Shown here piece by piece: positions 1 through 64,000 of a stretch of DNA of 64,000 bases. Origin of the DNA: Pseudomonas sp. St316 (GTDB lineage Bacteria; Pseudomonadota; Gammaproteobacteria; Pseudomonadales; Pseudomonadaceae); contig NZ_AP021901.1 in assembly GCF_018325905.1 (NCBI RefSeq), positions 2,232,001-2,296,000 on the forward strand, in the 5' to 3' direction. Position 1 is the first letter of the stretch. Every line of letters begins with the position of its first letter. A program made the translations under genes and the position numbers. The notes below the pieces were generated by a model. It did no database searches, was not told the origin of the DNA, and worked only from the letters and a program-made list of their open reading frames with translations.

Positions 1-1
1 G

Positions 2-3000
2 TTTTCCTTCGATATTTTTGGCCTGGAGATCTACGGGCCTCTGTCGGCTGGCGCCAGCATCGTGCTGACCGGCCAGAACGTCCACCAGGATCCGCAAGCA
101 GTGCTGGCGCTGATCGAGCGTCACGACGTGACCGTGCTGCAAGCCACCCCGTCGAGCTGGCGCATGCTGTTGGATCATGAGCACGCTGCGCTGTTGTCTG
201 GGCGCACTTTCCTGTGTGGCGGCGAGGCGTTGCCCCTGGAGTTGGCGCAACGGCTACTGGCGCTGTCGCCGAAGGTCTGGAATCTTTACGGTCCGACCGA
301 AACCACGATCTGGTCGGCGCTGCATCCATTGAGCCTGGAAAGCAGCCGTCCCTACCTGGGCAAGCCCCTGGACAACACCGCGTTGTACGTCGTCGGCAGC
401 GACCTGACGCTCAACCCGCCCGGCGCGCCGGGTGAGCTGCTGATCGGTGGCGATGGCCTGGCGCGCGGTTACTTCCAACGCCCGGCCCTGACCGCCGAAC
501 GCTTTGTGCCGGACCCGTTTTCCACCACCGGCGAGCGGCTGTACCGCACCGGCGACCTGACCCGCTATCGGGCCGAAGGCGTGGTCGAGTACCTCGGTCG
601 CATCGACCATCAGGTCAAGATCCGCGGCTTGCGCATCGAGCTGGGGGAAATCGAAGCGGCGCTGCTGGCCCGGGACAGCGTGCGTGAAACCGTGGTGGTG
701 GCCCATGAAGGCCCGACCGGTGCGCAACTGGTGGGTTACGTGGTGCCCGCGAGCGGTGAAGTAGCGGACGAGTCTTTGTTACGCGCTTCGCTCAAAGCAG
801 CGCTCAAGGCGCAATTGCCCGAGTACATGGTCCCGGCGCATTTGCTGTTCTTGGCGCAACTGCCATTGACACCCAACGGCAAGGTCGATCGCAAGGCGCT
901 GCCAGCCCCTGATGCCGGCGATCTGCAACAGACCTACGTGGCGCCGCGCAGTCAGCATGAGCAACAGGTGGCAGCGATTTGGCAGGAAGTGCTCAAGCTC
1001 GAGCGGGTAGGGCTGGAGGACAACTTTTTCGAATTGGGCGGGCACTCGCTGTTGGTCACCCAGGTGGTCTCGCGAATCCGTCGGACGTTGGGGATTGAGG
1101 TGCCACTGCGTAGCCTGTTCGAACACGGCACGTTGCGCGATTTCGTCAGTGCCTTCGACCTCGGCCAAGCTGAACAACCATTGGCGATGGTGTCGGTGCC
1201 CCGTGACCAGCCGCTGCCGTTGTCGTTTGCCCAGGAGCGCCAGTGGTTCCTGTGGAAAATGGACCCCGACAGCGCCGCCTACAACATTCCCACCGCGCTG
1301 CGGCTGCGCGGCGCACTGGACAAAATCGCCCTGCGCCGCAGTTTTGAAGCACTGGTAGCGCGTCACGAAAGCTTGCGCACCCGGTTCGTGGAGAGCGATG
1401 GCGGCACCTGCCAGGTGATCCGTGCGCAAGGGCAGGTCGACTTCGTTGAACGACGCCTGGCCGGCGAGGATGAGGCCAGGGTCCAGGCCTTCATCGAACA
1501 GCAGATGCAAGCCCCGTTCGACCTCTTGAACGATGCGCTGCTGCGCGTGGTGTTGCTGGAATTGGGCGAGCAGGAGCACATTCTGGTCCTGGCCCTGCAT
1601 CACATCGTGTCCGACGCCTGGTCGTTGCAGGTGATGGTCGACGACCTGATGAGCCTGTATTCAGCCTTCACGCTGGGGCAGCCCGCGCTGCTGCCCGCGC
1701 TGGCGGTGCAATACGCTGACTATGCGGTCTGGCAGCGCCAATGGATGGCGGCCGGTGAACGGGAGCGCCAACTGGCCTACTGGACCGGGCAACTGGGCGG
1801 TGAACAGCCGCTGCTGGAACTGCCCACGGACCATCCGCGCCCGGCGCAGCAGAGCCTGCGCGGCGCGCGTTTGCCGATTGTGCTGGATCGCGCGCTGAGT
1901 GATGCCCTCAAGGCCTTGGCTCGACGGGAAAACGTCACGCTGTTTGTGCTGCTGCTGGGCTCCTTCCAAGCCTTGTTACACCGCTACAGCGGTCAAGCCG
2001 ACATCCGCGTCGGCGTGCCGATTGCCAACCGCCAGCGCCTGGAAACCGAGCGGTTGATCGGCTTTTTCGTCAATACCCAGGTGCTGCGCGCTGAGTTCCA
2101 CGGCGATCTGACGGGCGCCGGTTTGCTGCAACAGCTCAAGCAGACGGCCATGGCGGCGCAGATGCATCAAGACCTGCCGTTCGAGCAATTGGTCGATGCC
2201 TTGCAGCCGCAGCGTAACTTGAGCCACAGCCCGCTGTTCCAGGCCATGTTCAACCATCGCAACGAAACCGCCTCGGCCTTTGAAAGCGCCTTGCCGGGCC
2301 TGGCGGTCGAACCCCTTGGCTGGGAGCAGCGCACCGCGCAGTTCGACCTGAGCCTGGAGACCACCGACAGCCCAGAAGGCCTGCACGCCGCGCTGATCTA
2401 CGCCACGGACCTGTTCGAGCCAGCCACCCTCGCGCGCATGGGCCAGCATTGGCTTAACCTGCTGCAAGGCATGGTGCAGGATCTGCATCGTCCCGTTGCG
2501 CAGTGGACGTTACTGGGCGATGACGAGCGGCGGCACCTGCTCGTCGACTGGAATGCGACGGCGGTCTCCTACCCGCTCGATCGCAGTGTCCAGGGGCTGA
2601 TCGAAGATCAGGTGCGCAGGACCCCGGACGCTCCGGCGCTGGTGTTCGGCGAACAACGCCTGAGCTACGCCGAGCTCAACGCCCGGGCCAATCGCTTGGC
2701 TCACACACTGATCGAGCATGGCGTGGGCCCGGATGTGCTGGTGGGCATCGCCGTGGAACGTTCGGTGGAAATGGTCCTGGGGCTGTTGGCGATTCTCAAG
2801 GCCGGCGGTGCCTATGTGCCGCTGGACCCTGAATATCCACAGGATCGCCTGGCCTATATGTTTGACGACAGTGGCATCGGTTTGCTGCTGACCCAGCAGC
2901 ATCTGTTGGCGCAGTTGCCGATCCCGGACGGGCTGCGCAGCCTGGCGCTGGACCTGCCGGACGCTGGGCTGCACACGGGCCGCGAGAGCAATCCGGACGT

Positions 3001-6000
3001 CGAGGTCCACGCTGAAAACCTCGCGTATGTGATCTACACCTCCGGTTCCACCGGCAAGCCCAAGGGTGCCGGCAATCGCCATTCGGCCCTGGTCAACCGG
3101 TTGTGCTGGATGCAGCAGGCCTATCGGCTCGATGCCACGGACAGCGTGCTGCAAAAAACCCCTTTGAGTTTCGACGTGTCGGTGTGGGAATTCTTCTGGC
3201 CGCTGCTGACCGGTGCGACCCTGGTGGTGGCCGCGCCGGGCGCTCATCGTGACCCGACACAGCTGATCGAGTTGATCACCGCGCAGCGCATCACCACGCT
3301 GCACTTCGTGCCGTCGATGTTGCAGGCATTCGTGCAAGACCCACGGGTGGCCGAATGTACCAGCCTGACGCGCATCGTCTGCAGCGGTGAAGCCCTGCCG
3401 GTGGATGCCCAGCAGCAGGTGTTCGCCAAACTGCCGAACGCCAGCCTCTACAACCTCTACGGCCCGACCGAGGCGGCCATTGACGTGACCCACTGGACCT
3501 GTGTCGAGGAAGGTCGCGACAGCGTGCCGATTGGTCAGCCGATTGCCAACCTGGGCACCTACATTTTCGATGATGAACTGGCGCCGGTGCCGGTGGGGGT
3601 GATTGGCGAGTTGTACCTGGCGGGGGAAGGCTTGGCGCGTGGTTACCATCGGCGCGCAGCGCTGACGGCCGAACGCTTCGTGACCGGCCCCTTCGGCCAC
3701 GGCCAGCGGCTGTATCGCACCGGTGACCTGGCGCGCTACCGCAGCGATGGCGTGATCGAATACGCCGGGCGGATGGACCATCAGGTGAAAATCCGTGGCC
3801 TGCGCATCGAACTGGGTGAAATCGAGGCGCGCCTGGCTGAGCATGATGAGGTGCGCGAAACCGTCGTCGTCGCTCAGGACGGCACCTTGCTGGTGGCCTA
3901 CGTGGTGCCGGCAGGCGCTGAACGGCTGAACGCCGATGACGCGATTCGCCAGGCGTTGCAAGGCCGCCTCAAGGGCCACTTGAGCCAGTCCTTGCCCGAC
4001 TACATGGTGCCGCAACACTGGGTGTGGCTGGAACAGCTGCCCGTCAGCCCCAACGGCAAACTGGAGCGCAAGGCGCTGCCCAAAGCCAATATCAGCGTCA
4101 GCCCCAAGGCTTACATCGCGCCCAATACCGCCCTCGAACAGGCACTGGCCGCTATCTGGCAAAGCGTGCTCGGCCGCGAGCAAGTGGGTGTCAGTGACAA
4201 CTTCTTCGAGCTGGGGGGCGATTCGATCATTTCCATCCAGGTGGTCAGCCGGGCCCGGCAGGCCGGGATCCATTTCAGCCCCAAGGATTTGTTCGTCCAC
4301 CAGACCATCCAGGGGCTCGCCAGCGTGGCCACCTTGGGCGCCAGCGGTCCGGGCTTTGACCAAGGCCCGGTGACGGGGAACGCGGTGTTGCTGCCGTTCC
4401 AGCAATTGTTCTTCGAACAGGACATGGCCGAGCCCCATCACTGGAACCAGTCGGTGCTGCTCAAGGGGCTGCGACCTGTACATGCCGAGCATCTGGAGCA
4501 GGCGTTGCAGGCCGTGGTTAGCCACCACGATGCCTTGCGCCTGGCCTTCGTGCGCGAGAACGACGCCTGGACCGCCCGCCATCAGACCCTCACAGAGCAA
4601 GACGCGGTTTGGCAGCGCTCAGCGCTGTTGTGGGCCGCCGAGGTGGCCGATGCCCCGGCGCTGGAGCGCCTGGCCGAACAAGCCCAGCGTAGCCTGGAAC
4701 TGGAAAGCGGCGCTTTGTTGCGTGGGGTATTGGCAAGCCTGGCCGATGGCAGCCAACGGCTGTTGCTGGTGATTCATCACCTGGTGGTGGACGGTGTGTC
4801 CTGGCGGATTTTGCTGGAAGACCTGCAACAGGCTTATGAACAACTGCAAGCTGGCCAGGCCCCGAAACTGCCGGCCAAGACCAGTGCCACCCAGGCCTGG
4901 GCACAACGCTTGAAAACCCATGCTGGCAGCGCGGCGCTACAGGCCCAGATGGCTTATTGGCAAGGGCAGCTTGCGGGTGTTCGCAACGATTTGCCCTGTG
5001 ACCGGCCTGAGGGTGAATTGCGCAGGTGTCACGAGGCGCAGGTGCAGACGCGCCTGGACAAGCACCAGACCCAACGACTCTTGCAGCAAGCGCCGTCGGC
5101 CTATCGCACCCAGGTCAACGATCTGTTGTTGACGGCCCTGTCTCGGGTGATCGGTCGTTGGACCGGCGAGGCTTCGACCTTGATTCAACTGGAGGGGCAT
5201 GGCCGTGAGGCGCTGTTCGATGACCTGGACCTGAGCCGCAGCGTCGGTTGGTTCACCAGCCTGTTCCCGGTGCGCTTGACCCCAGCGGCGACCCTCGAGG
5301 ATTCGCTCAAGGCGATCAAGGAGCAACTGCGCGCAATACCCGACAAAGGGCTCGGCTTCGGCGTGTTGCGCTACCTGGGCGATGAGCAGACTCGTCGCAC
5401 CCTCGCGGCGTTGCCCATGCCTCGCATCACCTTTAACTACCTGGGGCAGTTCGACAGCGGATTCAGCGATGCCGCCGACGGGTTGTTTATCCCCGCCAGC
5501 GAGCCGGCGGGCACGCCACAGAGCCCGCTGGCGCCGCTGGACAACTGGCTGACGCTCAACGGTAGCGTCTATGCGGGTGAGTTGAGCATCGACTGGACCT
5601 TCAGCAGGCACATGTTCGATGAGTCGACGATCCAGCGGCTGGCCCTGGAATACGCTCAGGAGTTGCAGGGCTTGATCGACTACTGCTGCCAGACCCGGCA
5701 TCAGGGCTTCACGCCGTCGGACTTCCCGCTGGCAGGTTTGAACCAGGCCCAGCTGGACGCATTGCCGCTGGCGCCGCGAGACGTCGAAGACATCTACCCG
5801 TTATCGCCGATGCAGCAAGGCATGTTGTTCCATTCGCTGTATGAGCAACAGGCCGGTCACTACATCAACCAACTGCGGGTTGATGTCGAAGGGCTGGACG
5901 TCGAGCGCTTCCGCCAGGCCTGGCAGGCGGCCGTGGATGCCCATGAAGTGCTGCGCAGCAGTTTCGTCTGGGAGGGGGATTTCAAGCGGGCGCTGCAGGT

Positions 6001-9000
6001 TGTACACAAGCAGATGGAGGTTGCGTTCCTGTTCCACGATGGATGCGCCGCAGCGAACCCATCCCAGGACCTGGACGCCCTGGCGTTGGCGCAGCGCCAG
6101 CAGGGTTTCGAGCTGGATGCAGCGCCGCTGTTGCGCTTGCTGGTGGTGCGCGTGGCAGAGGAGCGCTATCACCTGATCTACACCAGCCATCACATCCTGA
6201 TGGACGGCTGGAGCAACTCGCAGTTGCTCGGCGAAGTGTTGCAACGCTACGGCGGCCAACCCTTCGTCGCATCGGGCAGCCGCTACCGGGATTACATCGC
6301 CTGGTTGCAACGCCAGGATGCGGCGGCCAGCGAAGCGTTCTGGATGCCCTTGCTGCAACGCTTGGAGACGCCGACACGGCTGGCCGATGCCATTGCACCA
6401 CCGGCCCAGGCCAGCGCCGGTTATGGCGACCACGTGCAGGTCTTGGACGAAGCGCTGACCCGACGCCTGGAAGCCTTCGCCCGCGCCTCGAAAGTGACCG
6501 TCAACACGCTGGTGCAGGCCGCGTGGCTGCTGCTGTTGCAGCGTTACACCGGCAAAGACACCGTGGCTTTTGGCGCTACCGTGGCCGGTCGTCCGGCGGA
6601 TCTGCCGGGCATCGAGCAGCAGATCGGTCTGTTCATCAACACCTTGCCGGTGATCGCCAGCCCGCAGGCCGGGCAATCCCTGGACAGCTGGCTGCAAGCG
6701 GTGCAGGCGCAAAACCTGATGCTGCGCGAGTTCGAGCACACCGCGTTGCTGGATATCCAGCGCTGGGCCGGGCAGGGCGGTGAAGCGCTGTTCGACAGCC
6801 TGTTGGTGTTCGAAAACTATCCGATTGCTCAGGCGTTGGAACAGGGCGCGCCAGACGGTTTGCGCTTTGGTCCGCCGATCACCCAGGAGCAGACCAGCTA
6901 CCCGTTGACGCTGTTGGTGGAATTGGACCGGCAACTGTCGGTGCACATGAGCTACCAGCTGGCGAGTTTCTCGGCGGACACGGTGCAACGGCTGACGGCC
7001 CATCTGGCTCGGTTGTTGGGACAGATGGCCGATGGCAGCGAGCGTTGCCTGGGTGAACTGTCGATGCTGGCGTTCGATGAGCATCAGCGTCAGGTCCACG
7101 ACTGGAACCCGGTGGACGCGCCGTTCGAGCAAGCGCTGTGCATTCACCAGATGATTGCTCGCCAGGCCCAGGCCATGCCAGAGGCCCTGGCGGTGACTTT
7201 CGCCAACACTCGCCTGAGCTATGGCGAACTGGACACCCAGGCCAATCGCCTGGCCCATAAGCTCATCGAGCTGGGCGTGGGCCCGGAAGTGCGAGTAGGC
7301 GTGGCAATGCCTCGCTCCGAGCAGTTGCTGATCGCCTTGCTGGCGGTGCTCAAGGCCGGTGGCGCCTACGTGCCGCTGGACCCGGACTACCCGGCCGAGC
7401 GGGTGGCCTACATGCTCGACGACAGCCGTGCCCGGGTGTTGCTGACTGAGCAAGCGGTGGCGGCGACGCTGGACGTACCGAGTGAAACCGCCGTGCTGAT
7501 GTTGGATCACCTCGACTTGGCGAGTTACCCACTCAGTGCGCCACACACCGCGGTCACGCCAGACAATTTGGCCTACGTGATCTACACCTCCGGCTCCACC
7601 GGCAAGCCCAAGGGCGTGGCGATTGCCCATCGCAACGTGCTGGCGCTGATCGACTGGTCCAAGTCCGTCTACAGCCGCGACGACATCCAGGGTGTGTTGG
7701 CCTCGACGTCGGTGTGCTTCGATCTGTCGGTGTGGGAGCTGTTCGTGACCCTGGCCAACGGCGGCTCGCTGATCATCGCCCGCAATGCCCTGGAACTGCC
7801 GCACCTGCCGGCTCGCGACCAGGTGCGGCTGATCAACACCGTGCCCTCGGCGATTGCCGCGTTGCAGCGCAGCGGTGAGATCCCGGCCAGCGTGCGCATC
7901 ATCAACCTGGCGGGCGAACCGTTGAAGCAGAGCCTGGTAGATGCCCTGTACCAACACCCCACCTGTGGGAGTGGGCCTGTGCAAGCAGGACCAGTAGAAA
8001 CAAAACCAGTGGGGGCAGGACCTGTGGGAGCAAAGCTTGCTCGCGACAGCGTCCTGTCAGCTGGCCCCTATGCGACTGACCCACAGCCATCGCGAGCAAG
8101 CTTTGCTCCCACAAGCTCGCTCCCACAGGGGATAGAGCAGGGGATAGAGCATGTCTACGATCTTTATGGGCCATCGGAAGACACCACCTATTCCACCTGG
8201 AGCCGCCGCACCGCCGGCGGCACGGCGAACATCGGTCGCCCTCTCAAGCACACCGCCAGCTACCTGCTCGACGCCGACCTGCAACCCGTGCCCCAAGGCG
8301 TTTCGGCGCAGCTGTACCTGAGCGGCGCGGGCATCACCCGTGGCTACCTTGGCCGAGCGGCGATGACCGCCGAGAAGTACGTGCCCAACCCGTTCTCCGC
8401 AAGCGGCGAACGGCTGTACCGCACGGGCGACCTGTGCCGTTATCGCGCCGATGGCGTGCTCGAATATCAGGGCCGCATCGACCATCAGGTGAAGATCCGC
8501 GGTTTCCGTATCGAGCTGGGGGAAATCGAAGCGCGGCTGCTGCAACAACCCCAGGTGCGGGACGTGGCGGTCCTGGCTCAGGACGCAGCGGGTGGCCAGC
8601 AACTGGTGGCTTACGTGGTGGCTTACGTGGTGGCTTCTGGGGTGACTTCGGCGTTGCAACCGGACGAAAGCGCCCTGCGTGCTCAGCTCAAGGCAAGCCT
8701 CAGGGAACACCTGCCCGACTACATGATCCCGGCGCACCTGCTGTTCCTCGATCAATTGCCGCTGACGCCCAACGGCAAGCTCGACCGCAAGGCATTGCCA
8801 GCCGTGGAGACCGGGTTGTCGCAAAGCGGCTACGAGGCCCCCGTCAGCGAACTGGAGCAACAAATTGCCGGTGTCTGGCAAGAGGTGCTGGAGCTGGAGC
8901 AGGTCGGTCGCAACGATCATTTCTTCGAACGCGGCGGCCACTCGTTGCTGGCGACCCAGGTCGTCTCACGTTTGCGCAACTTGACGGACTATCCGCTGAG

Positions 9001-11581
9001 TCTGCGTGACCTGTTCAATCATCCGCAGCTCAAGGCGCTGGCGGCGCTGATGGCCGGAAACGTGGAGGGGCAGGTTCGCGCGGGTGATTCCCGAGGGGTT
9101 CGGCTCAAGGCTCATGGGCCGCGACGTTCGGCACCGCTGTCGTTGGTGCAGCGGCGTTTGTGGATCGCCGAACAACTGTCCGGCGGCACGTCGGCCTATG
9201 GTATGCCCATGGCGCTGCGCCTGTGCGGTGGGTTGTCGGTGGAACACCTGATGAGCAGCTTTGCCGAAGTGGTGCGCCGCCATGACGTGCTCCGTACCGC
9301 ATATGTGCAAGACGAAGAAGGCGATCCGCTGGCGCTGATTGCCGACGAGGTGCAGTTGGACTTCCCGCTGATCGACCTGTCCGACCTCTCGCCCGGCGCC
9401 CAGCAGGAGCAGGTGGTCCAGGCGACGCTGGAGAACGCCCGCACTCCTATCGACCTGGAGCAGGCACCGCTGTTGCGCGGGCGGATCCTGCGCTTGGGGC
9501 CGAGCGAACATGTGTTGTTGTACGCCATGCATCACATCATCTTCGATGGCTGGTCGATGGGGCTGTTGGTCGACGAACTGGTGCAGGCCTATGAGGCATC
9601 GCTCACCGGCAAACCGATGCCGCTGGCGCCCCTGGAGGTTCAGTACCAGGACTTCGCGCTGTGGCAGCAGGCGCTGGAAGAGCAGGGTGTTCTGGCGCGT
9701 CAGGCCGAGTACTGGAAGCACCGCCTCAGCGGCTACGAGGGACGCCTGAACCTGCCGCTGGACAACCCTCGGGGCCAGACCGCGTCCTATGACGGCGATG
9801 CGTTGCAATTCCAGCTTTCCAGCGGCTTGACCGGGGCATTGCGGCGGTTATCCAGCGAGGCCGGGGTCACGCTGTACAGCACGCTGCTGGCGTCTTTCCA
9901 GGTGTTGTTGCATCGGCTCAGCGGTGCGCAAGACATGGTGCTCGGCGCCGACGTGGCCGGTCGTGAACAGCCGGAGCTGGAGCGGCTGATCGGTTTCTTC
10001 GTCAACGTGTTGCCCCTGCGTTCGCACTTGGACGCCGAGGCCACGTTCGCCAGCTTCCTGGCGCGCACCCAGGACAATCTGCTCGACGCGCTGGAGCATC
10101 AGGATCTGCCATTCGACCAGATTGTCGAAGCCTCGGGCGTAGCGCGACACAAGGGCATGAACCCGTTGCTCCAGGTGTTGTTCGTGATGAACAACGTGCC
10201 GGTGCGTCCACGGTCCATGGCGGGATTGAGCATGGAGTTCCTGCCGGCGCTGGAGACCCATTCTAAATTCGACATGGCGTTGTTCGTTGACGAAGAAGAA
10301 GGGCAATTGCGCGGTAATTGGCAATTCGCCACAACCTTGTTCGGACATGAGCGCATTCAGCACCTGATTCAGGCCTGGACAGCCCTGTTGGAACAGATCG
10401 TCGCTGATCAGGACATTCAATTGGGAGCTATCAGCATGCCAGTCGACAACACGGCGACGGCCGTCACGCCTGCCACCGTCCCGGGGCCCAAGGCCGACAA
10501 ATTGGGCAAGTTTCTCAAGCGCTCCGTGACACCGCTCGCCAAGCCTCGTGCGGCGCGGGTGCGTGAATCACTGGTGGCTGCACCGCAGTGCTTTCCCTTG
10601 ATGCTGGAACCGGGCGAGCCCCATCTGGATGTCATCGAGTGGATTCACCAGAACCGGCCGCTGATCGAGCAAAAGCTCGCTGAGCATGCGGGCATTCTGT
10701 TCCGCGGTTTCGAGCTGGACGGTATCCAGGGTTTTGAAGCGTTTGCCGAAGCAGTACAGCCAGGGCTTTATGGTCAGTACGGCGACCTGCCCAAGAAAGA
10801 AGGCGGCAAGAACACCTACCGTTCCACGCCGTACCCCGAGCGCAAGATGATCCTGTTCCACAACGAAAGCTCCCATCAGGATCGCTGGCCGCGCAAGCAG
10901 ATGTTCTATTGCGAGCAAGCCGCGCCTGTGGGCGGGGCGACCCCGGTGGTGGATTGCCGCTTGATGTATGAACAACTGCCGGCGGACCTTCGCGAGAAGT
11001 TCGAAGACAAAGGCCTGCTCTACGTGCGCACCTTCACCGACAAACTCGACGTGTCGTGGCAGCACTTCTTCAAGACCGAAAACCGCCTTGAAGTGGAGGC
11101 CCGCTGTCGGGCGGGCGGCATCCAATGGCGCTGGCTCGATAACGACGAGTTGCAGACCCGCACACCGGGGCCCGCGATCATCACGCACCCGATCACTGGA
11201 GCGAAGTCGTTCTTCAATCAGGTGCAATTGCATCACATCTATTGGCTGGACCCGGATGTGCGGGAAGACCTGCTGTCGATGTTCGGCCTGGAGCGCATGC
11301 CCCGGCATGTGTACTACGGCGACGGCACACCGATTGAAGATGAGGTGATGGCGCGTATCGGTGAGCTGTATGAAGCCTGCGCGGTGCGTTTCGACTGGCA
11401 AAAAGGCGATGTGATCCTGCTGGACAACATGCTGGTGGCCCACGCCCGCGATCCGTTCGAGGGGCCGCGCAAAATCGTGGTGGCCATGGGCGATATGTAC
11501 GACCACAGCAGCCTTGGGAGTCCGTCGGCCGCCGGGCAAACCGCCCGGGGCGCACTCAACACCGAGGAAGCCGGAGCATGA
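2..11581 (+). CDS. Pyoverdine NRPS, 5'-partial, with C-terminal Asp beta-hydroxylase domain
   Basis: Non-ribosomal peptide synthetase open at the left edge; the frame continues upstream of base 62, so the true start lies outside. Domain order (residues counted from base 62): rest of an A domain (1-285) and T (Ser about 329); C (HHIVSDAW near 513), A (865-1340), T (GGDS about 1386) and E (HHLVVDG near 1572); C (HHILMDG near 2043), A (2360-2915) and T (about 2958); a last C (HHIIFDG near 3157); then a TauD-like Fe(II)/2-oxoglutarate oxygenase (3510-3815) with likely metal ligands H3600, E3602 and H3794. Specificity residues I read are DILQLGLI (Gly), DVWHVSLI (Ser, epimerised to D) and DLWNNALT (Ala/Gly-like, unsure). 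The last C has no A-T partner in this protein; the next gene supplies it. The third A domain carries an in-frame REP insertion of about 60 residues. Pyoverdine assignment rests on neighbours. The paralogue name (pvdI/J/D) cannot be fixed. Confidence 0.93.
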   Translation, partial: FSFDIFGLEIYGPLSAGASIVLTGQNVHQDPQAVLALIERHDVTVLQATPSSWRMLLDHEHAALLSGRTFLCGGEALPLELAQRLLALSPKVWNLYGPTETTIWSALHPLSLESSRPYLGKPLDNTALYVVGSDLTLNPPGAPGELLIGGDGLARGYFQRPALTAERFVPDPFSTTGERLYRTGDLTRYRAEGVVEYLGRIDHQVKIRGLRIELGEIEAALLARDSVRETVVVAHEGPTGAQLVGYVVPASGEVADESLLRASLKAALKAQLPEYMVPAHLLFLAQLPLTPNGKVDRKALPAPDAGDLQQTYVAPRSQHEQQVAAIWQEVLKLERVGLEDNFFELGGHSLLVTQVVSRIRRTLGIEVPLRSLFEHGTLRDFVSAFDLGQAEQPLAMVSVPRDQPLPLSFAQERQWFLWKMDPDSAAYNIPTALRLRGALDKIALRRSFEALVARHESLRTRFVESDGGTCQVIRAQGQVDFVERRLAGEDEARVQAFIEQQMQAPFDLLNDALLRVVLLELGEQEHILVLALHHIVSDAWSLQVMVDDLMSLYSAFTLGQPALLPALAVQYADYAVWQRQWMAAGERERQLAYWTGQLGGEQPLLELPTDHPRPAQQSLRGARLPIVLDRALSDALKALARRENVTLFVLLLGSFQALLHRYSGQADIRVGVPIANRQRLETERLIGFFVNTQVLRAEFHGDLTGAGLLQQLKQTAMAAQMHQDLPFEQLVDALQPQRNLSHSPLFQAMFNHRNETASAFESALPGLAVEPLGWEQRTAQFDLSLETTDSPEGLHAALIYATDLFEPATLARMGQHWLNLLQGMVQDLHRPVAQWTLLGDDERRHLLVDWNATAVSYPLDRSVQGLIEDQVRRTPDAPALVFGEQRLSYAELNARANRLAHTLIEHGVGPDVLVGIAVERSVEMVLGLLAILKAGGAYVPLDPEYPQDRLAYMFDDSGIGLLLTQQHLLAQLPIPDGLRSLALDLPDAGLHTGRESNPDVEVHAENLAYVIYTSGSTGKPKGAGNRHSALVNRLCWMQQAYRLDATDSVLQKTPLSFDVSVWEFFWPLLTGATLVVAAPGAHRDPTQLIELITAQRITTLHFVPSMLQAFVQDPRVAECTSLTRIVCSGEALPVDAQQQVFAKLPNASLYNLYGPTEAAIDVTHWTCVEEGRDSVPIGQPIANLGTYIFDDELAPVPVGVIGELYLAGEGLARGYHRRAALTAERFVTGPFGHGQRLYRTGDLARYRSDGVIEYAGRMDHQVKIRGLRIELGEIEARLAEHDEVRETVVVAQDGTLLVAYVVPAGAERLNADDAIRQALQGRLKGHLSQSLPDYMVPQHWVWLEQLPVSPNGKLERKALPKANISVSPKAYIAPNTALEQALAAIWQSVLGREQVGVSDNFFELGGDSIISIQVVSRARQAGIHFSPKDLFVHQTIQGLASVATLGASGPGFDQGPVTGNAVLLPFQQLFFEQDMAEPHHWNQSVLLKGLRPVHAEHLEQALQAVVSHHDALRLAFVRENDAWTARHQTLTEQDAVWQRSALLWAAEVADAPALERLAEQAQRSLELESGALLRGVLASLADGSQRLLLVIHHLVVDGVSWRILLEDLQQAYEQLQAGQAPKLPAKTSATQAWAQRLKTHAGSAALQAQMAYWQGQLAGVRNDLPCDRPEGELRRCHEAQVQTRLDKHQTQRLLQQAPSAYRTQVNDLLLTALSRVIGRWTGEASTLIQLEGHGREALFDDLDLSRSVGWFTSLFPVRLTPAATLEDSLKAIKEQLRAIPDKGLGFGVLRYLGDEQTRRTLAALPMPRITFNYLGQFDSGFSDAADGLFIPASEPAGTPQSPLAPLDNWLTLNGSVYAGELSIDWTFSRHMFDESTIQRLALEYAQELQGLIDYCCQTRHQGFTPSDFPLAGLNQAQLDALPLAPRDVEDIYPLSPMQQGMLFHSLYEQQAGHYINQLRVDVEGLDVERFRQAWQAAVDAHEVLRSSFVWEGDFKRALQVVHKQMEVAFLFHDGCAAANPSQDLDALALAQRQQGFELDAAPLLRLLVVRVAEERYHLIYTSHHILMDGWSNSQLLGEVLQRYGGQPFVASGSRYRDYIAWLQRQDAAASEAFWMPLLQRLETPTRLADAIAPPAQASAGYGDHVQVLDEALTRRLEAFARASKVTVNTLVQAAWLLLLQRYTGKDTVAFGATVAGRPADLPGIEQQIGLFINTLPVIASPQAGQSLDSWLQAVQAQNLMLREFEHTALLDIQRWAGQGGEALFDSLLVFENYPIAQALEQGAPDGLRFGPPITQEQTSYPLTLLVELDRQLSVHMSYQLASFSADTVQRLTAHLARLLGQMADGSERCLGELSMLAFDEHQRQVHDWNPVDAPFEQALCIHQMIARQAQAMPEALAVTFANTRLSYGELDTQANRLAHKLIELGVGPEVRVGVAMPRSEQLLIALLAVLKAGGAYVPLDPDYPAERVAYMLDDSRARVLLTEQAVAATLDVPSETAVLMLDHLDLASYPLSAPHTAVTPDNLAYVIYTSGSTGKPKGVAIAHRNVLALIDWSKSVYSRDDIQGVLASTSVCFDLSVWELFVTLANGGSLIIARNALELPHLPARDQVRLINTVPSAIAALQRSGEIPASVRIINLAGEPLKQSLVDALYQHPTCGSGPVQAGPVETKPVGAGPVGAKLARDSVLSAGPYATDPQPSRASFAPTSSLPQGIEQGIEHVYDLYGPSEDTTYSTWSRRTAGGTANIGRPLKHTASYLLDADLQPVPQGVSAQLYLSGAGITRGYLGRAAMTAEKYVPNPFSASGERLYRTGDLCRYRADGVLEYQGRIDHQVKIRGFRIELGEIEARLLQQPQVRDVAVLAQDAAGGQQLVAYVVAYVVASGVTSALQPDESALRAQLKASLREHLPDYMIPAHLLFLDQLPLTPNGKLDRKALPAVETGLSQSGYEAPVSELEQQIAGVWQEVLELEQVGRNDHFFERGGHSLLATQVVSRLRNLTDYPLSLRDLFNHPQLKALAALMAGNVEGQVRAGDSRGVRLKAHGPRRSAPLSLVQRRLWIAEQLSGGTSAYGMPMALRLCGGLSVEHLMSSFAEVVRRHDVLRTAYVQDEEGDPLALIADEVQLDFPLIDLSDLSPGAQQEQVVQATLENARTPIDLEQAPLLRGRILRLGPSEHVLLYAMHHIIFDGWSMGLLVDELVQAYEASLTGKPMPLAPLEVQYQDFALWQQALEEQGVLARQAEYWKHRLSGYEGRLNLPLDNPRGQTASYDGDALQFQLSSGLTGALRRLSSEAGVTLYSTLLASFQVLLHRLSGAQDMVLGADVAGREQPELERLIGFFVNVLPLRSHLDAEATFASFLARTQDNLLDALEHQDLPFDQIVEASGVARHKGMNPLLQVLFVMNNVPVRPRSMAGLSMEFLPALETHSKFDMALFVDEEEGQLRGNWQFATTLFGHERIQHLIQAWTALLEQIVADQDIQLGAISMPVDNTATAVTPATVPGPKADKLGKFLKRSVTPLAKPRAARVRESLVAAPQCFPLMLEPGEPHLDVIEWIHQNRPLIEQKLAEHAGILFRGFELDGIQGFEAFAEAVQPGLYGQYGDLPKKEGGKNTYRSTPYPERKMILFHNESSHQDRWPRKQMFYCEQAAPVGGATPVVDCRLMYEQLPADLREKFEDKGLLYVRTFTDKLDVSWQHFFKTENRLEVEARCRAGGIQWRWLDNDELQTRTPGPAIITHPITGAKSFFNQVQLHHIYWLDPDVREDLLSMFGLERMPRHVYYGDGTPIEDEVMARIGELYEACAVRFDWQKGDVILLDNMLVAHARDPFEGPRKIVVAMGDMYDHSSLGSPSAAGQTARGALNTEEAGA
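7965..8144. repeat. REP doublet inserted in frame in NRPS adenylation domain
   Basis: Inverted REP arms lie at 8024-8045 (GTGGGAGCAAAGCTTGCTCG...) and 8090-8112, flanked by partial GTGGGAG copies at about 7968 and 8120. The whole stretch is read through as about 60 extra residues rich in Gly, Pro, Ala and Ser. It separates the segment ending LYQHP from IEHVYDLYGPSEDTT, just before the A5 core motif. No stop codon is created, and the insert is a multiple of three. The last codons repeat GIEQ-GIEH, a small direct duplication at the exit point. Confidence 0.88.
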
Positions 11582-14500
11582 ACGAGGTCACGATGGACGC
11601 GCACAGTTCAGGGTTCGCCCTGACCCCCGAGCAACAAACGCAGCTCGAACAACGGCCCGGCACGGTGACCTGTGGCGAGGCGTTGCGCTGGCTGAATGTG
11701 ATGATCGACGGTGATCTCGATCCGCAGCGCTTGCAGGTCGCGTTCGATACGCTGCTGGCGCAGCAGCCGATGCTGTTGGCGCGGCTGGGCAAAGTCGCCG
11801 GTTTCCACGGTTGGCGTCAGGCCGTCGCCAGCGCCGCTCGCTTCCCGCTGACGGTACAGGCCGGCGAGCAACGGGCCGAGGACATCCAGGCGCAGATCGA
11901 GGACTTGATGGGGCGCGTTTTTGTGATCGGTGAATCGGACAGCCTCCAGGCCGTGCTCTATCGTCTGGCGCCACGGCAATGGCAATTGGTGCTGGGCATC
12001 GCCCGCTACAGTGCCGATGCGCAGTCGCTGAATCTGCTGCTTGAACACCTCCAGCAAGCCTGCGCCGGGGCTCATGCAGAGGATGACGAAGCGCCGGGCG
12101 AGTTTGCCCAGTACCTGGAATGGCGCAGTGAAGTGGTGCTGGATGAAGACGCCGCCAGCGCACGAGCTTACTGGCAGCAACACTTGCAAGGGATGCAGGC
12201 GGACATCGCTACGCCATGGCTGGCGGCGCGCAGCACCAGCGCTGAGACAGGTACCGCCGACAGCCACGTATCGCTGAGCCTGGAGCCGGCTCAACGTGAG
12301 GCTTTGCACTGCCTGGCCGAGCAGCTTGGCCAGCCGCTGGCCACGCTGCTGCAGGGCGCGTGGTGGGTGTTGCTGGGACGTTTGAGCGGGCTTGAACAGG
12401 CGCTGGTCGGCGTGCGCCATGACAGCCGCGACGACTATGAATACTTCGCCAATGCCGTGGGCGTGTTCGAGAAAACCCTGCCACTGTGCGTTTCGTTGCC
12501 TGCCACGGTGTCGTTCAGCGAGTGGTTGGACGAGCTGGCGGCGCGCCTTGAAGCCCATCGCACCTGGCAGGAATACTGGGCGCCGGAACTGGCGCCTGAC
12601 GCGGCGCGCCCGGCCTACGGCTTTACGCTGGGGCAGGCGAGCGCTAGCGGGCACAGTGGCGGTCTGCACTGGACCGTCGCAGAGTCCGTGCATGTGCCGG
12701 CAGAACCGTTCGAGTTGCTGATGCAGGTTCAATTGAACGAGCGCCACACCACGCTCAATCTGCATTACGCCCGTTCGCGTTATTCGTCAGCCTCGGCCAA
12801 CGCGGTACTGGAACAGTACGGCGTGCTGTTGGCCTCGATCCTGGCCGCGCCCCACCGTGCACTCGCGCAGCTCAGCCTGCTCAGTCGCGCTCAGGAGCAG
12901 CGCTTGTTGGCGATCAATCCGCCGATGCAGGCTTTGGCGGATGGCCGTTATCTGCCGCAGCGCATCGCCGATCTGGCGCTGCATATACCGGACGCCATCG
13001 CCCTGACCGACGCTCATCTGCAATTGAGCTACAGCCAGTTGCAAGCCCAGGTCGACAGTCTGGCGCTGGGGCTCAAGCACCAAGGCGTGGGCGCCGGTTC
13101 GATTGTCGCGCTGGCGTTGCCGCGCTCGGCGCAGCTGGTGATTGCAATGCTGGCGAGCTGGCGTTTGGGGGCGGCGTATCTGCCCCTGGATGTGCAGTGG
13201 CCCCAGGCGCGTCAGGCGTTGATGCTGGACCAGGCCGGCGCGGCGCTGTTGCTGACTGATGCGGCGCATCTGCCAGCCTGGCAGGACCAGCCGTATGAAG
13301 CCCTGACGGCGGCGCAGTTGCGTCAGTCGCCGGCGCCGTTGCCAGCGCTCGCCACCCAAGGCAACGACATCGCTTATGTATTGTTTACATCGGGCTCCAC
13401 GGGTGTGCCCAAAGGTGTGGTGATCGAGCATCGGCAATTGCTCAACTACACCGCCCAAGCCAGTCAGGCACTGGGCCTTGCGCAGTGCAAAAACGTCGGT
13501 TTCAGTTCCACCGTAGCGGCGGACCTGGGCAACACCACGTTGTTTGGCGGGTTGTTCAATGGCGCGACCCTGCATGTGGCCAGCGATGAGCAGATGCAGG
13601 ACGGCGCGTTGTTTGCCCAGTACCTGCAACAGCAGCAGATCGACTGCCTGAAGATCGTGCCGTCGCACCTTGCGGCGCTGCTCGACAGCGGGCGGGCGAC
13701 ACTGCCGCGTACCCTGGTGCTGGGCGGCGAATCGATTGCGCCGACCTTGATCGAGCGCATCGCCCGGTTGCGCGGTGATTGTCGGGTGTTCAACCACTAC
13801 GGGCCGACCGAAGCCACGGTCGGGGTGATGATTCATCCGTTGTCACTGCACGGCGCTGCCGACGATTGTTCGGCGCTGACCCAGGTGTTGGGCAACAACC
13901 AGGTCTACGTGCTGGATGCCGATCTGCGTTTGGCGCCGGTGGGTGTGCTGGGCGAGCTGTACCTGGGCGGTGCGCAGTTAAGTCGGGGTTATCTGAATGC
14001 CCAGGCCGACGAGCAGATGTTCATCCAGAGTCCGTTCGATCCGGCGCAGCGTCTATATCGCAGCGGCGACCTGGCGCGTTATCGCGCGGATGGGGCGATC
14101 CAGTTGCACGGTCGGCGTGATCAGCAGGTCAAGGTGCGCGGTTTCCGCATTGAACTGGCAGAGATCGAGGCCGAGCTTCTGCGCCTGCCGCAGGTGGTCG
14201 AAGCGCTGGTGCTGCCGGCGGCGTCCGCCGAGCAGGGGTTGTTGGCCTTTGTCGTGGCACAGCAGGGGCTGTCGGCGGGCTTGCTGGACGTTGTGCGTGC
14301 TGAGCTGAGCGCACGCCTGCCCAGCGTGATGGTTCCACAGCGCCTGCAACTGATCGAACAGTTCCCGCGCCTGGCCAACGGCAAGATTGATCGCAAGGCG
14401 CTGCAGCAGAGGGCGGATGTGGCGGCGGATGACCAAGACGCCGCACCGCGCGATGCGCTGGAGCAATTGCTCGCCGCACGCATGGCGCAATTGCTTGGGT

Positions 14501-14802
14501 TGGAGCGATTGGGCATCGACCGCGACTTCTTCGCCGCCGGTGGGCATTCGTTGCTGGTGATCAAGTTGGTGGCAGGTATTCGCAAGTTGTTGCAGTGCGA
14601 AATTCATCCGGGGCTGGTCTTCGATCATCCGACCGTGGCGTCGTTGGCACTGGCCTTGCGGGCGGTGGAGAGCAGCCCGGGGCAACTGGAAAAAATCGCC
14701 CAGGTGCGCCTGCGCATGGAAGCGATGAGCCCCGAGGAAAAGGCACTGCTGACCGAACAGGCGCTGCAGCTGCAAGCCGCCAAGGCTGAGCAAGGCAGCT
14801 GA
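11578..14802 (+). CDS. NRPS with interface-like C domain, Asp-specific A domain and T domain
   Basis: A 1074-residue synthetase whose ATG overlaps the previous stop (ATGA), so translation is probably coupled. Residues 15-430 resemble a condensation domain, but the HHxxxDG position reads ARYSADA (near 142-148), so it should not condense. This fits the non-catalytic 'interface' domains described beside siderophore Asp beta-hydroxylases. The A domain (460-965, TSGSTG near 604) gives specificity residues DLTKVGHV, matching the Asp code DLTKVGHI. A T domain follows (GGHSL, Ser near 988), then a short helical tail; there is no C or TE after it. Inferred role: load Asp, present it to the TauD domain fused to the preceding NRPS for beta-hydroxylation, then accept the chain through that protein's last C domain. 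Confidence 0.9.
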   Translation: MNEVTMDAHSSGFALTPEQQTQLEQRPGTVTCGEALRWLNVMIDGDLDPQRLQVAFDTLLAQQPMLLARLGKVAGFHGWRQAVASAARFPLTVQAGEQRAEDIQAQIEDLMGRVFVIGESDSLQAVLYRLAPRQWQLVLGIARYSADAQSLNLLLEHLQQACAGAHAEDDEAPGEFAQYLEWRSEVVLDEDAASARAYWQQHLQGMQADIATPWLAARSTSAETGTADSHVSLSLEPAQREALHCLAEQLGQPLATLLQGAWWVLLGRLSGLEQALVGVRHDSRDDYEYFANAVGVFEKTLPLCVSLPATVSFSEWLDELAARLEAHRTWQEYWAPELAPDAARPAYGFTLGQASASGHSGGLHWTVAESVHVPAEPFELLMQVQLNERHTTLNLHYARSRYSSASANAVLEQYGVLLASILAAPHRALAQLSLLSRAQEQRLLAINPPMQALADGRYLPQRIADLALHIPDAIALTDAHLQLSYSQLQAQVDSLALGLKHQGVGAGSIVALALPRSAQLVIAMLASWRLGAAYLPLDVQWPQARQALMLDQAGAALLLTDAAHLPAWQDQPYEALTAAQLRQSPAPLPALATQGNDIAYVLFTSGSTGVPKGVVIEHRQLLNYTAQASQALGLAQCKNVGFSSTVAADLGNTTLFGGLFNGATLHVASDEQMQDGALFAQYLQQQQIDCLKIVPSHLAALLDSGRATLPRTLVLGGESIAPTLIERIARLRGDCRVFNHYGPTEATVGVMIHPLSLHGAADDCSALTQVLGNNQVYVLDADLRLAPVGVLGELYLGGAQLSRGYLNAQADEQMFIQSPFDPAQRLYRSGDLARYRADGAIQLHGRRDQQVKVRGFRIELAEIEAELLRLPQVVEALVLPAASAEQGLLAFVVAQQGLSAGLLDVVRAELSARLPSVMVPQRLQLIEQFPRLANGKIDRKALQQRADVAADDQDAAPRDALEQLLAARMAQLLGLERLGIDRDFFAAGGHSLLVIKLVAGIRKLLQCEIHPGLVFDHPTVASLALALRAVESSPGQLEKIAQVRLRMEAMSPEEKALLTEQALQLQAAKAEQGS

Positions 14803-14872
14803 CGAGGGATGCCATTGCGGCGTTGGGCTGCTTTAGGGGCTGCTCAGCTCTTAAGTGCTAAGCAGGGCCATC

Positions 14873-15003
14873 GTGGCGAGGGAGCTTGCTCCCGCTGGAC
14901 TGCGCAGCAGTCCTGAAACTGGCTGTTGCCATTTGTCTGGCTCACCGTGCAATCGCTTTTGGGGGCCGCTGCGCAGCCCAGCGGGAGCAAGCTCCCTCGC
15001 CAC
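14873..15003. repeat. REP doublet, GTGGCGAGGGAGC class
   Basis: Inverted arms GTGGCGAGGGAGCTTGCTCC (14873 on) and its complement ending at 15003 are separated by about 80 bases with a second short inverted pair (CTGCGCAGCAG / CTGCGCAGC). It occupies the gap after the second NRPS gene. Only one other feature, the terminator at 15054-15090, is seen in the 571-base gap before fpvA. Confidence 0.85.
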
Positions 15004-15053
15004 AATGGTGTTCGCGGCTCTGGTGTCGGCCGTGTTCATGAAAGCCTGGTATT

Positions 15054-15090
15054 AAAAAGGCCGTCGCCTAACAGCGACGGCCTTTTTTTT
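15054..15090 (+). terminator. Rho-independent terminator after the NRPS pair
   Basis: Stem AAGGCCGTCGC / GCGACGGCCTT around loop CTAACA, followed by a run of eight T. It lies about 250 bases after the NRPS stop and should separate that operon from fpvA. Confidence 0.88.
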
Positions 15091-15373
15091 ATTATTTTTG
15101 TAAATGATAAATAAACTCATTCCGGTTTTTGGCAAGTGCTGCGTCTTACTTAGGTATGTGGGCAAATCGGGTCGGGCAGGACGTCCAGGCACCGGGTTTG
15201 TTCAGTAAAGACTTCGCCGTCGTCCAGCCGAATGACCGCGCCGGGGAGGGGCCGGTCGGCCACGCACTGACACGTTGCCCCGAGGCAATCGACCGTGCGG
15301 GTTCACGTGTGCTGGCGAGCGGCGGGCCCTTCGGCCCCATGGACTTTTACTTCTACCAATAATAGAGAGCACG

Positions 15374-17848
15374 ATGTCATCCATTCATGAGTTGAAACCT
15401 CTGTTCAAGGCACTCGTCATGTCCCGCGGCCTGCGTTCGCGGCGGGTGTTGACCGGGCTGGGGTTGGTCTGCGTACTGCCCCTCAGCGCTCAGGTGATGG
15501 CTGAAGACGTCAGCATCAACATTGCTGCGCAACCGCTGCCGCAGGCACTGCAAGCGTTCGGTCAGCAGACCAACCAGCAAGTGATCTACAACGCCGACGA
15601 GATGGCCGGTCTGAAAAGCAACCGCGTCAGCGGCAAGATGAGTCCGCAGGCGGCCATCGCCGAATTGCTCAAAGGCACTGGCGTGCGCTACAGCGTCGAG
15701 GGCAATACCCTGATGCTGGTGCGCGGTTCTGCCGGTGAAGGCCTCGAACTGGGCGCGACCACCATCAGTGCCCAAGCGCTGGACGCGACCACCGAAGGCA
15801 GCAACGCCTACACCAGTAACGCCGTGACCATTGGCAAGGGCACCCACACCCTCAAGGAAATTCCCCAGTCGATCACGGTGATGACGCGCAAGCAGATGGA
15901 TGACCAGAACCTGGTCAGCCTCAAGGACGCCGTCAACCAGACCACCGGCATCGTCGGCCTGCAGGGCGTCGGCCAAGGCATGATCCTGTCGTCACGCGGT
16001 TTCCAGATCGACGATTGGCAATACGATGGTGTGCCGATCCTGCGTAACAACTATTCGCTGGGCAATTGGGCGACCCAGGACCTGATCTTCTTCGACCGCC
16101 TGGAAATCATGCGCGGCGCCTCCGGCCTGCTGCAAGGCACTGGCAGCCCCGGTGGTGCCGTCAACCTGGTGCGCAAGCGCGGCCAGAGCGCACCGACCGT
16201 GACCCTGACCGGCAAGGCGGGCTCCTGGGATCACTACGGCCTGCAACTGGATGCTGGCGGTCCGCTGAACGAGGCCGGCAACATCCGCGGCCGTATCGTC
16301 GCCGATGAAGACCAGAGCAATTCCTTCGTCGACCATGCGTGGAACAAGACCCACTCGCTGTACGGTGCACTGGACATCGACCTGAGTGAAGACACCACCC
16401 TGGGCCTGGCAGTCAGCCAATCCAATGGCGAGTCGCGCGGCAATATCCGTGGGCTGCCACGCTACGCTGACGGTTCGATGCCGGACGTGTCGCGTTCGAC
16501 CTACACGGGCGCGCGCTGGAACCGTTCCGAGATCGATGTCACCACCTACTATGCCGATCTGGAGCATCGCTTCAACGAGGACTGGGCGTTCAAGGTCGGG
16601 GGCATATACATGACCGAAGACAACCAGGCGAAAAACCAGCGGACGCAAAATGGCAATGTCGGCCTCAACCCCGATGGTAGCGGTGTGCAATATGCCGACT
16701 TCGTGACGGATTTCCAGTCCACGAAGGCCGGTCTGGACATGAACCTGACTGGCAAGTTCGAAGCCCTGTCGATGCAGCAGGAAGTCATGTTGGGTGGCAA
16801 CTTCTCGCAGTTGGAGACGGATGATAAATTTGCCCGCACCTTCAACAATAGCAGCACCGACACGATCTTTGACCTGAACAACGATCGTCCGGACATCAGC
16901 TACGAAGGCCTGATCAACAGCCCTGGCGGGCGGGGCACCCTCAGCAAATACGATATCCGCCAGAAGGGCGTGTACGGCACTTGGCGCGTCAAACCGGTTG
17001 ACGACCTGACGTTGGTACTGGGTTCCCGAGTCAGTTGGTATGATTTCAGCTACAAGTCGAAAACCGAAACGGCGGCCAATGGAATCACGCCCAACGACCC
17101 AAGCATCGCAACTGAAACCGGGGTGGTCACGCCGTACGGCGGTATCATCTATGACCTGAGTCGTGAGTGGGCGGTGTACGCCAGCTACACGGATGTATTC
17201 CAGCCCCAGACCGAGGTCGATCCCAGCGGCTCGGTGCTCAAGCCCATCGTCGGTACTAACTACGAAGTCGGCCTCAAGGGTGAGCTGATGGACGGTCGGG
17301 TCAATACCTCCCTGGCTGTCTTCCGTTACGACCATGAGAATCGTGCCGTCTCCATCCCCGGTTGTACTGACGTGAACTGCTCCTCTGCCTCGGGGAAAGT
17401 GCGCAGCCAGGGGTTCGATGCCGAAATCAGTGGTGAAGTGATAGACAACCTGCAGTTGTTCGCGGGCTACACCTACAACACCACCAAGTACCTGGAGGAC
17501 CCGGATAATGAAGGTCGTGTCTACAGTACCTGGACGCCGAAACACATGCTGCGCGTGTGGGGCAACTACCAGTTCACCGGGGACTGGAGTCGTGTCAGCA
17601 CCGGTCTGGGCTTCACCACCCAAAGCCATACGATGGTTTACGACTATGATCGTGAAATCCCGGGTTACACCGTGTGGAATGCTCGTGTCGGCTACCAGTT
17701 GACGCCTGAAATCGCCTTGGCGGTCAACGCCAACAACCTGTTCGACAAGACGTACCTAACGTCGGCTTACAACCAGCTCAATGGCAACAACAATTTTGGT
17801 GATCCGCGTAACTTGATGTTCAGCGTGAAGTACACCCCGGAGTTCTGA
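15374..17848 (+). CDS. fpvA: Ferripyoverdine TonB-dependent receptor FpvA
   Basis: Outer-membrane receptor that imports ferripyoverdine and signals iron-siderophore arrival. From ATG 15374 the product has 824 residues, close to the 815 of P. aeruginosa FpvA. An upstream in-frame stretch from 15275 is not needed; ATG 15419 is an alternative start. A signal peptide (LTGLGLVCVLPLSAQVMAED) is followed by an STN domain (about 48-125), which contacts an anti-sigma factor in transducing receptors. The plug domain follows (IPQSITVMTRKQMDDQN, EIMRGASGLLQG), then a 22-strand-type barrel ending in the aromatic terminus KYTPEF. The gene is monocistronic, flanked by terminators. No PvdS-type iron-starvation box was found upstream, consistent with control by the FpvI sigma factor encoded at 36.7 kb. 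Confidence 0.94.
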   Translation: MSSIHELKPLFKALVMSRGLRSRRVLTGLGLVCVLPLSAQVMAEDVSINIAAQPLPQALQAFGQQTNQQVIYNADEMAGLKSNRVSGKMSPQAAIAELLKGTGVRYSVEGNTLMLVRGSAGEGLELGATTISAQALDATTEGSNAYTSNAVTIGKGTHTLKEIPQSITVMTRKQMDDQNLVSLKDAVNQTTGIVGLQGVGQGMILSSRGFQIDDWQYDGVPILRNNYSLGNWATQDLIFFDRLEIMRGASGLLQGTGSPGGAVNLVRKRGQSAPTVTLTGKAGSWDHYGLQLDAGGPLNEAGNIRGRIVADEDQSNSFVDHAWNKTHSLYGALDIDLSEDTTLGLAVSQSNGESRGNIRGLPRYADGSMPDVSRSTYTGARWNRSEIDVTTYYADLEHRFNEDWAFKVGGIYMTEDNQAKNQRTQNGNVGLNPDGSGVQYADFVTDFQSTKAGLDMNLTGKFEALSMQQEVMLGGNFSQLETDDKFARTFNNSSTDTIFDLNNDRPDISYEGLINSPGGRGTLSKYDIRQKGVYGTWRVKPVDDLTLVLGSRVSWYDFSYKSKTETAANGITPNDPSIATETGVVTPYGGIIYDLSREWAVYASYTDVFQPQTEVDPSGSVLKPIVGTNYEVGLKGELMDGRVNTSLAVFRYDHENRAVSIPGCTDVNCSSASGKVRSQGFDAEISGEVIDNLQLFAGYTYNTTKYLEDPDNEGRVYSTWTPKHMLRVWGNYQFTGDWSRVSTGLGFTTQSHTMVYDYDREIPGYTVWNARVGYQLTPEIALAVNANNLFDKTYLTSAYNQLNGNNNFGDPRNLMFSVKYTPEF

Positions 17849-17901
17849 TTCTTGCGTGAATGAGATAGATGCTGTCTTGTGCGTAATGTTGTTTGTTTAA
17901 G

Positions 17902-17944
17902 GAAACGGCGCTTTTTCCGGGTAGGGGAAGCGCCGTTTTCTTTT
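17902..17944 (+). terminator. Rho-independent terminator after fpvA
   Basis: Stem GAAACGGCGCTT (17902-17913) pairs with AAGCGCCGTTTTC (17928-17940) and is followed by TTTT. It lies about 55 bases after the fpvA stop. Confidence 0.85.
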
Positions 17945-17970
17945 GGGTTGGGTTGGATTGGATTGGGGGT

Positions 17971-18238
17971 ATATCCGTTGCTGCGGTAACGGCCACTTAT
18001 GGTTCCGCTCTTACAGCGGGTCACTTTCGAAAAGCGCGAAAGTAACCAAAGCGCTTTTGCCCCACCACTCGGTGCCTCGCCTAGGCTCGGCATGCCCGAA
18101 CGCAGGCATTGCTCCGTGGGCCGCCGCGAAGGGCCATCCATGGCCCAGCGCGGCTACCTCGGCATCCATGCCGAGGTGCCCACTGCGCAACACCTGCGTT
18201 CGGCCAGCGTGGTTAACGGGGCGCCGAGATCAACGTCC
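17971..18238. repeat. Left arm of large imperfect inverted repeat
   Basis: About 250 bases starting ATATCCGTTGCTGCGGTAAC that are nearly complementary to 18516-18788. It includes internal hairpins such as GTCACTTTCG / CGAAAGTAAC and GGCATCCATGCC. I see no convincing gene in it; the short open frames in both arms look like by-products of the repeat. Confidence 0.9.
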
Positions 18239-18310
18239 GCCGCGAGGCGGCCTGACAGCCGGCCTGGCTCTTATGGGTGTACACCCATCGGACCTGTTTG
18301 AGCATTAGCT

Positions 18311-18459
18311 GTGGGAGCAAAGCTTGCTCGCGATGCGGCCTTATAGCCGACATGGCTCTTGCGGGTGTACTCAATCCAATTGTGGGAGTGGGCTTTGTGT
18401 CGTTTACAGATGTTGTGAACACTCGCAAAACCCCTGTGGGAGCGAGCTTGCTCGCGATA
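18311..18459. repeat. REP monomers in the centre of the large inverted repeat
   Basis: Two GTGGGAGCRAGCTTGCTCGCG-type units in the same orientation (18311-18333 and 18436-18459), with a partial unit near 18381. They lie in the roughly 280-base spacer between the arms of the large inverted repeat. Confidence 0.8.
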
Positions 18460-18515
18460 GCGGTGGTTCAGCTGCATAGATGCTGGACATCTACTGTTCT
18501 TGCTTTGCTTTGCTT

Positions 18516-18788
18516 TGGACTTTGATCTCGACGCCCCGTTAAACCACGCTGGCCGAACGCAGGTATTGCGCAGTGGGCATCCCGGCATGGATGCCGGGAT
18601 AGCCGCGCTGGACCATGGATGGTCCTTCGCGGCGGGCCCACGGAGCAATGCCTGCGTTCGGGCACACCGAGCCTAGGCGAGGTGCCGAGTGGTGGGGCAG
18701 AGCGTTTTTGGTTACTTTTGGCGCTCTTCCAAAAGTGACCCGCCGTAAGGGCGGAACCGCCAGTCGCCGTTACCGCAGCAACGGATAT
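18516..18788. repeat. Right arm of large imperfect inverted repeat
   Basis: Its reverse complement follows the left arm almost base for base, including CTAGGCTCGG-, CCCGAACGCAGG- and TTACCGCAGCAACGG-type blocks. The arm ends at 18788, immediately before the stop codon of the terminal NRPS gene (18789-18791). Confidence 0.9.
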
Positions 18789-21700
18789 TCACACCGACCC
18801 CAAGCGCTTTTCCCCTACTATCGTACTGCCCAAAAAAACCTCAAGCAGCGAATCAAGCACCCCGTCATCAAAGATCATACTGCGATGACGCAACGGCGAG
18901 CGCACCGAACATTGCAGCTCCCCGGTCAGGCTATATCCCTTGATCAAGCCCTCGCAGAATGCCAATTCTTCCGGCGTTTTTTCCGCCTGGGTCCACCAGC
19001 AACTAGGGCGCACCCGTACCGGTTTGAAGGTGAACCCGTCAAAGGCTTCCAGCAAACGGTCATGTACCGAAAACGCCTGGGCGCTCATGACTTCATCCTT
19101 GACGCTTTGCACGATTGACAGCAAGTCGCCTCGCCCCGGCTCAATCTGGCGGGTGGCCCATTCATGGAAGGCCTGGACCGTGCTGGCGGGGTGTTCTTGC
19201 CGGTAAGCCGCTGTGCGTTCTGTGAGGGTTGGGAACAGCAAGTCGAAATATTCGATGGCTTCAAGCAGATCCTGGGAGGCCGGATCAGCGGCTTCGTCGC
19301 CTGGCAAATGCCGCTGACGCGAAAAGGTGGCCGGGTACAGGTGTTCAGGAATCGTGCTGTCCACCAGACCGAGGAAGCTGACGGTGTGGCCCTGGTTTTC
19401 CAGCGTCGCGGCGATGTCCAGCGCAATGGTTCCGCCCAACGACCAGCCCATCAGGTAATACGGGCCTTGGGGCTGGGCCGTGACGATTTCCCGGCTGTAA
19501 TCGGCAATCATCTCGGCCCAGGCCTCAGGGCTTGCATGGGGTTCGCTGAAGCCTCGGTGCATGACGCCGATGACGCGTGCCCGGTGATTGAGTTTGCGCG
19601 CCAAGGGCTGGTAACAGAACACGATGCCACCGCTGGGGTGCAGGCAAAACAACTGTGGCGCACTGGTGGGGGCGGTGTTCAAGGGGACCAGGCATTGGCT
19701 TTGCTCCCGATGATTTTGCGCAATGAACAGCGCCAGCTGCGCGACGCTCGGGTTGGCCAGCAACGCTTGCAGGCGCACGCTGATGTTCAGGCGTGCCTTG
19801 AGGTTGGCAATCAGCTCGATCGCCAGGATCGAATGCCCGCCCAGTTCAAAGAAGCTGTCGTTGATGCCCACGCGCTCAACCCTGAGGGATTGTTGCCAGA
19901 GCTGCGTCAGCGCCTGTTCCAAGGGTGTGCGAGGGGCCACGTAATCGGTATGCCGCAGAGCGGCATCAGGTTCCGGCAAGGCCTTGCGGTCGAGCTTGCC
20001 ATTGGCATTGAGCGGCCAGTGATCGATGAACAGCAGGTGGCTGGGCACCATGTAGTCCGGCAACTGCGCTTTGAGGGCGGCCAACAGACCTTCGCGTAAC
20101 TCGGCCGTGGACGCGTGCGCGGCAATCACGTAAGCGACCAGTTGCAAGCCGGCTGGGCCTTCATGGGTCAATACGACGCCATCCTGAACCGCTGGTAGCG
20201 TTTGCAAACGTGCCTGGATTTCGCCCAGTTCGATGCGGAAGCCGCGAATCTTGACTTGATGATCCAGGCGCCCGATGTATTCGATGCTGCCGTCGCCGCG
20301 GTAGCGGGCCAGGTCGCCGGTGCGATACAGGCGGCCACCCGGCAGTGGATCGAACGGGTCGGGGATAAAGCGGCTGGCGGTCAGGTCGGCGCGCCGGTGG
20401 TAACCACGGGCCAGACCGGCCCGGCCGACATACAGCTCACCGATGCAACCCTTGGGCACGGGGTTCAGATGGGTGTCGAGTAAATACCAGGACAGGTCGA
20501 CGATCGGCTGGCCGATAGGGCTCGCGGCCTCGCTGTGCAAGTCAGCGATCGACAGCGGCCGCCAGGTGACATGGACCGTCGTTTCGGTGATGCCATACAT
20601 ATTGATCAATTGCGGCGACTGGTCGCCGAAGCGTTCGAACCAGGGGCGCAAGCTTTGCACATCAATCGCTTCGCCGCCAAAAATGACCTGGCGCAACCGG
20701 TGGCCAAGCGGCTGATCAGGCGCGCAGGCGACCTGCAGCAACGCCTTGAACGCCGAAGGCGTCTGGTTGAGCACCGTGATGTTTTCCTGGCAAAGCAGGG
20801 CGTAGAACTCCTGCGGTGAACGGCTCACGGCGTGGGGCACGATGACCAGCCGGCCGCCGTGCAGCAGCGCGCCGAAAATCTCCCACACGGAAAAGTCGAA
20901 GGCATAGGAATGGAACAGGCACCAGACGTCCTGGTGATCGAAGCCGAACCAGTGATCACTGGCCTGGAACAATCGGCTGACGTTGTGGTGCGCCAGCAGG
21001 GCGCCTTTGGGCTGGCCGGTCGAGCCTGAGGTGTAAATCACATACGCCAGGTTATCCGGGTGCATCGGCACATCCGGGTTGTGCTCGGGATAGTCGCCGT
21101 CGACCTCGGCTGGTTCGAGCAGCAGACAGTTGAGGTCGGCGGGCAGCGCCAGGGATTCACGCAGGTGAGCTTGGATCAGGATCTGCGTCACGCCGCTGTC
21201 CTCGATCATGTACGCCAGGCGATCAGCCGGGTAGGCCGGGTCCAGCGGCACGTAGGCGCCACCGGCCTTGAGAATCGCCAGCAGGCCGATGATCATCTGC
21301 GGCGTACGTTCGGCGGCGATTCCGACCAGCACGTCGGGCCCGACGCCTTGCTCGATCAGCCGATGGGCCAGTCGATTGGCCTGTCGGTTGAGCTCGGCAT
21401 AGCTCATGTGCTGCCCTGCAAAGGTCAGGGCGATGGCCTCACCGGTCGCGGCGGCATGGGTTTCGATCAACTGGTGCAAGCAGTGTTCACGGGGCAGTTG
21501 GGTCGGCTGACGGTTCCAGTCGTGCAGGGTGTGCTGGCGTTCATCAGCACTGAGCAAGTGCAGTTCGCCGAGGGCGCGTTCAGGCGTCTCGATCAGGCCC
21601 CGCATCAGGTTTTGCCAGTGGCCGGCCATGCGCTCGATGGTTTCAGTGCGGTAGAGATCACGGCTGTATTCGAACGTCGCCAGTATCTGCTGCTGTGAAT

Positions 21701-22952
21701 AGTCGACATCCAGCGCCAAGTCGAACTTCGCCTGGCTTTCGCCTGTGTCGAGAAACGCCAGGGTCAGTTCGCCTTTGGGCGAGATCGGCTGGGCCGGTGC
21801 GCCGGTGCGCCAGTTGAACAAGACCTGGAACAAGCCCTGTGCGCCGGGGCGTTGCAGCTGATCGAGGATCAGTTCCAGCGGGTAGTCGGCGTGTTCCAGG
21901 GCGGCGAGGGACTGGGCGCGCAAACAGCGCAGAAAATCCAACGCGCTGTGGGTCGAGTCGATCCGCGCCCGATACACCTGGCTGCTGACGAAGAACCCCA
22001 CCAGATCCTGGCTTTCATGGCTGTTGCGGTTGGCGTTGGGCACGCCGACGGTGAAATCGTCCTGGTTGCTGTAGCGGCCCAGCAGCAGTTGCCAGGCTCC
22101 CAGCGCCACCACGAAAGGCGTAAGTCCCTGGCGTTGGCAGAACGCGTCGAGGGCCTGGGTCTCTGCGGTGGCAAGCGTCACGTGCACGCGTCCGGCCCGG
22201 TGTTGCTGGCTCGTGGCGCGGGGGAAATCCAGGGGCAACTCCAACGTGGGCAGGTCGTGGCCCAGGTAGTGACGCCAGTATTCGCCGCTGCGCCGGCATT
22301 GCGGGCTTTGCAAATACTCGCCTCGTTGGTGGGTGGCGTAGTCGGCGTATTGCATGGGCAACGGCGGCAGCGGTGACGGATCGCCGAGCAAGGCCTGTGC
22401 ATAGGCCTGGGTCATGTCCTGCATCAGGATCGTGTTGGACCAGGCATCGGAGACGATGTGATGCATGTTGAGCAACAGCACATGTTCGTCGCTGTCCAGC
22501 CTGAGCAGCGTTGCCCGCATCAGCGGCGCGCAGGTGAGATCGAACGGTTGCCGGGCGTGCAGCTCGATGCGTTGTGAGAGTGCCATGGCACGCGCCTGGG
22601 GGGCGAGAGCGCCGAGGTCCTCCCGGTGCAGGGTGAGGCAGGCGTTGCGCTCGACCACCTGGACCGGCGCAGCGTCGATGTCATTGAATGCGCTGCGCAG
22701 GATGTCGTGTCGGTCGATGACTCGATTGAGCGCCTGTTCCAGGGCATCGGCATTGAGTTCACCCGTCAGGCGCAGCGCGCGTGGCAGGTTGTAGGCCGAA
22801 CGGGCCGGGTCACGCTGGTGTTCCAGCCACAGGCGTTGCTGGGCGAAGGATAAGGGCGCGCGGTCCAGCCGGCTGCCGGATCGGGTTTGCCCGTCGCGAG
22901 CGACATCCTCCAGCAGCAGCGTCAGCAGATCATCATCTAGCAGTTCGTTCAT
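18789..22952 (-). CDS. Terminal pyoverdine NRPS (C-A-T-TE), Thr-specific
   Basis: A 1387-residue single-module synthetase. A C domain (30-460, HHIVSDAW from H164) is followed by an A domain with specificity residues DFWNIGMV (followed by H), the standard Thr code. Next come a T domain (GGHSI, Ser near 1041) and a type I thioesterase with GWSLGG, nucleophile near S1171. The thioesterase should release or cyclise the finished peptide. The gene starts 37 bases after pvdE on the same strand, so both are probably driven from the iron-starvation box upstream of pvdE. With no epimerase in the preceding Asp module, an L-donor condensation domain fits an order Asp then Thr. It is the functional counterpart of the last module of P. 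aeruginosa PvdD, but with one module instead of two. The stop abuts a large repeat. Confidence 0.92.
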   Translation of the reverse strand: MNELLDDDLLTLLLEDVARDGQTRSGSRLDRAPLSFAQQRLWLEHQRDPARSAYNLPRALRLTGELNADALEQALNRVIDRHDILRSAFNDIDAAPVQVVERNACLTLHREDLGALAPQARAMALSQRIELHARQPFDLTCAPLMRATLLRLDSDEHVLLLNMHHIVSDAWSNTILMQDMTQAYAQALLGDPSPLPPLPMQYADYATHQRGEYLQSPQCRRSGEYWRHYLGHDLPTLELPLDFPRATSQQHRAGRVHVTLATAETQALDAFCQRQGLTPFVVALGAWQLLLGRYSNQDDFTVGVPNANRNSHESQDLVGFFVSSQVYRARIDSTHSALDFLRCLRAQSLAALEHADYPLELILDQLQRPGAQGLFQVLFNWRTGAPAQPISPKGELTLAFLDTGESQAKFDLALDVDYSQQQILATFEYSRDLYRTETIERMAGHWQNLMRGLIETPERALGELHLLSADERQHTLHDWNRQPTQLPREHCLHQLIETHAAATGEAIALTFAGQHMSYAELNRQANRLAHRLIEQGVGPDVLVGIAAERTPQMIIGLLAILKAGGAYVPLDPAYPADRLAYMIEDSGVTQILIQAHLRESLALPADLNCLLLEPAEVDGDYPEHNPDVPMHPDNLAYVIYTSGSTGQPKGALLAHHNVSRLFQASDHWFGFDHQDVWCLFHSYAFDFSVWEIFGALLHGGRLVIVPHAVSRSPQEFYALLCQENITVLNQTPSAFKALLQVACAPDQPLGHRLRQVIFGGEAIDVQSLRPWFERFGDQSPQLINMYGITETTVHVTWRPLSIADLHSEAASPIGQPIVDLSWYLLDTHLNPVPKGCIGELYVGRAGLARGYHRRADLTASRFIPDPFDPLPGGRLYRTGDLARYRGDGSIEYIGRLDHQVKIRGFRIELGEIQARLQTLPAVQDGVVLTHEGPAGLQLVAYVIAAHASTAELREGLLAALKAQLPDYMVPSHLLFIDHWPLNANGKLDRKALPEPDAALRHTDYVAPRTPLEQALTQLWQQSLRVERVGINDSFFELGGHSILAIELIANLKARLNISVRLQALLANPSVAQLALFIAQNHREQSQCLVPLNTAPTSAPQLFCLHPSGGIVFCYQPLARKLNHRARVIGVMHRGFSEPHASPEAWAEMIADYSREIVTAQPQGPYYLMGWSLGGTIALDIAATLENQGHTVSFLGLVDSTIPEHLYPATFSRQRHLPGDEAADPASQDLLEAIEYFDLLFPTLTERTAAYRQEHPASTVQAFHEWATRQIEPGRGDLLSIVQSVKDEVMSAQAFSVHDRLLEAFDGFTFKPVRVRPSCWWTQAEKTPEELAFCEGLIKGYSLTGELQCSVRSPLRHRSMIFDDGVLDSLLEVFLGSTIVGEKRLGSV

Positions 22953-22989
22953 GGTGTTCTCGCGGCAAATAGCATGGCGTCAAGCAGGT

Positions 22990-24648
22990 TCAGGCAAAGG
23001 CTGCGGGGGCTTTTTCACTGATGACCCGACCGGCCTGCATCCGGACCAGTTGATCGGCGATGTCGAAATAGCGGTCGTCGTGGGAAATGACGATGATGGT
23101 TTTGCCCAGCGCCTTCAGTTCCGGCAGCAGTTCGGTGTAGAACACGCGACGGAATAGCGGATCCTGGTCGGCGGCCCATTCGTCGAACACCAGCACTGGG
23201 CGCTCCTCCAGCCAGGCGTTGAGCAGCGCCAGGCGTTTGCGCTGGCCGGTGGAGAGATCGGTGGTGCTGAAGGCGCCGTCCTGAATGCTGACCTTATGGG
23301 CGATTTCCAGGCGCTCCAAATAGCGGTTGGCGTCTTTGGGCACCTGTTGATCGCCCTGGACCAGCTCATCGAACAGGTAGTAGTCGGCAAAAATCGTGGT
23401 GAACAACTGGCGATAATCGTCCCGTTGCGCGGCCCCTACCGGCGCGCCGTCCAGGAGAATTTCGCCGCCCTGGGGGAAGTAGAGACCCAGCAACAGTTTG
23501 ATCAGCGTGGTCTTGCCGCCACCGTTCTCGCCGACGATGAACACAATGTCACCCTGGGCGATGGACAGGTTGACCGGTCCCAAGGCGAAGGGTTGGCTGC
23601 CTTCGACCACTGGAAAGGCGTAGTGCACATCACGCAATTCAAGCTGCCGGAGCGTCGGCTTGGAAACGCTCTTGTCGTCTAGCAGCAGGTGCGGCTCCGG
23701 TGAGGAAAACTGCGCGTCAAGCTCGGCAATGCGCTTGAAGGCAATGTTTGCCCGGCTGATCACCGGCAAGGTCATCACCAGGTATTCCAGCGGGCCCTTC
23801 ATGTACAGCAGCACCAGCACGAAACCGCTGAGCACGACCTTGTCCGTGCCCAGCCACAGCGATTGCAGGGCCAGGACCAGGCCAATGACCACAAAAAACA
23901 GCATCGAACCGAAGGTCTTGGCCACCACGAAGGTGTTGACCGAACGGATGTTGGTGTCGCAGATGTAATCGGCGGTCGCTTCGATGCGCTGGCTGAACAT
24001 GCGCTGGCGACGTGGGCGGTGAATGCGCAGTTCCTTGGCCCCGGCGGCAATGGCGCCGTAGTGTTTTTGCAGCGCGTCCTCGGCCTCGCGGGCGGCTTCG
24101 AAACCCCTGATACCCCGGGCCCGAGCCAGGTATTGCACGACCGTGCCGATCACCAGCGCCACCAGCAGCAGCAAAAACATCGGCAGTGACAGATAGGCCA
24201 GGTAACCCAGGCAACCGAGGGTGACCGTGAAGGCAATGGCCAGCGGGGCGAAAGAAAAGGCAAAGTCGCTGACGGTGTTGACGTCGTGGGTCAACACCGG
24301 GATGAGCCGGTGACTGCGATAGCGTTCGATCTGTTCGATGGGCGCCAGCAGGACTTTCTTGCCCAGGGATTTACGCAGCTCGGCGATGATGTTCTGGCCG
24401 ACATGGTTGGTGCCGATGTCGGAAAGAATCGAAGTCAGCAGCGCCGCCGCGCAAAGCCCGGCGAACGTCGCCAGCACCTGGGGCGTGGGCGTTGTGGCGG
24501 CGTTCAGGGCGTCGTTGATGGTTGCCAGCAGGGCGGTAATGCTCAGGCCGCCCAGCATGCCCAAGAGGATGGAACCTACGACAATCAGCCGGAAGGGTTT
24601 GAGCAGGCTGAACAGTTCACTGATCACCCCGCGTGTTGGTTGGCTCAT
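22990..24648 (-). CDS. pvdE: Pyoverdine precursor ABC exporter PvdE
   Basis: Fused membrane and ATPase exporter that moves the acylated ferribactin precursor to the periplasm. ATG 24648 gives 552 residues, close to the 549 of P. aeruginosa PvdE, and has an AGGGA site upstream. Longer in-frame extensions cross the promoter and were rejected. The N-terminal half holds about six membrane segments (LIVVGSILLGMLGGLSITAL and others). The ATPase half shows GENGGGKTTLIKL (Walker A), LSTGQRKRLALL (signature) and VLVFDEWAADQDP, where the Walker B Glu is followed by WAA as in this cyclic-peptide exporter family. It is first in an operon with the terminal NRPS. Confidence 0.94.
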   Translation of the reverse strand: MSQPTRGVISELFSLLKPFRLIVVGSILLGMLGGLSITALLATINDALNAATTPTPQVLATFAGLCAAALLTSILSDIGTNHVGQNIIAELRKSLGKKVLLAPIEQIERYRSHRLIPVLTHDVNTVSDFAFSFAPLAIAFTVTLGCLGYLAYLSLPMFLLLLVALVIGTVVQYLARARGIRGFEAAREAEDALQKHYGAIAAGAKELRIHRPRRQRMFSQRIEATADYICDTNIRSVNTFVVAKTFGSMLFFVVIGLVLALQSLWLGTDKVVLSGFVLVLLYMKGPLEYLVMTLPVISRANIAFKRIAELDAQFSSPEPHLLLDDKSVSKPTLRQLELRDVHYAFPVVEGSQPFALGPVNLSIAQGDIVFIVGENGGGKTTLIKLLLGLYFPQGGEILLDGAPVGAAQRDDYRQLFTTIFADYYLFDELVQGDQQVPKDANRYLERLEIAHKVSIQDGAFSTTDLSTGQRKRLALLNAWLEERPVLVFDEWAADQDPLFRRVFYTELLPELKALGKTIIVISHDDRYFDIADQLVRMQAGRVISEKAPAAFA

Positions 24649-24745
24649 GGCGGTTTCCCTGCTTGATGAAAAGGTCGAAGGCCATCGCGGGCGGTCGCCG
24701 CATGGGCTGGAGAGCGGCGGCACACCGGGTTGCGACACCTGTAGA

Positions 24746-24769
24746 ACGATTGGAGGGGGAGGGGATTTA
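24746..24769 (-). promoter_or_regulatory. Iron-starvation (PvdS) box upstream of pvdE
   Basis: On the - strand TAAAT (24769-24765), exactly 16 bases, then CGT (24748-24746). This is the known promoter signature of the PvdS ECF sigma factor. It lies about 100 bases before the pvdE start. Confidence 0.85.
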
Positions 24770-24796
24770 GCGAGGAGCCGCCTGACGCACATCATT

Positions 24797-24888
24797 GTGG
24801 CGAGGGAGCTTGCTCCCGCTGGGGTGCGAAGCAGCCCCAAGATTTTGCGGTCGCTGCGCAACCGAGCGGGAGCAAGCTCCCTCGCCAC
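24797..24888. repeat. REP doublet, GTGGCGAGGGAGC class
   Basis: Inverted arms GTGGCGAGGGAGCTTGCTCC and complement ending GCCAC at 24888, in the gap between pvdO and the pvdE promoter. Confidence 0.85.
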
Positions 24889-24917
24889 AAAAGCCTGTCT
24901 GTGTCCGGCAGGTTGAT

Positions 24918-25793
24918 TTACATATCCCGCGCCACCCGAAAACCGATCCAGTCGCCGCGATCACTCGGCACCAGGGCGTTGCGGTTGCCGGAGCGGGAGA
25001 ACACCGGTGCTTCGCCCCAGTCGTTGCCGCGGATGCGCTTGAACTCGCACTTGCCGGTCAGCCAGGCGATGCCGTCGCTGGGGGCGCCCACATAGTTTTC
25101 GTTGTAGCAGTCGGCGGTCCACTCGTAGACGTTGCCATGCATGTCGTACACGCCGAAGGCATTGGGCGCGAAGCTGCCGGCCGGTGCGGTGAAGTTGTAG
25201 CCGTCGGCCGCGCCGTAGGTGTTGGCGTGTTGGGCGATGCTGTACTCCTTGCCCTCGTCGAACGGGAAGGGAAACGGGCCGGTGCTGCCGCCGCGTGCGG
25301 CGTACTCGCGCAGGGATTCGCTGACCAGCCGGTATTGCTTACCGGTCTTTTTCGACAGCCACGCCACGTAGGCATTGGCCTCGGCGAAATCCATGCACAC
25401 CGCCGGGTGGCGGTCGGTGTATTGCTTGCGCGGATCGCTGCCCTGGTAATCCGGGATACCGGCCTTGCAGGCGCGGCCGGGACGCTTGTCGCCGTCGGGC
25501 ATCGTGTAGCCGGTGTCGCGCAGGTAGGCGAACCATTCACCCTTGAGCACCTGGAAACGACTGATCGCCAGCGGCTTGGCGAACGTCACCGGGTGCATCG
25601 GCCCCTCGTCGGGCTCGCGGCCCACTTCGTCGTCCGGGGTGCCCATCTGGAAGGTGCCGGTGGGCAGCACGACCATTTCCGGGCAGTCCTTGCAGTCACG
25701 AAAAACCTGGCCTGGTTGCGAGGCCTGGGCGCCGGAGGGCAGCAGGGCGACCAGGGCCAGTGCCGGGAGTAGCTTCAAGGAAAAACTGTTCAT
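24918..25793 (-). CDS. pvdO: Pyoverdine maturation protein PvdO (FGE/sulfatase-modifying fold)
   Basis: Periplasmic protein needed for the last chromophore oxidation step (dihydropyoverdine to pyoverdine). 291 residues with an N-terminal signal peptide (LLPALALVALLPSGAQAS) and a formylglycine-generating-enzyme-like domain: MVVLPTGTFQMGTPDDEVGR near the start and NVYEWTADCY, RGNDWG and IGFRVARDM at the end. It starts 24 bases after pvdN with a GAGAG site, third in a pvdM-pvdN-pvdO operon. Confidence 0.92.
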   Translation of the reverse strand: MNSFSLKLLPALALVALLPSGAQASQPGQVFRDCKDCPEMVVLPTGTFQMGTPDDEVGREPDEGPMHPVTFAKPLAISRFQVLKGEWFAYLRDTGYTMPDGDKRPGRACKAGIPDYQGSDPRKQYTDRHPAVCMDFAEANAYVAWLSKKTGKQYRLVSESLREYAARGGSTGPFPFPFDEGKEYSIAQHANTYGAADGYNFTAPAGSFAPNAFGVYDMHGNVYEWTADCYNENYVGAPSDGIAWLTGKCEFKRIRGNDWGEAPVFSRSGNRNALVPSDRGDWIGFRVARDM

Positions 25794-25817
25794 CCATCTC
25801 TCTCGATAAGGTCAGGT

Positions 25818-27098
25818 TCAGAGTGTCTTGCTCAGCAAGCCCATGAAGCGGTCGATCTCGGCTTCGGTGTTGAGCAGACCTGGCGCGGTGCGGATTACCG
25901 GACCCGCGTCGCGATGCACGGCGTCGGCAATCACGCGGTTCTTCATCAGGTAGCCGGCGATCGCATCGCTGTCGCGGCCCTTGACCCGGAAGAAGGTGAA
26001 GCCGGCGGACAGGTCTGGGCTCAGTGGCGTGACCAGTTCGATCTGCGGCAGTGCCACCAGCTGTTTTTTCAAGTAACTGTTGAGGGCATGAATGCGCGCC
26101 TGCACCTCGGCCTTGCCCAGTTGCAGGTGCAGCTTGAATGCTTCGTCCGCCGCCCAGCGATGCTCGAAGGCGTGGTAACCGCCGGGCGTCATGGTGGTGG
26201 AGAACGTCGTGGCTTCGGAGAAGGTCGGAATGATCGGCGTGACGTACTTGACCTCTTCGCTGCGGCTGCACACCAGGCCGGTGCCTCGCGGGCCGAACAT
26301 CCATTTGTGCGTGCCGGCGATGAAAAAGTCGCAATTCATCGCCGGGAAGCTCAGGTCTTCAACGCCGAAGCCGTGCACGCCGTCCACCACGTAAAGGATG
26401 CGTTGCTCATCGCTGCGGCCTTGGTTGTGCTTGTCAACCAGGGCGCCGATCTTGTCGATGGGCAGCTTCACGCCGCTGCCCGAATGCACCCAGGTCATGC
26501 CCAGCACCCGAGTCTCGGGGCGGATGTTGCGCTCGATGGCGGTGAGGATTTCCTCGTGGGTGGCGTTGTGGGCGTTGTCGAACAGCTTGATTTTGCGCAC
26601 CCGGGTGCCTTCCCGTTGGGTGCGCAGCTCAAGAATGGTGTGGGTGGCGTAATGTTCGTGGGCGGTGCTGAGGATCTCCTGATCGGCCGCCACATGGACG
26701 CCGCCGTAGATCATCGCCAGGCCTTCGGTGGTGCTGCCGGTGAGGGCGATCTGCTTCGGGTTCGCTTGCAGGTAGCGGCCAGCCCAGGTGCGCACGTTCT
26801 CCTCGCGCTCTTCGGTGACGCCCAGGTCCCAGTCCATCAGCAGCCCCGGGTTTTTATCCAGGGCCGCGCGGTGCTTGTCGATGGCCTCGCGCACCGGGCG
26901 CGGGTGGGTGGTGACCAGGAAATTGGAGAAGTGCAGATAGTCCGGGTCCTGGTTGAACAGCGAGCGCAGTTGTGCCCATTTGTTCTTCGGCAGCGGCGGC
27001 AGAGGATCGGCGCTGGCCGCGGCGGGCAGGCTGGCGGCGAGGGGCAGGCCGGCGGCGAGGATCCCGGCCTGCTTCAGGAAAGTGCGACGTTCATTCAT
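25818..27098 (-). CDS. pvdN: PvdN, Tat-exported PLP-dependent enzyme
   Basis: Periplasmic pyridoxal-phosphate enzyme that modifies the glutamate side chain of the pyoverdine chromophore (to succinamide in P. fluorescens). ATG 27098 gives 426 residues. It overlaps the pvdM stop (ATGA) and places a twin-arginine signal NERRTFLKQAGILAAG at the N-terminus. The class V aminotransferase-like fold shows the probable PLP lysine in GTHKWMFGP (K265), with VDGVHGFGV upstream. A longer open frame to 27914 overlaps pvdM and is rejected. Confidence 0.93.
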   Translation of the reverse strand: MNERRTFLKQAGILAAGLPLAASLPAAASADPLPPLPKNKWAQLRSLFNQDPDYLHFSNFLVTTHPRPVREAIDKHRAALDKNPGLLMDWDLGVTEEREENVRTWAGRYLQANPKQIALTGSTTEGLAMIYGGVHVAADQEILSTAHEHYATHTILELRTQREGTRVRKIKLFDNAHNATHEEILTAIERNIRPETRVLGMTWVHSGSGVKLPIDKIGALVDKHNQGRSDEQRILYVVDGVHGFGVEDLSFPAMNCDFFIAGTHKWMFGPRGTGLVCSRSEEVKYVTPIIPTFSEATTFSTTMTPGGYHAFEHRWAADEAFKLHLQLGKAEVQARIHALNSYLKKQLVALPQIELVTPLSPDLSAGFTFFRVKGRDSDAIAGYLMKNRVIADAVHRDAGPVIRTAPGLLNTEAEIDRFMGLLSKTL

Positions 27099-28465
27099 GG
27101 CTGGACGGCCTTCTGGTTCGAGGCCAATGAGGGTTTTGCGGCTTGCTGGACCTGATCCCAGACCCGCAGGAAATTGCCGCCCCACAGCTTGGCAATGTCG
27201 GCTTCGGAGTAGCCGCGTGTCAGCAGTTCGGCGGTGACGTTGCGGATGTCGCCGACGTTCTCCCATCCCTTCACTCCACCGCCTTCGTTGAAGTCCGAGC
27301 TGATGCCGACGTGGTCGATGCCGATCTTGCGCACCGTGTAGTCGATGGCATCGCCCAGGTCCTTGAGGCTGGCCTTGGGTTCGTCTTCGAGGATGGCGTA
27401 GAGCTGGCCGGCGTATTCGCCGAATTTCTGTTCCGGCCAAGCGGCGATGATCGGGTCGCCGGGCATCAGCGCCATCGCCAGGTTGGGCAGTGGCGGCAGG
27501 CCGAAGCGTTCGCGCAGGGCGTTGAGTTTGTCCTGGGTCTTTTGCGTCAGTGGGCGCAGGTACTGGGAGAAACCGACGATCTGCACCACGCCGCCGCTGG
27601 CCTTGATCAGCTGCAGTTCCTTGTCGCTGAGGTTGCGCGGGATATCCACCATGGCCCGTGGCGCCGAATGAGAGGCCACCAGCGGCGTGCGGCTCAGTTG
27701 CGCGACTTGCTCCAGGGCCTGGGACGACATTTGCGACACGTCGATGATCACGCCCAGGTCGTTCAGACGCGTGACCGCCTGCTTGCCGATCTCCGAGAGG
27801 CCGCCGAGGGCGTCGGGTGAGTCGTTGAAGAACGGCAGCGGACGGGAGGAGTCGGCCCAGTCGTTGTTGCCAATGTAGCTGAAACCGAACATGCGCATCC
27901 CCCGCTCCGTCCACAGGTCCAGCAGGCTCAGGTCATGGCCGAGGGGATAGGCGTTGAGCATGCTGATGAAGATCGCGAACTTGCCTTCGCCATGCAGGCG
28001 CCGGAAATCATCCGGGGTGTAGGCGATGGCGACCTGGTTGGGGAAGTCGCGGACCAGGCCGGTGATGATCTTGTAGCGCACTTCCTGCTGGTTGCGCGCC
28101 TCTTCGACGAAGCCGGCGGTGGGCTTGTGCGGGGCGTTGAGGCCGTTCCAGATCTCGGGCCAGCCGAACACGGTCAGCGCTGCGCCGGATAGCTGCCCGC
28201 GATTGGCTTTCACCAGGTCGAACTGGCCGCTGCCGTCCTTGTCGGCTTCGTTGCCGGCGGTGCCGAAGTCCAGCGGCACGGTGATGTGGCTGTCGAAGGA
28301 CAGCAGGCGCTCGTGCAGCTCCTTGGCCTCTTTCATCACCTTGACCGGGTAGCCGGGGTTGTCCCGCCACCCATAGTCCCAGGCCGCCAGGCCGCCACCC
28401 ACGGCCAGCGCCAGGGCCAGGGGCACGCCGATGAAAAGAGCCTTTTTCGAACGTGGTTTTGTCAT
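27095..28465 (-). CDS. pvdM: PvdM, membrane-dipeptidase-family protein
   Basis: Periplasmic protein of the renal-dipeptidase/amidohydrolase family, required for oxidation of ferribactin to dihydropyoverdine. 456 residues with an N-terminal signal or anchor (LFIGVPLALALAVGGGLAAW). Features include FDSHITVPLDF near residue 57, LGVIIDVSQMS, PLVASHSAPRAM and IDHVGISSDFNEGGG, which align with the metal-site region of dipeptidases. The usual HxD motif reads DSH. First gene of pvdMNO, with an iron-starvation box 64 bases upstream. Confidence 0.92.
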   Translation of the reverse strand: MTKPRSKKALFIGVPLALALAVGGGLAAWDYGWRDNPGYPVKVMKEAKELHERLLSFDSHITVPLDFGTAGNEADKDGSGQFDLVKANRGQLSGAALTVFGWPEIWNGLNAPHKPTAGFVEEARNQQEVRYKIITGLVRDFPNQVAIAYTPDDFRRLHGEGKFAIFISMLNAYPLGHDLSLLDLWTERGMRMFGFSYIGNNDWADSSRPLPFFNDSPDALGGLSEIGKQAVTRLNDLGVIIDVSQMSSQALEQVAQLSRTPLVASHSAPRAMVDIPRNLSDKELQLIKASGGVVQIVGFSQYLRPLTQKTQDKLNALRERFGLPPLPNLAMALMPGDPIIAAWPEQKFGEYAGQLYAILEDEPKASLKDLGDAIDYTVRKIGIDHVGISSDFNEGGGVKGWENVGDIRNVTAELLTRGYSEADIAKLWGGNFLRVWDQVQQAAKPSLASNQKAVQP

Positions 28466-28528
28466 TGCCGATCTCAGTCAGGTTCGCCTTGGAAGGACAG
28501 GCGCGGGGGCCTTTTCTATCTGGGGAGA

Positions 28529-28552
28529 ACGAGTGATCGGTGGGGAAATTTA
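28529..28552 (-). promoter_or_regulatory. Iron-starvation (PvdS) box upstream of pvdMNO
   Basis: - strand TAAAT (28552-28548), 16 bases, CGT (28531-28529). Confidence 0.85.
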
Positions 28553-28564
28553 GGCGTTCTCAAG

Positions 28565-28790
28565 GCCGCCATCGCGAGCAAGCTTTGCTCCCACAGGTGA
28601 CCGCATCGCAATTGCGCTGTGGGAGCAAAGCTTGCTCGCGAGGCGGCCTTACAGTTGACCTGTTTCTCCTGAACGTACCCAGATCCCCTGTGGGAGCGAG
28701 CTTGCTCGCGATAGCGGCCTTAAAACCCACCCATCTCTTGCGAATGTACTCAGTTCCATTGTGGGAGCGAGCCTGCTCGCGATGAGGCCC
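28565..28790. repeat. Cluster of four REP units between pvdM and pvdP
   Basis: Units at 28572-28594 (inverted), 28619-28641, 28690-28712 and 28761-28783, all of the GTGGGAGCRAGC class. They fill the space between the divergent pvdMNO and pvdP promoters. The rest of this 407-base gap holds only the two iron-starvation boxes. Confidence 0.85.
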
Positions 28791-28802
28791 CAACAGCCCC
28801 TG

Positions 28803-28826
28803 TAAATTTGTCAGCCCCCCCATCGT
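28803..28826 (+). promoter_or_regulatory. Iron-starvation (PvdS) box upstream of pvdP
   Basis: TAAAT (28803-28807), 16 bases, CGT (28824-28826), 47 bases before the pvdP ATG. Confidence 0.85.
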
Positions 28827-28872
28827 TCTAGCTTGGATAAAGCCCGCCCCAGGGCCGAACACAGGTAAGGCA

Positions 28873-30489
28873 ATGACGATTTCTCGACGATGGTTCATGG
28901 CAGGCCTGGCGCTGACCGGTGCCGCCGTGCCTGCGGTGTATTACGGGCATCGCGAACTGACCCGGCCGGACCCGACCATCACTCCCGGCGAGGCCTCGTT
29001 CGACGTGGCCGACGTAGCGGGCCAGCGTCGGGCCGATACATTGCGGGGCATCTGGACGATCCGTTTCACCGGCCGCGACGCTGGCCTCGACGGCTTGCCC
29101 CGGGACGATCTGCAACTATTCCTCGATATCGGCCAAAGGGGTCGTGGTCTGGTGGGCTACCTCGATACCGCCGAGCGCTTGCGCGGCACCGATGAGCCGC
29201 GTTATCGGGTGTTGGGCGACCTGGCCGGAACCGACCCGAAGCAACTGAGCTGGCGGCTGATGAGTGCTCGACAGGGCGCGCCGGACTACGAATTCACCAT
29301 GACCCTGGACGAAGTCTGGGCCGGTTTCGGCAATGCCGGCAGCGCCACCCTCAGTGGTCGTGTGTGGCGCCTGGACCGACTCTTGGCGCTGCCTGAACAG
29401 GACAATCATTTCATCGCCCTCAAACAGCGTTTCCCCGAGGCCCGGGAGCGCACGCCGTTGAGCCCGGCACTGCTGGCCTGGCTGGTGTCACCCGAGCATC
29501 GGCTGTTCCACCAGCTCTGGCACGCCACCCGGGACAAATGGCACACCCTGGACGAGGACAAGCGCAACGCACTGCGCGGTATCGGCTGGCAGCCCGGTCC
29601 CAGGGACCAGGAACGTGACGCCCGTGGCCCGCGCAAGGATCGCAACGGTTCAGGCATCGACTTCTTTTTCATGCACCGGCACATGCTCGGCACGGCGCGT
29701 TCGATCCAGCCGCTGCCGTCGTGGTCGCGCTTCCCGCTGCCGCAACCGGAACTGGAGCGTGATCACCAGGGGTTCGCCCGCTATTTCGATAACCACGACG
29801 GCACCGCCTTGCCGCCTACTTGGTTGGCCGACGGCGACGAGCAATACGCCCGGTGGGTCAGCGACATCAAGACCGCCGAGACCTACCACAGCAATTTCCA
29901 GGTCTGGGAATCGCGCTACCGCGACCCGCGCTACCTGGCGAAATTGACCCTCGGCCAGTTTGGTTCGGAAGTGGAACTGGGCCTGCACGACTGGCTGCAC
30001 ATGCGCTGGGCCTCGGTGCCGCGCGACCCATCCAACGGCCATCCAGTGCCGTTCGCCCGCGACCCGGACGACTTCGCCGCGCGCTGGTACGCACCGGAAA
30101 ACGACTTCCTCGGCGATCCGTTTTCCTCCCATGTGAGCCCGGTGTTCTGGGCCTTCCACGGTTGGATCGACGACCGTCTCGAAGATTGGTTTCGTGCCCA
30201 CGAACGCTTCCACCCGGGCGAGGTGAGTCGGCTTGAAGTCAACGGCGTGCCCTGGTTCGCCCCGGGCCGCTGGGTGGAAATCGCCGACCCTTGGCTGGGC
30301 CCGGACACCCACGGTTGCAGCACCACGCCTGGGTTGCAGGTTGGACGCTCGGTGGAAATGGACCCGGAAACCATGAAACTGGCGCTGCGCATCACCTTTG
30401 GCAGCGATGACAAAAAGCTTTCCGAGCTGTTTCGCCGCGTGCCGCAACGACCGTGGTATGCACGGAACCTCAAATCCAAGCCGGTGTGA
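28873..30489 (+). CDS. pvdP: PvdP, Tat-exported tyrosinase for chromophore maturation
   Basis: Copper tyrosinase that oxidises ferribactin in the periplasm to build the pyoverdine chromophore. 538 residues. A twin-arginine signal ISRRWFMAGLALTGAA starts the protein. The first half is a beta-rich domain. The second half has likely copper ligands in RLFHQLWHATRDKWH, DFFFMHRHMLG and SSHVSPVFWAFHGWIDDRLE. The AGGTAAGG site precedes ATG 28873. It is transcribed alone, divergently from pvdMNO. Confidence 0.93.
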   Translation: MTISRRWFMAGLALTGAAVPAVYYGHRELTRPDPTITPGEASFDVADVAGQRRADTLRGIWTIRFTGRDAGLDGLPRDDLQLFLDIGQRGRGLVGYLDTAERLRGTDEPRYRVLGDLAGTDPKQLSWRLMSARQGAPDYEFTMTLDEVWAGFGNAGSATLSGRVWRLDRLLALPEQDNHFIALKQRFPEARERTPLSPALLAWLVSPEHRLFHQLWHATRDKWHTLDEDKRNALRGIGWQPGPRDQERDARGPRKDRNGSGIDFFFMHRHMLGTARSIQPLPSWSRFPLPQPELERDHQGFARYFDNHDGTALPPTWLADGDEQYARWVSDIKTAETYHSNFQVWESRYRDPRYLAKLTLGQFGSEVELGLHDWLHMRWASVPRDPSNGHPVPFARDPDDFAARWYAPENDFLGDPFSSHVSPVFWAFHGWIDDRLEDWFRAHERFHPGEVSRLEVNGVPWFAPGRWVEIADPWLGPDTHGCSTTPGLQVGRSVEMDPETMKLALRITFGSDDKKLSELFRRVPQRPWYARNLKSKPV

Positions 30490-30535
30490 ACGCTGGCTTG
30501 GACTGGCCGAACCAGGGTTGTGAATGACTGCTTTT

Positions 30536-30666
30536 GTGGCGAGGGAGCTTGCTCCCGCTGGGCTGCGAAGCGGCCCCAAAACCAGCCTCCTCAAACTGTC
30601 TGACCCACCGAGGTGCCGGCCATAGGGGCTGCTGCGCAGCCCAGCGGGAGCAAGCTCCCTCGCCAC
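30536..30666. repeat. REP doublet, GTGGCGAGGGAGC class
   Basis: Inverted arms GTGGCGAGGGAGCTTGCTCC (30536 on) and complement ending 30666, with inner GGCTGCG / GCTGCGCAGCC pairs. No gene is seen between pvdP and the DUF6124-like gene. Confidence 0.85.
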
Positions 30667-30812
30667 GGGTGTCGCTTGGCTTGAGGTTTGTTGTGGAGTT
30701 TTCATCGCTACGCAGCGATGCCTAGGGCGGGGCTCGTGCTGGTCCCCCAGGAAAAATTACCATGCTAGTCAGCAGGCATCCCCACATCGCAGAGCATCAA
30801 TAAAACTGAGGC

Positions 30813-30860
30813 CGACACCATTGTGGCGAGGGAGCAAGCTCCCTCGCCACAATGGTGTCG
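30813..30860. repeat. Perfect 48-bp palindrome made from REP arms
   Basis: CGACACCATTGTGGCGAGGG + AGC, an AA loop, then the exact complement: 23 + 2 + 23 bases. The inner part is the same arm found in the nearby GTGGCGAGGGAGC-class doublets, here with no spacer. The right part ends 19 bases before the DUF6124-like stop, so it may act as a terminator-like hairpin. Confidence 0.9.
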
Positions 30861-30878
30861 CTTGACTCTGAGGGAGTG

Positions 30879-31204
30879 TCAGCGCGGCGCGGCGATGTCC
30901 AGGGCGCGGTTTGCCAGTAGCTCACTCAGCTCGACCATCTGCTGGATCCCCAGGGCAAAACTCCGCCGAGCGCCTTCCAGATCAAATGCCAGTTCGTTGG
31001 CCATGACGTTGACCGAGGCAAGGGTTTCGCTGAGGTTGGCCAGCAGGCACTCCATGTCCGCGCCTTCTACAACGGTGAACAATTGGCCCGGCGGTGGATT
31101 GGGTTTTTCAGGTTTGGGATCGAGGTAAAAGGCAAGGGCGCGGTCGGCGGCTTCGTCGAGTTTTTTGGAATCGTCTTCGGGGGATTGGGGGTGATCTTGA
31201 ACAT
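30879..31204 (-). pseudogene. DUF6124-like small protein gene with one-base frameshift
   Basis: The C-terminal part, 67 residues (FTVVEGADMECLLANLSETL on), reads as a helical DUF6124-type protein common in Pseudomonas. Its natural start lies further upstream: ATG 31204, preceded by GGAG, encodes MFKITPNPP. The frame then breaks in a run of C, where five C are seen and six would join it to DSKKLDEAADRALAFYLDPK and the rest. The span is 326 bases, one short of 109 codons. Either the gene is a recent pseudogene, or phase variation or a base-call error is involved. Function of the family is not known to me. Confidence 0.75.
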
Positions 31205-31410
31205 GGTGTAACTCCTAGTATTCATTTTCAGGAGCCGACACCATCGCTACCAAACGATTGGGTGGCGGCCGTACGCGGGTTGGTAGACCGGAGCACTAGG
31301 AACCCGGCGCGCCCGAAGACGCCCTGCGCACGGCCACCATGACACAGGTGCGAGAGAGCATCTGTAGAAGGTGGCGCTTGCGCCTAGTTGACTCGCGGGC
31401 TACCAAACCC
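31205..31410 (-). promoter_or_regulatory. Possible structured leader upstream of the DUF6124-like gene
   Basis: On the - strand three elements can pair alternatively: A GGGTTTGGTAG (31410-31400), B CTACCAACCC (31286-31277), C TTTGGTAG (31254-31247). B can pair with A (10 bp, one bulge) or with C (7 bp), not both. Hairpins CGCTG-ATTC-CAGCG and GGCG-CAAG-CGCC lie nearby. A 21-codon frame (31361-31296, MLSRTCVMVAVRR on) ends 9 bases before B, but I see no good ribosome-binding site for it. This is a pattern read from sequence, not an identified RNA family. Confidence 0.4.
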
Positions 31411-31589
31411 GATCGCTGGAATCAGCGACCTGGGAACAGTAAAAGCCACGAGCCAAGCGCACAAGCCGGCGGATTCTGGCGCAGTTGTAGGTAACGGCGC
31501 AAGGCAACGTAGCCTCGCTCGAGAGTCCTACATGGCCGGATAAACAGAACCAAAGCCGAACACAGAATGTGTGGCTAGGAGATTGATCT

Positions 31590-31674
31590 GTGGGAGCAAG
31601 GCTTGCCCGCGATGCAGACACCTCGGTCTTCCTGAAACCGTGTCGCCTGCATCGCGGGCAAGCCTTGCTCCCAC
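31590..31674. repeat. REP doublet, GTGGGAGCAAGGC variant
   Basis: Inverted arms GTGGGAGCAAGGCTTGCCCG (31590 on) and complement ending 31674. It lies between the DUF6124 leader region and the end of opmQ. Confidence 0.85.
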
Positions 31675-31726
31675 AGGAGATAACCCTAGCCACACTGTAT
31701 TACTTGGCTGAGGGCGCTGGCATGGC

Positions 31727-33121
31727 CTACATCACCCGCCAACCCCCACCCAACGCCCTGTACAACGCCACGCTCGCCTGCACCCGCGCCAATCTCAGTT
31801 GCACGTTCATATCCTGGGCGGCATACAGCGTGCGTTGGGTTTCCAGCACCGTGAGCAAATCTTCGGCGCCGGCCTGGTAGCGGCGTTGGGCGATGTCGAA
31901 GGCGGTCTGGGCCTGGTGCAGTTCTTCGCTTTGCCACTGCTGTTGCTGATCCAGGCCGTGGATGCCGTTCAGGGCTTTTTCGACGTCGGCGAAGCCGTTG
32001 ATGATGGCGGTGCGATAGAGCGCCAGCAGTTCCTCCTGGCGGGCGGTGACCCTGTCTCGTTCGGCCTTCAGGCGGCCGTTGTTGAAGATCGGTGCGGCGA
32101 GGCCGGCGCTGAGGTTGTAGACGTTGTTGCGCAGCAACTGGTCGGCGATGTCGGCGCCAGTGCCCAGGCTCAAGCCCAGGGTCAGGGTGGGCAGCATGGC
32201 GGCGCGGGCCACGGTGATGTCGGCCTGGGCGGCGGCGAGGCGGGCTTCGGCGGCGGCGATGTCTGGGCGACGGCGCAGCAGGTCGCTGGGGACTCCGGCG
32301 TCGATGGACGGCCAGTGCAAACGGTCGAAATTTTCAGCATCTAGCCTCACCGATTGCACCGGTTGCCCCAGCAGCGCCGCCAGGGTGATCAAGGCGTCCC
32401 GGGCTTGTTGCTGCACCTGGGGCACGCGGCGTTGCTGGGCTGCCACCAGGCTTTTTTGCTGGGACAGTTCCAGGGCCGTGGCGCTGCCGGCGTCGTAACG
32501 GGTCTGCACCAGGTCGAGCACCCGTTGGGCGTTGTCCAGGTTGTGTTCGGCGATGCGCTGTTGCTCGCGCAGGGACAAGGCCTGGGTGTAGCTGTTGGCA
32601 ACGCCGCTGAGCAGGGTCAATTCCACGGTCGCGCGGTCGAACTGGCTGGCCGACAGCGTCTTCAGCGCACTGTCCCGGGCCGCCCGTTTGCCACCCCAGA
32701 AATCCAGCTCATACGTGGCGCTGAGGTTGGCGTCGTAGTAGTCGATGGTGCGGTTGTCCCGGTCGACGTCCAGCTGGCTGTAGCCCTTGCCACGCAGCAA
32801 CTCCTGGCGATTGCCGTTGAGCCCGGCCCTGATTTCCGGCAGCAGTGGCGCACCGGCAATGACGGCACTGGCCTGGGCCTGGCGCACCCGGGCCATGGCG
32901 GCGGCGAGGTCGTGGCTGTCCAGGCGCGCTTGCTCGATCAAACGGTTCAATTGTGGGCTGCCGAAGTGCGTCCACCATTGCTGGTTATCCGCTCGGGTGC
33001 CAGGTGTGTCGAGGCTTTGCCAGGCCGGTGGCGGTTGGAGGCCGCTGTCTGGTGCCGACAACGGGGTACCGCAGGCCGCCAGTAAAAGACCGGCGGCCAA
33101 GAGGGTCAGGTGCGCTTTCAT
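31727..33121 (-). CDS. opmQ: Outer-membrane efflux lipoprotein OpmQ
   Basis: TolC/OprM-family outer-membrane channel of the PvdR-PvdT-OpmQ pump, which secretes pyoverdine from the periplasm. ATG 33121 gives 464 residues starting with a lipoprotein signal (LTLLAAGLLLAACGTP; lipobox LAAC). It shows the paired OEP repeats with long helices, DLLRRRPDIAAAEARLAAAQAD near the middle and TVLETQRTLYAAQD near the end. It starts 10 bases after pvdT. A longer frame to 33286 runs into pvdT and is rejected. Confidence 0.93.
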   Translation of the reverse strand: MKAHLTLLAAGLLLAACGTPLSAPDSGLQPPPAWQSLDTPGTRADNQQWWTHFGSPQLNRLIEQARLDSHDLAAAMARVRQAQASAVIAGAPLLPEIRAGLNGNRQELLRGKGYSQLDVDRDNRTIDYYDANLSATYELDFWGGKRAARDSALKTLSASQFDRATVELTLLSGVANSYTQALSLREQQRIAEHNLDNAQRVLDLVQTRYDAGSATALELSQQKSLVAAQQRRVPQVQQQARDALITLAALLGQPVQSVRLDAENFDRLHWPSIDAGVPSDLLRRRPDIAAAEARLAAAQADITVARAAMLPTLTLGLSLGTGADIADQLLRNNVYNLSAGLAAPIFNNGRLKAERDRVTARQEELLALYRTAIINGFADVEKALNGIHGLDQQQQWQSEELHQAQTAFDIAQRRYQAGAEDLLTVLETQRTLYAAQDMNVQLRLARVQASVALYRALGGGWRVM

Positions 33122-33131
33122 AGGTTGGAAT

Positions 33132-35102
33132 TCATTCACTGGTAAGGGCCGCGACCGGGTCGAGGCGGGCCGCCTTGCGGGCTGGCATGAAACCGAAGAC
33201 CACGCCCGTGACCAGGGCGCAACCAAAGGCACCGAACACCGCCAGCCATTCGAACGCCACGGCGATCTTGCCCAGCAACAAGGCACCGCCCACCAGCAGG
33301 GCCAGGCCGATGCCAGCGAGCCCGCCGACCACCGAGAGCATCACTGCTTCGGTGAGAAATTGGCGCAGGATGTCGCGCTGCCGGGCGCCGGTGGCCATGC
33401 GGATACCGATCTCGCGGGTGCGTTCGCGCACGGTCATGAGCATGATGTTCATCACCCCGATGCCGCCCACCAACAACGAAATCGCCGCGATGGCGCCGAG
33501 CATCAGCGACAGCGTGCCCTGGGTGCGCGCCTCGGCCTGGATCATCGCGGCGTTGTTGGTCAGTTCGAAATCCTGCTTGCCGTTGTGCAGGCGCAACAGC
33601 GTTCGGGAGACGGCTTGCTCGGCTTGCTTGACCTTGCCCGCGTCCTTGGCGGCGATCACTACGTACTCGGGATGACGGCTGCCGAACAGCCGTACGCTGG
33701 CGGCGGAGTAGGGCACCGCGACACGGTTGTCGGCGTCGGAGTCCCCGGAGCTGGCGCCTTTCTCGGCCAATACGCCGACCACTTGGAACGGCACGTTCTC
33801 GATCAGGATGTAGCGACCGATGGGATCGGCGACATCCTTGAACAGTTTCTGCCGGACCTTGTGACCGATCACTGCGACTGCCGCCGCGCTACGCTCATCG
33901 GCCTCGCTGAAGTAATGGCCCTGGACCACTGGCCAATTGAAAATGAGCGGGAAGTTCGTATCGTTGCCGCCCACGTAGCTGGTGTGGTCGAGGTTGCCGA
34001 AGCGCACGCTGGCTTCGGCGCCGTTGACCGGCATGATCCGCTGCACCTCGGGCAGGGCGGCGAGGGCGGCCAGGTCTTGTTCGCTGATGATGCCTTTGGT
34101 GGCGCGCGGGTTGGGCGCGGTGCCGTTGAGGTAGATGATGTTCGAGCCGAAGGCGCCCATCTGGGCCATGACCTGGCGCTTGCTGCCTTCGCCCACGGCC
34201 AGCATCACCACCACCGAGGCCACGCCGATGATGATGCCGAGCAAGGTCAGGGCGGTGCGGAAACGGTTGATCCACATCACCCGCCACGCCGCCTGCACCG
34301 CGTCGAGCAACTCGCCTTTCCAGGCGCCGGTGTGTTCGCTGCCGGCACTCAGGCGCTGGCGCAGGTCGACGGCCTGCAGGGCCTTTGGGTTGGCTGGCAC
34401 GTCGCTCGGCAAAGCGCTGGTGCTGTCGCTGATGATCAGTCCGTCGCGGATCTCGATGATGCGCTTTGCCCGGGCCGCCACTTCGCGGTCGTGGGTGATC
34501 AGGATCACCACATGGCCCTGGCTCGCCAGTTCGTCGAGCAAGGCCATGACCTCGATGCCGCTCTGGCTGTCGAGGGCGCCGGTGGGTTCGTCGGCGAGGA
34601 TGATGTGACCGCCGTTCATCAAGGCCCGGGCAATCGACACCCGCTGCTGCTGGCCGCCGGACAGTTGATGGGGACGGTTGCCGGTGCGGCTGGCCAGGCC
34701 CAGGCGTTCGAGCAGGGCGCTTGCTCGGGCGTGGCGCTCGGCGGCCGAGGTCCCGGCGTAGATGGCCGGCATCTCGACGTTTTCCTGGGCGGTGCCGGAG
34801 GGGATCAGGTGATAGCCCTGGAACACGAAGCCGAACGCTTCGCGCCGCAGCCAGGCTAATTCATCGCTGCCCAGATGGGCGACGTCTTCGCCGGCAAAAC
34901 GGTACTCGCCGTGGGTGGGGCGGTCGAGGCAACCGAGGATGTTCATCAAGGTCGATTTGCCGGAACCGGACGCGCCGACAATCGCCAGGAATTCCCCCGC
35001 GTGAATGGACAAGTCGATGCCGCGCAGCACTTCCACCCGAGGGCTGTCGCCACCGCCGTAGGCCTTGCGAATGTCCCGCAGTTCGATCAGGGGTGTGCTC
35101 AT
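33132..35102 (-). CDS. pvdT: PvdT, MacB-type ABC ATPase-permease
   Basis: Inner-membrane component of the PvdRT-OpmQ pump. 656 residues. An N-terminal ATPase has GASGSGKST (Walker A), [15 protein letters not shown] and [12 protein letters not shown] MacB permease follows, with a first membrane segment near residue 280 ([20 protein letters not shown]), a large periplasmic domain and three C-terminal membrane segments including [25 protein letters not shown]. The start codon directly follows the pvdR stop (TGAATG). Confidence 0.94.
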
Positions 35103-36251
35103 TCAGCCTCCGCTGCCGGTAGCCGGGCCGATCAGCACCCGATCGCCTTCGCTCAGGCCGTCGACAATCTCGGTACGCAGCCGATCGCTGACGCCAGTGC
35201 GAACGGTGCGTGGCTGGACATCGCCATTGTCGGCCAATACCCGCACCTGGCCGGCGTCCTGCAAGGCGGCGCTGGGCACGGTCAGCACGTCCTTGGCTTG
35301 GGCGGCGACGAAAAACACCTGGGCAGTCATGTCGGTCATCAGCGCGCGGTCGGCGTTGTCGACGTCGAGCAGCACGGTGTAGAGCACCACCCGTTCGCTG
35401 CCGCTGCGCCCACCGCTGGGGCTGCCACCCTGGCTGGCTTCCAGCGGACGTGGCGGCACCGGGAGGATCTGGCGAACGGTGCTGCTCCAGCGTCGGCTGC
35501 CGCCGGCCAGGGTCGTGAAGTAGGCGGTCATGCCCGGTTTGACGTGGCCGATGTCGGCTTCCGAGACTTCGGCCCAGACGGTCATCGGCGACAGGCGGGC
35601 GATGCGCAGGATCAACGGGGTTTGCTGCTGGGCGTTGAGAGTCTGGCCTTCCCGGGCGCCGACGGCGACCACGGTGCCGCTCATTGGCGCATAGATGCGC
35701 GTGTAGCCCAACTCGGCCTCGTCGCTGCGCAGGCTGGCCTGGGCCTGGCGGATCTGGGCCTGGAACATGTCGATGCGCGCCTGGGTCGCCCGCACTTCGG
35801 CCTGGGCAGTCTGCACGTCTTCCTCGCGGGTGGCGCCGCCGGCCTTGAGTTGCTGTTGGCGGCGGGATTTCTGCTGCGCCAGGTCGTGCTGGGCACGCTG
35901 TTCCTGGAGCTGGGCCTTGAGGTTCTCGATTGAAAAACGCCCGGCGTCGAGCCGGGCTTTTTGTGTGGACGGGTCGATTTCGACCAGCAGCTGGCCTTCG
36001 CGCACCTCGTCGCCGGCTTCCACATGAATCTTCTGGATCTGCCCGGACGCCTGGGCACCCACGTCGACATAACGCCGCGGTTGCAGGGTGCCCAGGGCGG
36101 TGACGCTGTTTTCGATATCGCCACGGGTGACGGGCGCGGTGACCAGGGGCGCGTGGCTTGGCGCGACCGCTTGCCAGGCGGCGAAAGCCACGGCCGGAAG
36201 CAGGGCGAAGGTGAGAAGCCAGGCGCGTCGGGTAGGGCGGGGACGTTTCAT
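35103..36251 (-). CDS. pvdR: PvdR, periplasmic adaptor of the pyoverdine pump
   Basis: MacA-like membrane-fusion protein linking PvdT and OpmQ. ATG 36251 gives 382 residues: one N-terminal anchor or signal (LLTFALLPAVAFAAW), split biotinyl-lipoyl halves (VGAQASGQIQKIHVEAGDEV and GYTRIYAPMSGTVVAVGARE), a coiled-coil hairpin of about 90 residues rich in Q and A between them, and beta-barrel domains after. An insert rich in G and S (ASQGGSPSGGRSGSE) lies in the membrane-proximal part. First gene of pvdRT-opmQ. Longer frames cross the promoter. Confidence 0.93.
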   Translation of the reverse strand: MKRPRPTRRAWLLTFALLPAVAFAAWQAVAPSHAPLVTAPVTRGDIENSVTALGTLQPRRYVDVGAQASGQIQKIHVEAGDEVREGQLLVEIDPSTQKARLDAGRFSIENLKAQLQEQRAQHDLAQQKSRRQQQLKAGGATREEDVQTAQAEVRATQARIDMFQAQIRQAQASLRSDEAELGYTRIYAPMSGTVVAVGAREGQTLNAQQQTPLILRIARLSPMTVWAEVSEADIGHVKPGMTAYFTTLAGGSRRWSSTVRQILPVPPRPLEASQGGSPSGGRSGSERVVLYTVLLDVDNADRALMTDMTAQVFFVAAQAKDVLTVPSAALQDAGQVRVLADNGDVQPRTVRTGVSDRLRTEIVDGLSEGDRVLIGPATGSGG

Positions 36252-36318
36252 GCAGGGTTCCGGCCGGAGGTGTCGGGCCCGTTCCATGATGGGCAGGGAC
36301 GGGAGGCTGTTCTGGTAA

Positions 36319-36342
36319 ACGAGCGTTCCGGGCGGGAATTTA
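36319..36342 (-). promoter_or_regulatory. Iron-starvation (PvdS) box upstream of pvdRT-opmQ
   Basis: - strand TAAAT (36342-36338), 16 bases, CGT (36321-36319), about 70 bases before the pvdR start. Confidence 0.85.
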
Positions 36343-36399
36343 CTGTGTGAAACACTTGGTAGCAGGTTGAAAAGATCAGTTGAAGCGTCACAACCTCCT

Positions 36400-36530
36400 G
36401 TGGCGAGGGAGCTTGCTCCCGCTGGGGCGCGAAGCGACCCTAAAACCTGCATCCCGGTTATGTCAGATTCAATAATGTCGCCGGCCTTGGGCCTGCTGAG
36501 CAGGCCAGCGGGAGCAAGCTCCCTCGCCAC
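36400..36530. repeat. REP doublet, GTGGCGAGGGAGC class
   Basis: Inverted arms starting at 36400 and ending GCCAC at 36530, with inner GGCCTGCT / AGCAGGCC pairs. It sits between the divergent pvdR and fpvI promoters. Confidence 0.85.
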
Positions 36531-36596
36531 AAAAGCGGCCCTGGCGCCTCATTGATCTGAATGAATCAGCCCGGATACAAACCAAAGCTTTAAATC

Positions 36597-36619
36597 TATA
36601 TGAGAATTACTATAAATTA
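36597..36619 (+). promoter_or_regulatory. Fur-box-like site upstream of fpvI
   Basis: TATATGAGAATTACTATAAA-type A/T-rich stretch resembling the Fur repeat ATGAGAATTATTATC, about 95 bases before the fpvI start. Iron-Fur repression of fpvI is known in P. aeruginosa, so the site fits; the match is imperfect. Confidence 0.55.
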
Positions 36620-36712
36620 CGCGATTGAATCTGCCACCATCGTGCCATTGCCTGTTCCAGGCATGCAGAGTGGGCACAGGGATAGCGGTCGCAACCATTG
36701 CGCACGGGAGTC

Positions 36713-37195
36713 ATGTTGGAAAACTACTATCGCGAGCTGGTGTGTTTCCTGAACGCCAGGCTAGGCAACCGCCAGGCGGCCGAGGATGTGGTGCATGACG
36801 CCTATGTGCGGGTGCTGGAGCGCGCCAGCGACACCCCCATCGAGCAGCCCCGCGCGTTCCTCTATCGCACGGCATTGAACCTGGTGATCGACAGGCATCG
36901 GCGCAACACCCTGCGCCAGGTCGAATCCCTGGAGGTGCTGGACAGCGAAGAGCGTTTCTTCACGCCGTCGCCCCATTCCAGCCTCGACCACGGCCAGCGC
37001 CTGGACATGCTCCAGCGTGCCCTGGCCGAGCTGCCGCCGCTGTGCCGCGAGAGCTTCCTGCTGCGCAAGCTCGAAGGTCTGTCCCACCCGCAAATCGCCG
37101 AGCGCCTGGGCATTTCCCGGGCACTGGTGGAAAAACACATCGTCAATGCCATGAAGCACTGCCGCGTTCGTGTGCGGCAGTGGGACGCGCATTAA
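36713..37195 (+). CDS. fpvI: ECF sigma factor FpvI
   Basis: Sigma-70 family factor that in P. aeruginosa directs fpvA transcription. 160 residues from ATG 36713. An upstream TTG at 36698 in the same frame is an alternative, because GGGAG is only two bases from the chosen ATG. Region 2 reads LGNRQAAEDVVHDAYVRVLER and FLYRTALNLVIDRHRR. Region 4 is RESFLLRKLEGLSHPQIAER followed by LGISRALVEKHIVNAM. Placed between pvdRT-opmQ and pvdA as in other fluorescent pseudomonads. The anti-sigma gene fpvR is not in the window. Confidence 0.85.
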   Translation: MLENYYRELVCFLNARLGNRQAAEDVVHDAYVRVLERASDTPIEQPRAFLYRTALNLVIDRHRRNTLRQVESLEVLDSEERFFTPSPHSSLDHGQRLDMLQRALAELPPLCRESFLLRKLEGLSHPQIAERLGISRALVEKHIVNAMKHCRVRVRQWDAH

Positions 37196-37220
37196 TCTGC
37201 CCACGCCGGTCGCCTCGCGG

Positions 37221-37244
37221 TAAATTTTTTTTCATTGTCCTCGT
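37221..37244 (+). promoter_or_regulatory. Iron-starvation (PvdS) box upstream of pvdA
   Basis: TAAAT (37221-37225), 16 bases, CGT (37242-37244), 96 bases before the pvdA ATG. Confidence 0.88.
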
Positions 37245-37339
37245 TCCTCTCAACAGACGACTTGTCGGCGCCCGAACGCCGGTCAGGTTCCCCAGGCTTT
37301 TCGTGCCCTGTTGAGGGGCTTTTCCAGAGGACACTGGAC

Positions 37340-38674
37340 ATGACTCAGGCAATTGCATCGCCCATCGTTCATGATTTGATCGGCATTGGCTTCGGCCCTT
37401 CGAACCTGGCGTTGGCCATCGCGCTGCGGGAGCGGGGGCCGGTCCAGGGTGAACTGGACGTGCTGTTCCTCGACAAGCAGGCCGACTACCGCTGGCACGG
37501 CAACACCCTGGTGACCCAGAGCGAGTTGCAGATTTCCTTCCTCAAGGACCTGGTGACCCTGCGCAACCCCACCAGCCCTTATTCATTCGTCAACTACCTC
37601 AAGCACCATGGCCGCCTGGTGGACTTCATCAACCTCGGCACCTTCTACCCGTGCCGCATGGAGTTCAATGACTACCTGCGTTGGGTGGCCGGGCACTTCC
37701 CCCAACAGAGCCGCTATGGCGAAGAAGTGCTGCGCATCGAGCCGGTGCTGCACAACCAGCAGGTCGAGGCGCTGCGGGTAATTTCCCGCACAGCCCAGGG
37801 CGAAGAGTTCGTACGCACCACCCGTTCGCTGGTGGTCAGTGCCGGCGGTACGCCGCGCATTCCCGACGTGTTCAAGGCTTTCAAGGATGATGGGCGGGTG
37901 TTCCACCATTCCCAGTACCTGGAGCGCATGGCGGGCCAGCCGTGCGTGAGCGGCCAGCCGATGAACATCGCCATCATCGGTGGCGGGCAGAGCGCGGCAG
38001 AGGCCTTCATCGACCTCAACGACAGCTTCCCTTCGGTGCAGGTCGACATGATCCTGCGCGGCTCGGCCCTCAAACCGGCGGACGACAGCCCGTTCGTCAA
38101 CGAAGTGTTCTCGCCGGAGTTCACCGACCTGGTGTTCCAGCAACCCCACAGCGAGCGCGAGCGCCTGGTCAACGAGTACCACAACACCAACTATTCGGTG
38201 GTGGACATCGACCTGATCGAGCGCATCTACGGGATTTTCTATCGCCAGAAAGTCTCCGGCATCGCCCGCCATGCGTTCCGCACCCTCACCACGGTGGAGA
38301 AAGCCACGGCCACCGACGCCGGCGTGGAACTGGCGGTGCGCAACAACGCCACCGGTGAGCTGACGGTGCGTTGCTATGACGCCGTGGTGCTGGCCACCGG
38401 TTACGAGCGGCAGATGCACCGCACGCTGTTGGAGCCACTGACCCAGTACCTGGGGGATTTCGAGGTGGATCGCAACTACAAGCTGATCACCGACGAGCGC
38501 TGCAAGGCGGCGATCTACATGCAGGGCTTCTGCCAGGCCAGCCATGGCCTGAGCGACACCTTGCTGTCGATCCTGCCGGTGCGCGCCGATGAAATCGCCG
38601 GCTCGTTGTATGAGCATGGCAAGCATCGTGGGCAAGCGCGCGCAGTGCCCGATCTGCACCTGGCGACGGCATAG
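37340..38674 (+). CDS. pvdA: L-ornithine N5-monooxygenase PvdA
   Basis: FAD- and NADPH-dependent hydroxylase making N5-hydroxyornithine for the pyoverdine peptide. ATG 37340 (site CAGAGGA) gives 444 residues; P. aeruginosa PvdA has 443. FAD site GIGFGPSNLALAIALRE near residue 15; HGNTLVTQSELQISFLKDLV is family-typical; NADPH site IAIIGGGQSAAEAF near 214; C-terminal DAVVLATGYERQMH. Its presence implies hydroxyornithine in the product, although no hydroxyornithine-specific A domain lies in this window, so those modules are probably upstream of base 1 or elsewhere. Confidence 0.95.
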   Translation: MTQAIASPIVHDLIGIGFGPSNLALAIALRERGPVQGELDVLFLDKQADYRWHGNTLVTQSELQISFLKDLVTLRNPTSPYSFVNYLKHHGRLVDFINLGTFYPCRMEFNDYLRWVAGHFPQQSRYGEEVLRIEPVLHNQQVEALRVISRTAQGEEFVRTTRSLVVSAGGTPRIPDVFKAFKDDGRVFHHSQYLERMAGQPCVSGQPMNIAIIGGGQSAAEAFIDLNDSFPSVQVDMILRGSALKPADDSPFVNEVFSPEFTDLVFQQPHSERERLVNEYHNTNYSVVDIDLIERIYGIFYRQKVSGIARHAFRTLTTVEKATATDAGVELAVRNNATGELTVRCYDAVVLATGYERQMHRTLLEPLTQYLGDFEVDRNYKLITDERCKAAIYMQGFCQASHGLSDTLLSILPVRADEIAGSLYEHGKHRGQARAVPDLHLATA

Positions 38675-38702
38675 ACAGCCGCTGTGTTCATCGCACCACC
38701 CT

Positions 38703-38790
38703 GTGGGAGCGGGCTTGCCCGCGATAGCGTCAGTTCAGCCAACCTCTATGTTGGATGACGCACCGCCATCGCGAGCAAGCTCGCTCCCAC
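38703..38790. repeat. REP doublet after pvdA
   Basis: Arms GTGGGAGCGGGCTTGCCCGC (38703 on) and complement TCGCGAGCAAGCTCGCTCCC ending 38790; the two arms are different variants. The remaining 190 bases to the kinase start show no gene. Confidence 0.85.
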
Positions 38791-38980
38791 AAGGAAGTTG
38801 GGAGCAATTCCTCAGAAATTTCCTACACTCAGTCCACGCCTGCCGCCGTTTGACAGGCCCACGGACGGTTCGCTGTTCTCCCGTATTGGCAGTCTGAACC
38901 CATCAGCCGGGTACCCTGACTTGAACTGAAGTCGGTGGCGTTCCGGGCAGACTTCGCCAAGCGGATACAACCTGACCCCG

Positions 38981-41900
38981 ATGAAGCTGCTTTTACGCAC
39001 AGGCCTGGCGGCGCTGTTGCTGGGCTCATTGAGTGTGGCGCCACAGGCTGGTGCGGCACCCGAGACGTTGCAGGTGCTCGGGCGTTCCCATGCGAGCGAC
39101 TATTCGGTGTCCCTGGACGAAGCCGATTGGACCTGGCTGCGTCAAAAGGGCACGTTGTTGCTGGGCGCCTCGGCGCCGGATGATCCACCTTTTGGCATCA
39201 CTGGCAATGGCCGCGACTATGAAGGCCTGACCGCCGACTATGCCCAGTTGCTTGGGCAGTTGCTGCACGTCAGCGTGCAGGTACAGCGTTATCCGTCCCG
39301 TGCCGAATCGCTCCAGGCCCTGCGCAGCGGTGAGGTTGACCTGCTCGGCACGGCCAACGGTTTTGAAGCCAGCGACCCGGACCTGGCGATGTCCCAGGCC
39401 TATGCCGATGACCTGCCCACCCTCGTAGCCCGCATCGACGACAGCCAGGACTTGCCCACGGATCTGGCGGGCAAACGGGTGGCGATGCTGTATCACTACT
39501 TGCCGCCGGAGACGGTCGAGGCGTTTTATCCCGATGCTTCGCTGCAGTTGTTCCCCTCGACCTTGAGCGCCATCGGCGCCGTAGCGTTTGGCCAGGCCGA
39601 CGTCTATCTGGGGGATTCAATCAGTTCCAATTACCTGATCAGCAAGAATTACCTGAACAATGTTCAACTGGCCGATTTCTCGCGCATGGAAGTGCAGCCG
39701 TTCGCCTTTGCCGTCAGCCGCGACAACGTGCGCTTGTTGCGCATCGTCAATGCCGCGTTGCAAGCCATTCCCGCCAGCGAACGCATGAGCATCCTGCGCC
39801 GCTGGAGTGCCGGCGGCGCGAGCATGCCGGGTCAGCAGGCGCTACATTTCAGCGTCAATGAGCAGCGCTGGTTGGATGCCCATCCGCGAATCAAGGTGGC
39901 AGTCAACGAGAACTTCCTGCCACTGACGTTCTTCGATGAACAGGAGCATTTGCGCGGCATCGGCGCCGATGTGCTGGCCCGGATCAGCTTACGTACCGGT
40001 TTGAAATTCGATGTGCAGCGTGGCGGCTCGGTTGACGATTTGATCGGGCAGATCAAGAGTGGCAAGGCCGACGTCCTGGCGACCGCCATACCCAGCACCG
40101 AACTCGAAGACGAGTTGCGCTTTACCCGACCGTACCTGACGAACCCGTTCGTGCTGGTGGTGCCTGCTCGGGCCAAGGGCCCGCTGACCCTGGACCAGAT
40201 GGCTGGCAAGCGCCTGGCGCTGGTGCGTGGCAACGTGTTGCGCGAGTTCCTGCTGGAGCAGTTCCCCCGCGTGCAGTTGGTGACGGCGCAAAACACCGCC
40301 GACGCCATGGCCATGGTCGCCGCCGGTACGGCGGACGCGGCGATCAATCCACTGATCAGCGCCCGCTACATGATCTCTCGCCAGTACCGTGACAAGCTGC
40401 AGGTCACCAGTACCGTCGGCACCTTGCCCGCGCGCGTTGCGTTGGCCACGAACCGGGGCGCGTTGGAGCTTTATTCGATTCTCGATAAAGCGCTGTTGAG
40501 CATTTCTCCCGAAGAGATGGACGAGCTGACCAACCGCTGGCGCAGTGAGGTGGTGATCGACGACAGCTATTGGCTGCGCAACCGCACCACGATTCTCCAG
40601 GGGTTCACCGTCGCTGCGCTGCTGTTGCTGGTGACCTTGGGCTGGGTCATTTACTTGCGGCGTCTGCTGGAGCAATTGCGCGTCGCCAAGGAAAGCGCCG
40701 ACGACGCCAATCGGGCCAAGACCACCTTCGTGGCGACCATGAGCCATGAGATCCGCACGCCGATGAATGCGGTGATTGGCTTGCTGGAACTGGCCCTGAA
40801 AAAAGCCGACCAGGGTGTCGTCGATCGGCACGCCATTGAGGTTGCGTCGGGGGCCGCCCATGGCCTGCTGGATCTGATCGGCGACATCCTCGACATTGCC
40901 CGCATCGAGTCGGGCCGGCTGTCGCTGGCGCCACAACGGGCCAATTTGTACGAGTTGATCGAGTCGGTTGTGCGGATTTTCGAAGGCCTGGCCCGACAGA
41001 AACAGCTGCGTCTGCAACGGGTGCTGGACGCCGAGGTCAACCGTGACGTGTTGATCGACCCGTTGCGCTTCAAGCAGATCGTCTCGAACCTGTTGAGCAA
41101 CGCCATCAAGTTTACCGACCAGGGCGAGGTGCGCCTGAGTGTGCACGGCGAGCCGGACGTTGAACACGGGCGCCTGGGCATTTGCCTGCGAGTCGAGGAC
41201 ACCGGCTGCGGGATTTCGCCCGATGACCAGCGCCGCCTGTTCAGCCCCTTTACCCAGGCCGGCCATAACGCCCAGTCGGCCCGCAGCGGTTCCGGGCTGG
41301 GGTTGGTCATTAGCCGCACGTTATGCGAAATGATGGGCGGCACCCTGACCTTGTGCAGCGTGGTGGGGGAGGGCACGCAGGTCGAGATTCTGCTGGACCT
41401 GCCCGTGCTCGACGCCTTGCCGGCAGCGCCATCTGTCGAGGTCGAGGCGCTGGTGCCGGTGCGGGAGCTGAGTATTCTGGTGGTTGACGACTACCCGGCC
41501 AATCGCTTGCTGCTGTCCCAGCAACTGGGCTACCTGGGCCATCGTGTCCAGGAGGCGCAGAACGGTGTCGAAGGTCTGCACACCTGGCGCAGCGAACACT
41601 TCGATGTGGTCATTACCGACTGCAACATGCCCTTGATGAGCGGCTACGAACTTGCGCGGGCCATTCGCGACGAAGAGCGTGCGCAAAATCTGTCGCCTGG
41701 GGTGATCCTGGGATTCACGGCCAATGCCCAGCCTGAGGAAAAGGACCGCTGCGCCGAGGCCGGGATGGACGATTGCTTGTTCAAACCCATCAGTCTTCGG
41801 GCGCTCAACGCGTGCCTGGCTTCGGTCACGCCGGATGCGCTGGCGCCCCTGCCCAGCGATAGCATCGACTTGACCAGCCTGGACCAACTGACCGGCGGCG

Positions 41901-42229
41901 ACGTGGCTGCCATCAAGGCACTGCTGGAAGAACTGGTCAGCAGCAATGCCGAAGATGCAGCGCGACTGCAGCACCTGTCCACCCGACAAGACTTGCCGGG
42001 CCTTGCGGACCTGGCGCACCGGATCAAGGGCGGGGCGCGGATCATCCAGGCGCAACGCCTGATCGCCGCTTGCGAGGCGCTGGAAAGGGCTTGTCGGGGA
42101 GACGACACGTTGCTGCTCGGCGACGCCGTGGAAGATCTTCGCCAAGCCATGGAAAACCTGGCGCAACGACTGGAAACCGATGTGGCGAGGGCGCTGGCTT
42201 CCGCTGGGCCGCGAAGCGGACCCTTCTGA
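38981..42229 (+). CDS. EvgS/BvgS-like hybrid sensor kinase (two SBP3 domains, HisKA, REC, HPt)
   Basis: A 1082-residue multistep phosphorelay kinase. A signal peptide ([20 protein letters not shown]) is followed by two periplasmic solute-binding type 3 domains (about 50-290 and 300-535), then one membrane segment ([17 protein letters not shown], near 552). The cytoplasmic part has HisKA with [14 protein letters not shown] (H589), an HATPase with [11 protein letters not shown] and GSGLGLVIS, a receiver with [15 protein letters not shown] (D880) and a C-terminal HPt with [11 protein letters not shown] (H1013). The architecture matches BvgS/EvgS and the Pseudomonas RocS/SadS kinases. The last 16 or so residues are encoded by REP-like sequence. 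Downstream lie a degenerate receiver and a LuxR-type regulator; no EAL gene as in the roc1 locus is present. The ligand is unknown. Confidence 0.92.
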
Positions 42230-42262
42230 ATCTTTCCTGCGGAATAAATTCCCTCACTACAA
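42181..42262. repeat. Degenerate REP overlapping the 3' end of the kinase gene
   Basis: TGTGGCGAGGGCGCTGGCTT followed by CCGCTGGGCCGCGAAGCG reproduces the left arm of the GTGGCGAGGGAGC class, with changes. AATTCCCTCACTACAAGG at about 42247 is a decayed right arm. The kinase stop codon (42227-42229) lies inside the repeat. Confidence 0.7.
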
Positions 42263-42387
42263 GGGCTTCGTCTGGCTTCATTTTAGGAATAGTCCTACAT
42301 CGTCTTTCAAACGCTTCCTCTAGCCTGACGGCCCTTAATGTTCTTGAGCCGGTTTCTACCTGGCGCATTGCTATTGGAACGCTTGCC

Positions 42388-42822
42388 ATGCCGAACAAAG
42401 CCCTCCGTATCCTGATTGCCGACCCACACCATGCTCATCGAATCGTGCTGGAGCGCCTGTTCAATCAACAGGGCTATTTCCGGATTGTTCCCGTGAGCCA
42501 TGTGCAGGAGTTGCTGACGCTGGTGGAGTACGGCAGCGAGCCCTTCGACCTGATTGTCGTCAATGCCGGGCTGGCAAGCGGGGCGTTGGACTTGCACGAT
42601 TTTGTTATCTATAACCCACAGGTTCGTCACGGGATGATTTACAACGCGCAACCGGCCAGTCTGTCGTCGGTGCCGGTCGCGCGCCGATCGAGCATGCACC
42701 TGAGCCAGGCGCCACTGCCTGACCTTGCCTCCCTGCGGCGCCTGATGGAGCAGGTCGACCCTCAAGCCAACGAGTCGCCGCAACCGTGGACGCGCGCCCT
42801 CAGGCAGGGCCGTGGATGCTGA
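42388..42822 (+). CDS. Stand-alone degenerate receiver-domain protein
   Basis: 144 residues from ATG 42388. The fold pattern looks like a CheY-type receiver: LRILIADPHHAHRIVLERLF at the start and EPFDLIVVNAGLASG at the expected beta-3 site. The phosphoacceptor Asp position is Asn (VVNAG), the acidic pair is Ala-Asp, and no clear T..K pair follows. It is therefore probably not phosphorylated and may bind a partner of the flanking kinase or regulator. The tail from about residue 90 is polar and has no DNA-binding helix. Placed between kinase and response regulator on the same strand. Identity is an inference from pattern. Confidence 0.7.
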   Translation: MPNKALRILIADPHHAHRIVLERLFNQQGYFRIVPVSHVQELLTLVEYGSEPFDLIVVNAGLASGALDLHDFVIYNPQVRHGMIYNAQPASLSSVPVARRSSMHLSQAPLPDLASLRRLMEQVDPQANESPQPWTRALRQGRGC

Positions 42823-42936
42823 GAAAGACCGCTGGTCTGCACTGTTGGATCTGACAGGTGTCAGGGTCTGGCGCTTGTGCAAGAGTCCGGTGCAGTCATG
42901 GCACCGGTGCCGTTTGTAATGACCTGGGGAATTGCC

Positions 42937-43551
42937 TTGAAAGACGTGTTGATCGTGGACGACCACCCTGTGATACGAGGGGCGTTGCGGCTTGTTTGCC
43001 AGAATGAGGCGTTCACCCACATCAGGGACGCCAGCGGCGTGTCCGATGCCAGGACCCTCATCAAGGAGGCTGCGCCAGACCTGGTGATCCTGGACCTGGT
43101 GATGAATGGTTTCGATGGCCTGGACCTGCTGGTCTGGATCATGGCCCAGTTCCCTGAGTGCAGCGTGCTGGTGTTCACCTCCCAGGATGCGCAGCATTTC
43201 TGCAACCGCTGCATTTCGGCCGGGGCGCGGGGCTTTGTGACCAAGAAAAGCGATCTCAAGGAACTGACCAAGGCCATCCAGGCCTTGAAGTCCGGTTATG
43301 CCTATTTTCCACAGATGTCCGTCAGGCTGGATTTTCAGCAGCGCAGCGAACAGCAGGCGCTGGAAAGCCTCTCCACCCGTGAGTTGTCCATCCTGCGCAT
43401 GCTGGCCATGGGCATGCGCGGCAAGGACATCGCCGAAAACCTGTTCCTGAGCCCAAAAACCGTCAGCACCTACAAGACTCGCCTGTTGGAAAAACTCGGC
43501 TTGCAATCCCTGGTGGGGTTGTCGGAGTTCGCCAAGCGCAATCACCTCTAA
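42937..43551 (+). CDS. LuxR/NarL-type response regulator
   Basis: Two-domain regulator, the likely output of the upstream hybrid kinase. A TTG start at 42937 with GGGGA six bases before gives MKDVLIVDDHPVIRG and 204 residues; ATG 42919 or 42898 are alternatives. Receiver with VDDHP, phosphoacceptor D53 in LVILDLVMNG and conserved VTKKSD. C-terminal HTH: LSTRELSILRMLAMGMRGKD then IAENLFLSPKTVSTYKTRLL. This resembles EvgA/BvgA and RocA1. Confidence 0.9.
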   Translation: MKDVLIVDDHPVIRGALRLVCQNEAFTHIRDASGVSDARTLIKEAAPDLVILDLVMNGFDGLDLLVWIMAQFPECSVLVFTSQDAQHFCNRCISAGARGFVTKKSDLKELTKAIQALKSGYAYFPQMSVRLDFQQRSEQQALESLSTRELSILRMLAMGMRGKDIAENLFLSPKTVSTYKTRLLEKLGLQSLVGLSEFAKRNHL

Positions 43552-43570
43552 CTGAACTGCAGCAAAAAAT

Positions 43571-43657
43571 GTGGGAGCGAGCTTGCTCGCGATCGCGGTC
43601 TGATAGTCGATGCATCATTGACTAGCAGGGCGCTATCGCGAGCAAGCTCGCTCCTAC
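43571..43657. repeat. REP doublet
   Basis: Arms GTGGGAGCGAGCTTGCTCGC and complement ending CTCCTAC at 43657 (one mismatch), between the regulator and pirin genes. Confidence 0.85.
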
Positions 43658-43777
43658 AGGGTGGTTGATCGTTCTCTGGATAGAACGCTAAGGCCGATTT
43701 TTGCCGTCTAGTGCTTCAAGGGTGGCGGTTTTAAGCTGTGTCCATCGAATCGCAGTACCTGATTTTGGAGACACAGC

Positions 43778-44644
43778 ATGAAAAACATCATCGGCCTCTA
43801 CACCAGCCCACGGCCCCATTGGGTCGGCGATGGCTTCCAGGTTCGCACGCTGTTTTCCTATGACAACCTGGGCAAGCACGTCAGCCCGTTCCTGCTGCTG
43901 GACCACGCCGCCCCGACTGAATTCATGCCCACCACCGAGCGTCGTGGCGTCGGCCAGCACCCGCATCGCGGTTTCGAAACCGTGACCATCGTCTACCAGG
44001 GCGAACTGGAGCACCGTGATTCCACCGGCAGCGGCGGCAAGATCGGTCCCGGCGATGTGCAATGGATGACCGCCGCGTCCGGCATCATCCATGAAGAGTT
44101 CCACTCCGAAGCCTTCGCCCAACAGGGCGGCTTCATGGAGATGGTCCAGCTATGGGTCAACCTGCCCGCCAAGGACAAGATGGCCCCGGCCGGCTACCAG
44201 ACGATCCTCAAGGGCGACATTCCGAACATCGCCCTGAAAGACAACGCCGGCAGCCTGCGCCTGATCGCCGGGCACTTCGACGGGCATCAAGGCCCCGCCA
44301 GGACCTTCACGCCTATCGATGTCTGGGACATTCGCTTGAATGCCGGGAAAAACCTCACCCTTGACCTGCACGAAGGCCACAACACCGCCTTGGTGGTATT
44401 GCGAGGCTCGGTCCAGGTCAATGGCCGCGAACGGGTCGAGGCCGGGCAGATGGCCCTGTTCGACCGGGCTGGCGACCAATTGAGCCTGCAAGCCAATAAC
44501 GATGCCGTGGTACTGCTGCTCAGTGGCGAGCCGATCGACGAACCCATCGTCGGCCATGGTCCGTTCGTGATGAACAGCGAGCAGGAAATTCACCAGGCCT
44601 TCAACGATTTCCACTCCGGGCGTTTTGGCCGGATGGATGACTGA
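43778..44644 (+). CDS. Pirin-family protein
   Basis: 288-residue bicupin of the pirin/YhhW family; some members act as quercetin dioxygenases or regulators. The N-terminal cupin shows metal-binding GQHPHRGFETVTIVYQGELE and WMTAASGIIHEEF. The second cupin is at about 165-250. A PIRIN_C-like end (LLSGEPIDEPIVGHGPFVMN, then EIHQAF) follows. GGAG site before ATG 43778. Monocistronic between two REP doublets. Physiological role not deducible here. Confidence 0.92.
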   Translation: MKNIIGLYTSPRPHWVGDGFQVRTLFSYDNLGKHVSPFLLLDHAAPTEFMPTTERRGVGQHPHRGFETVTIVYQGELEHRDSTGSGGKIGPGDVQWMTAASGIIHEEFHSEAFAQQGGFMEMVQLWVNLPAKDKMAPAGYQTILKGDIPNIALKDNAGSLRLIAGHFDGHQGPARTFTPIDVWDIRLNAGKNLTLDLHEGHNTALVVLRGSVQVNGRERVEAGQMALFDRAGDQLSLQANNDAVVLLLSGEPIDEPIVGHGPFVMNSEQEIHQAFNDFHSGRFGRMDD

Positions 44645-44672
44645 GCGCGAAGCGCAACCGTCCTGAACCCCT

Positions 44673-44758
44673 GTGGGAGCGAGCTTGCTCGCGATAGCGG
44701 TAGGACATTCAATGATGGTTGACTGTCAGACCGCTATCGCGAGCAAGCTCGCTCCCAC
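44673..44758. repeat. REP doublet
   Basis: Arms GTGGGAGCGAGCTTGCTCGC and exact complement ending 44758. Confidence 0.88.
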
Positions 44759-44836
44759 AATGGGGATCTGCGGGGACCTCTACAGCGCGTTCATTCTGTG
44801 CCAATCTTCGCCAATCGCCTTCCTGGAGCTGTCCCG

Positions 44837-46279
44837 ATGCTGTCTCTGATCTCTGAGCACCCGTTGCTCTGTGCCCTGGCGCTGCTGGTGCTCGACATAC
44901 TGATGTGGCATTTGGTCAGTGCGGATCGGATCTATTGGAAAGTCGGCGCAAGGCTGGTGATTTTTTCGTTGTTCAGCGTGCTGCTGTTCAACGAGGGGCT
45001 CAACCCCATGGTCCCGGCCCAGTGGGTAGACGATGTGCCGCGGCACCTGGCGGCTACCGGTTTGCAGATTACTTGGTGGCTGTTTGCTGCGCGAACCCTG
45101 ACGGCGCTGATCGTGGCGGCGATGATCAAACGGGTCGGCCACACCGGGCGGTTGTTGCAGGATTTGCTCGGTGCGGTGATTTTCCTGATTGCGGTCATCG
45201 CGGCATTGGCCTATGTACTGGATCTGCCGGTCAAGGGCGTGCTGGCGACGTCCGGTGCGATGGCGATCATCGTCGGCCTGGCCTTGCAGAGCACCCTCAG
45301 CGACGTGTTCTCCGGGATCGTGCTCAACACCACCAAGCCCTATCAGCTCGATGACTGGATTTCCATCGACGGTACCGAAGGCCGGGTCACTGACATCGAC
45401 TGGCGCGCCACGCGCTTGCAGACCGCCCAGGGCAGCATGGCGGTGATTCCCAACTCGTTGGCGGCCAAGGCCAAGGTCATCAACTTCAGCCGACCCAGCG
45501 ACGTCCATGGCTTGTCCATCAGCATCCAGGTCAGCCCTCACGCGCGGCCACAAACCGTGATCGATGCGTTGGAGCGGGCCATGATCGGCTGTCGTTCCCT
45601 GCTCGCCAGCCCGGCATCCAGCGTCGCCCTCAAAAGCAGCGGCAGTGGCGGCGCGGAGTACGAGATCAGCGGGTTTGTCGCCTCCATGGCCCAGAAACGC
45701 ACGGTACGCAACCAGTTGTTCGACCTGGCGTTCCGGCATTTGCAGGCGTCGGGCGTGAGCCTGCTGTCCACCAGTGAGAGCGCCACGCCCCCGGTGGTGT
45801 CGCGGCCCCGGGCGTTGCTGGAAAGCTCGAACATTTTCTCTACCTTGCGTCAGGACGAGAAAGAGACCTTCAGCCAGAACATGACTCTGCAGACCTTCCG
45901 CGCGGGCGATGTGATCCTGGCGGCCGGGGAGGTCAGCGATCATCTGTTCATCATCGAGTCCGGGGTGGTCAGCGTGACCCTCATGCGCAACGGCCAGCCA
46001 CTGGAGGGCGGGCGCATGGGGCCGGGAGAAGTGATTGGCGAAGCCGGGATCGTCGCCGAGCAGGCGGCCCTGGCGAATTTTTCCGCCAAGACCTTCTGCA
46101 CCCTGTACCGCATCGAGAACAGCTACCTCAAGCCATGCCTGGAGGCCCGTCGCGACATCAACGACGCGATGAAAAACCTGCTGGACGTACGCATGCACCT
46201 CGCCCAGAACCTGACCCGCGAAGTCCCCAAGCCCATCGCCAAGAAACGCTTCCTGCAATGGTTGCGCAGCCGGGCCTGA
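44837..46279 (+). CDS. MscS-family channel with C-terminal cyclic-nucleotide-binding-type domain
   Basis: 480 residues from ATG 44837, with GGAG eight bases upstream; an earlier in-frame start at 44798 lacks a site. Four or so N-terminal membrane segments are followed by an MscS pore and beta domain with ATSGAMAIIVGLALQSTLSD, PYQLDDWISIDGTEGRVTDI and VIPNSLAAKAKVINFS. From about residue 345 a CAP/cNMP-type fold follows: FRAGDVILAAGEVSDHLFII and GPGEVIGEAGIVAEQ. The canonical nucleotide-contact Arg-Ala pair is not obvious (EQAALANFSA). Small-conductance channels fused to such domains are known as bacterial cyclic-nucleotide-gated (bCNG) proteins, some of which are not mechanosensitive. Confidence 0.88.
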   Translation: MLSLISEHPLLCALALLVLDILMWHLVSADRIYWKVGARLVIFSLFSVLLFNEGLNPMVPAQWVDDVPRHLAATGLQITWWLFAARTLTALIVAAMIKRVGHTGRLLQDLLGAVIFLIAVIAALAYVLDLPVKGVLATSGAMAIIVGLALQSTLSDVFSGIVLNTTKPYQLDDWISIDGTEGRVTDIDWRATRLQTAQGSMAVIPNSLAAKAKVINFSRPSDVHGLSISIQVSPHARPQTVIDALERAMIGCRSLLASPASSVALKSSGSGGAEYEISGFVASMAQKRTVRNQLFDLAFRHLQASGVSLLSTSESATPPVVSRPRALLESSNIFSTLRQDEKETFSQNMTLQTFRAGDVILAAGEVSDHLFIIESGVVSVTLMRNGQPLEGGRMGPGEVIGEAGIVAEQAALANFSAKTFCTLYRIENSYLKPCLEARRDINDAMKNLLDVRMHLAQNLTREVPKPIAKKRFLQWLRSRA

Positions 46280-46304
46280 AGCACATTTTGAAATACCCAC
46301 AGAC

Positions 46305-46338
46305 CTTGTGGCGAGGGAGCAAGCTCCCTCGCCACAAG
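46305..46338. repeat. Perfect 34-bp palindrome made from REP arms
   Basis: CTTGTGGCGAGGGAGC, AA, then its exact complement, 25 bases after the channel gene stop. It has the same core as the palindrome at 30813-30860 and could form a terminator-like hairpin. Confidence 0.9.
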
Positions 46339-46472
46339 AGCCGCTAGCCTGCCTTCAGGTGAACCCCCGACATGCGCCCCATTGGCCACCCGAACTTCCC
46401 AACAATTGGCTATTTGTACCGCGCCACTGCACGGCTAACGTAGCGCTACACCCAATTGTTCTGGAGTTCACC

Positions 46473-46913
46473 ATGCAACCGCGTATCGATTTCTACACCG
46501 CTTCCCCTGACGCTTTCAAAGCCATGCTGGCCCTGGAAACCGCCGTCTCGAAGCTGGGCCTGGAGAAGTCCCTGCTGGAACTGGTCAAGCTGCGCTCTTC
46601 GCAAATCAACGGCTGCGCCTTCTGCATCGACATGCACACCGCCGATGCCCGCAAGGACGGCGAGACCGAACGTCGGCTGTACGCGGTGACCGCCTGGCGT
46701 GAAGCACCGTTCTTCACCGGCCGTGAGCGCGCCGCGCTGGCCTGGACCGAAGCGCTGACACGCATCAGCGAAACCCACGCCCCGGACGCTGACTACGCGC
46801 TGTTGAGCGAGCATTTCAGCCCCAAGGAAATGGTCGACCTGACCGTGGCGATCAACGCCATCAATGGCTGGAACCGCTTGGCAGTGGGCTTTCGCAAGAT
46901 GCCTGAGGCGTAG
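46473..46913 (+). CDS. AhpD-like carboxymuconolactone-decarboxylase-family protein
   Basis: 146 residues from ATG 46473 with TGGAG upstream. It contains the CxxC motif of peroxidase-like members in INGCAFCIDMHTADARKDGE, preceded by LLELVKLRSSQ, and ends AINAINGWNRLAVGFR. This is the alkylhydroperoxidase AhpD core domain. No partner gene is adjacent, so the substrate is unknown. Confidence 0.9.
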   Translation: MQPRIDFYTASPDAFKAMLALETAVSKLGLEKSLLELVKLRSSQINGCAFCIDMHTADARKDGETERRLYAVTAWREAPFFTGRERAALAWTEALTRISETHAPDADYALLSEHFSPKEMVDLTVAINAINGWNRLAVGFRKMPEA

Positions 46914-46945
46914 TCAGGAGAAAAAACACCTGTGGAAGTAAGCCT

Positions 46946-47034
46946 GTGGGAGCAAAGCTTGCTCGCGATGACAGTGTGTCAGTCAATGGTGCATGGACTG
47001 TTGGACCGCTATCGCGAGCAAGCTTTGCTCCCAC
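46946..47034. repeat. REP doublet
   Basis: Arms GTGGGAGCAAAGCTTGCTCG and complement ending CCCAC at 47034, with a broken copy (TGTGGAAGTAAG) just upstream. Confidence 0.85.
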
Positions 47035-47160
47035 CTGAATTTAATCCTCATCTTGAAGCTTCGGATGACAGGCACCGCTATAGGTTTGCTTCAGGTTAAT
47101 AGGAAGCATGACTATTCGCGCGCCGTTCCCACAGCGCGCCGTTATGCCCCCCAAGCTGCC

Positions 47161-47295
47161 AGCAGACCCGGCTTTTTCGAGCATTACGAAGAGTTGATCG
47201 GCACCTGGACCCGGCGCCTGCGCAATCGGCAGCAGGCCGAGGACCTGGCTCACGGCACCTTCGTGCGGGTGCTTGAGTCCGTGGCGCCGGGGTGA
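47161..47295 (+). pseudogene. 5' remnant of an ECF (FecI-type) sigma factor gene
   Basis: The frame encodes PGFFEHYEELIGTWTRRLRN then RQQAEDLAHGTFVRVLES, a clear region 2 start of an iron-type ECF sigma factor, before ending at TGA 47293-47295. Everything after region 2.1/2.2 is missing. The frame lacks a convincing start upstream. The sequence changes directly into receptor-coding sequence. Confidence 0.8.
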
Positions 47296-47402
47296 AAAAC
47301 CTGTTCGATCACCCGTACTACACCCGTTCCAGCGACAACAACTCGGGCATTTACGTCGGCGCACCGCGTACGTTCTTTGTACAGGCGAGTGTGGGATTCT
47401 GA
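47292..47402 (+). pseudogene. 3' remnant of a TonB-dependent receptor gene
   Basis: 36 codons from 47292 to TGA 47400-47402 encode VKNLFDHPYYTRSSDNNSGI then YVGAPRTFFVQASVGF, the typical last two strands of a siderophore receptor, ending in aromatic Phe. It is in a different frame from the sigma remnant. Sigma 5' end plus receptor 3' end implies deletion of the rest of a sigma-antisigma-receptor system. Confidence 0.82.
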
Positions 47403-47471
47403 GCAAGACCCCTGGCTGAGGTTCACCCTTGCCACAGGGAATCTCCTTTCCACAGAGAGTGGTGCGAGGCC

Positions 47472-48623
47472 TCAAACCTTCAGCACCTTGCCGCTGACTG
47501 CCACCGCCACCAGCGACAGCGCAATCAACCCAAACGCAAAACTCAAGCTGCTGCCATGGGCGACAAAGCCGATCAGCGCCGGGCCGGCGAGGATGCCGGC
47601 ATAGCCGATGGTGGTAATGGCCGGTACGGCGATGGCTTCAGGCATCAGGGTCTGTTTGCCGACGGCGGTGTACAGCACCGGCACGATGTTCGAACACCCG
47701 GCCCCCACCAACGCATAACCCAACAGCGCCGCTTGCCACATCGGCGCGAGGGTCGCCAGCAGGAACCCGGCCGCCGCAATCGCGCCACCGTAAATGATCA
47801 CGCGTTTGGCCCCCAGGCGATGCACCACTGAATCCCCCGTCAGGCGGCCGACGGTCATGGTCAGCGCGAAGGCGGCATAACCCAGCCCGGCATAGGCGGT
47901 ATCCACCGCGCGTTCGGTGGTCAGGAACACGGCGCTCCAGTCCAGCACCGCGCCTTCGGCCAGGAACACGATGAAACACAGGATGCCGATAAACAGCACC
48001 ACGCCATGGGGAATGGCAAACGCCGGGCCCGAGCTTTCACTGCCGTAGGGCAGCAGGTGCGGCGCGGCTTTGAACAGCGCCACCAGTAGCACACCATTGA
48101 CCACCAGCGTCGCCCCCAGCGGCGAAAGCCCCAGGCCCAGCAGCGCACTCACGCCGGCCGCGCCGATGATCCCGCCGAGGCTGAACATGCCGTGGAAGCC
48201 CGACATCATGGTTTTGCCACTGGCTCGCTCGACGATCACCGCTTGCAGGTTTACGGTCGAGTCCACGGTGCCGAGCCCGGCGCCAAACAGGAACAAGGCG
48301 GCCACCAGCCAGGGCAGGGAGGTCATCGTCGCCAGTAAAGGCAACGCCAGGCAGATCAGAATCGTGCCGCCGCTAAGCACCCGCCGGCAGCCGAACCGTG
48401 CCGCCAGCGCGCCGGAAATCGGCATCGCCAGGATCGACCCGACCCCCAGGCACAACAGCAGCAACCCGAGGGTGCCTTCATCCAGGTTCGCCCGCACCTT
48501 GGCGTAAGGCACCAGCGGCGCCCAGGCGGCGATGCCGATGCCGGCGATGAGATAGGCGATGCGGGTGGACATCTGCTCCAGGCGTCCGGGGATAAAAGTG
48601 GGCGGGGGCGTAATGGCAGTCAT
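47472..48623 (-). CDS. MFS transporter (YbjJ-like)
   Basis: 383 residues, about twelve membrane segments. Landmarks are LAARFGCRRVL between helices 2 and 3, GTVDSTVNLQAVIVERASGK followed by MMSGFHGMFSLGG, and GDSVVHRLGAKRVII in the second half. AAGGAC site before the ATG. The pattern resembles the YbjJ and fucose-permease-like branch; substrate unknown. Divergent from the DapF-like gene. Confidence 0.88.
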   Translation of the reverse strand: MTAITPPPTFIPGRLEQMSTRIAYLIAGIGIAAWAPLVPYAKVRANLDEGTLGLLLLCLGVGSILAMPISGALAARFGCRRVLSGGTILICLALPLLATMTSLPWLVAALFLFGAGLGTVDSTVNLQAVIVERASGKTMMSGFHGMFSLGGIIGAAGVSALLGLGLSPLGATLVVNGVLLVALFKAAPHLLPYGSESSGPAFAIPHGVVLFIGILCFIVFLAEGAVLDWSAVFLTTERAVDTAYAGLGYAAFALTMTVGRLTGDSVVHRLGAKRVIIYGGAIAAAGFLLATLAPMWQAALLGYALVGAGCSNIVPVLYTAVGKQTLMPEAIAVPAITTIGYAGILAGPALIGFVAHGSSLSFAFGLIALSLVAVAVSGKVLKV

Positions 48624-48792
48624 GAAACGTCCTTGGCTGTCGTGCGGTGTGGGGCGGCGGGCAGGGGGCTATGCTTGCATATCCACTGACCGCACCGCGA
48701 CCCCAAGGTGCCGGCCAAAGCACAGGCTTTGCTCCCGCAGCCTGTACCGGCATAAAGTACCGGCCCTTGCTGGCTGGTTTCGAGTCTGGTCC

Positions 48793-49785
48793 ATGACACA
48801 GTTTTATGATGCGCGCGGCAATATCTATGGCGTCGTTTCACCGCAACAGGTGCGTGACCACGGTATCGACCTGCCCTTGTCAGCCGCCCCCGCGGCACGG
48901 AGGCGCGAGTCCTGGACCACGGCCACCGTGCATGCCTTTTGCAGTTGGGCGCCGGACGAAGCTCCGCCGGACGCCAAGGCCCATCGCAGTGACGGCCTGC
49001 TGATCGGCCCGTTCCAGAGCGAACCGCCTTTTGATCTGTTGATCGTCAACACCGACGGCACCCTGGCCGAGCGCAGCGGCAATGGCCTGACGATTTTCTC
49101 CCAGGCCTTGCAAGCGCAGGGCTTGATGCCGGGCGCGGGTGAGTGTGTGCTGCAGGTTCATCACGATAAACCCGACGGTTTGTCACCGCTGCAAACCTCG
49201 GTTCGCGCCGCTGAATTCGAAGGGGCCCAAGGCTTCTGGCTGGACCTGGGAAAACCGCTGTTCGGGCCCCAGGCTGTCGGCGCCCATGAGGTCGAGAGCG
49301 TGCTGTTCAACCAATGCGATGTCAGCCGCGTGGCGGCGCTTGGGCGGTTGAACCCGGCATGGGGCAGCAGCCAGTTCGTGAACATCGGCAACCCGCATTG
49401 CGTGACGCTGGTGGACACTGCCGAGGCGTTGCCAAGCAATGGGCAGATGCGTGCTGCGGCGCTCTCGCAAAGCCTGACCCAAATTGCTTATGCGCCGCCC
49501 GGCGGGGCCGGTGTTCCGTGCCCGAGGGGGGTGAACCTACAATGGGCCTGGCGCGAAGCCGAAGGGCGAATCGCGGCCCGGGTGTTTGAGCGGGGCGAGG
49601 GGCCCACGGCTTCCTCGGGCACCAGCGCCAGCGCCGTGGCCAGTGCCGCGTGGCGGGTGGGTTGGGTGAAGGCGGGGCCCGTGAGCGTGGCGATGCCCGG
49701 CGGTACGGCGCCGATTTTGTTGGAGGAAGAGGCTGGCGAGTTGGTGCGGGTCAGGTTGTTTGGGACGGCGCGGTCTGTGCCCTAG
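48793..49785 (+). CDS. DapF-fold protein lacking both catalytic cysteines
   Basis: 330 residues from ATG 48793. The layout follows diaminopimelate epimerase: NTDGTLAERSGNGLTIF (usually ..CGNG), VNIGNPHCV and FERGEGPTASSGTSAS (usually ..ACGTG). Both active-site Cys positions are Ser (S95 and S275), so a two-base Cys racemase mechanism is excluded and the true dapF must be elsewhere. It may be a PhzF/DapF-superfamily enzyme of other function. A longer frame to 48559 crosses the promoter and antisense MFS start and is rejected. The reaction is unknown. Confidence 0.82.
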   Translation: MTQFYDARGNIYGVVSPQQVRDHGIDLPLSAAPAARRRESWTTATVHAFCSWAPDEAPPDAKAHRSDGLLIGPFQSEPPFDLLIVNTDGTLAERSGNGLTIFSQALQAQGLMPGAGECVLQVHHDKPDGLSPLQTSVRAAEFEGAQGFWLDLGKPLFGPQAVGAHEVESVLFNQCDVSRVAALGRLNPAWGSSQFVNIGNPHCVTLVDTAEALPSNGQMRAAALSQSLTQIAYAPPGGAGVPCPRGVNLQWAWREAEGRIAARVFERGEGPTASSGTSASAVASAAWRVGWVKAGPVSVAMPGGTAPILLEEEAGELVRVRLFGTARSVP

Positions 49786-49819
49786 CGTTTTCTGGAGGTT
49801 TTGTGGCGTGGCTGATGCC

Positions 49820-50400
49820 GCCATCGCGAGCAAGCTCGCTCCCACAGGGGAATCAGCCTGGCTGCTGCGCAAACTCGACCACCGGCATCTCCCACATTGA
49901 TCTTCAGTGAGTACCAAATCTGTGTACGACACATATCCACTGTGGGAGCGAGCTTGCTCGCGATAGCGGCGGGTCAGTTACATCCATATCAACGGGTAGA
50001 CCTCAATCGCGAGCAAGCCCGCTCCCACAGGGGAATCAGCCTGGCTGCTGCGCAAACTCGACCACCGGCATCTCCCACATTCGATCTTCAGTGAGTACAA
50101 AATCTGTGTATGACACATATCCACTGTGGGAGCGAGCTTGCTCGCGATAGCGGCGGGTCAGTTACATCCATATCAACGGGTAGACCGCCATCGCGAGCAG
50201 GCTCGCTCCCACAGGGCAATCAGCCTGGCTGCTGCGCAAACTCGACCACCGGCATCTCCCACATTCGATCTTCAGTGAGTACAAAATCTGTGTACGACAC
50301 ATATCCACTGTGGGAGCGAGCTTGCTCGCGATAGCGGCGGGTCAGTCACATCCATATCAACGGGTAGACCGCCATCGCGAGCAGGCTCGCTCCCAGAGGG
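49820..50400. repeat. Triplicated 183/184-bp unit with REP doublets and codA 3'-end copies
   Basis: Three tandem units (phase marker AATCAGCC at 49851, 50034 and 50218; the fourth register, 50402, is the real codA end). Each unit carries a copy of about 45 bases of the codA 3' end, a shared GATCTTCAGTGAGTAC stretch, then a REP doublet (GTGGGAGCGAGC...GCTCGCTCCCAC). Copies differ at a few bases only. This fills the 618-base gap between the DapF-like gene and codA; no gene is seen. Confidence 0.92.
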
Positions 50401-50403
50401 GAA

Positions 50404-51651
50404 TCATTCTGGCTGCGGCCCGAACTCGACCACCGGCATCTGCCGCTTCATCAGCACTTTACCGTTGCGAATCGAATAGAGCGGCAAGCCCTGGCTGCGG
50501 ATCACTTCGTAGTCGCTGTCCGCCGACAGGATCAGCAGGTTCGCCGGGCGCCCGGGTTCCAGGCCGTAGCGCTCGCCCAGGGCCATGGCCTTGGCGCTGT
50601 TGTCGGTGACCAGGTCGAGGGCGCTTTGCAGGTTGCGGTAGCCGAGCATGTGGCAGATATGCAGCCCGGCTTCCAGTACCCGCAGGATATTGCCGTTGCC
50701 CAGTGGGTACCACGGGTCGACGATGGAGTCCTGGCCGAAGCACACGTTCATCCCGGCCTCGAGCAGCTCATTGACCCGGGTGACGCCGCGGCGTTTGGGG
50801 AAGGTATCGAAGCGCCCTTGCAGGTGAATGCTTTCGGTCGGGCAAGAGACAAAGCTGATGCCCGAGTGCCCGAGCAGGCGGAACAGTTTGGCGCAGTAGG
50901 CGTTGTCGTAGGAGCCCATGGCCGTGGTGTGGCTGGCGGTGACGCGCGCGCCCATGTCGCGGCTGCGGGCTTCCTCGGCGAGCACTTCGAGGAAACGTGA
51001 GTGCGGGTCATCGGTTTCGTCGCAATGCACATCCACCAGGCAGCCGGTGCGCTCGGCCAGGTCCATGAGGAACTTCACTGAGCTGACGCCTTGGTCGCGG
51101 GTGTACTCGAAGTGGGGAATGCCGCCCACCACGTCGGCGCCCATGCGGATGGCTTCTTCCATCAGCTCGCGGCCGTTGCGGTAGGACTCGATGCCTTCCT
51201 GGGGAAACGCGACGATTTGCATGTCGATCAGGTGACGGCTTTCCTCGCGCACTTGCAGCATCGCCTTGAGGGCCGTGAGCTCCGGATCGGTCACGTCGAC
51301 GTGGGTGCGCACATGCTGGATACCGTGGGCGGCGAGGGCCTGGATGGTTTTCTTGGCGCGGGTCTTGGTGTCTTCCTCGGTGATGGTGGCCTTGCGTTCG
51401 CCCCAGCACTCGATGCCTTCGAACAGCGTGCCGCTCATGTTCCAGCGCGGCTCGCCGGCGGTGAGGGTCGCGTCCAGGTGAATGTGCGGTTCGACGAAGG
51501 GCGGGACCACCAGGTTGCCACCGGCATCGAGGTCTTCCGGGCCGAGGCTGGGTGCCTCGGTCTGGCGGGCGATGTTGGCGATCAGGCCGTTTTCCAGGTG
51601 CAGTTCATGCAAGCCTTCACGGTTACGCAGACGGGCGTTGATGATGTGCAT
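50404..51651 (-). CDS. codA: Cytosine deaminase CodA
   Basis: 415-residue amidohydrolase converting cytosine to uracil and ammonia. Metal motif PPFVEPHIHLDATLTAGEPR near residue 50; HVRTHVDVTDPE; VDVHCDETDDPHSRFLE (His and Glu at the metal site); VTASHTTAM; and CFGQDSIVDPWYPLGNGNIL, where the Asp is catalytic. It starts 12 bases after codB on the same strand. A tail copy of the gene is repeated three times just downstream. Confidence 0.92.
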   Translation of the reverse strand: MHIINARLRNREGLHELHLENGLIANIARQTEAPSLGPEDLDAGGNLVVPPFVEPHIHLDATLTAGEPRWNMSGTLFEGIECWGERKATITEEDTKTRAKKTIQALAAHGIQHVRTHVDVTDPELTALKAMLQVREESRHLIDMQIVAFPQEGIESYRNGRELMEEAIRMGADVVGGIPHFEYTRDQGVSSVKFLMDLAERTGCLVDVHCDETDDPHSRFLEVLAEEARSRDMGARVTASHTTAMGSYDNAYCAKLFRLLGHSGISFVSCPTESIHLQGRFDTFPKRRGVTRVNELLEAGMNVCFGQDSIVDPWYPLGNGNILRVLEAGLHICHMLGYRNLQSALDLVTDNSAKAMALGERYGLEPGRPANLLILSADSDYEVIRSQGLPLYSIRNGKVLMKRQMPVVEFGPQPE

Positions 51652-51663
51652 CAGGCGAATCCT

Positions 51664-52935
51664 TTAGAGGTCTTGTAGGGGCGCATCAGCGGTGCGAGTA
51701 CCCATTACGCTGATCAATAGCACATACGTTAGCGCGCCGGCAGCGATTCCTACCAGTGGCGCGACCCATGGCGAATTGAACGCCGCGACGGTGCCAACCC
51801 CATAGGCCAACAGCCCGGGCCAGTTGAACGCCGGCAGTTGCGCCTCGGCCAGGCGCGGATAACGACCACGCCAGCGGAAGAAGAAATCGGCCATGATCAC
51901 CCCGCCGATGGGTGGGATCACCGTGCCCAGCAGGATCAGGTACGGCACCAGCATGTCGTACATGCCCAGCAGCGCCAGCAGCGTGCCGATCACCGCGCCG
52001 CCCAGGGTCACGGTTTTGCGCCGGCGGGTGCGCAGCAGGTTGCAACCGGCCACGGCGAAGTTGTAGATGGTGTTGTCCTGGGTGCTCCAGATGTTGAGCA
52101 GCAACATGGCCATCGCCGCCATGGCGAAGCCCTGCAGCAGCAACACTTCGACCACGTCCGGTTGTTGATAGACGATGGCCCCGTAGGCGCCGATCAGCAC
52201 CATCAGGCCGTTACCCAGGAAGAAGCCGATCAGGCTCGCCAGCACCGCGACCTTCGCCGAGCGGGAGAACCGCGTCCAGTTGGTCGCCTGGGTCGCGCCG
52301 CTGACGAAGGTGCCGAAAACCAACGTGATGGCGGTGGACACGTCGAGGCTGCCCGTCGGCACCACCGCCAACAAGCCCTCGAAGCCGCCGACCTTCACCG
52401 TCGCGACCCACATCGACAGCATCAGCAGCAACATCATGGCCGGCACGGCGAGGTACGAGAGGATTTCCAGCCCGCGATAACCGACATAGGCCGTGGCACA
52501 GAACCCCAGGCCGAACAGCACCATCAACCCGAGTACGGTGCCCTCGCTCAACTCGAAATACTTGCCCAGCACCACCGCGGCGGTCGCCGTGCCCCAGGCG
52601 TACCAGCCGATCTGGGTGAACCCCAGGATCAGGTCACTGAGCTTGCTGCCCACCTCGCCGAAACAGAAACGGCCCATCAGCACCGAATTGAGCCCACTCT
52701 TGAAGGCGATATAGCCCAGGCCTGCGGCGTAGAGGCCCAGCAGCAGATTGCCGATGACGATGACCGTGAGCATCTCGGCAAAACCGAACGCCACTCCCAG
52801 CTTGCCGCCGGCAAACATGGTGGCGGTGAAAAAGGTGAAACCCAGCAGCACCATGGCTGTGGAGGCCAGGCCCTTGCGAGCGTGCATCGGGACTTCGCTC
52901 AAGGGATAGTCATTGCCCGGATCGTTCTGAGTCAT
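51664..52935 (-). CDS. codB: Cytosine permease CodB
   Basis: 423-residue NCS1-family transporter (about twelve membrane segments) importing cytosine. Starts DYPLSEVPMHARKGLASTAM; internal GKLGVAFGFAEMLTVIVIGN and TNWTRFSRSAKVA are typical of CodB. First gene of codB-codA, with AAGGAC before the ATG. Confidence 0.93.
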   Translation of the reverse strand: MTQNDPGNDYPLSEVPMHARKGLASTAMVLLGFTFFTATMFAGGKLGVAFGFAEMLTVIVIGNLLLGLYAAGLGYIAFKSGLNSVLMGRFCFGEVGSKLSDLILGFTQIGWYAWGTATAAVVLGKYFELSEGTVLGLMVLFGLGFCATAYVGYRGLEILSYLAVPAMMLLLMLSMWVATVKVGGFEGLLAVVPTGSLDVSTAITLVFGTFVSGATQATNWTRFSRSAKVAVLASLIGFFLGNGLMVLIGAYGAIVYQQPDVVEVLLLQGFAMAAMAMLLLNIWSTQDNTIYNFAVAGCNLLRTRRRKTVTLGGAVIGTLLALLGMYDMLVPYLILLGTVIPPIGGVIMADFFFRWRGRYPRLAEAQLPAFNWPGLLAYGVGTVAAFNSPWVAPLVGIAAGALTYVLLISVMGTRTADAPLQDL

Positions 52936-53109
52936 GTGGCGGTCCTTGCGGATGAGGGATGTCGCAAGCGTGCAGCGGCCGTGCCAAGCGAGTGATCGCG
53001 AGGTTATTTATAGACAATCCTGGGGATTGGGTGGGCGAAGGAGGGCGAAAGCGGTGCAGCGGTGGTTCAAGTTGGAACACAGCTCTCATTGCCCATGAAA
53101 GCGCATTCT

Positions 53110-53196
53110 GTGGGAGCGAGCTTGCTCGCGATAGCGTCGGGTCAGTTTTATCGATGTCTACGGACAGGCCGCTATCGCGAGCAAGCTCGCTCCCAC
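53110..53196. repeat. REP doublet
   Basis: Arms GTGGGAGCGAGCTTGCTCGC and exact complement ending 53196, just after the hydrolase stop and upstream of codB. Confidence 0.88.
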
Positions 53197-53212
53197 AAGG
53201 GATACGGTTTCT

Positions 53213-54028
53213 TCAGGTCAAGAACCGCAACACCGCCGCGACGACAGCCTCCGGCGCATCTTCCTGGACCAGGTGCCCGGCGTTCGGAACCGGGTGGAAC
53301 TGCGCGCCGGGAATCAGCTTGTGCAAGGCCCGGCCACGCTCGATGGGGATCCACTGGTCATCCTCGCCCCAAAGAATCTGCGTCGGGCAGCGCACGCTGG
53401 GATACAGGTCCTGGGCCTCGCGGGTGTAACACTCGTCCATCTGCGCAATCTGCCGATAGAACGCCGCCTGGCCCGTTTCACCCAGCCACGGCTGTACATA
53501 AGGTGCCAGCTCTGCGTCCGGAATATCGCGCTTGATCGCGCCGCGGATATAGGCCGGCACGATGACTTGCTGGATGTAGTCGGGCAGGCCGCTGAACGCC
53601 GCTTCATGCTGACGCACATGCTGGACAAAGGGTGAGCCCCAGGGCGAGAGAGCCACCGGGTCGATCAGGGTCAGGCTGCGGTAGTCCTTGCCATTGAGCA
53701 GGTGCGTGCGCAGGGCCGTGGCGCCGCCAAAGTCATGGGCCACCACGTCCGGGCAATCCAGGCGCCAATGCTCCAGCAGTTGTGCGAGCAACGGGTTCTG
53801 CACGCCGAGGGACACATCGGCATCCGGTTGCGCGGACTGGCCATACCCCAGCAGGTCGAAGTAATGCACCGTGTGGGTGGCGAAGAACAGCGGGGCGATG
53901 CGGTGCCACACGTAGGAAGAGAAGGGTGTGCCGTGGACAAACACCAGCGGTGGGCCGTCGCCGTGGATGGCGTAGCGGATGGGGTGTCCGTTGTAGTCGT
54001 ATGTTTGATCCAGCGGCCAGTCGGTCAT
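53213..54028 (-). CDS. Alpha/beta hydrolase with Asp nucleophile (haloalkane-dehalogenase-like)
   Basis: 271 residues. Oxyanion region FVHGTPFSS; nucleophile elbow VVAHDFGGA with Asp (D99) where esterases have Ser, as in haloalkane dehalogenases and epoxide hydrolases; acid ILWGEDDQWIP; catalytic His in PNAGHLVQED. The Asp elbow suggests an ester-intermediate mechanism. The cap domain lies at about 135-205. Monocistronic; substrate unknown. Confidence 0.88.
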   Translation of the reverse strand: MTDWPLDQTYDYNGHPIRYAIHGDGPPLVFVHGTPFSSYVWHRIAPLFFATHTVHYFDLLGYGQSAQPDADVSLGVQNPLLAQLLEHWRLDCPDVVAHDFGGATALRTHLLNGKDYRSLTLIDPVALSPWGSPFVQHVRQHEAAFSGLPDYIQQVIVPAYIRGAIKRDIPDAELAPYVQPWLGETGQAAFYRQIAQMDECYTREAQDLYPSVRCPTQILWGEDDQWIPIERGRALHKLIPGAQFHPVPNAGHLVQEDAPEAVVAAVLRFLT

Positions 54029-54113
54029 GCTCGATGCTCCCCTGAAAATGGCTCAGGGAATCATAGGCCAATGCAGGCGGGTCAGGGAAAGCACAGTGGG
54101 GCAGCTAGGTCTT

Positions 54114-54198
54114 GTGGGAGCAAGGCTTGCCCGCGATGCAGGCGCCTCGGTTCCAAAGGAACTGTGTCATCTTCATCGCGAGCAAGCTTTGCTTCCAC
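54114..54198. repeat. REP doublet, mixed arms
   Basis: Left arm GTGGGAGCAAGGCTTGCCCG, right arm TCGCGAGCAAGCTTTGCTTC ending 54198: two different REP variants paired, ending 18 bases before the queD stop. Confidence 0.82.
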
Positions 54199-54216
54199 AG
54201 GCGACTCCCACCGGTT

Positions 54217-54573
54217 TTATTCGCCGTGGTAGATGCAACCGCTGGTGCAGGTCTCGTGGATGCGGATGGCGCTGAGTTCCGGCAGCAATGGCTTCAATTC
54301 ATTCCAGATCCACTTGGCCAGGACTTCGCTGGTGGGATTTTCCAGGCCAGGGATGTCGTTGAGGTAGTTGTGGTCCAGGCGCTCGTAGAGCGGCTTGAAG
54401 ATCGCCTTGATCTCCGAAAAGTCGCGAATCCAGCCCGTGTGCGGATCGATGTCGCCGCTCAGGTGGATCGCCACCTTGAACGAGTGGCCGTGCAGGCGGC
54501 CGCACTTGTGGCCGTCCGGCACGTGGGGCAGGCGGTGGGCGGATTCGAAGGTAAACTCTTTGAAAATTTCCAC
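54217..54573 (-). CDS. queD: 6-carboxytetrahydropterin synthase QueD
   Basis: Second step of queuosine precursor synthesis. The GTG start at 54573 gives exactly 118 residues beginning [20 protein letters not shown], the family norm; a TTG ten codons earlier is less likely. Zn ligands and catalytic Cys in [41 protein letters not shown]; ending [12 protein letters not shown]. No other queuosine genes are adjacent. Confidence 0.94.
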
Positions 54574-54655
54574 AGGTTCGGGCTCTTTAGATAGCGGTCG
54601 CAAGGCAGGCGGCGCAGTTTATCAGTTTGATAACGGCGTTGCGCGACCGTGCTGA

Positions 54656-55735
54656 CTAAAGGGTCAGCAAACGCTCGCCCAGCCCGCCGTTGGCCGTCAG
54701 CTCCAGGAACTCATCACCGAGCCGGCGGCTCTCGTCCATCGCCGTGCGCCAGTACTGGCGGCGGCTCGGGTCATCGCCCATGAAACGCTTGAAGTCGTTG
54801 CGGTCCGGCAGTTTGCCGTAGGGCAGGCGCGCCAGGTATTCACGGGACGGTGCCAGCAACAGCACGTCTTGCAGGCGGTCGACGTTGCCCCGGCGCCACG
54901 GCAGGCCCTTGTCGAACCAGCCGGGAATGACCCGGTCGGTGAAGTGCGGGTACAGCACGATGTCCTCGCCGCTGTACGGCAGGTCGAGGTGGTAGTCCAG
55001 CAGGCCGCCGTCGCGGTAGGTGCCAGCCCCGGCGCCCGGCAGGTCGCGCACGCCTTCCATGACCATCGGGATCGAGCCCGAGGCCAGCAGGGCCTGGCGC
55101 AGGTTGCCGGTGGCCAGCGCAATGAAGCGCGACGGAAAGTCATTCAAAGGATGCAGGGGCGGGGCCAGGCGCGGGTCATGGATGATCAGCCGTTCGAAAT
55201 GTCGCGACAACCGTGCCCGACCTCGCAGGTTGTCGGCGATCACCGACGACAACCCCAGGCCCAGCCGGCCGCGATGATCCTGGGCCAGCAGGCCGTGGCT
55301 CTTGACCACCATGATGTTGAGCCGGTACTGCGGGTTGTCGAGGATCGAAGCGTCGCGGCCGTCGAGCAAGTCATCGAGCATGCGTTGCGAGCTCTGGCTG
55401 ACCCCGGCCATGGTCACGCCTTTGGCGAAGCTTTGTTCGTTGTACAAGGTGCCCAGGCGCCGGATTCCCTCGGCGGCGTCCGGCAGGCAGGCGCTGGCGA
55501 AGCGCCAGGCACCCACCGAGGCCCCGATCAGCGAGCGCTCCCGGGGCGCGGACGGCAGCCATTGGCCGAACAGCGCCAGGTCCAGCCCCTGGATGCCCAA
55601 GGCCTTGGGGCCGCCGGCGGCGCCCGGCAGGATGCCGACATCGGCGGCGTTCAAGCCGGCCTGGCGAATCCGCTCGAACGCACGGGGGCCGGCCTTGAGG
55701 GTGAGGGCGGGAAACTTGATGTGGATGGCGGTCAT
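54656..55735 (-). CDS. Patatin-like phospholipase-domain protein
   Basis: 359 residues. A glycine-rich loop (LPGAAGGPKALGIQG), GASVGAW (GxSxG nucleophile near 73) and YRDGGLLDYH (catalytic Asp of the DG[GA] motif) define the Ser-Asp dyad of patatin lipases. No signal peptide, so probably cytoplasmic. TAG stop at 54656 lies within a TGCTGAC/GTCAGCA hairpin. Confidence 0.88.
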   Translation of the reverse strand: MTAIHIKFPALTLKAGPRAFERIRQAGLNAADVGILPGAAGGPKALGIQGLDLALFGQWLPSAPRERSLIGASVGAWRFASACLPDAAEGIRRLGTLYNEQSFAKGVTMAGVSQSSQRMLDDLLDGRDASILDNPQYRLNIMVVKSHGLLAQDHRGRLGLGLSSVIADNLRGRARLSRHFERLIIHDPRLAPPLHPLNDFPSRFIALATGNLRQALLASGSIPMVMEGVRDLPGAGAGTYRDGGLLDYHLDLPYSGEDIVLYPHFTDRVIPGWFDKGLPWRRGNVDRLQDVLLLAPSREYLARLPYGKLPDRNDFKRFMGDDPSRRQYWRTAMDESRRLGDEFLELTANGGLGERLLTL

Positions 55736-55825
55736 ACCAGTCTCGGGCTTTGAGCAAGCAAAGGATTATAACGATACAACCCCCACAGGAGGGGCGACAC
55801 CTTGATCTGGGTTCCATGATGGCCA

Positions 55826-55841
55826 TTCAGTTTCAGTTAAG
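55826..55841 (+). promoter_or_regulatory. BqsR-box-like direct repeat upstream of PepSY operon
   Basis: TTCAG-N6-TTAAG, one base from the TTAAG-N6-TTAAG repeat reported for P. aeruginosa BqsR. GATACAGT follows as a possible -10 region about 51 bases before the first ATG. Confidence 0.5.
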
Positions 55842-55891
55842 TTCACCCCGATACAGTCCCCCCGATGAAGATTATAAAAAGGAGACAACCC

Positions 55892-56200
55892 ATGAACCGC
55901 CTGACTGCCTTTTTCATCGCAACCCTCATGGCTCTCGGTACGAGCCTGGCTCACGCCCGAGACTTGAACGCGGACGAAGCCCGCAAACTGCAAGACGCTG
56001 GTACCATCCTGTCCTTTGAAAAACTCAACGCCGCTGCCCTGGCCGAGCACCCTGGTGCCACCTTGACCGATACCGAGCTGGAGGAAGAGTACGGCAAGTA
56101 CATTTACCAGGTGGATCTGCGCGATACGAAGGGCATTGAGTGGGATCTGGAATTGGACGCCACCAACGGCAAGGTGCTCAAGAATCATCAGGATACGTAA
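55892..56200 (+). CDS. PepSY-domain periplasmic protein (first)
   Basis: 102 residues from ATG 55892, with GGAG eight bases upstream. Signal peptide FFIATLMALGTSLAHA, then one PepSY fold: LNADEARKLQDAGTILSFEK and DLRDTKGIEWDLELDATNGKV. Acidic mature protein. Its stop overlaps the next start (TAATG). Arrangement matches PA2659 in the P. aeruginosa bqs operon. Confidence 0.87.
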   Translation: MNRLTAFFIATLMALGTSLAHARDLNADEARKLQDAGTILSFEKLNAAALAEHPGATLTDTELEEEYGKYIYQVDLRDTKGIEWDLELDATNGKVLKNHQDT

Positions 56201-56511
56201 TGAAGCTTAATCTGCGCGCCCATAGTCGATGGGCGCTGGTGCTCCTGGCGTTTTGTTCGCTGGCCGTGGCCCGGGACCTGGATCAGGACGAGGCCCTGCA
56301 ACTGCGTCAGCAGGGTGTGATCTTGCCGTTGGAGCAACTGCTGCAACAGGCGCTGGACCTGCACCCCGGCGCCAAACTGCTGGAAGCCGAGTTGGAGGAG
56401 AAACACGGCGTCTATATTTATGAGGTCGAGCTGCTGGACACTGACGGCGTCGTGCGCGAATTGGATCTGGAAGCCGCGACCGGCCGCTTGCTCAAAGATA
56501 AGGAAGACTGA
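56200..56511 (+). CDS. PepSY-domain periplasmic protein (second)
   Basis: 103 residues, signal [15 protein letters not shown], then [20 protein letters not shown] and [21 protein letters not shown] paralogue of the preceding gene (shared RDL.xDEAxxLxxxGxIL pattern), so the pair probably arose by duplication. Overlaps both neighbours by one base (TAATG, TGATG), indicating coupled translation with the response regulator. Confidence 0.87.
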
Positions 56512-57179
56512 TGCGCCTGCTTCTGGTGGAAGATCACGTACCCCTGGCCGACGAACTGATGGCCGGGCTTGCACGACAGGGTTACGCCGTCGACTGGCTC
56601 GCCGACGGTCGCGACGCGGTGTACCAGGGCAGCAGCGAGCCCTACGACCTGATCATCCTCGACCTCGGGCTGCCGGGTGTGCCGGGGCTCGAGGTGCTCG
56701 CCCAATGGCGTGCCGGTGGCCTGAGCACGCCGGTGCTGATCCTCACCGCACGCGGGTCCTGGGCCGAGCGCATCGAAGGCCTCAAGGCCGGGGCCGACGA
56801 TTACCTGACCAAACCGTTTCATCCTGAGGAGCTGCAGTTGCGGATCCAGGCGTTGCTGCGCCGCTCCCACGGCCAGGTCAACCAGCCGACGCTGAAGTCG
56901 GCCGGGTTGCACCTGGATGAGAGTCGTCAGTGCGTGGTCCGCGACGGCACCGACATCCAGCTCACGGCGGCCGAGTTCCGCCTGTTGCGCTATTTCATGC
57001 TGCATCCCGAGCAGATCCTTTCCAAAAGCCACCTCGCCGAACACCTGTATGACGGTGAGACCGAGCGCGATTCCAACGTGCTGGAAGTCCACGTCAATCA
57101 CCTGCGCCGCAAACTGGGGCGCAGCGTGATCGAGACTCGTCGCGGCCAGGGTTACCTGTTCGGCGGGCAGGCGCAGTGA
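56511..57179 (+). CDS. OmpR-type response regulator (BqsR/CarR-like)
   Basis: 222 residues. Receiver [20 protein letters not shown] with D51 in [13 protein letters not shown] and K in [14 protein letters not shown]-terminal winged helix with [39 protein letters not shown] and [11 protein letters not shown]. Operon position after two PepSY genes and before a kinase resembles P. aeruginosa PA2657. Confidence 0.92.
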
Positions 57180-58489
57180 GATCCATCCAGCGGCGCCTGA
57201 GCCTGGGGCTGATCGGTGTGATGGTGGTGGTCGGCCTGGTCCTGGCGCAGACCAGCCTGTGGCTGTTCGAGCTGGGCTTGCAGCGTTACCTGGAAGCCGG
57301 GTTGCGCAACGACAGCGAAAACCTGCTGGTGGCCCTGGTGCGCGGCCCGCAGGGTTTGCAGCTGGACGAACGACGTTTGTCGCCGGCCTATCAACGGCCG
57401 TTTTCCGGGCATTATTTCCGCATCGATTTTGCCGATGCGCACTGGCGCTCCCGTTCCCTGTGGGACCAGGAACTGCCCCGGCTCGACCATCCGGGCTTGC
57501 ACAGTAACTTGCAACTGGGCCCTGAGGGCCAAAAGCTGCTGATGCTGCGTACTGACTATCGGCGGCTGGGCCAGGCGATTTCCATCAGCGTGGCCCAGGA
57601 TTACACCCCCGTGCGTGACAGCTTCCGCCGGATGCAACAGGTCGGCCTCGGGCTCGGGTTGGCGGGGCTGTTGCTGATTCTGTTATTGCAACGCATCACC
57701 GTGCGCCGCGCCTTGCGTCCACTGGACCGGGCCCGGGAGCAGATTGCCCAGTTGCAGCGCGGGCAGCGTTCGCAACTCGACGAACAGGTGCCGCGGGAAC
57801 TGGAGCCGCTGGTAACGCAAATCAACCATCTGTTGGCCCACACCGAAGACAGCCTCAAGCGTTCGCGCAACGCCTTGGGCAACCTCGGCCATGCCTTGAA
57901 GACCCCGCTGGCGGTGCTGCAAAGCCTGGCGTCGAACGAGAAGCTCGACCCGTATCCCGAATTGCGCAAGTTGTTGCTCGATCAATTGGAGCAGGTCCGC
58001 CAGCGCCTGAACCGGGAACTCAACCGCGCCCGCCTGTCCGGCGATGCCTTGCCCGGTGCGCACCTGGACTGCGACGCCGAGCTGCCGGGATTGTTGGCCA
58101 CACTGAACATGATCCATGGCGAACACCTGCACCTGAGCTACGTCGCCCCGCCAGGCTTGCACCTGCCCTGGGACCGTGAAGATTTGTTGGAACTGCTGGG
58201 CAACCTGCTGGACAACGCCTGCAAATGGGCCGACGCCGAGGTGCGCCTGACCATGATCGAAACGGCCGAGGGATTCAGCCTGGCCGTGGAGGACGATGGC
58301 CCGGGCATTCCAGCGGACCGCCGCGACCAGGTGTTCAGCCGGGGCACGCGGCTGGACGAGCAGACCGATGGACACGGCCTGGGCCTGGGCATCGTGCGGG
58401 ACATCGTCGACACCTGGGGCGGCCTGCTGGCGCTGGACGACAGTGAGTGGGGTGGGTTGAAGGTGGTGATCGAACTGCCCCGGCGCTGA
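57176..58489 (+). CDS. Sensor histidine kinase (BqsS/PhoQ-like)
   Basis: 437 residues from GTG 57176, overlapping the regulator stop by four bases. Membrane segments at about 12-32 and 160-180 flank a periplasmic sensor of about 130 residues. HAMP-like [19 protein letters not shown], then DHp [16 protein letters not shown] (H239), N box [14 protein letters not shown], and G boxes VEDDGPGIP and [13 protein letters not shown]. The RExxE iron motif reported for BqsS is not seen in the sensor, so the signal is unproven. Confidence 0.92.
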
Positions 58490-58546
58490 TGCCTGCGCTA
58501 ACCCTTTATCGCCGGACCACAGATCCTTCGTCTGACTTGAATCCCT

Positions 58547-58633
58547 GTGGGAGCGAGCTTGCTCGCGATGGCGTTGGGTCAGCCACATCGATGTCGACTG
58601 ACAGACTGCTATCGCGAGCAAGCTCGCTCCCAC
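58547..58633. repeat. REP doublet
   Basis: Arms GTGGGAGCGAGCTTGCTCGC and exact complement ending 58633. Confidence 0.88.
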
Positions 58634-58765
58634 AGGGCAGGTGGCGGTTGCAAATATTGCGAGACTTGAAAACCCGCCCCACGGCCCTTGCAGCTTGCCG
58701 CCGCTTGCTGCAAAGTCGCGACCTTTTTGTCCGGTGGCTTTCCATCGCTGTGCTTTGAGGTAACG

Positions 58766-60085
58766 ATGATAAATGCAGTAATTGCGGCGGTAGGCGTCAT
58801 GCTGGTGCTCAGCCTGTCCCGCGTGCATGTGGTGATCGCGCTGATTATCGGCGCGTTGGTGGGTGGCCTGACGGGTGGCCTGGGGATCGAGGCGACGCTC
58901 AAGGCGTTCAATGCTGGCCTGGGTGGCGGCGCGACGGTGGCGTTGTCCTATGCCTTGCTCGGCGCCTTCGCCGTGGCGATTGCCAAATCCGGCATGGCCC
59001 ACGCCCTGGCGGACAAAGCCCTGGCCCTGGTGGAGCGCCAGGACGCCGCCGGCGGCACAGGCGTCAAATGGGTGCTGATCGGTCTGCTGGGAACGGTCGC
59101 GGTCGCCTCCCAGAACATTTTGCCGATCCATATCGCTTTCATCCCGCTGCTGGTGCCGCCGCTGCTCTACGTGCTGACCAAGTTGCAGTTGGACCGCCGG
59201 CTGATCGCCTGCGTCATGACCTTCGGCCTGATCACGCCCTACATGTTCCTGCCGGTGGGTTTCGGCAATATCTTCCTCAATGAAATCCTCCTGGCCAACA
59301 TCGCCCGCAGCGGTGTGGACGTCAGCGGCATCAACGTCACCCATGCCATGGGCATTCCGGCGTTGGGCATGGTGTTCGGTCTGCTGCTGTCGTTGTTCTC
59401 CTACCGCAAAAAGCGCGTCTACGACCTGAAGAAAATTGCCCGGGTCGAGCAAGTGGCGGTGCGCTACAACCCACTGAGCCTGATGGTGGCCGGTTTTGCG
59501 GTGGCGGCGGCGTTCGCGGTGCAGCTGCTGGTGGACTCGATGATCATCGGCGCCCTGGTCGGGTTCCTGATTTTCTCGCTCTCGGGAGTGGTGCGCTGGC
59601 GCGAGACCGACGACCTGTTCACCGAAGGCATGAAGATGATGGCGATGATCGGTTTTATCATGATCGCCGCCTCAGGCTTCGCCGAAGTGATGAAGGCTAC
59701 CGGTGAAGTCCAGAGCCTGGTGGAAACTTCGGCGGGTTGGATCGGCCACAACAAGGGCGTCGGCGCGCTGATCATGTTGCTGGTGGGACTGCTGGTGACC
59801 ATGGGCATCGGCTCGTCGTTTTCCACGGTGCCGATCCTGGCGACGATTTTCGTACCGCTGTGCCTGCAACTGGGCTTCAGCCCACTGGCAATCGTTTGCA
59901 TCGTCGGCACTGCCGGCGCCCTGGGCGATGCCGGCTCGCCAGCCTCGGACTCGACCCTGGGCCCGACCTCCGGCCTGAACATCGACGGCCAGCACCATCA
60001 CATCTGGGACACCGTGGTCCCGACCTTCATCCACTACAACCTGCCGCTGCTGGTGTTTGGTTGGGTGGCGGCGATGGTGTTGTAA
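58766..60085 (+). CDS. Na+/H+ antiporter-family permease
   Basis: 439 residues from ATG 58766 with TTTGAGG upstream; a longer frame to 58688 lacks a site. About eleven membrane segments. Landmarks: [58 protein letters not shown] and [20 protein letters not shown]. The pattern fits the Na_H_antiporter/NhaC-like superfamily; a dicarboxylate or gluconate substrate cannot be excluded. Confidence 0.85.
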
Positions 60086-60105
60086 GCCGAGACCGCGTCG
60101 CCTTT

Positions 60106-60198
60106 ATCGCGAGCAGGCTCGCTCCCACAGTGGATCGGGGTGGACACAAGTGTTGTGGACACCACTGAATCCCTGTGGGAGCGAGCTTGCTCGCGATG
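60106..60198. repeat. REP pair in outward (reversed) order
   Basis: Right-type arm TCGCGAGCAGGCTCGCTCCC first (60106 on), left-type arm GTGGGAGCGAGCTTGCTCGC second. This is the reverse order of the other doublets here. Confidence 0.82.
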
Positions 60199-60313
60199 AG
60201 GCCCTTGAATCCAGCGACTCTGCCGACGGACCGTTCACCTTGCCCTACAGTTTTGCCGTGCCTTGCCGTTAATACAGCTAACCACGCCATTAACACCAAC
60301 AAGAGTGAACAGC

Positions 60314-61993
60314 ATGCGCCTGAGCCTGAAGGCTAAAGTCCTGTCCCTTGCGATACTGCCGGTATTGCTGTCCGCCGTGATCATCAGCCTGACCACGGCG
60401 TTCATTCTGCAGGAACAAGCCGGCAAAGAGGTCCAGCAGACCCGCGAGCGCCTGCTCAGCGAGGCCAAGGCCACGCTGCAGAACTACGTGGCGGTAGGCT
60501 TGACCGCCATCAAGCCGCTCTACGATGCCGCTGCGCCTGGCGATAACGAGGCACGCGCCCAGGCAATCAAGCTGATGTCGAATATCAGCTACGGCAAGGA
60601 TGGCTATTTCTTCGGCTACGATTCCGAGACCATTCGCCTGTTCAAGGCCAACAGCCCCGACGGCGTGGGCAAGAGTTTCAAGGACAACCGCGACCCGAAC
60701 GGTGTCTACGTCAACCGTGACCTGGTGAAAGTCGCCAAGGAGGGGACGCATTACCTGGAATACAGCTCGCCGCTGCCTGGCAGCAACGACCTGGTGCCCA
60801 AGCTCGGCTACACCGAATACCTGCCCAAATGGGACATGGCCGTCGGCAGCTCGGTCAACCTGGACGGTATCGAAGGCCAGGTGGCGCTGGTGGAAGCCAA
60901 GGTCCATGAGCGCGTGCAGGGGGTGATCCTGAGCATTGTCGGTATCGCCGCCGTGGTGTTGCTGGTGATTGCGGTGGTAGGCCTGTTGCTCGCCAACGCC
61001 ATCCTGCGACCCCTGCACTTGATGAAGGACAACCTCGACGACATCGCCGCGGGCGAGGGTGACTTGACCCGACGCCTGACGATCACCAGCCAGGACGAGC
61101 TCGGCCAACTGGCCGGTTCGTTCAACCGCTTCGTCGACAAGATCCACGGCCTGGTGCGGCAGATCACCGACATGACTTCGCAACTGACCGGCCTGGTGAC
61201 GCAAGTTTCCGAGCAGGCCCAGCGCTCCGAGCAGGCCATGGAACGCCAACGCCACGAAACCGATCAGGTTGCCACGGCGATCAACGAGATGTCCTCGGCT
61301 GCCCAGGAAGTCGCCCGCAGCGCCCAAGGCGCGGCCGTCGCGGCCCAGCAGACCGACGAAGAAGGCCAGTCCGCCAAGCGGGTGGTGGCCGGCAGCATCC
61401 AGCAGATTCACGCGTTGGTGAGCGATATCCGCAGCAGTGGTGTGTCCCTGGACAGCCTGCAACAGGACGTGGCCTCGATTGTCAGTGTGCTCGGGGTGAT
61501 TCGTTCGATTGCCGAGCAAACCAACCTGCTGGCCCTCAACGCCGCCATCGAGGCCGCGCGTGCCGGCGAGGCAGGGCGTGGGTTTGCAGTGGTGGCCGAT
61601 GAAGTGCGGGCCCTGGCCAGCCGGACCCAGCAGAGCACCCAGGAAATCCAGGGCATGATCGACCGCCTGCAATCCGGCACCCACGCGGCGGTGGAAGCGA
61701 TGCGCCGTTCCAGTGAGGCTGGCGAGGGTACTTCGGAACGGGCCAACGAGGCGGGTGCCTCTCTGGACACCATGGCGCAACTGATCGGCACCATCAACTC
61801 GATGAACGCCCAGATCGCCAGCGCTGCCGAAGAGCAGACCGCGGTGGCCGAGGAAATCAACCGCAGCGTGCATCAGATCGCGGTGGCCGTGGACAGCGTC
61901 GCCGACGAAACCCAACTCGGCGCCCAGACCTCCCGAAGCCTGGCCGACCTGGGCCAGCGCCTGGGCAAGCTGGTGGGGCAGTTCCGGATCTGA
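60314..61993 (+). CDS. Methyl-accepting chemotaxis protein with single Cache domain
   Basis: 559 residues from ATG 60314. Membrane segment at about 10-30, periplasmic sCache-type sensor (MSNISYGKDGYFFGYDSETI, LGYTEYLPKWDMAVGSSVNL), second segment about 212-236, HAMP, then the signalling hairpin with LGVIRSIAEQTNLLALNAAI followed by EAARAGEAGRGFAVVADEVR, the conserved tip of chemoreceptors. The ligand is unknown; sCache sensors often bind short organic acids. Confidence 0.94.
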   Translation: MRLSLKAKVLSLAILPVLLSAVIISLTTAFILQEQAGKEVQQTRERLLSEAKATLQNYVAVGLTAIKPLYDAAAPGDNEARAQAIKLMSNISYGKDGYFFGYDSETIRLFKANSPDGVGKSFKDNRDPNGVYVNRDLVKVAKEGTHYLEYSSPLPGSNDLVPKLGYTEYLPKWDMAVGSSVNLDGIEGQVALVEAKVHERVQGVILSIVGIAAVVLLVIAVVGLLLANAILRPLHLMKDNLDDIAAGEGDLTRRLTITSQDELGQLAGSFNRFVDKIHGLVRQITDMTSQLTGLVTQVSEQAQRSEQAMERQRHETDQVATAINEMSSAAQEVARSAQGAAVAAQQTDEEGQSAKRVVAGSIQQIHALVSDIRSSGVSLDSLQQDVASIVSVLGVIRSIAEQTNLLALNAAIEAARAGEAGRGFAVVADEVRALASRTQQSTQEIQGMIDRLQSGTHAAVEAMRRSSEAGEGTSERANEAGASLDTMAQLIGTINSMNAQIASAAEEQTAVAEEINRSVHQIAVAVDSVADETQLGAQTSRSLADLGQRLGKLVGQFRI

Positions 61994-62002
61994 CGCACCG
62001 CA

Positions 62003-62109
62003 GCAGGAGCTGCCGAAGGCTGCGATCTTTCGCTCTCGATCCAGATGTTTTCGCCTGGGCTACCAGGCCCTATCGGAAGCGGAGGATCGCAGCCTTCGGC
62101 AGTTTCTGC
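62003..62109. repeat. Inverted repeat of a third REP class
   Basis: GCAGGAGCTGCCGAAGGCTG + CGATC and its near complement GATCGCAGCCTTCGGCAGTT + TCTGC enclose about 57 bases. It is unrelated to the GTGGGAGC and GTGGCGAGG classes and is the only one of its kind in the window. Confidence 0.85.
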
Positions 62110-62143
62110 CGGGCTTCACTGGCGCAAACCGCTATAAAACCCT

Positions 62144-62230
62144 GTGGGAGCGAGCTTGCTCGCGATGGCGTCGGATCAGCCCATATTCATTTGACTGACA
62201 CGCCGCCATCGCGAGCAAGCTCGTTCCCAC
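62144..62230. repeat. REP doublet
   Basis: Arms GTGGGAGCGAGCTTGCTCGC and complement ending TCGTTCCCAC at 62230 (one mismatch). Confidence 0.88.
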
Positions 62231-62253
62231 AGGGGTGATTGCAGAGCCCCAGG

Positions 62254-63579
62254 CTAAGGCTCGCGCACATCGCGCATCAACAACCCAAACCGCAAATCCA
62301 CCGCATCCGGGATGGGCACGTACACCACGTGCCCATCCCCCGGTGCAACCTCGATACCCTGGCCCTTGATGTCCTGCAACTGGTGCAGGTCGAAGTGGAA
62401 GTTGCCCTTTGGGGTCATCAGTTCCATGTGGTCACCCAGGCCAAAGCGGTTCTTCACCCGTACCTCGGCCAAGCGTTCGCGCCGTTCGCCGGTCAGTTCG
62501 CCGACGAACTGCTGGCGCTCCGATACCGAACTGCCGTTCTGGTAGTTCTGGTATTCGTCGTGCACGTGGCGCCTCAGGAAACCTTCGGTGTAGCCGCGCT
62601 GGGCCAGGGACTCCAGGTCAGTCATCAGGCCACGATCAAATTCCCGGCCGGCCACCGCGTCATCGATGGCCCGGCGATACACCTGGGTGGTGCGCGCGCA
62701 ATAGAAGTGCGACTTGGTCCGGCCTTCGATTTTCAGCGAATGCACGCCCATGCGCGCCAGGCGCTCGACGTGTTGTACGGCGCGCAGGTCCTTGGCATTC
62801 ATGATGTAGGTGCCGTGCTCGTCCTCGAAGGCCGGCATCGATTCTTCCGGGCGATTGGCTTCCTGAAGCAAAAACACCTGGTCGGTGGGCGCGCCGAGGC
62901 CCAGGGTCGGTTCGGGCTGATAGGTCTGCACAATGTCGCCCACGGCGTTTTCCACTGCCGGTTGTGCCGAATATTTCCAGCGACAGGCATTGGTGCAACT
63001 GCCCTGGTTGGCGTCGCGCTTGTTCAAATAGCCGGACAGCAGGCAGCGTCCTGAATAGGCCATGCACAGCGCACCGTGGACGAACACTTCCAGCTCCATC
63101 GCCGGCACCTGCTCGCGGATCTCGGCGATTTCCTCCAGGGACAGTTCCCGGGACAGGATGATCCGGCTCAAGCCCTGCTGCTGCCAGAACTCGACGCTCG
63201 CCCAGTTCACCGTGTTGGCCTGCACCGACAGGTGAATCGGCATCTGGGGGAAATGCCGGCGCACCAGCATGATCAGCCCCGGGTCGGACATGATCAGTGC
63301 GTCCGGCGCCATGGCGATCACCGGTTCGAGGTCTTTGAGGAAGGTGCGCAGCTTGGCGTTGTGCGGGGCAATGTTCACCACCACGTAGAAGCGCTTGCCC
63401 ATGGCCTGGGCCTCGGCAATACCCAAGGCCAGGTTCGCATGGTCGAATTCGTTGTTGCGCACCCGCAGGCTGTAGCGCGGCTGGCCGGCATACACCGCAT
63501 CGGCACCGTAGGCGAAGGCGTAGCGCATGTTTTTCAGGGTGCCGGCGGGCGCCAGTAGTTCGGGGGCAGCGAGGGTCAT
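62254..63579 (-). CDS. trhP: tRNA 5-hydroxyuridine synthesis protein TrhP (U32 family, YegQ)
   Basis: 441 residues from ATG 63579; longer frames lack support. Peptidase-U32-type barrel starting ELLAPAGTLKNMRYAFAYGA then DAVYAGQPRYSLR. Cys-rich segment ALCMAYSGRCLLSGYLNKRD with GSCTNACRWKY matches the conserved cysteines of YegQ-type proteins. KIEGRTKSHFYCARTTQVYR and a C-terminal beta domain (KNRFGLGDHMELMTPKGN) follow. E. coli YegQ/TrhP takes part in 5-hydroxyuridine formation at tRNA position 34. Family assignment is firm; function is by homology. Confidence 0.88.
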   Translation of the reverse strand: MTLAAPELLAPAGTLKNMRYAFAYGADAVYAGQPRYSLRVRNNEFDHANLALGIAEAQAMGKRFYVVVNIAPHNAKLRTFLKDLEPVIAMAPDALIMSDPGLIMLVRRHFPQMPIHLSVQANTVNWASVEFWQQQGLSRIILSRELSLEEIAEIREQVPAMELEVFVHGALCMAYSGRCLLSGYLNKRDANQGSCTNACRWKYSAQPAVENAVGDIVQTYQPEPTLGLGAPTDQVFLLQEANRPEESMPAFEDEHGTYIMNAKDLRAVQHVERLARMGVHSLKIEGRTKSHFYCARTTQVYRRAIDDAVAGREFDRGLMTDLESLAQRGYTEGFLRRHVHDEYQNYQNGSSVSERQQFVGELTGERRERLAEVRVKNRFGLGDHMELMTPKGNFHFDLHQLQDIKGQGIEVAPGDGHVVYVPIPDAVDLRFGLLMRDVREP

Positions 63580-63726
63580 GGTGGGGTCAGGTCGCAAAAA
63601 GTGGCGAGGGTACGTCAGGGCCGGCCAGGCCTTATTGACCTGAATCAAGGCGCGGCGCAAACGAGAAGGCACTCCCACGAGTCCTGGCTGACTAATGTGT
63701 ATCCCGCCTTTGGACATGGAAAGCTG

Positions 63727-64000
63727 ATGAATCGAAAGATGCTACAAAACAAAGCCCAGATGTTGCTCCTGGTGCTGGTCACGGTCGCCTTCATCTGGAT
63801 TCTGCTGCCGTTTTACGGCGCGGTGTTCTGGGCGGTGATCCTGGGCATCGTCTTTGCGCCGATGCAGCGCCGCCTACAGTTGAAATTCGGTTGGCACCGC
63901 AATGTCACCTCGCTGTTCACGTTGAGCGTCTGTGTGGTCTGCGCGATCCTGCCGGTGATCATTATCAGTACGTTGTTGGTCCAGGAAGGCGCGGCGCTGT
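63727..64000 (+). CDS. AI-2E-family transporter, 3'-partial
   Basis: ATG 63727 (GGAAAG upstream) opens a frame running off the right edge: 91 codons seen. Hydrophobic segments MLLLVLVTVAFIWILLPF, AVFWAVILGIVFAPMQ and SLFTLSVCVVCAILPVIIIS, with the ILLPFYGAVFWAVILGIVFA pattern of the PF01594 (YdiK/TqsA) family. The substrate is not known for most members. Confidence 0.82.
   Translation, partial: MNRKMLQNKAQMLLLVLVTVAFIWILLPFYGAVFWAVILGIVFAPMQRRLQLKFGWHRNVTSLFTLSVCVVCAILPVIIISTLLVQEGAAL

Follow-up and report, generated by a model that had tools for sequence, protein, structure and literature searches.

Host gene and anatomy of the insert

The window analysed here, 64,000 nucleotides of the single-contig, 6.78-Mb genome of Pseudomonas sp. 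St316, opens inside an NRPS gene, and it is within one of the adenylation (A) domains of this gene that a pair of inverted REP sequences is read through in frame (Table 1). The full protein, P0004, has 4562 aa and is built of condensation, adenylation and carrier domains with a TauD domain at its end; its Pfam matches fall in five families only, none of them extra. The best PDB match was McyA2-CAPCP. Three genes nearby score above curated cut-offs, namely the pyoverdine maturation tyrosinase PvdP (28873-30486), an exporter of cyclic peptides and a TonB siderophore receptor, and the gene cluster is therefore very probably that of pyoverdine. A frame at 37235-38671 in the same region gives a weak match to the putative histamine N-monooxygenase TIGR04439 (173 bits against a cut-off of 700). 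The pocket of the A domain would suggest alanine under a residue numbering that we presume to apply, and this was not counted as evidence. In a plasmid collection 47 records were matched, none covering more than 80% of the query.

Table 1. Features of the insert, its host gene and a second gene with an in-frame REPIN. Positions are those of the window unless another locus is named.
Feature	Position	Strand	Remarks
NRPS gene, 3' part	2..11581	+	open over 3859 aa; gene start precedes the window
Adenylation domain with insert	7124..8821	+	third by A4-A5 motif in P0004
REP-coded in-frame insert	7961..8140	+	180 nt / 60 aa in excess of the 102 nt of loop-free A domains
Possible degenerate left end of an older type-2 REP	7964..7987	+	TGTGGGAGTGGGCCTG...
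Four in-frame 15-nt units	7976..8035	+	PVQAG, PVETK, PVGAG, PVGAK; the last merges into the left arm
Left REP arm, type 1	8023..8046	+	24 nt; translated (P)VGAKLAR(D)
REPIN spacer	8047..8089	+	43 nt; gap between the arms
Right REP arm, type 1	8090..8113	-	24 nt; plus strand translates as SRASFAPT
Probable right end of an older type-2 REP	8114..8127	-	AGCTCGCTCCCACA; translated ...SLPQ
12-nt tandem duplication, in frame	8126..8149	+	CAGGGGATAGAG; missing in the sister copy L061
Urea-carboxylase-like biotin enzyme gene	L249:1764-5414 (G000:C1, ~5145263-5148913)		outside the window

The insert, whose edges are uncertain by a few codons, is flanked by the helix LVDALYQ and the strand EHVYDLYGPSE (A5). 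A preliminary description of this DNA had reported an uninterrupted frame with about 60 extra residues before A5, two inverted arms (at 8024-8045 and 8090-8112), further REP fragments and a duplicated sequence at the exit site, and all of these were borne out. The arms are slightly longer than first drawn, are 100% complementary and start 67 nt apart; the fragments correspond to the four 15-nt units together with the degenerate REP ends at the edges; and the exit-site sequence, GGGATAGAGCA, is present as a 12-nt tandem repeat (8126-8137 and 8138-8149). A target-site duplication was considered for this repeat and rejected: as it is missing from the sister copy in the neighbouring gene, it is a local duplication. 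Another in-frame 12-nt tandem repeat, GTGGCTTACGTG, occurs further along this A domain, at 8606-8629 in its C-terminal part.

Sister copy and distribution of the loop

A second copy of the REPIN loop lies outside the window (L061:14679-14978; G000:C1:2228679-2228978), in the last module of the neighbouring upstream NRPS gene, a frame of 4266 aa. The two copies, 11,222 nt apart, have identical arms and spacers and are embedded in about 2.4 kb of 76-99% identity per 150-nt step, outside of which identity is 75% or less. They appear to have arisen by recombination or duplication of an A-domain segment.

A domains with the class motif INLAGEPL...DLYGPSED and enough flank were gathered from the window and loci L061 to L178; removal of 14 exact duplicates from 129 left 115 for comparison. 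The stretch from motif to motif is exactly 102 nt in 100 of these, and the remaining 15, from 13 genomes, carry REP-coded inserts at the same place, which add 81 to 363 nt (27 to 121 residues) and are all stop-free multiples of three. In the window the stretch is 282 nt, which gives the insert its 180 nt. Carriers include St316 (two copies), P. brassicacearum (L072), P. brassicacearum subsp. neoaurantiaca (L075, L076), P. thivervalensis (L078), P. tehranensis (L074) and Pseudomonas sp. Q11, RGM2987 and K18. All 13 genomes belong to a single group around P. brassicacearum and P. thivervalensis. When the insert by itself was used as a protein query, ten NRPS proteins were returned, the window's own included, with the loop at the same place in every one; named sources among them were P. 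brassicacearum, P. ogarae and Pseudomonas sp. CM11. Two of the proteins found, P0002 and P0003, hold two inserts each, in two modules of one chain, and one loop-bearing protein cluster comprises 83 member sequences. The notion of a single unusual event, implied in the preliminary description, thus gives way to an insert that is common to a species group, sits in two genes of the St316 genome and has been remodelled. The description would have been contradicted by orthologues that all carry the same loop with non-REP sequence; the inserts found in orthologues proved to be REP-coded, and loop-free orthologues have no extra residues.

Of 398 genomes of the genus searched with the upstream flank, 95 matched at E 1e-100 or better, and the best 30 loci were read for the loop. 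In a flank tree of 34 rows the insert rows all fall into one group of 17 (support 100/100), which also holds two loop-free rows (L148, P. uvaldensis, and L156, from genome G181). The tree needs at least three changes, and a single clade of insert rows was ruled out by the AU test (p 0.001). The insert rows not being one clade, there must have been losses, domain exchange or more than one gain.

REP types and remodelling of the loops

The loops are of two REP types. Type 1, TGTGGGAGCAAAGCTTGCTCGCGA, is found in five (the window, L061, L072, L073 and L074) with both arms perfect in all of them, and type 2, TGTGGGAGCGAGC[CT]TGCTCGCGA, in nine, with 0 to 2 mismatches per arm and a left arm in the same reading phase in 9/9. 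L152 retains only the outer parts of type 1, the centre of the hairpin having been deleted. At the edges of the type-1 loops there are apparent type-2 ends, most evident in the window and L061, where the right-hand one reads GCTCGCTCCCACA. Full-length type-2 arms differ from these remnants at 5 to 8 of 23 positions; for the left remnant of the window the figure is 7 of 23, and its phase is that of the intact type-2 loops of relatives. These remnants suggest that an older type-2 element may have preceded the type-1 loops.

The 15-nt units around the type-1 arms also occur in L072 and, in greater number, in L073. In this last, from strain Q11 (L073:10570-10922), they flank the arms on both sides as an inverted repeat with 137-nt arms, 70% complementary, and the protein gains a loop of 121 residues. 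In P. brassicacearum subsp. neoaurantiaca (L076:556-972) the REP loop is duplicated in tandem and in frame together with the INLAGEPL stretch, near the end of the contig.

Neither the left nor the right junction has a constant length from species to species, and this makes a single event less likely. Most loops, those of type 1 included, have SLP[QH] at the right edge. A shared right junction as proof of a single insertion was dropped, for SLPQG[IV][EA]HV is found in some loops only and others have extra residues. The type-1 spacers of four species differ from each other at 5 to 14 of 43 sites. The 43-nt spacer was at one point taken as proof that type-1 arms had replaced type-2 arms, and this too was dropped, spacer length not being diagnostic of origin: in 22 other REPINs with an exact type-1 arm the spacer is 38-40 nt in 12 and 42-44 nt in eight, and in the eight with two exact type-1 arms it is 42-44 nt in four.

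Arms and the genomic REP population

In type-1 arms none of 13 fourfold sites is variable, whereas the flanks vary at 43 of 116 (p 0.004; few sites, four loops from different species, with L061 and the deleted L152 left out). In type-2 arms the corresponding values are 0/8 and 67/103 (p 0.0004; again few sites, eight of the nine loops, with L076 left out). Spacers are variable at 17 of 42 (type 1) and 31 of 42 positions (type 2), and because they vary, youth of the insert does not explain the constancy of the arms. Arms without fourfold change between varying flanks imply an element that still evolves like a REPIN. The simplest reading is that they are maintained through exchange with copies elsewhere in the genome, though selection may instead be at work on the hairpin itself.

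There is no shortage of such copies. The St316 genome holds 213 exact copies of the type-1 arm, and the arm pattern with NNN, at up to two mismatches, is matched 742 times (reversed control, 0); at up to three mismatches there are 11 matches in the window against 0.00 expected from 100 shuffles. In the genomes with type-1 loops, type-1 REPs number 213, 311, 169, 76 and 231, and in those with type-2 loops 89, 124, 15, 0, 14, 1, 8 and 1. The former are richer (p 0.005, kinship uncorrected), although two type-2-loop genomes are rich too (89 and 124). The transposase family PF01797 (Y1_Tnp) was found in 15/15 genomes, with three matches in St316, and also in 5 of 14 control genomes. REP arms were present near a Y1_Tnp gene in nine of 30 loci read, and at one St316 locus (L239) the gene is flanked on either side by arms that differ from type 1 at two letters. 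A one-orientation REP array with steps of about 135-137 nt or multiples was observed at G000:C1:16884-18133, with similar arrays near 3118483 and 3623911.

The insert thus has inverted arms at a short fixed distance, arms drawn from a family abundant in the same genome, and in that genome a candidate REP-associated tyrosine transposase gene, as judged by PF01797. It is not extragenic, lying as it does inside an open NRPS frame. By its sequence it is a REPIN in an unusual place, extragenic location being a usual habit of these elements rather than a sequence criterion.

Coding REPs elsewhere and a second protein

Coding REPs are rare in this genome. Taken together, the window, L061 and 50 loci centred on REPs yielded 70 distinct REP clusters, of which two lie in coding-like frames, both being the NRPS loops, and nine more in spanning frames that were taken as non-coding. 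In a sample of 400 kb drawn at even steps, none of 47 clusters is in a coding frame, five being in spanning frames likewise taken as non-coding. Coding was assessed by frame length and codon-position GC, a test that may miss genes, since it called 64% of bases coding in the 400-kb sample.

That the NRPS loops were the sole coding REPs was an early view, abandoned after a search of the genome with a type-2 REPIN peptide in one reading frame, which gave 150 scored places among 1040 candidates. Nine of the ten longest frames were read (the tenth, of 358 aa, has an internal stop and was left out), and one of them is coding: a urea-carboxylase-like enzyme with a REPIN between its CT_A_B and CT_C_D domains. 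The gene was found in 18 of 20 genomes, and in all 18 an in-frame palindromic repeat is seen by eye at this linker. The repeats belong to four families: type 2 or shortened type 2 (nine genomes), TGTGGCGAG... (four), TGTAGGAG/TGCAGGAG (three) and TGTGGGAGCTGG (two).

The family at the linker is related to the REPs of the genome around it. TGTAGGAG linkers occur in just those three genomes that are richest in such REPs (389, 174 and 72; others 25 at most). TGTGGGAGCTGG occurs in five genomes only, the outgroups; the two with TGTGGGAGCTGG linkers hold 493 and 51 copies, and one other (G285) has 84 although its linker is of another family. In just 10 of 18 genomes does the linker family outnumber each of the other three that were counted. 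When linker families were shuffled over genomes the observed fit was reached in none of 20,000 trials (kinship uncorrected), and when the shuffling was confined to the 13 genomes whose linkers are of type 2 or TGTGGCGAG it was reached in 1,230 of 20,000. As kinship was uncorrected, part of the fit is common descent.

State of the module

Pairwise dN/dS of the flanks has a median of 0.064 (0.016-0.132) in 14 of the 15 insert rows, L076 being left out, and of 0.057 (0.016-0.096) in 14 loop-free rows picked among the nearer ones, with L148 and L156, the nearest two, left out. The median dS among insert rows is 0.4. Motifs A3, A4 and A10 are present in 14/14 insert rows checked; the strict pattern of A8 is missed in four and that of A7 in one, each a conservative change on reading.

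Structure prediction by AlphaFold2 was carried out for the window domain (59 aligned domains; mean pLDDT 78.7) and for the loop-free domain L148 as a control (53 rows; mean pLDDT 83.2). In the former, residues 280-338 fall below 50, the insert being made up of blocks of pLDDT 21-46, and this stretch lies between a helix (269-277) and a strand (343-348). In the control a link of four residues leads from the corresponding helix (269-278) to the strand (283-288), and it follows from both models that the insert would occupy the turn just before A5. The remaining elements come in the same order, except that the window model alone has a short helix at 412-416 and that the control, whose end is longer, has a C-terminal helix there. 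The loop is therefore predicted to be disordered, on an intact A-domain fold.

All 15 loops, which are related and non-independent, are in frame and stop-free, as against about 24% of the combinations of element, strand and phase for 73 distinct REPINs of the St316 genome, the loop's own included. Two proposals of the preliminary description, selection for the open frame and a surface loop tolerated just before A5, are supported. Its alternative of an impaired module is not, with dN/dS as low as in loop-free relatives, core motifs in place and the predicted fold kept. From dN/dS and the predicted fold, failure of the module is unlikely; most likely the insert-bearing domain works.

Origin and effect of the loops

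The reading we favour, with a probability of about 0.75, is that a REPIN occupies the turn just ahead of the A5 strand of an A domain, very probably of a pyoverdine NRPS, and is translated as a tolerated, disordered surface loop. The loop itself would probably be nearly neutral, with a module that most likely goes on loading its amino acid. In outline, an old type-2 REPIN could have been present at the A5-turn site, and a later type-1 REPIN might have landed in it or replaced it in some lineages. The loop may then have spread between modules and strains by A-domain recombination, while the 15-nt arrays would have grown by slippage and the arms would have been kept through exchange with the other REPs of the genome, of which there are hundreds, or by fresh copying from them.

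A different history, in which lineages gained REPINs independently at a site that tolerates insertion, is possible but on the whole doubtful. It would account for the two REP types, for the non-monophyly of insert rows in the flank tree and for junctions that vary on both sides, and it has a parallel in the urea-carboxylase-like linker, where four repeat families are held at one site. It sits less easily with the common phase of the type-2 left arms (though the need for an open frame may force the phase), with the SLP[QH] edge that type-1 loops have like most others, and with type-1 spacers so little diverged among four species. A single old insertion with replacement and repeated insertion are hard to tell apart.

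That the insert has impaired or inactivated the module, leaving an altered pyoverdine or a decaying gene, is suggested by the addition of 60 residues near A5, a core motif that lines the active site, and by a very stable mRNA hairpin (-107.6 kcal/mol, z -6.2). We nonetheless consider it most improbable, given dN/dS values no higher than those of loop-free domains, open frames in every one of the 15 loops, A3, A4 and A10 in all rows checked with A7 or A8 conservatively varied in five, and the persistence of loops over rows that have diverged this far at silent sites. Nor does it seem probable, though it is less remote, that the loop is kept for a function, be it as a hinge or docking linker or as REP DNA that helps modules and strains to exchange A domains. 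Two adjacent NRPS genes do have the segment around the REP in common, P0002 and P0003 carry paired inserts, and the arms are conserved at silent sites; yet the protein sequence and length of the loop vary freely (81 to 363 extra nt), it is predicted to be disordered, the centre of the hairpin has been lost in L152, and exchange between modules is common in NRPS genes that have no REPs. As for an artefact, repeats often confuse assemblies and several of the relatives are draft genomes, but with a St316 genome in one contig, inserts that differ from each other in 13 genome assemblies and a loop-bearing protein cluster of 83 members, it is scarcely credible.

Relation to known systems

Interrupted adenylation domains hold folded catalytic domains at other core-motif intervals. 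The St316 domain is like them in having extra residues within an NRPS A domain, but here these are few, predicted to be disordered and placed between A4 and A5, so that it would not be counted among them. Rickettsia palindromic elements (RPE) are palindromic repeats inserted in frame into unrelated proteins. They are alike in the insertion in frame and different in host and family; the coding copies of St316, moreover, are rare against a large intergenic population (2/70 and 0/47 clusters).

RPE are mentioned in PMC3733652, which describes intragenic GTAG/CGTC REPs. These lie, also as dimers, within open frames; 20-30 aa are encoded by a dimer or group and 43-82 aa by a cluster. Pseudomonas REPs are there assigned to the GTAG-1 family, and recB of two Xanthomonas species is given as having different REPs at about the same site. 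The St316 insert, wholly intragenic and adding 60 aa above 100 loop-free homologous domains, is an in-frame intragenic REP in that sense. REPINs with RAYTs in the P. fluorescens group (PMC3390384) resemble the present element in their inverted arms, with starts here 67 nt apart, in the hundreds of arm copies and in a Y1_Tnp gene flanked by REPs. The REPs considered in PMC3390384 are those of non-coding regions, whereas the St316 element is translated in frame within an enzyme domain. Both in-gene REPs (PMC3733652) and REPINs with RAYTs in this species group (PMC3390384) are therefore already in print. What goes beyond the text of PMC3733652 is the presence throughout a species group, the second module, the silent-site conservation of the arms and the link between the repeat family of the gene and that of the genome. 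The main text of that paper, whose gene list is in a supplementary file, does not contain 'peptide synth', 'pyoverdine' or 'nonribosomal', and in a limited search that included PMC3733652, PMC3390384 and PMC8049555 we did not meet the NRPS site, its species-group history or signs of turnover in place.

Significance

The stretch between A4 and A5 is a natural insertion-permissive site in A domains, which has accepted inserts of 27 to 121 residues, and it could be useful for placing tags or linkers in NRPS enzymes. How REPIN populations keep their arms uniform is an open question, and in-gene copies offer synonymous sites as an inner clock by which to approach it: the arms look frozen while flanks and spacer drift. 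With four families in 18 genomes, the urea-carboxylase-like linker is a place where REPIN turnover at a fixed site can be tested.

It might be, although we put this forward tentatively and with more doubt than confidence, that live REPINs reside over the long term in a small number of tolerated linkers of Pseudomonas enzymes, with arms that match the current REP population, and can be swapped in frame for a family that is expanding. If so, the sequence of such loops would be dictated by the resident repeats and their transposases rather than by the needs of the protein, and the A domains of NRPSs would gain these loops and trade them between modules.
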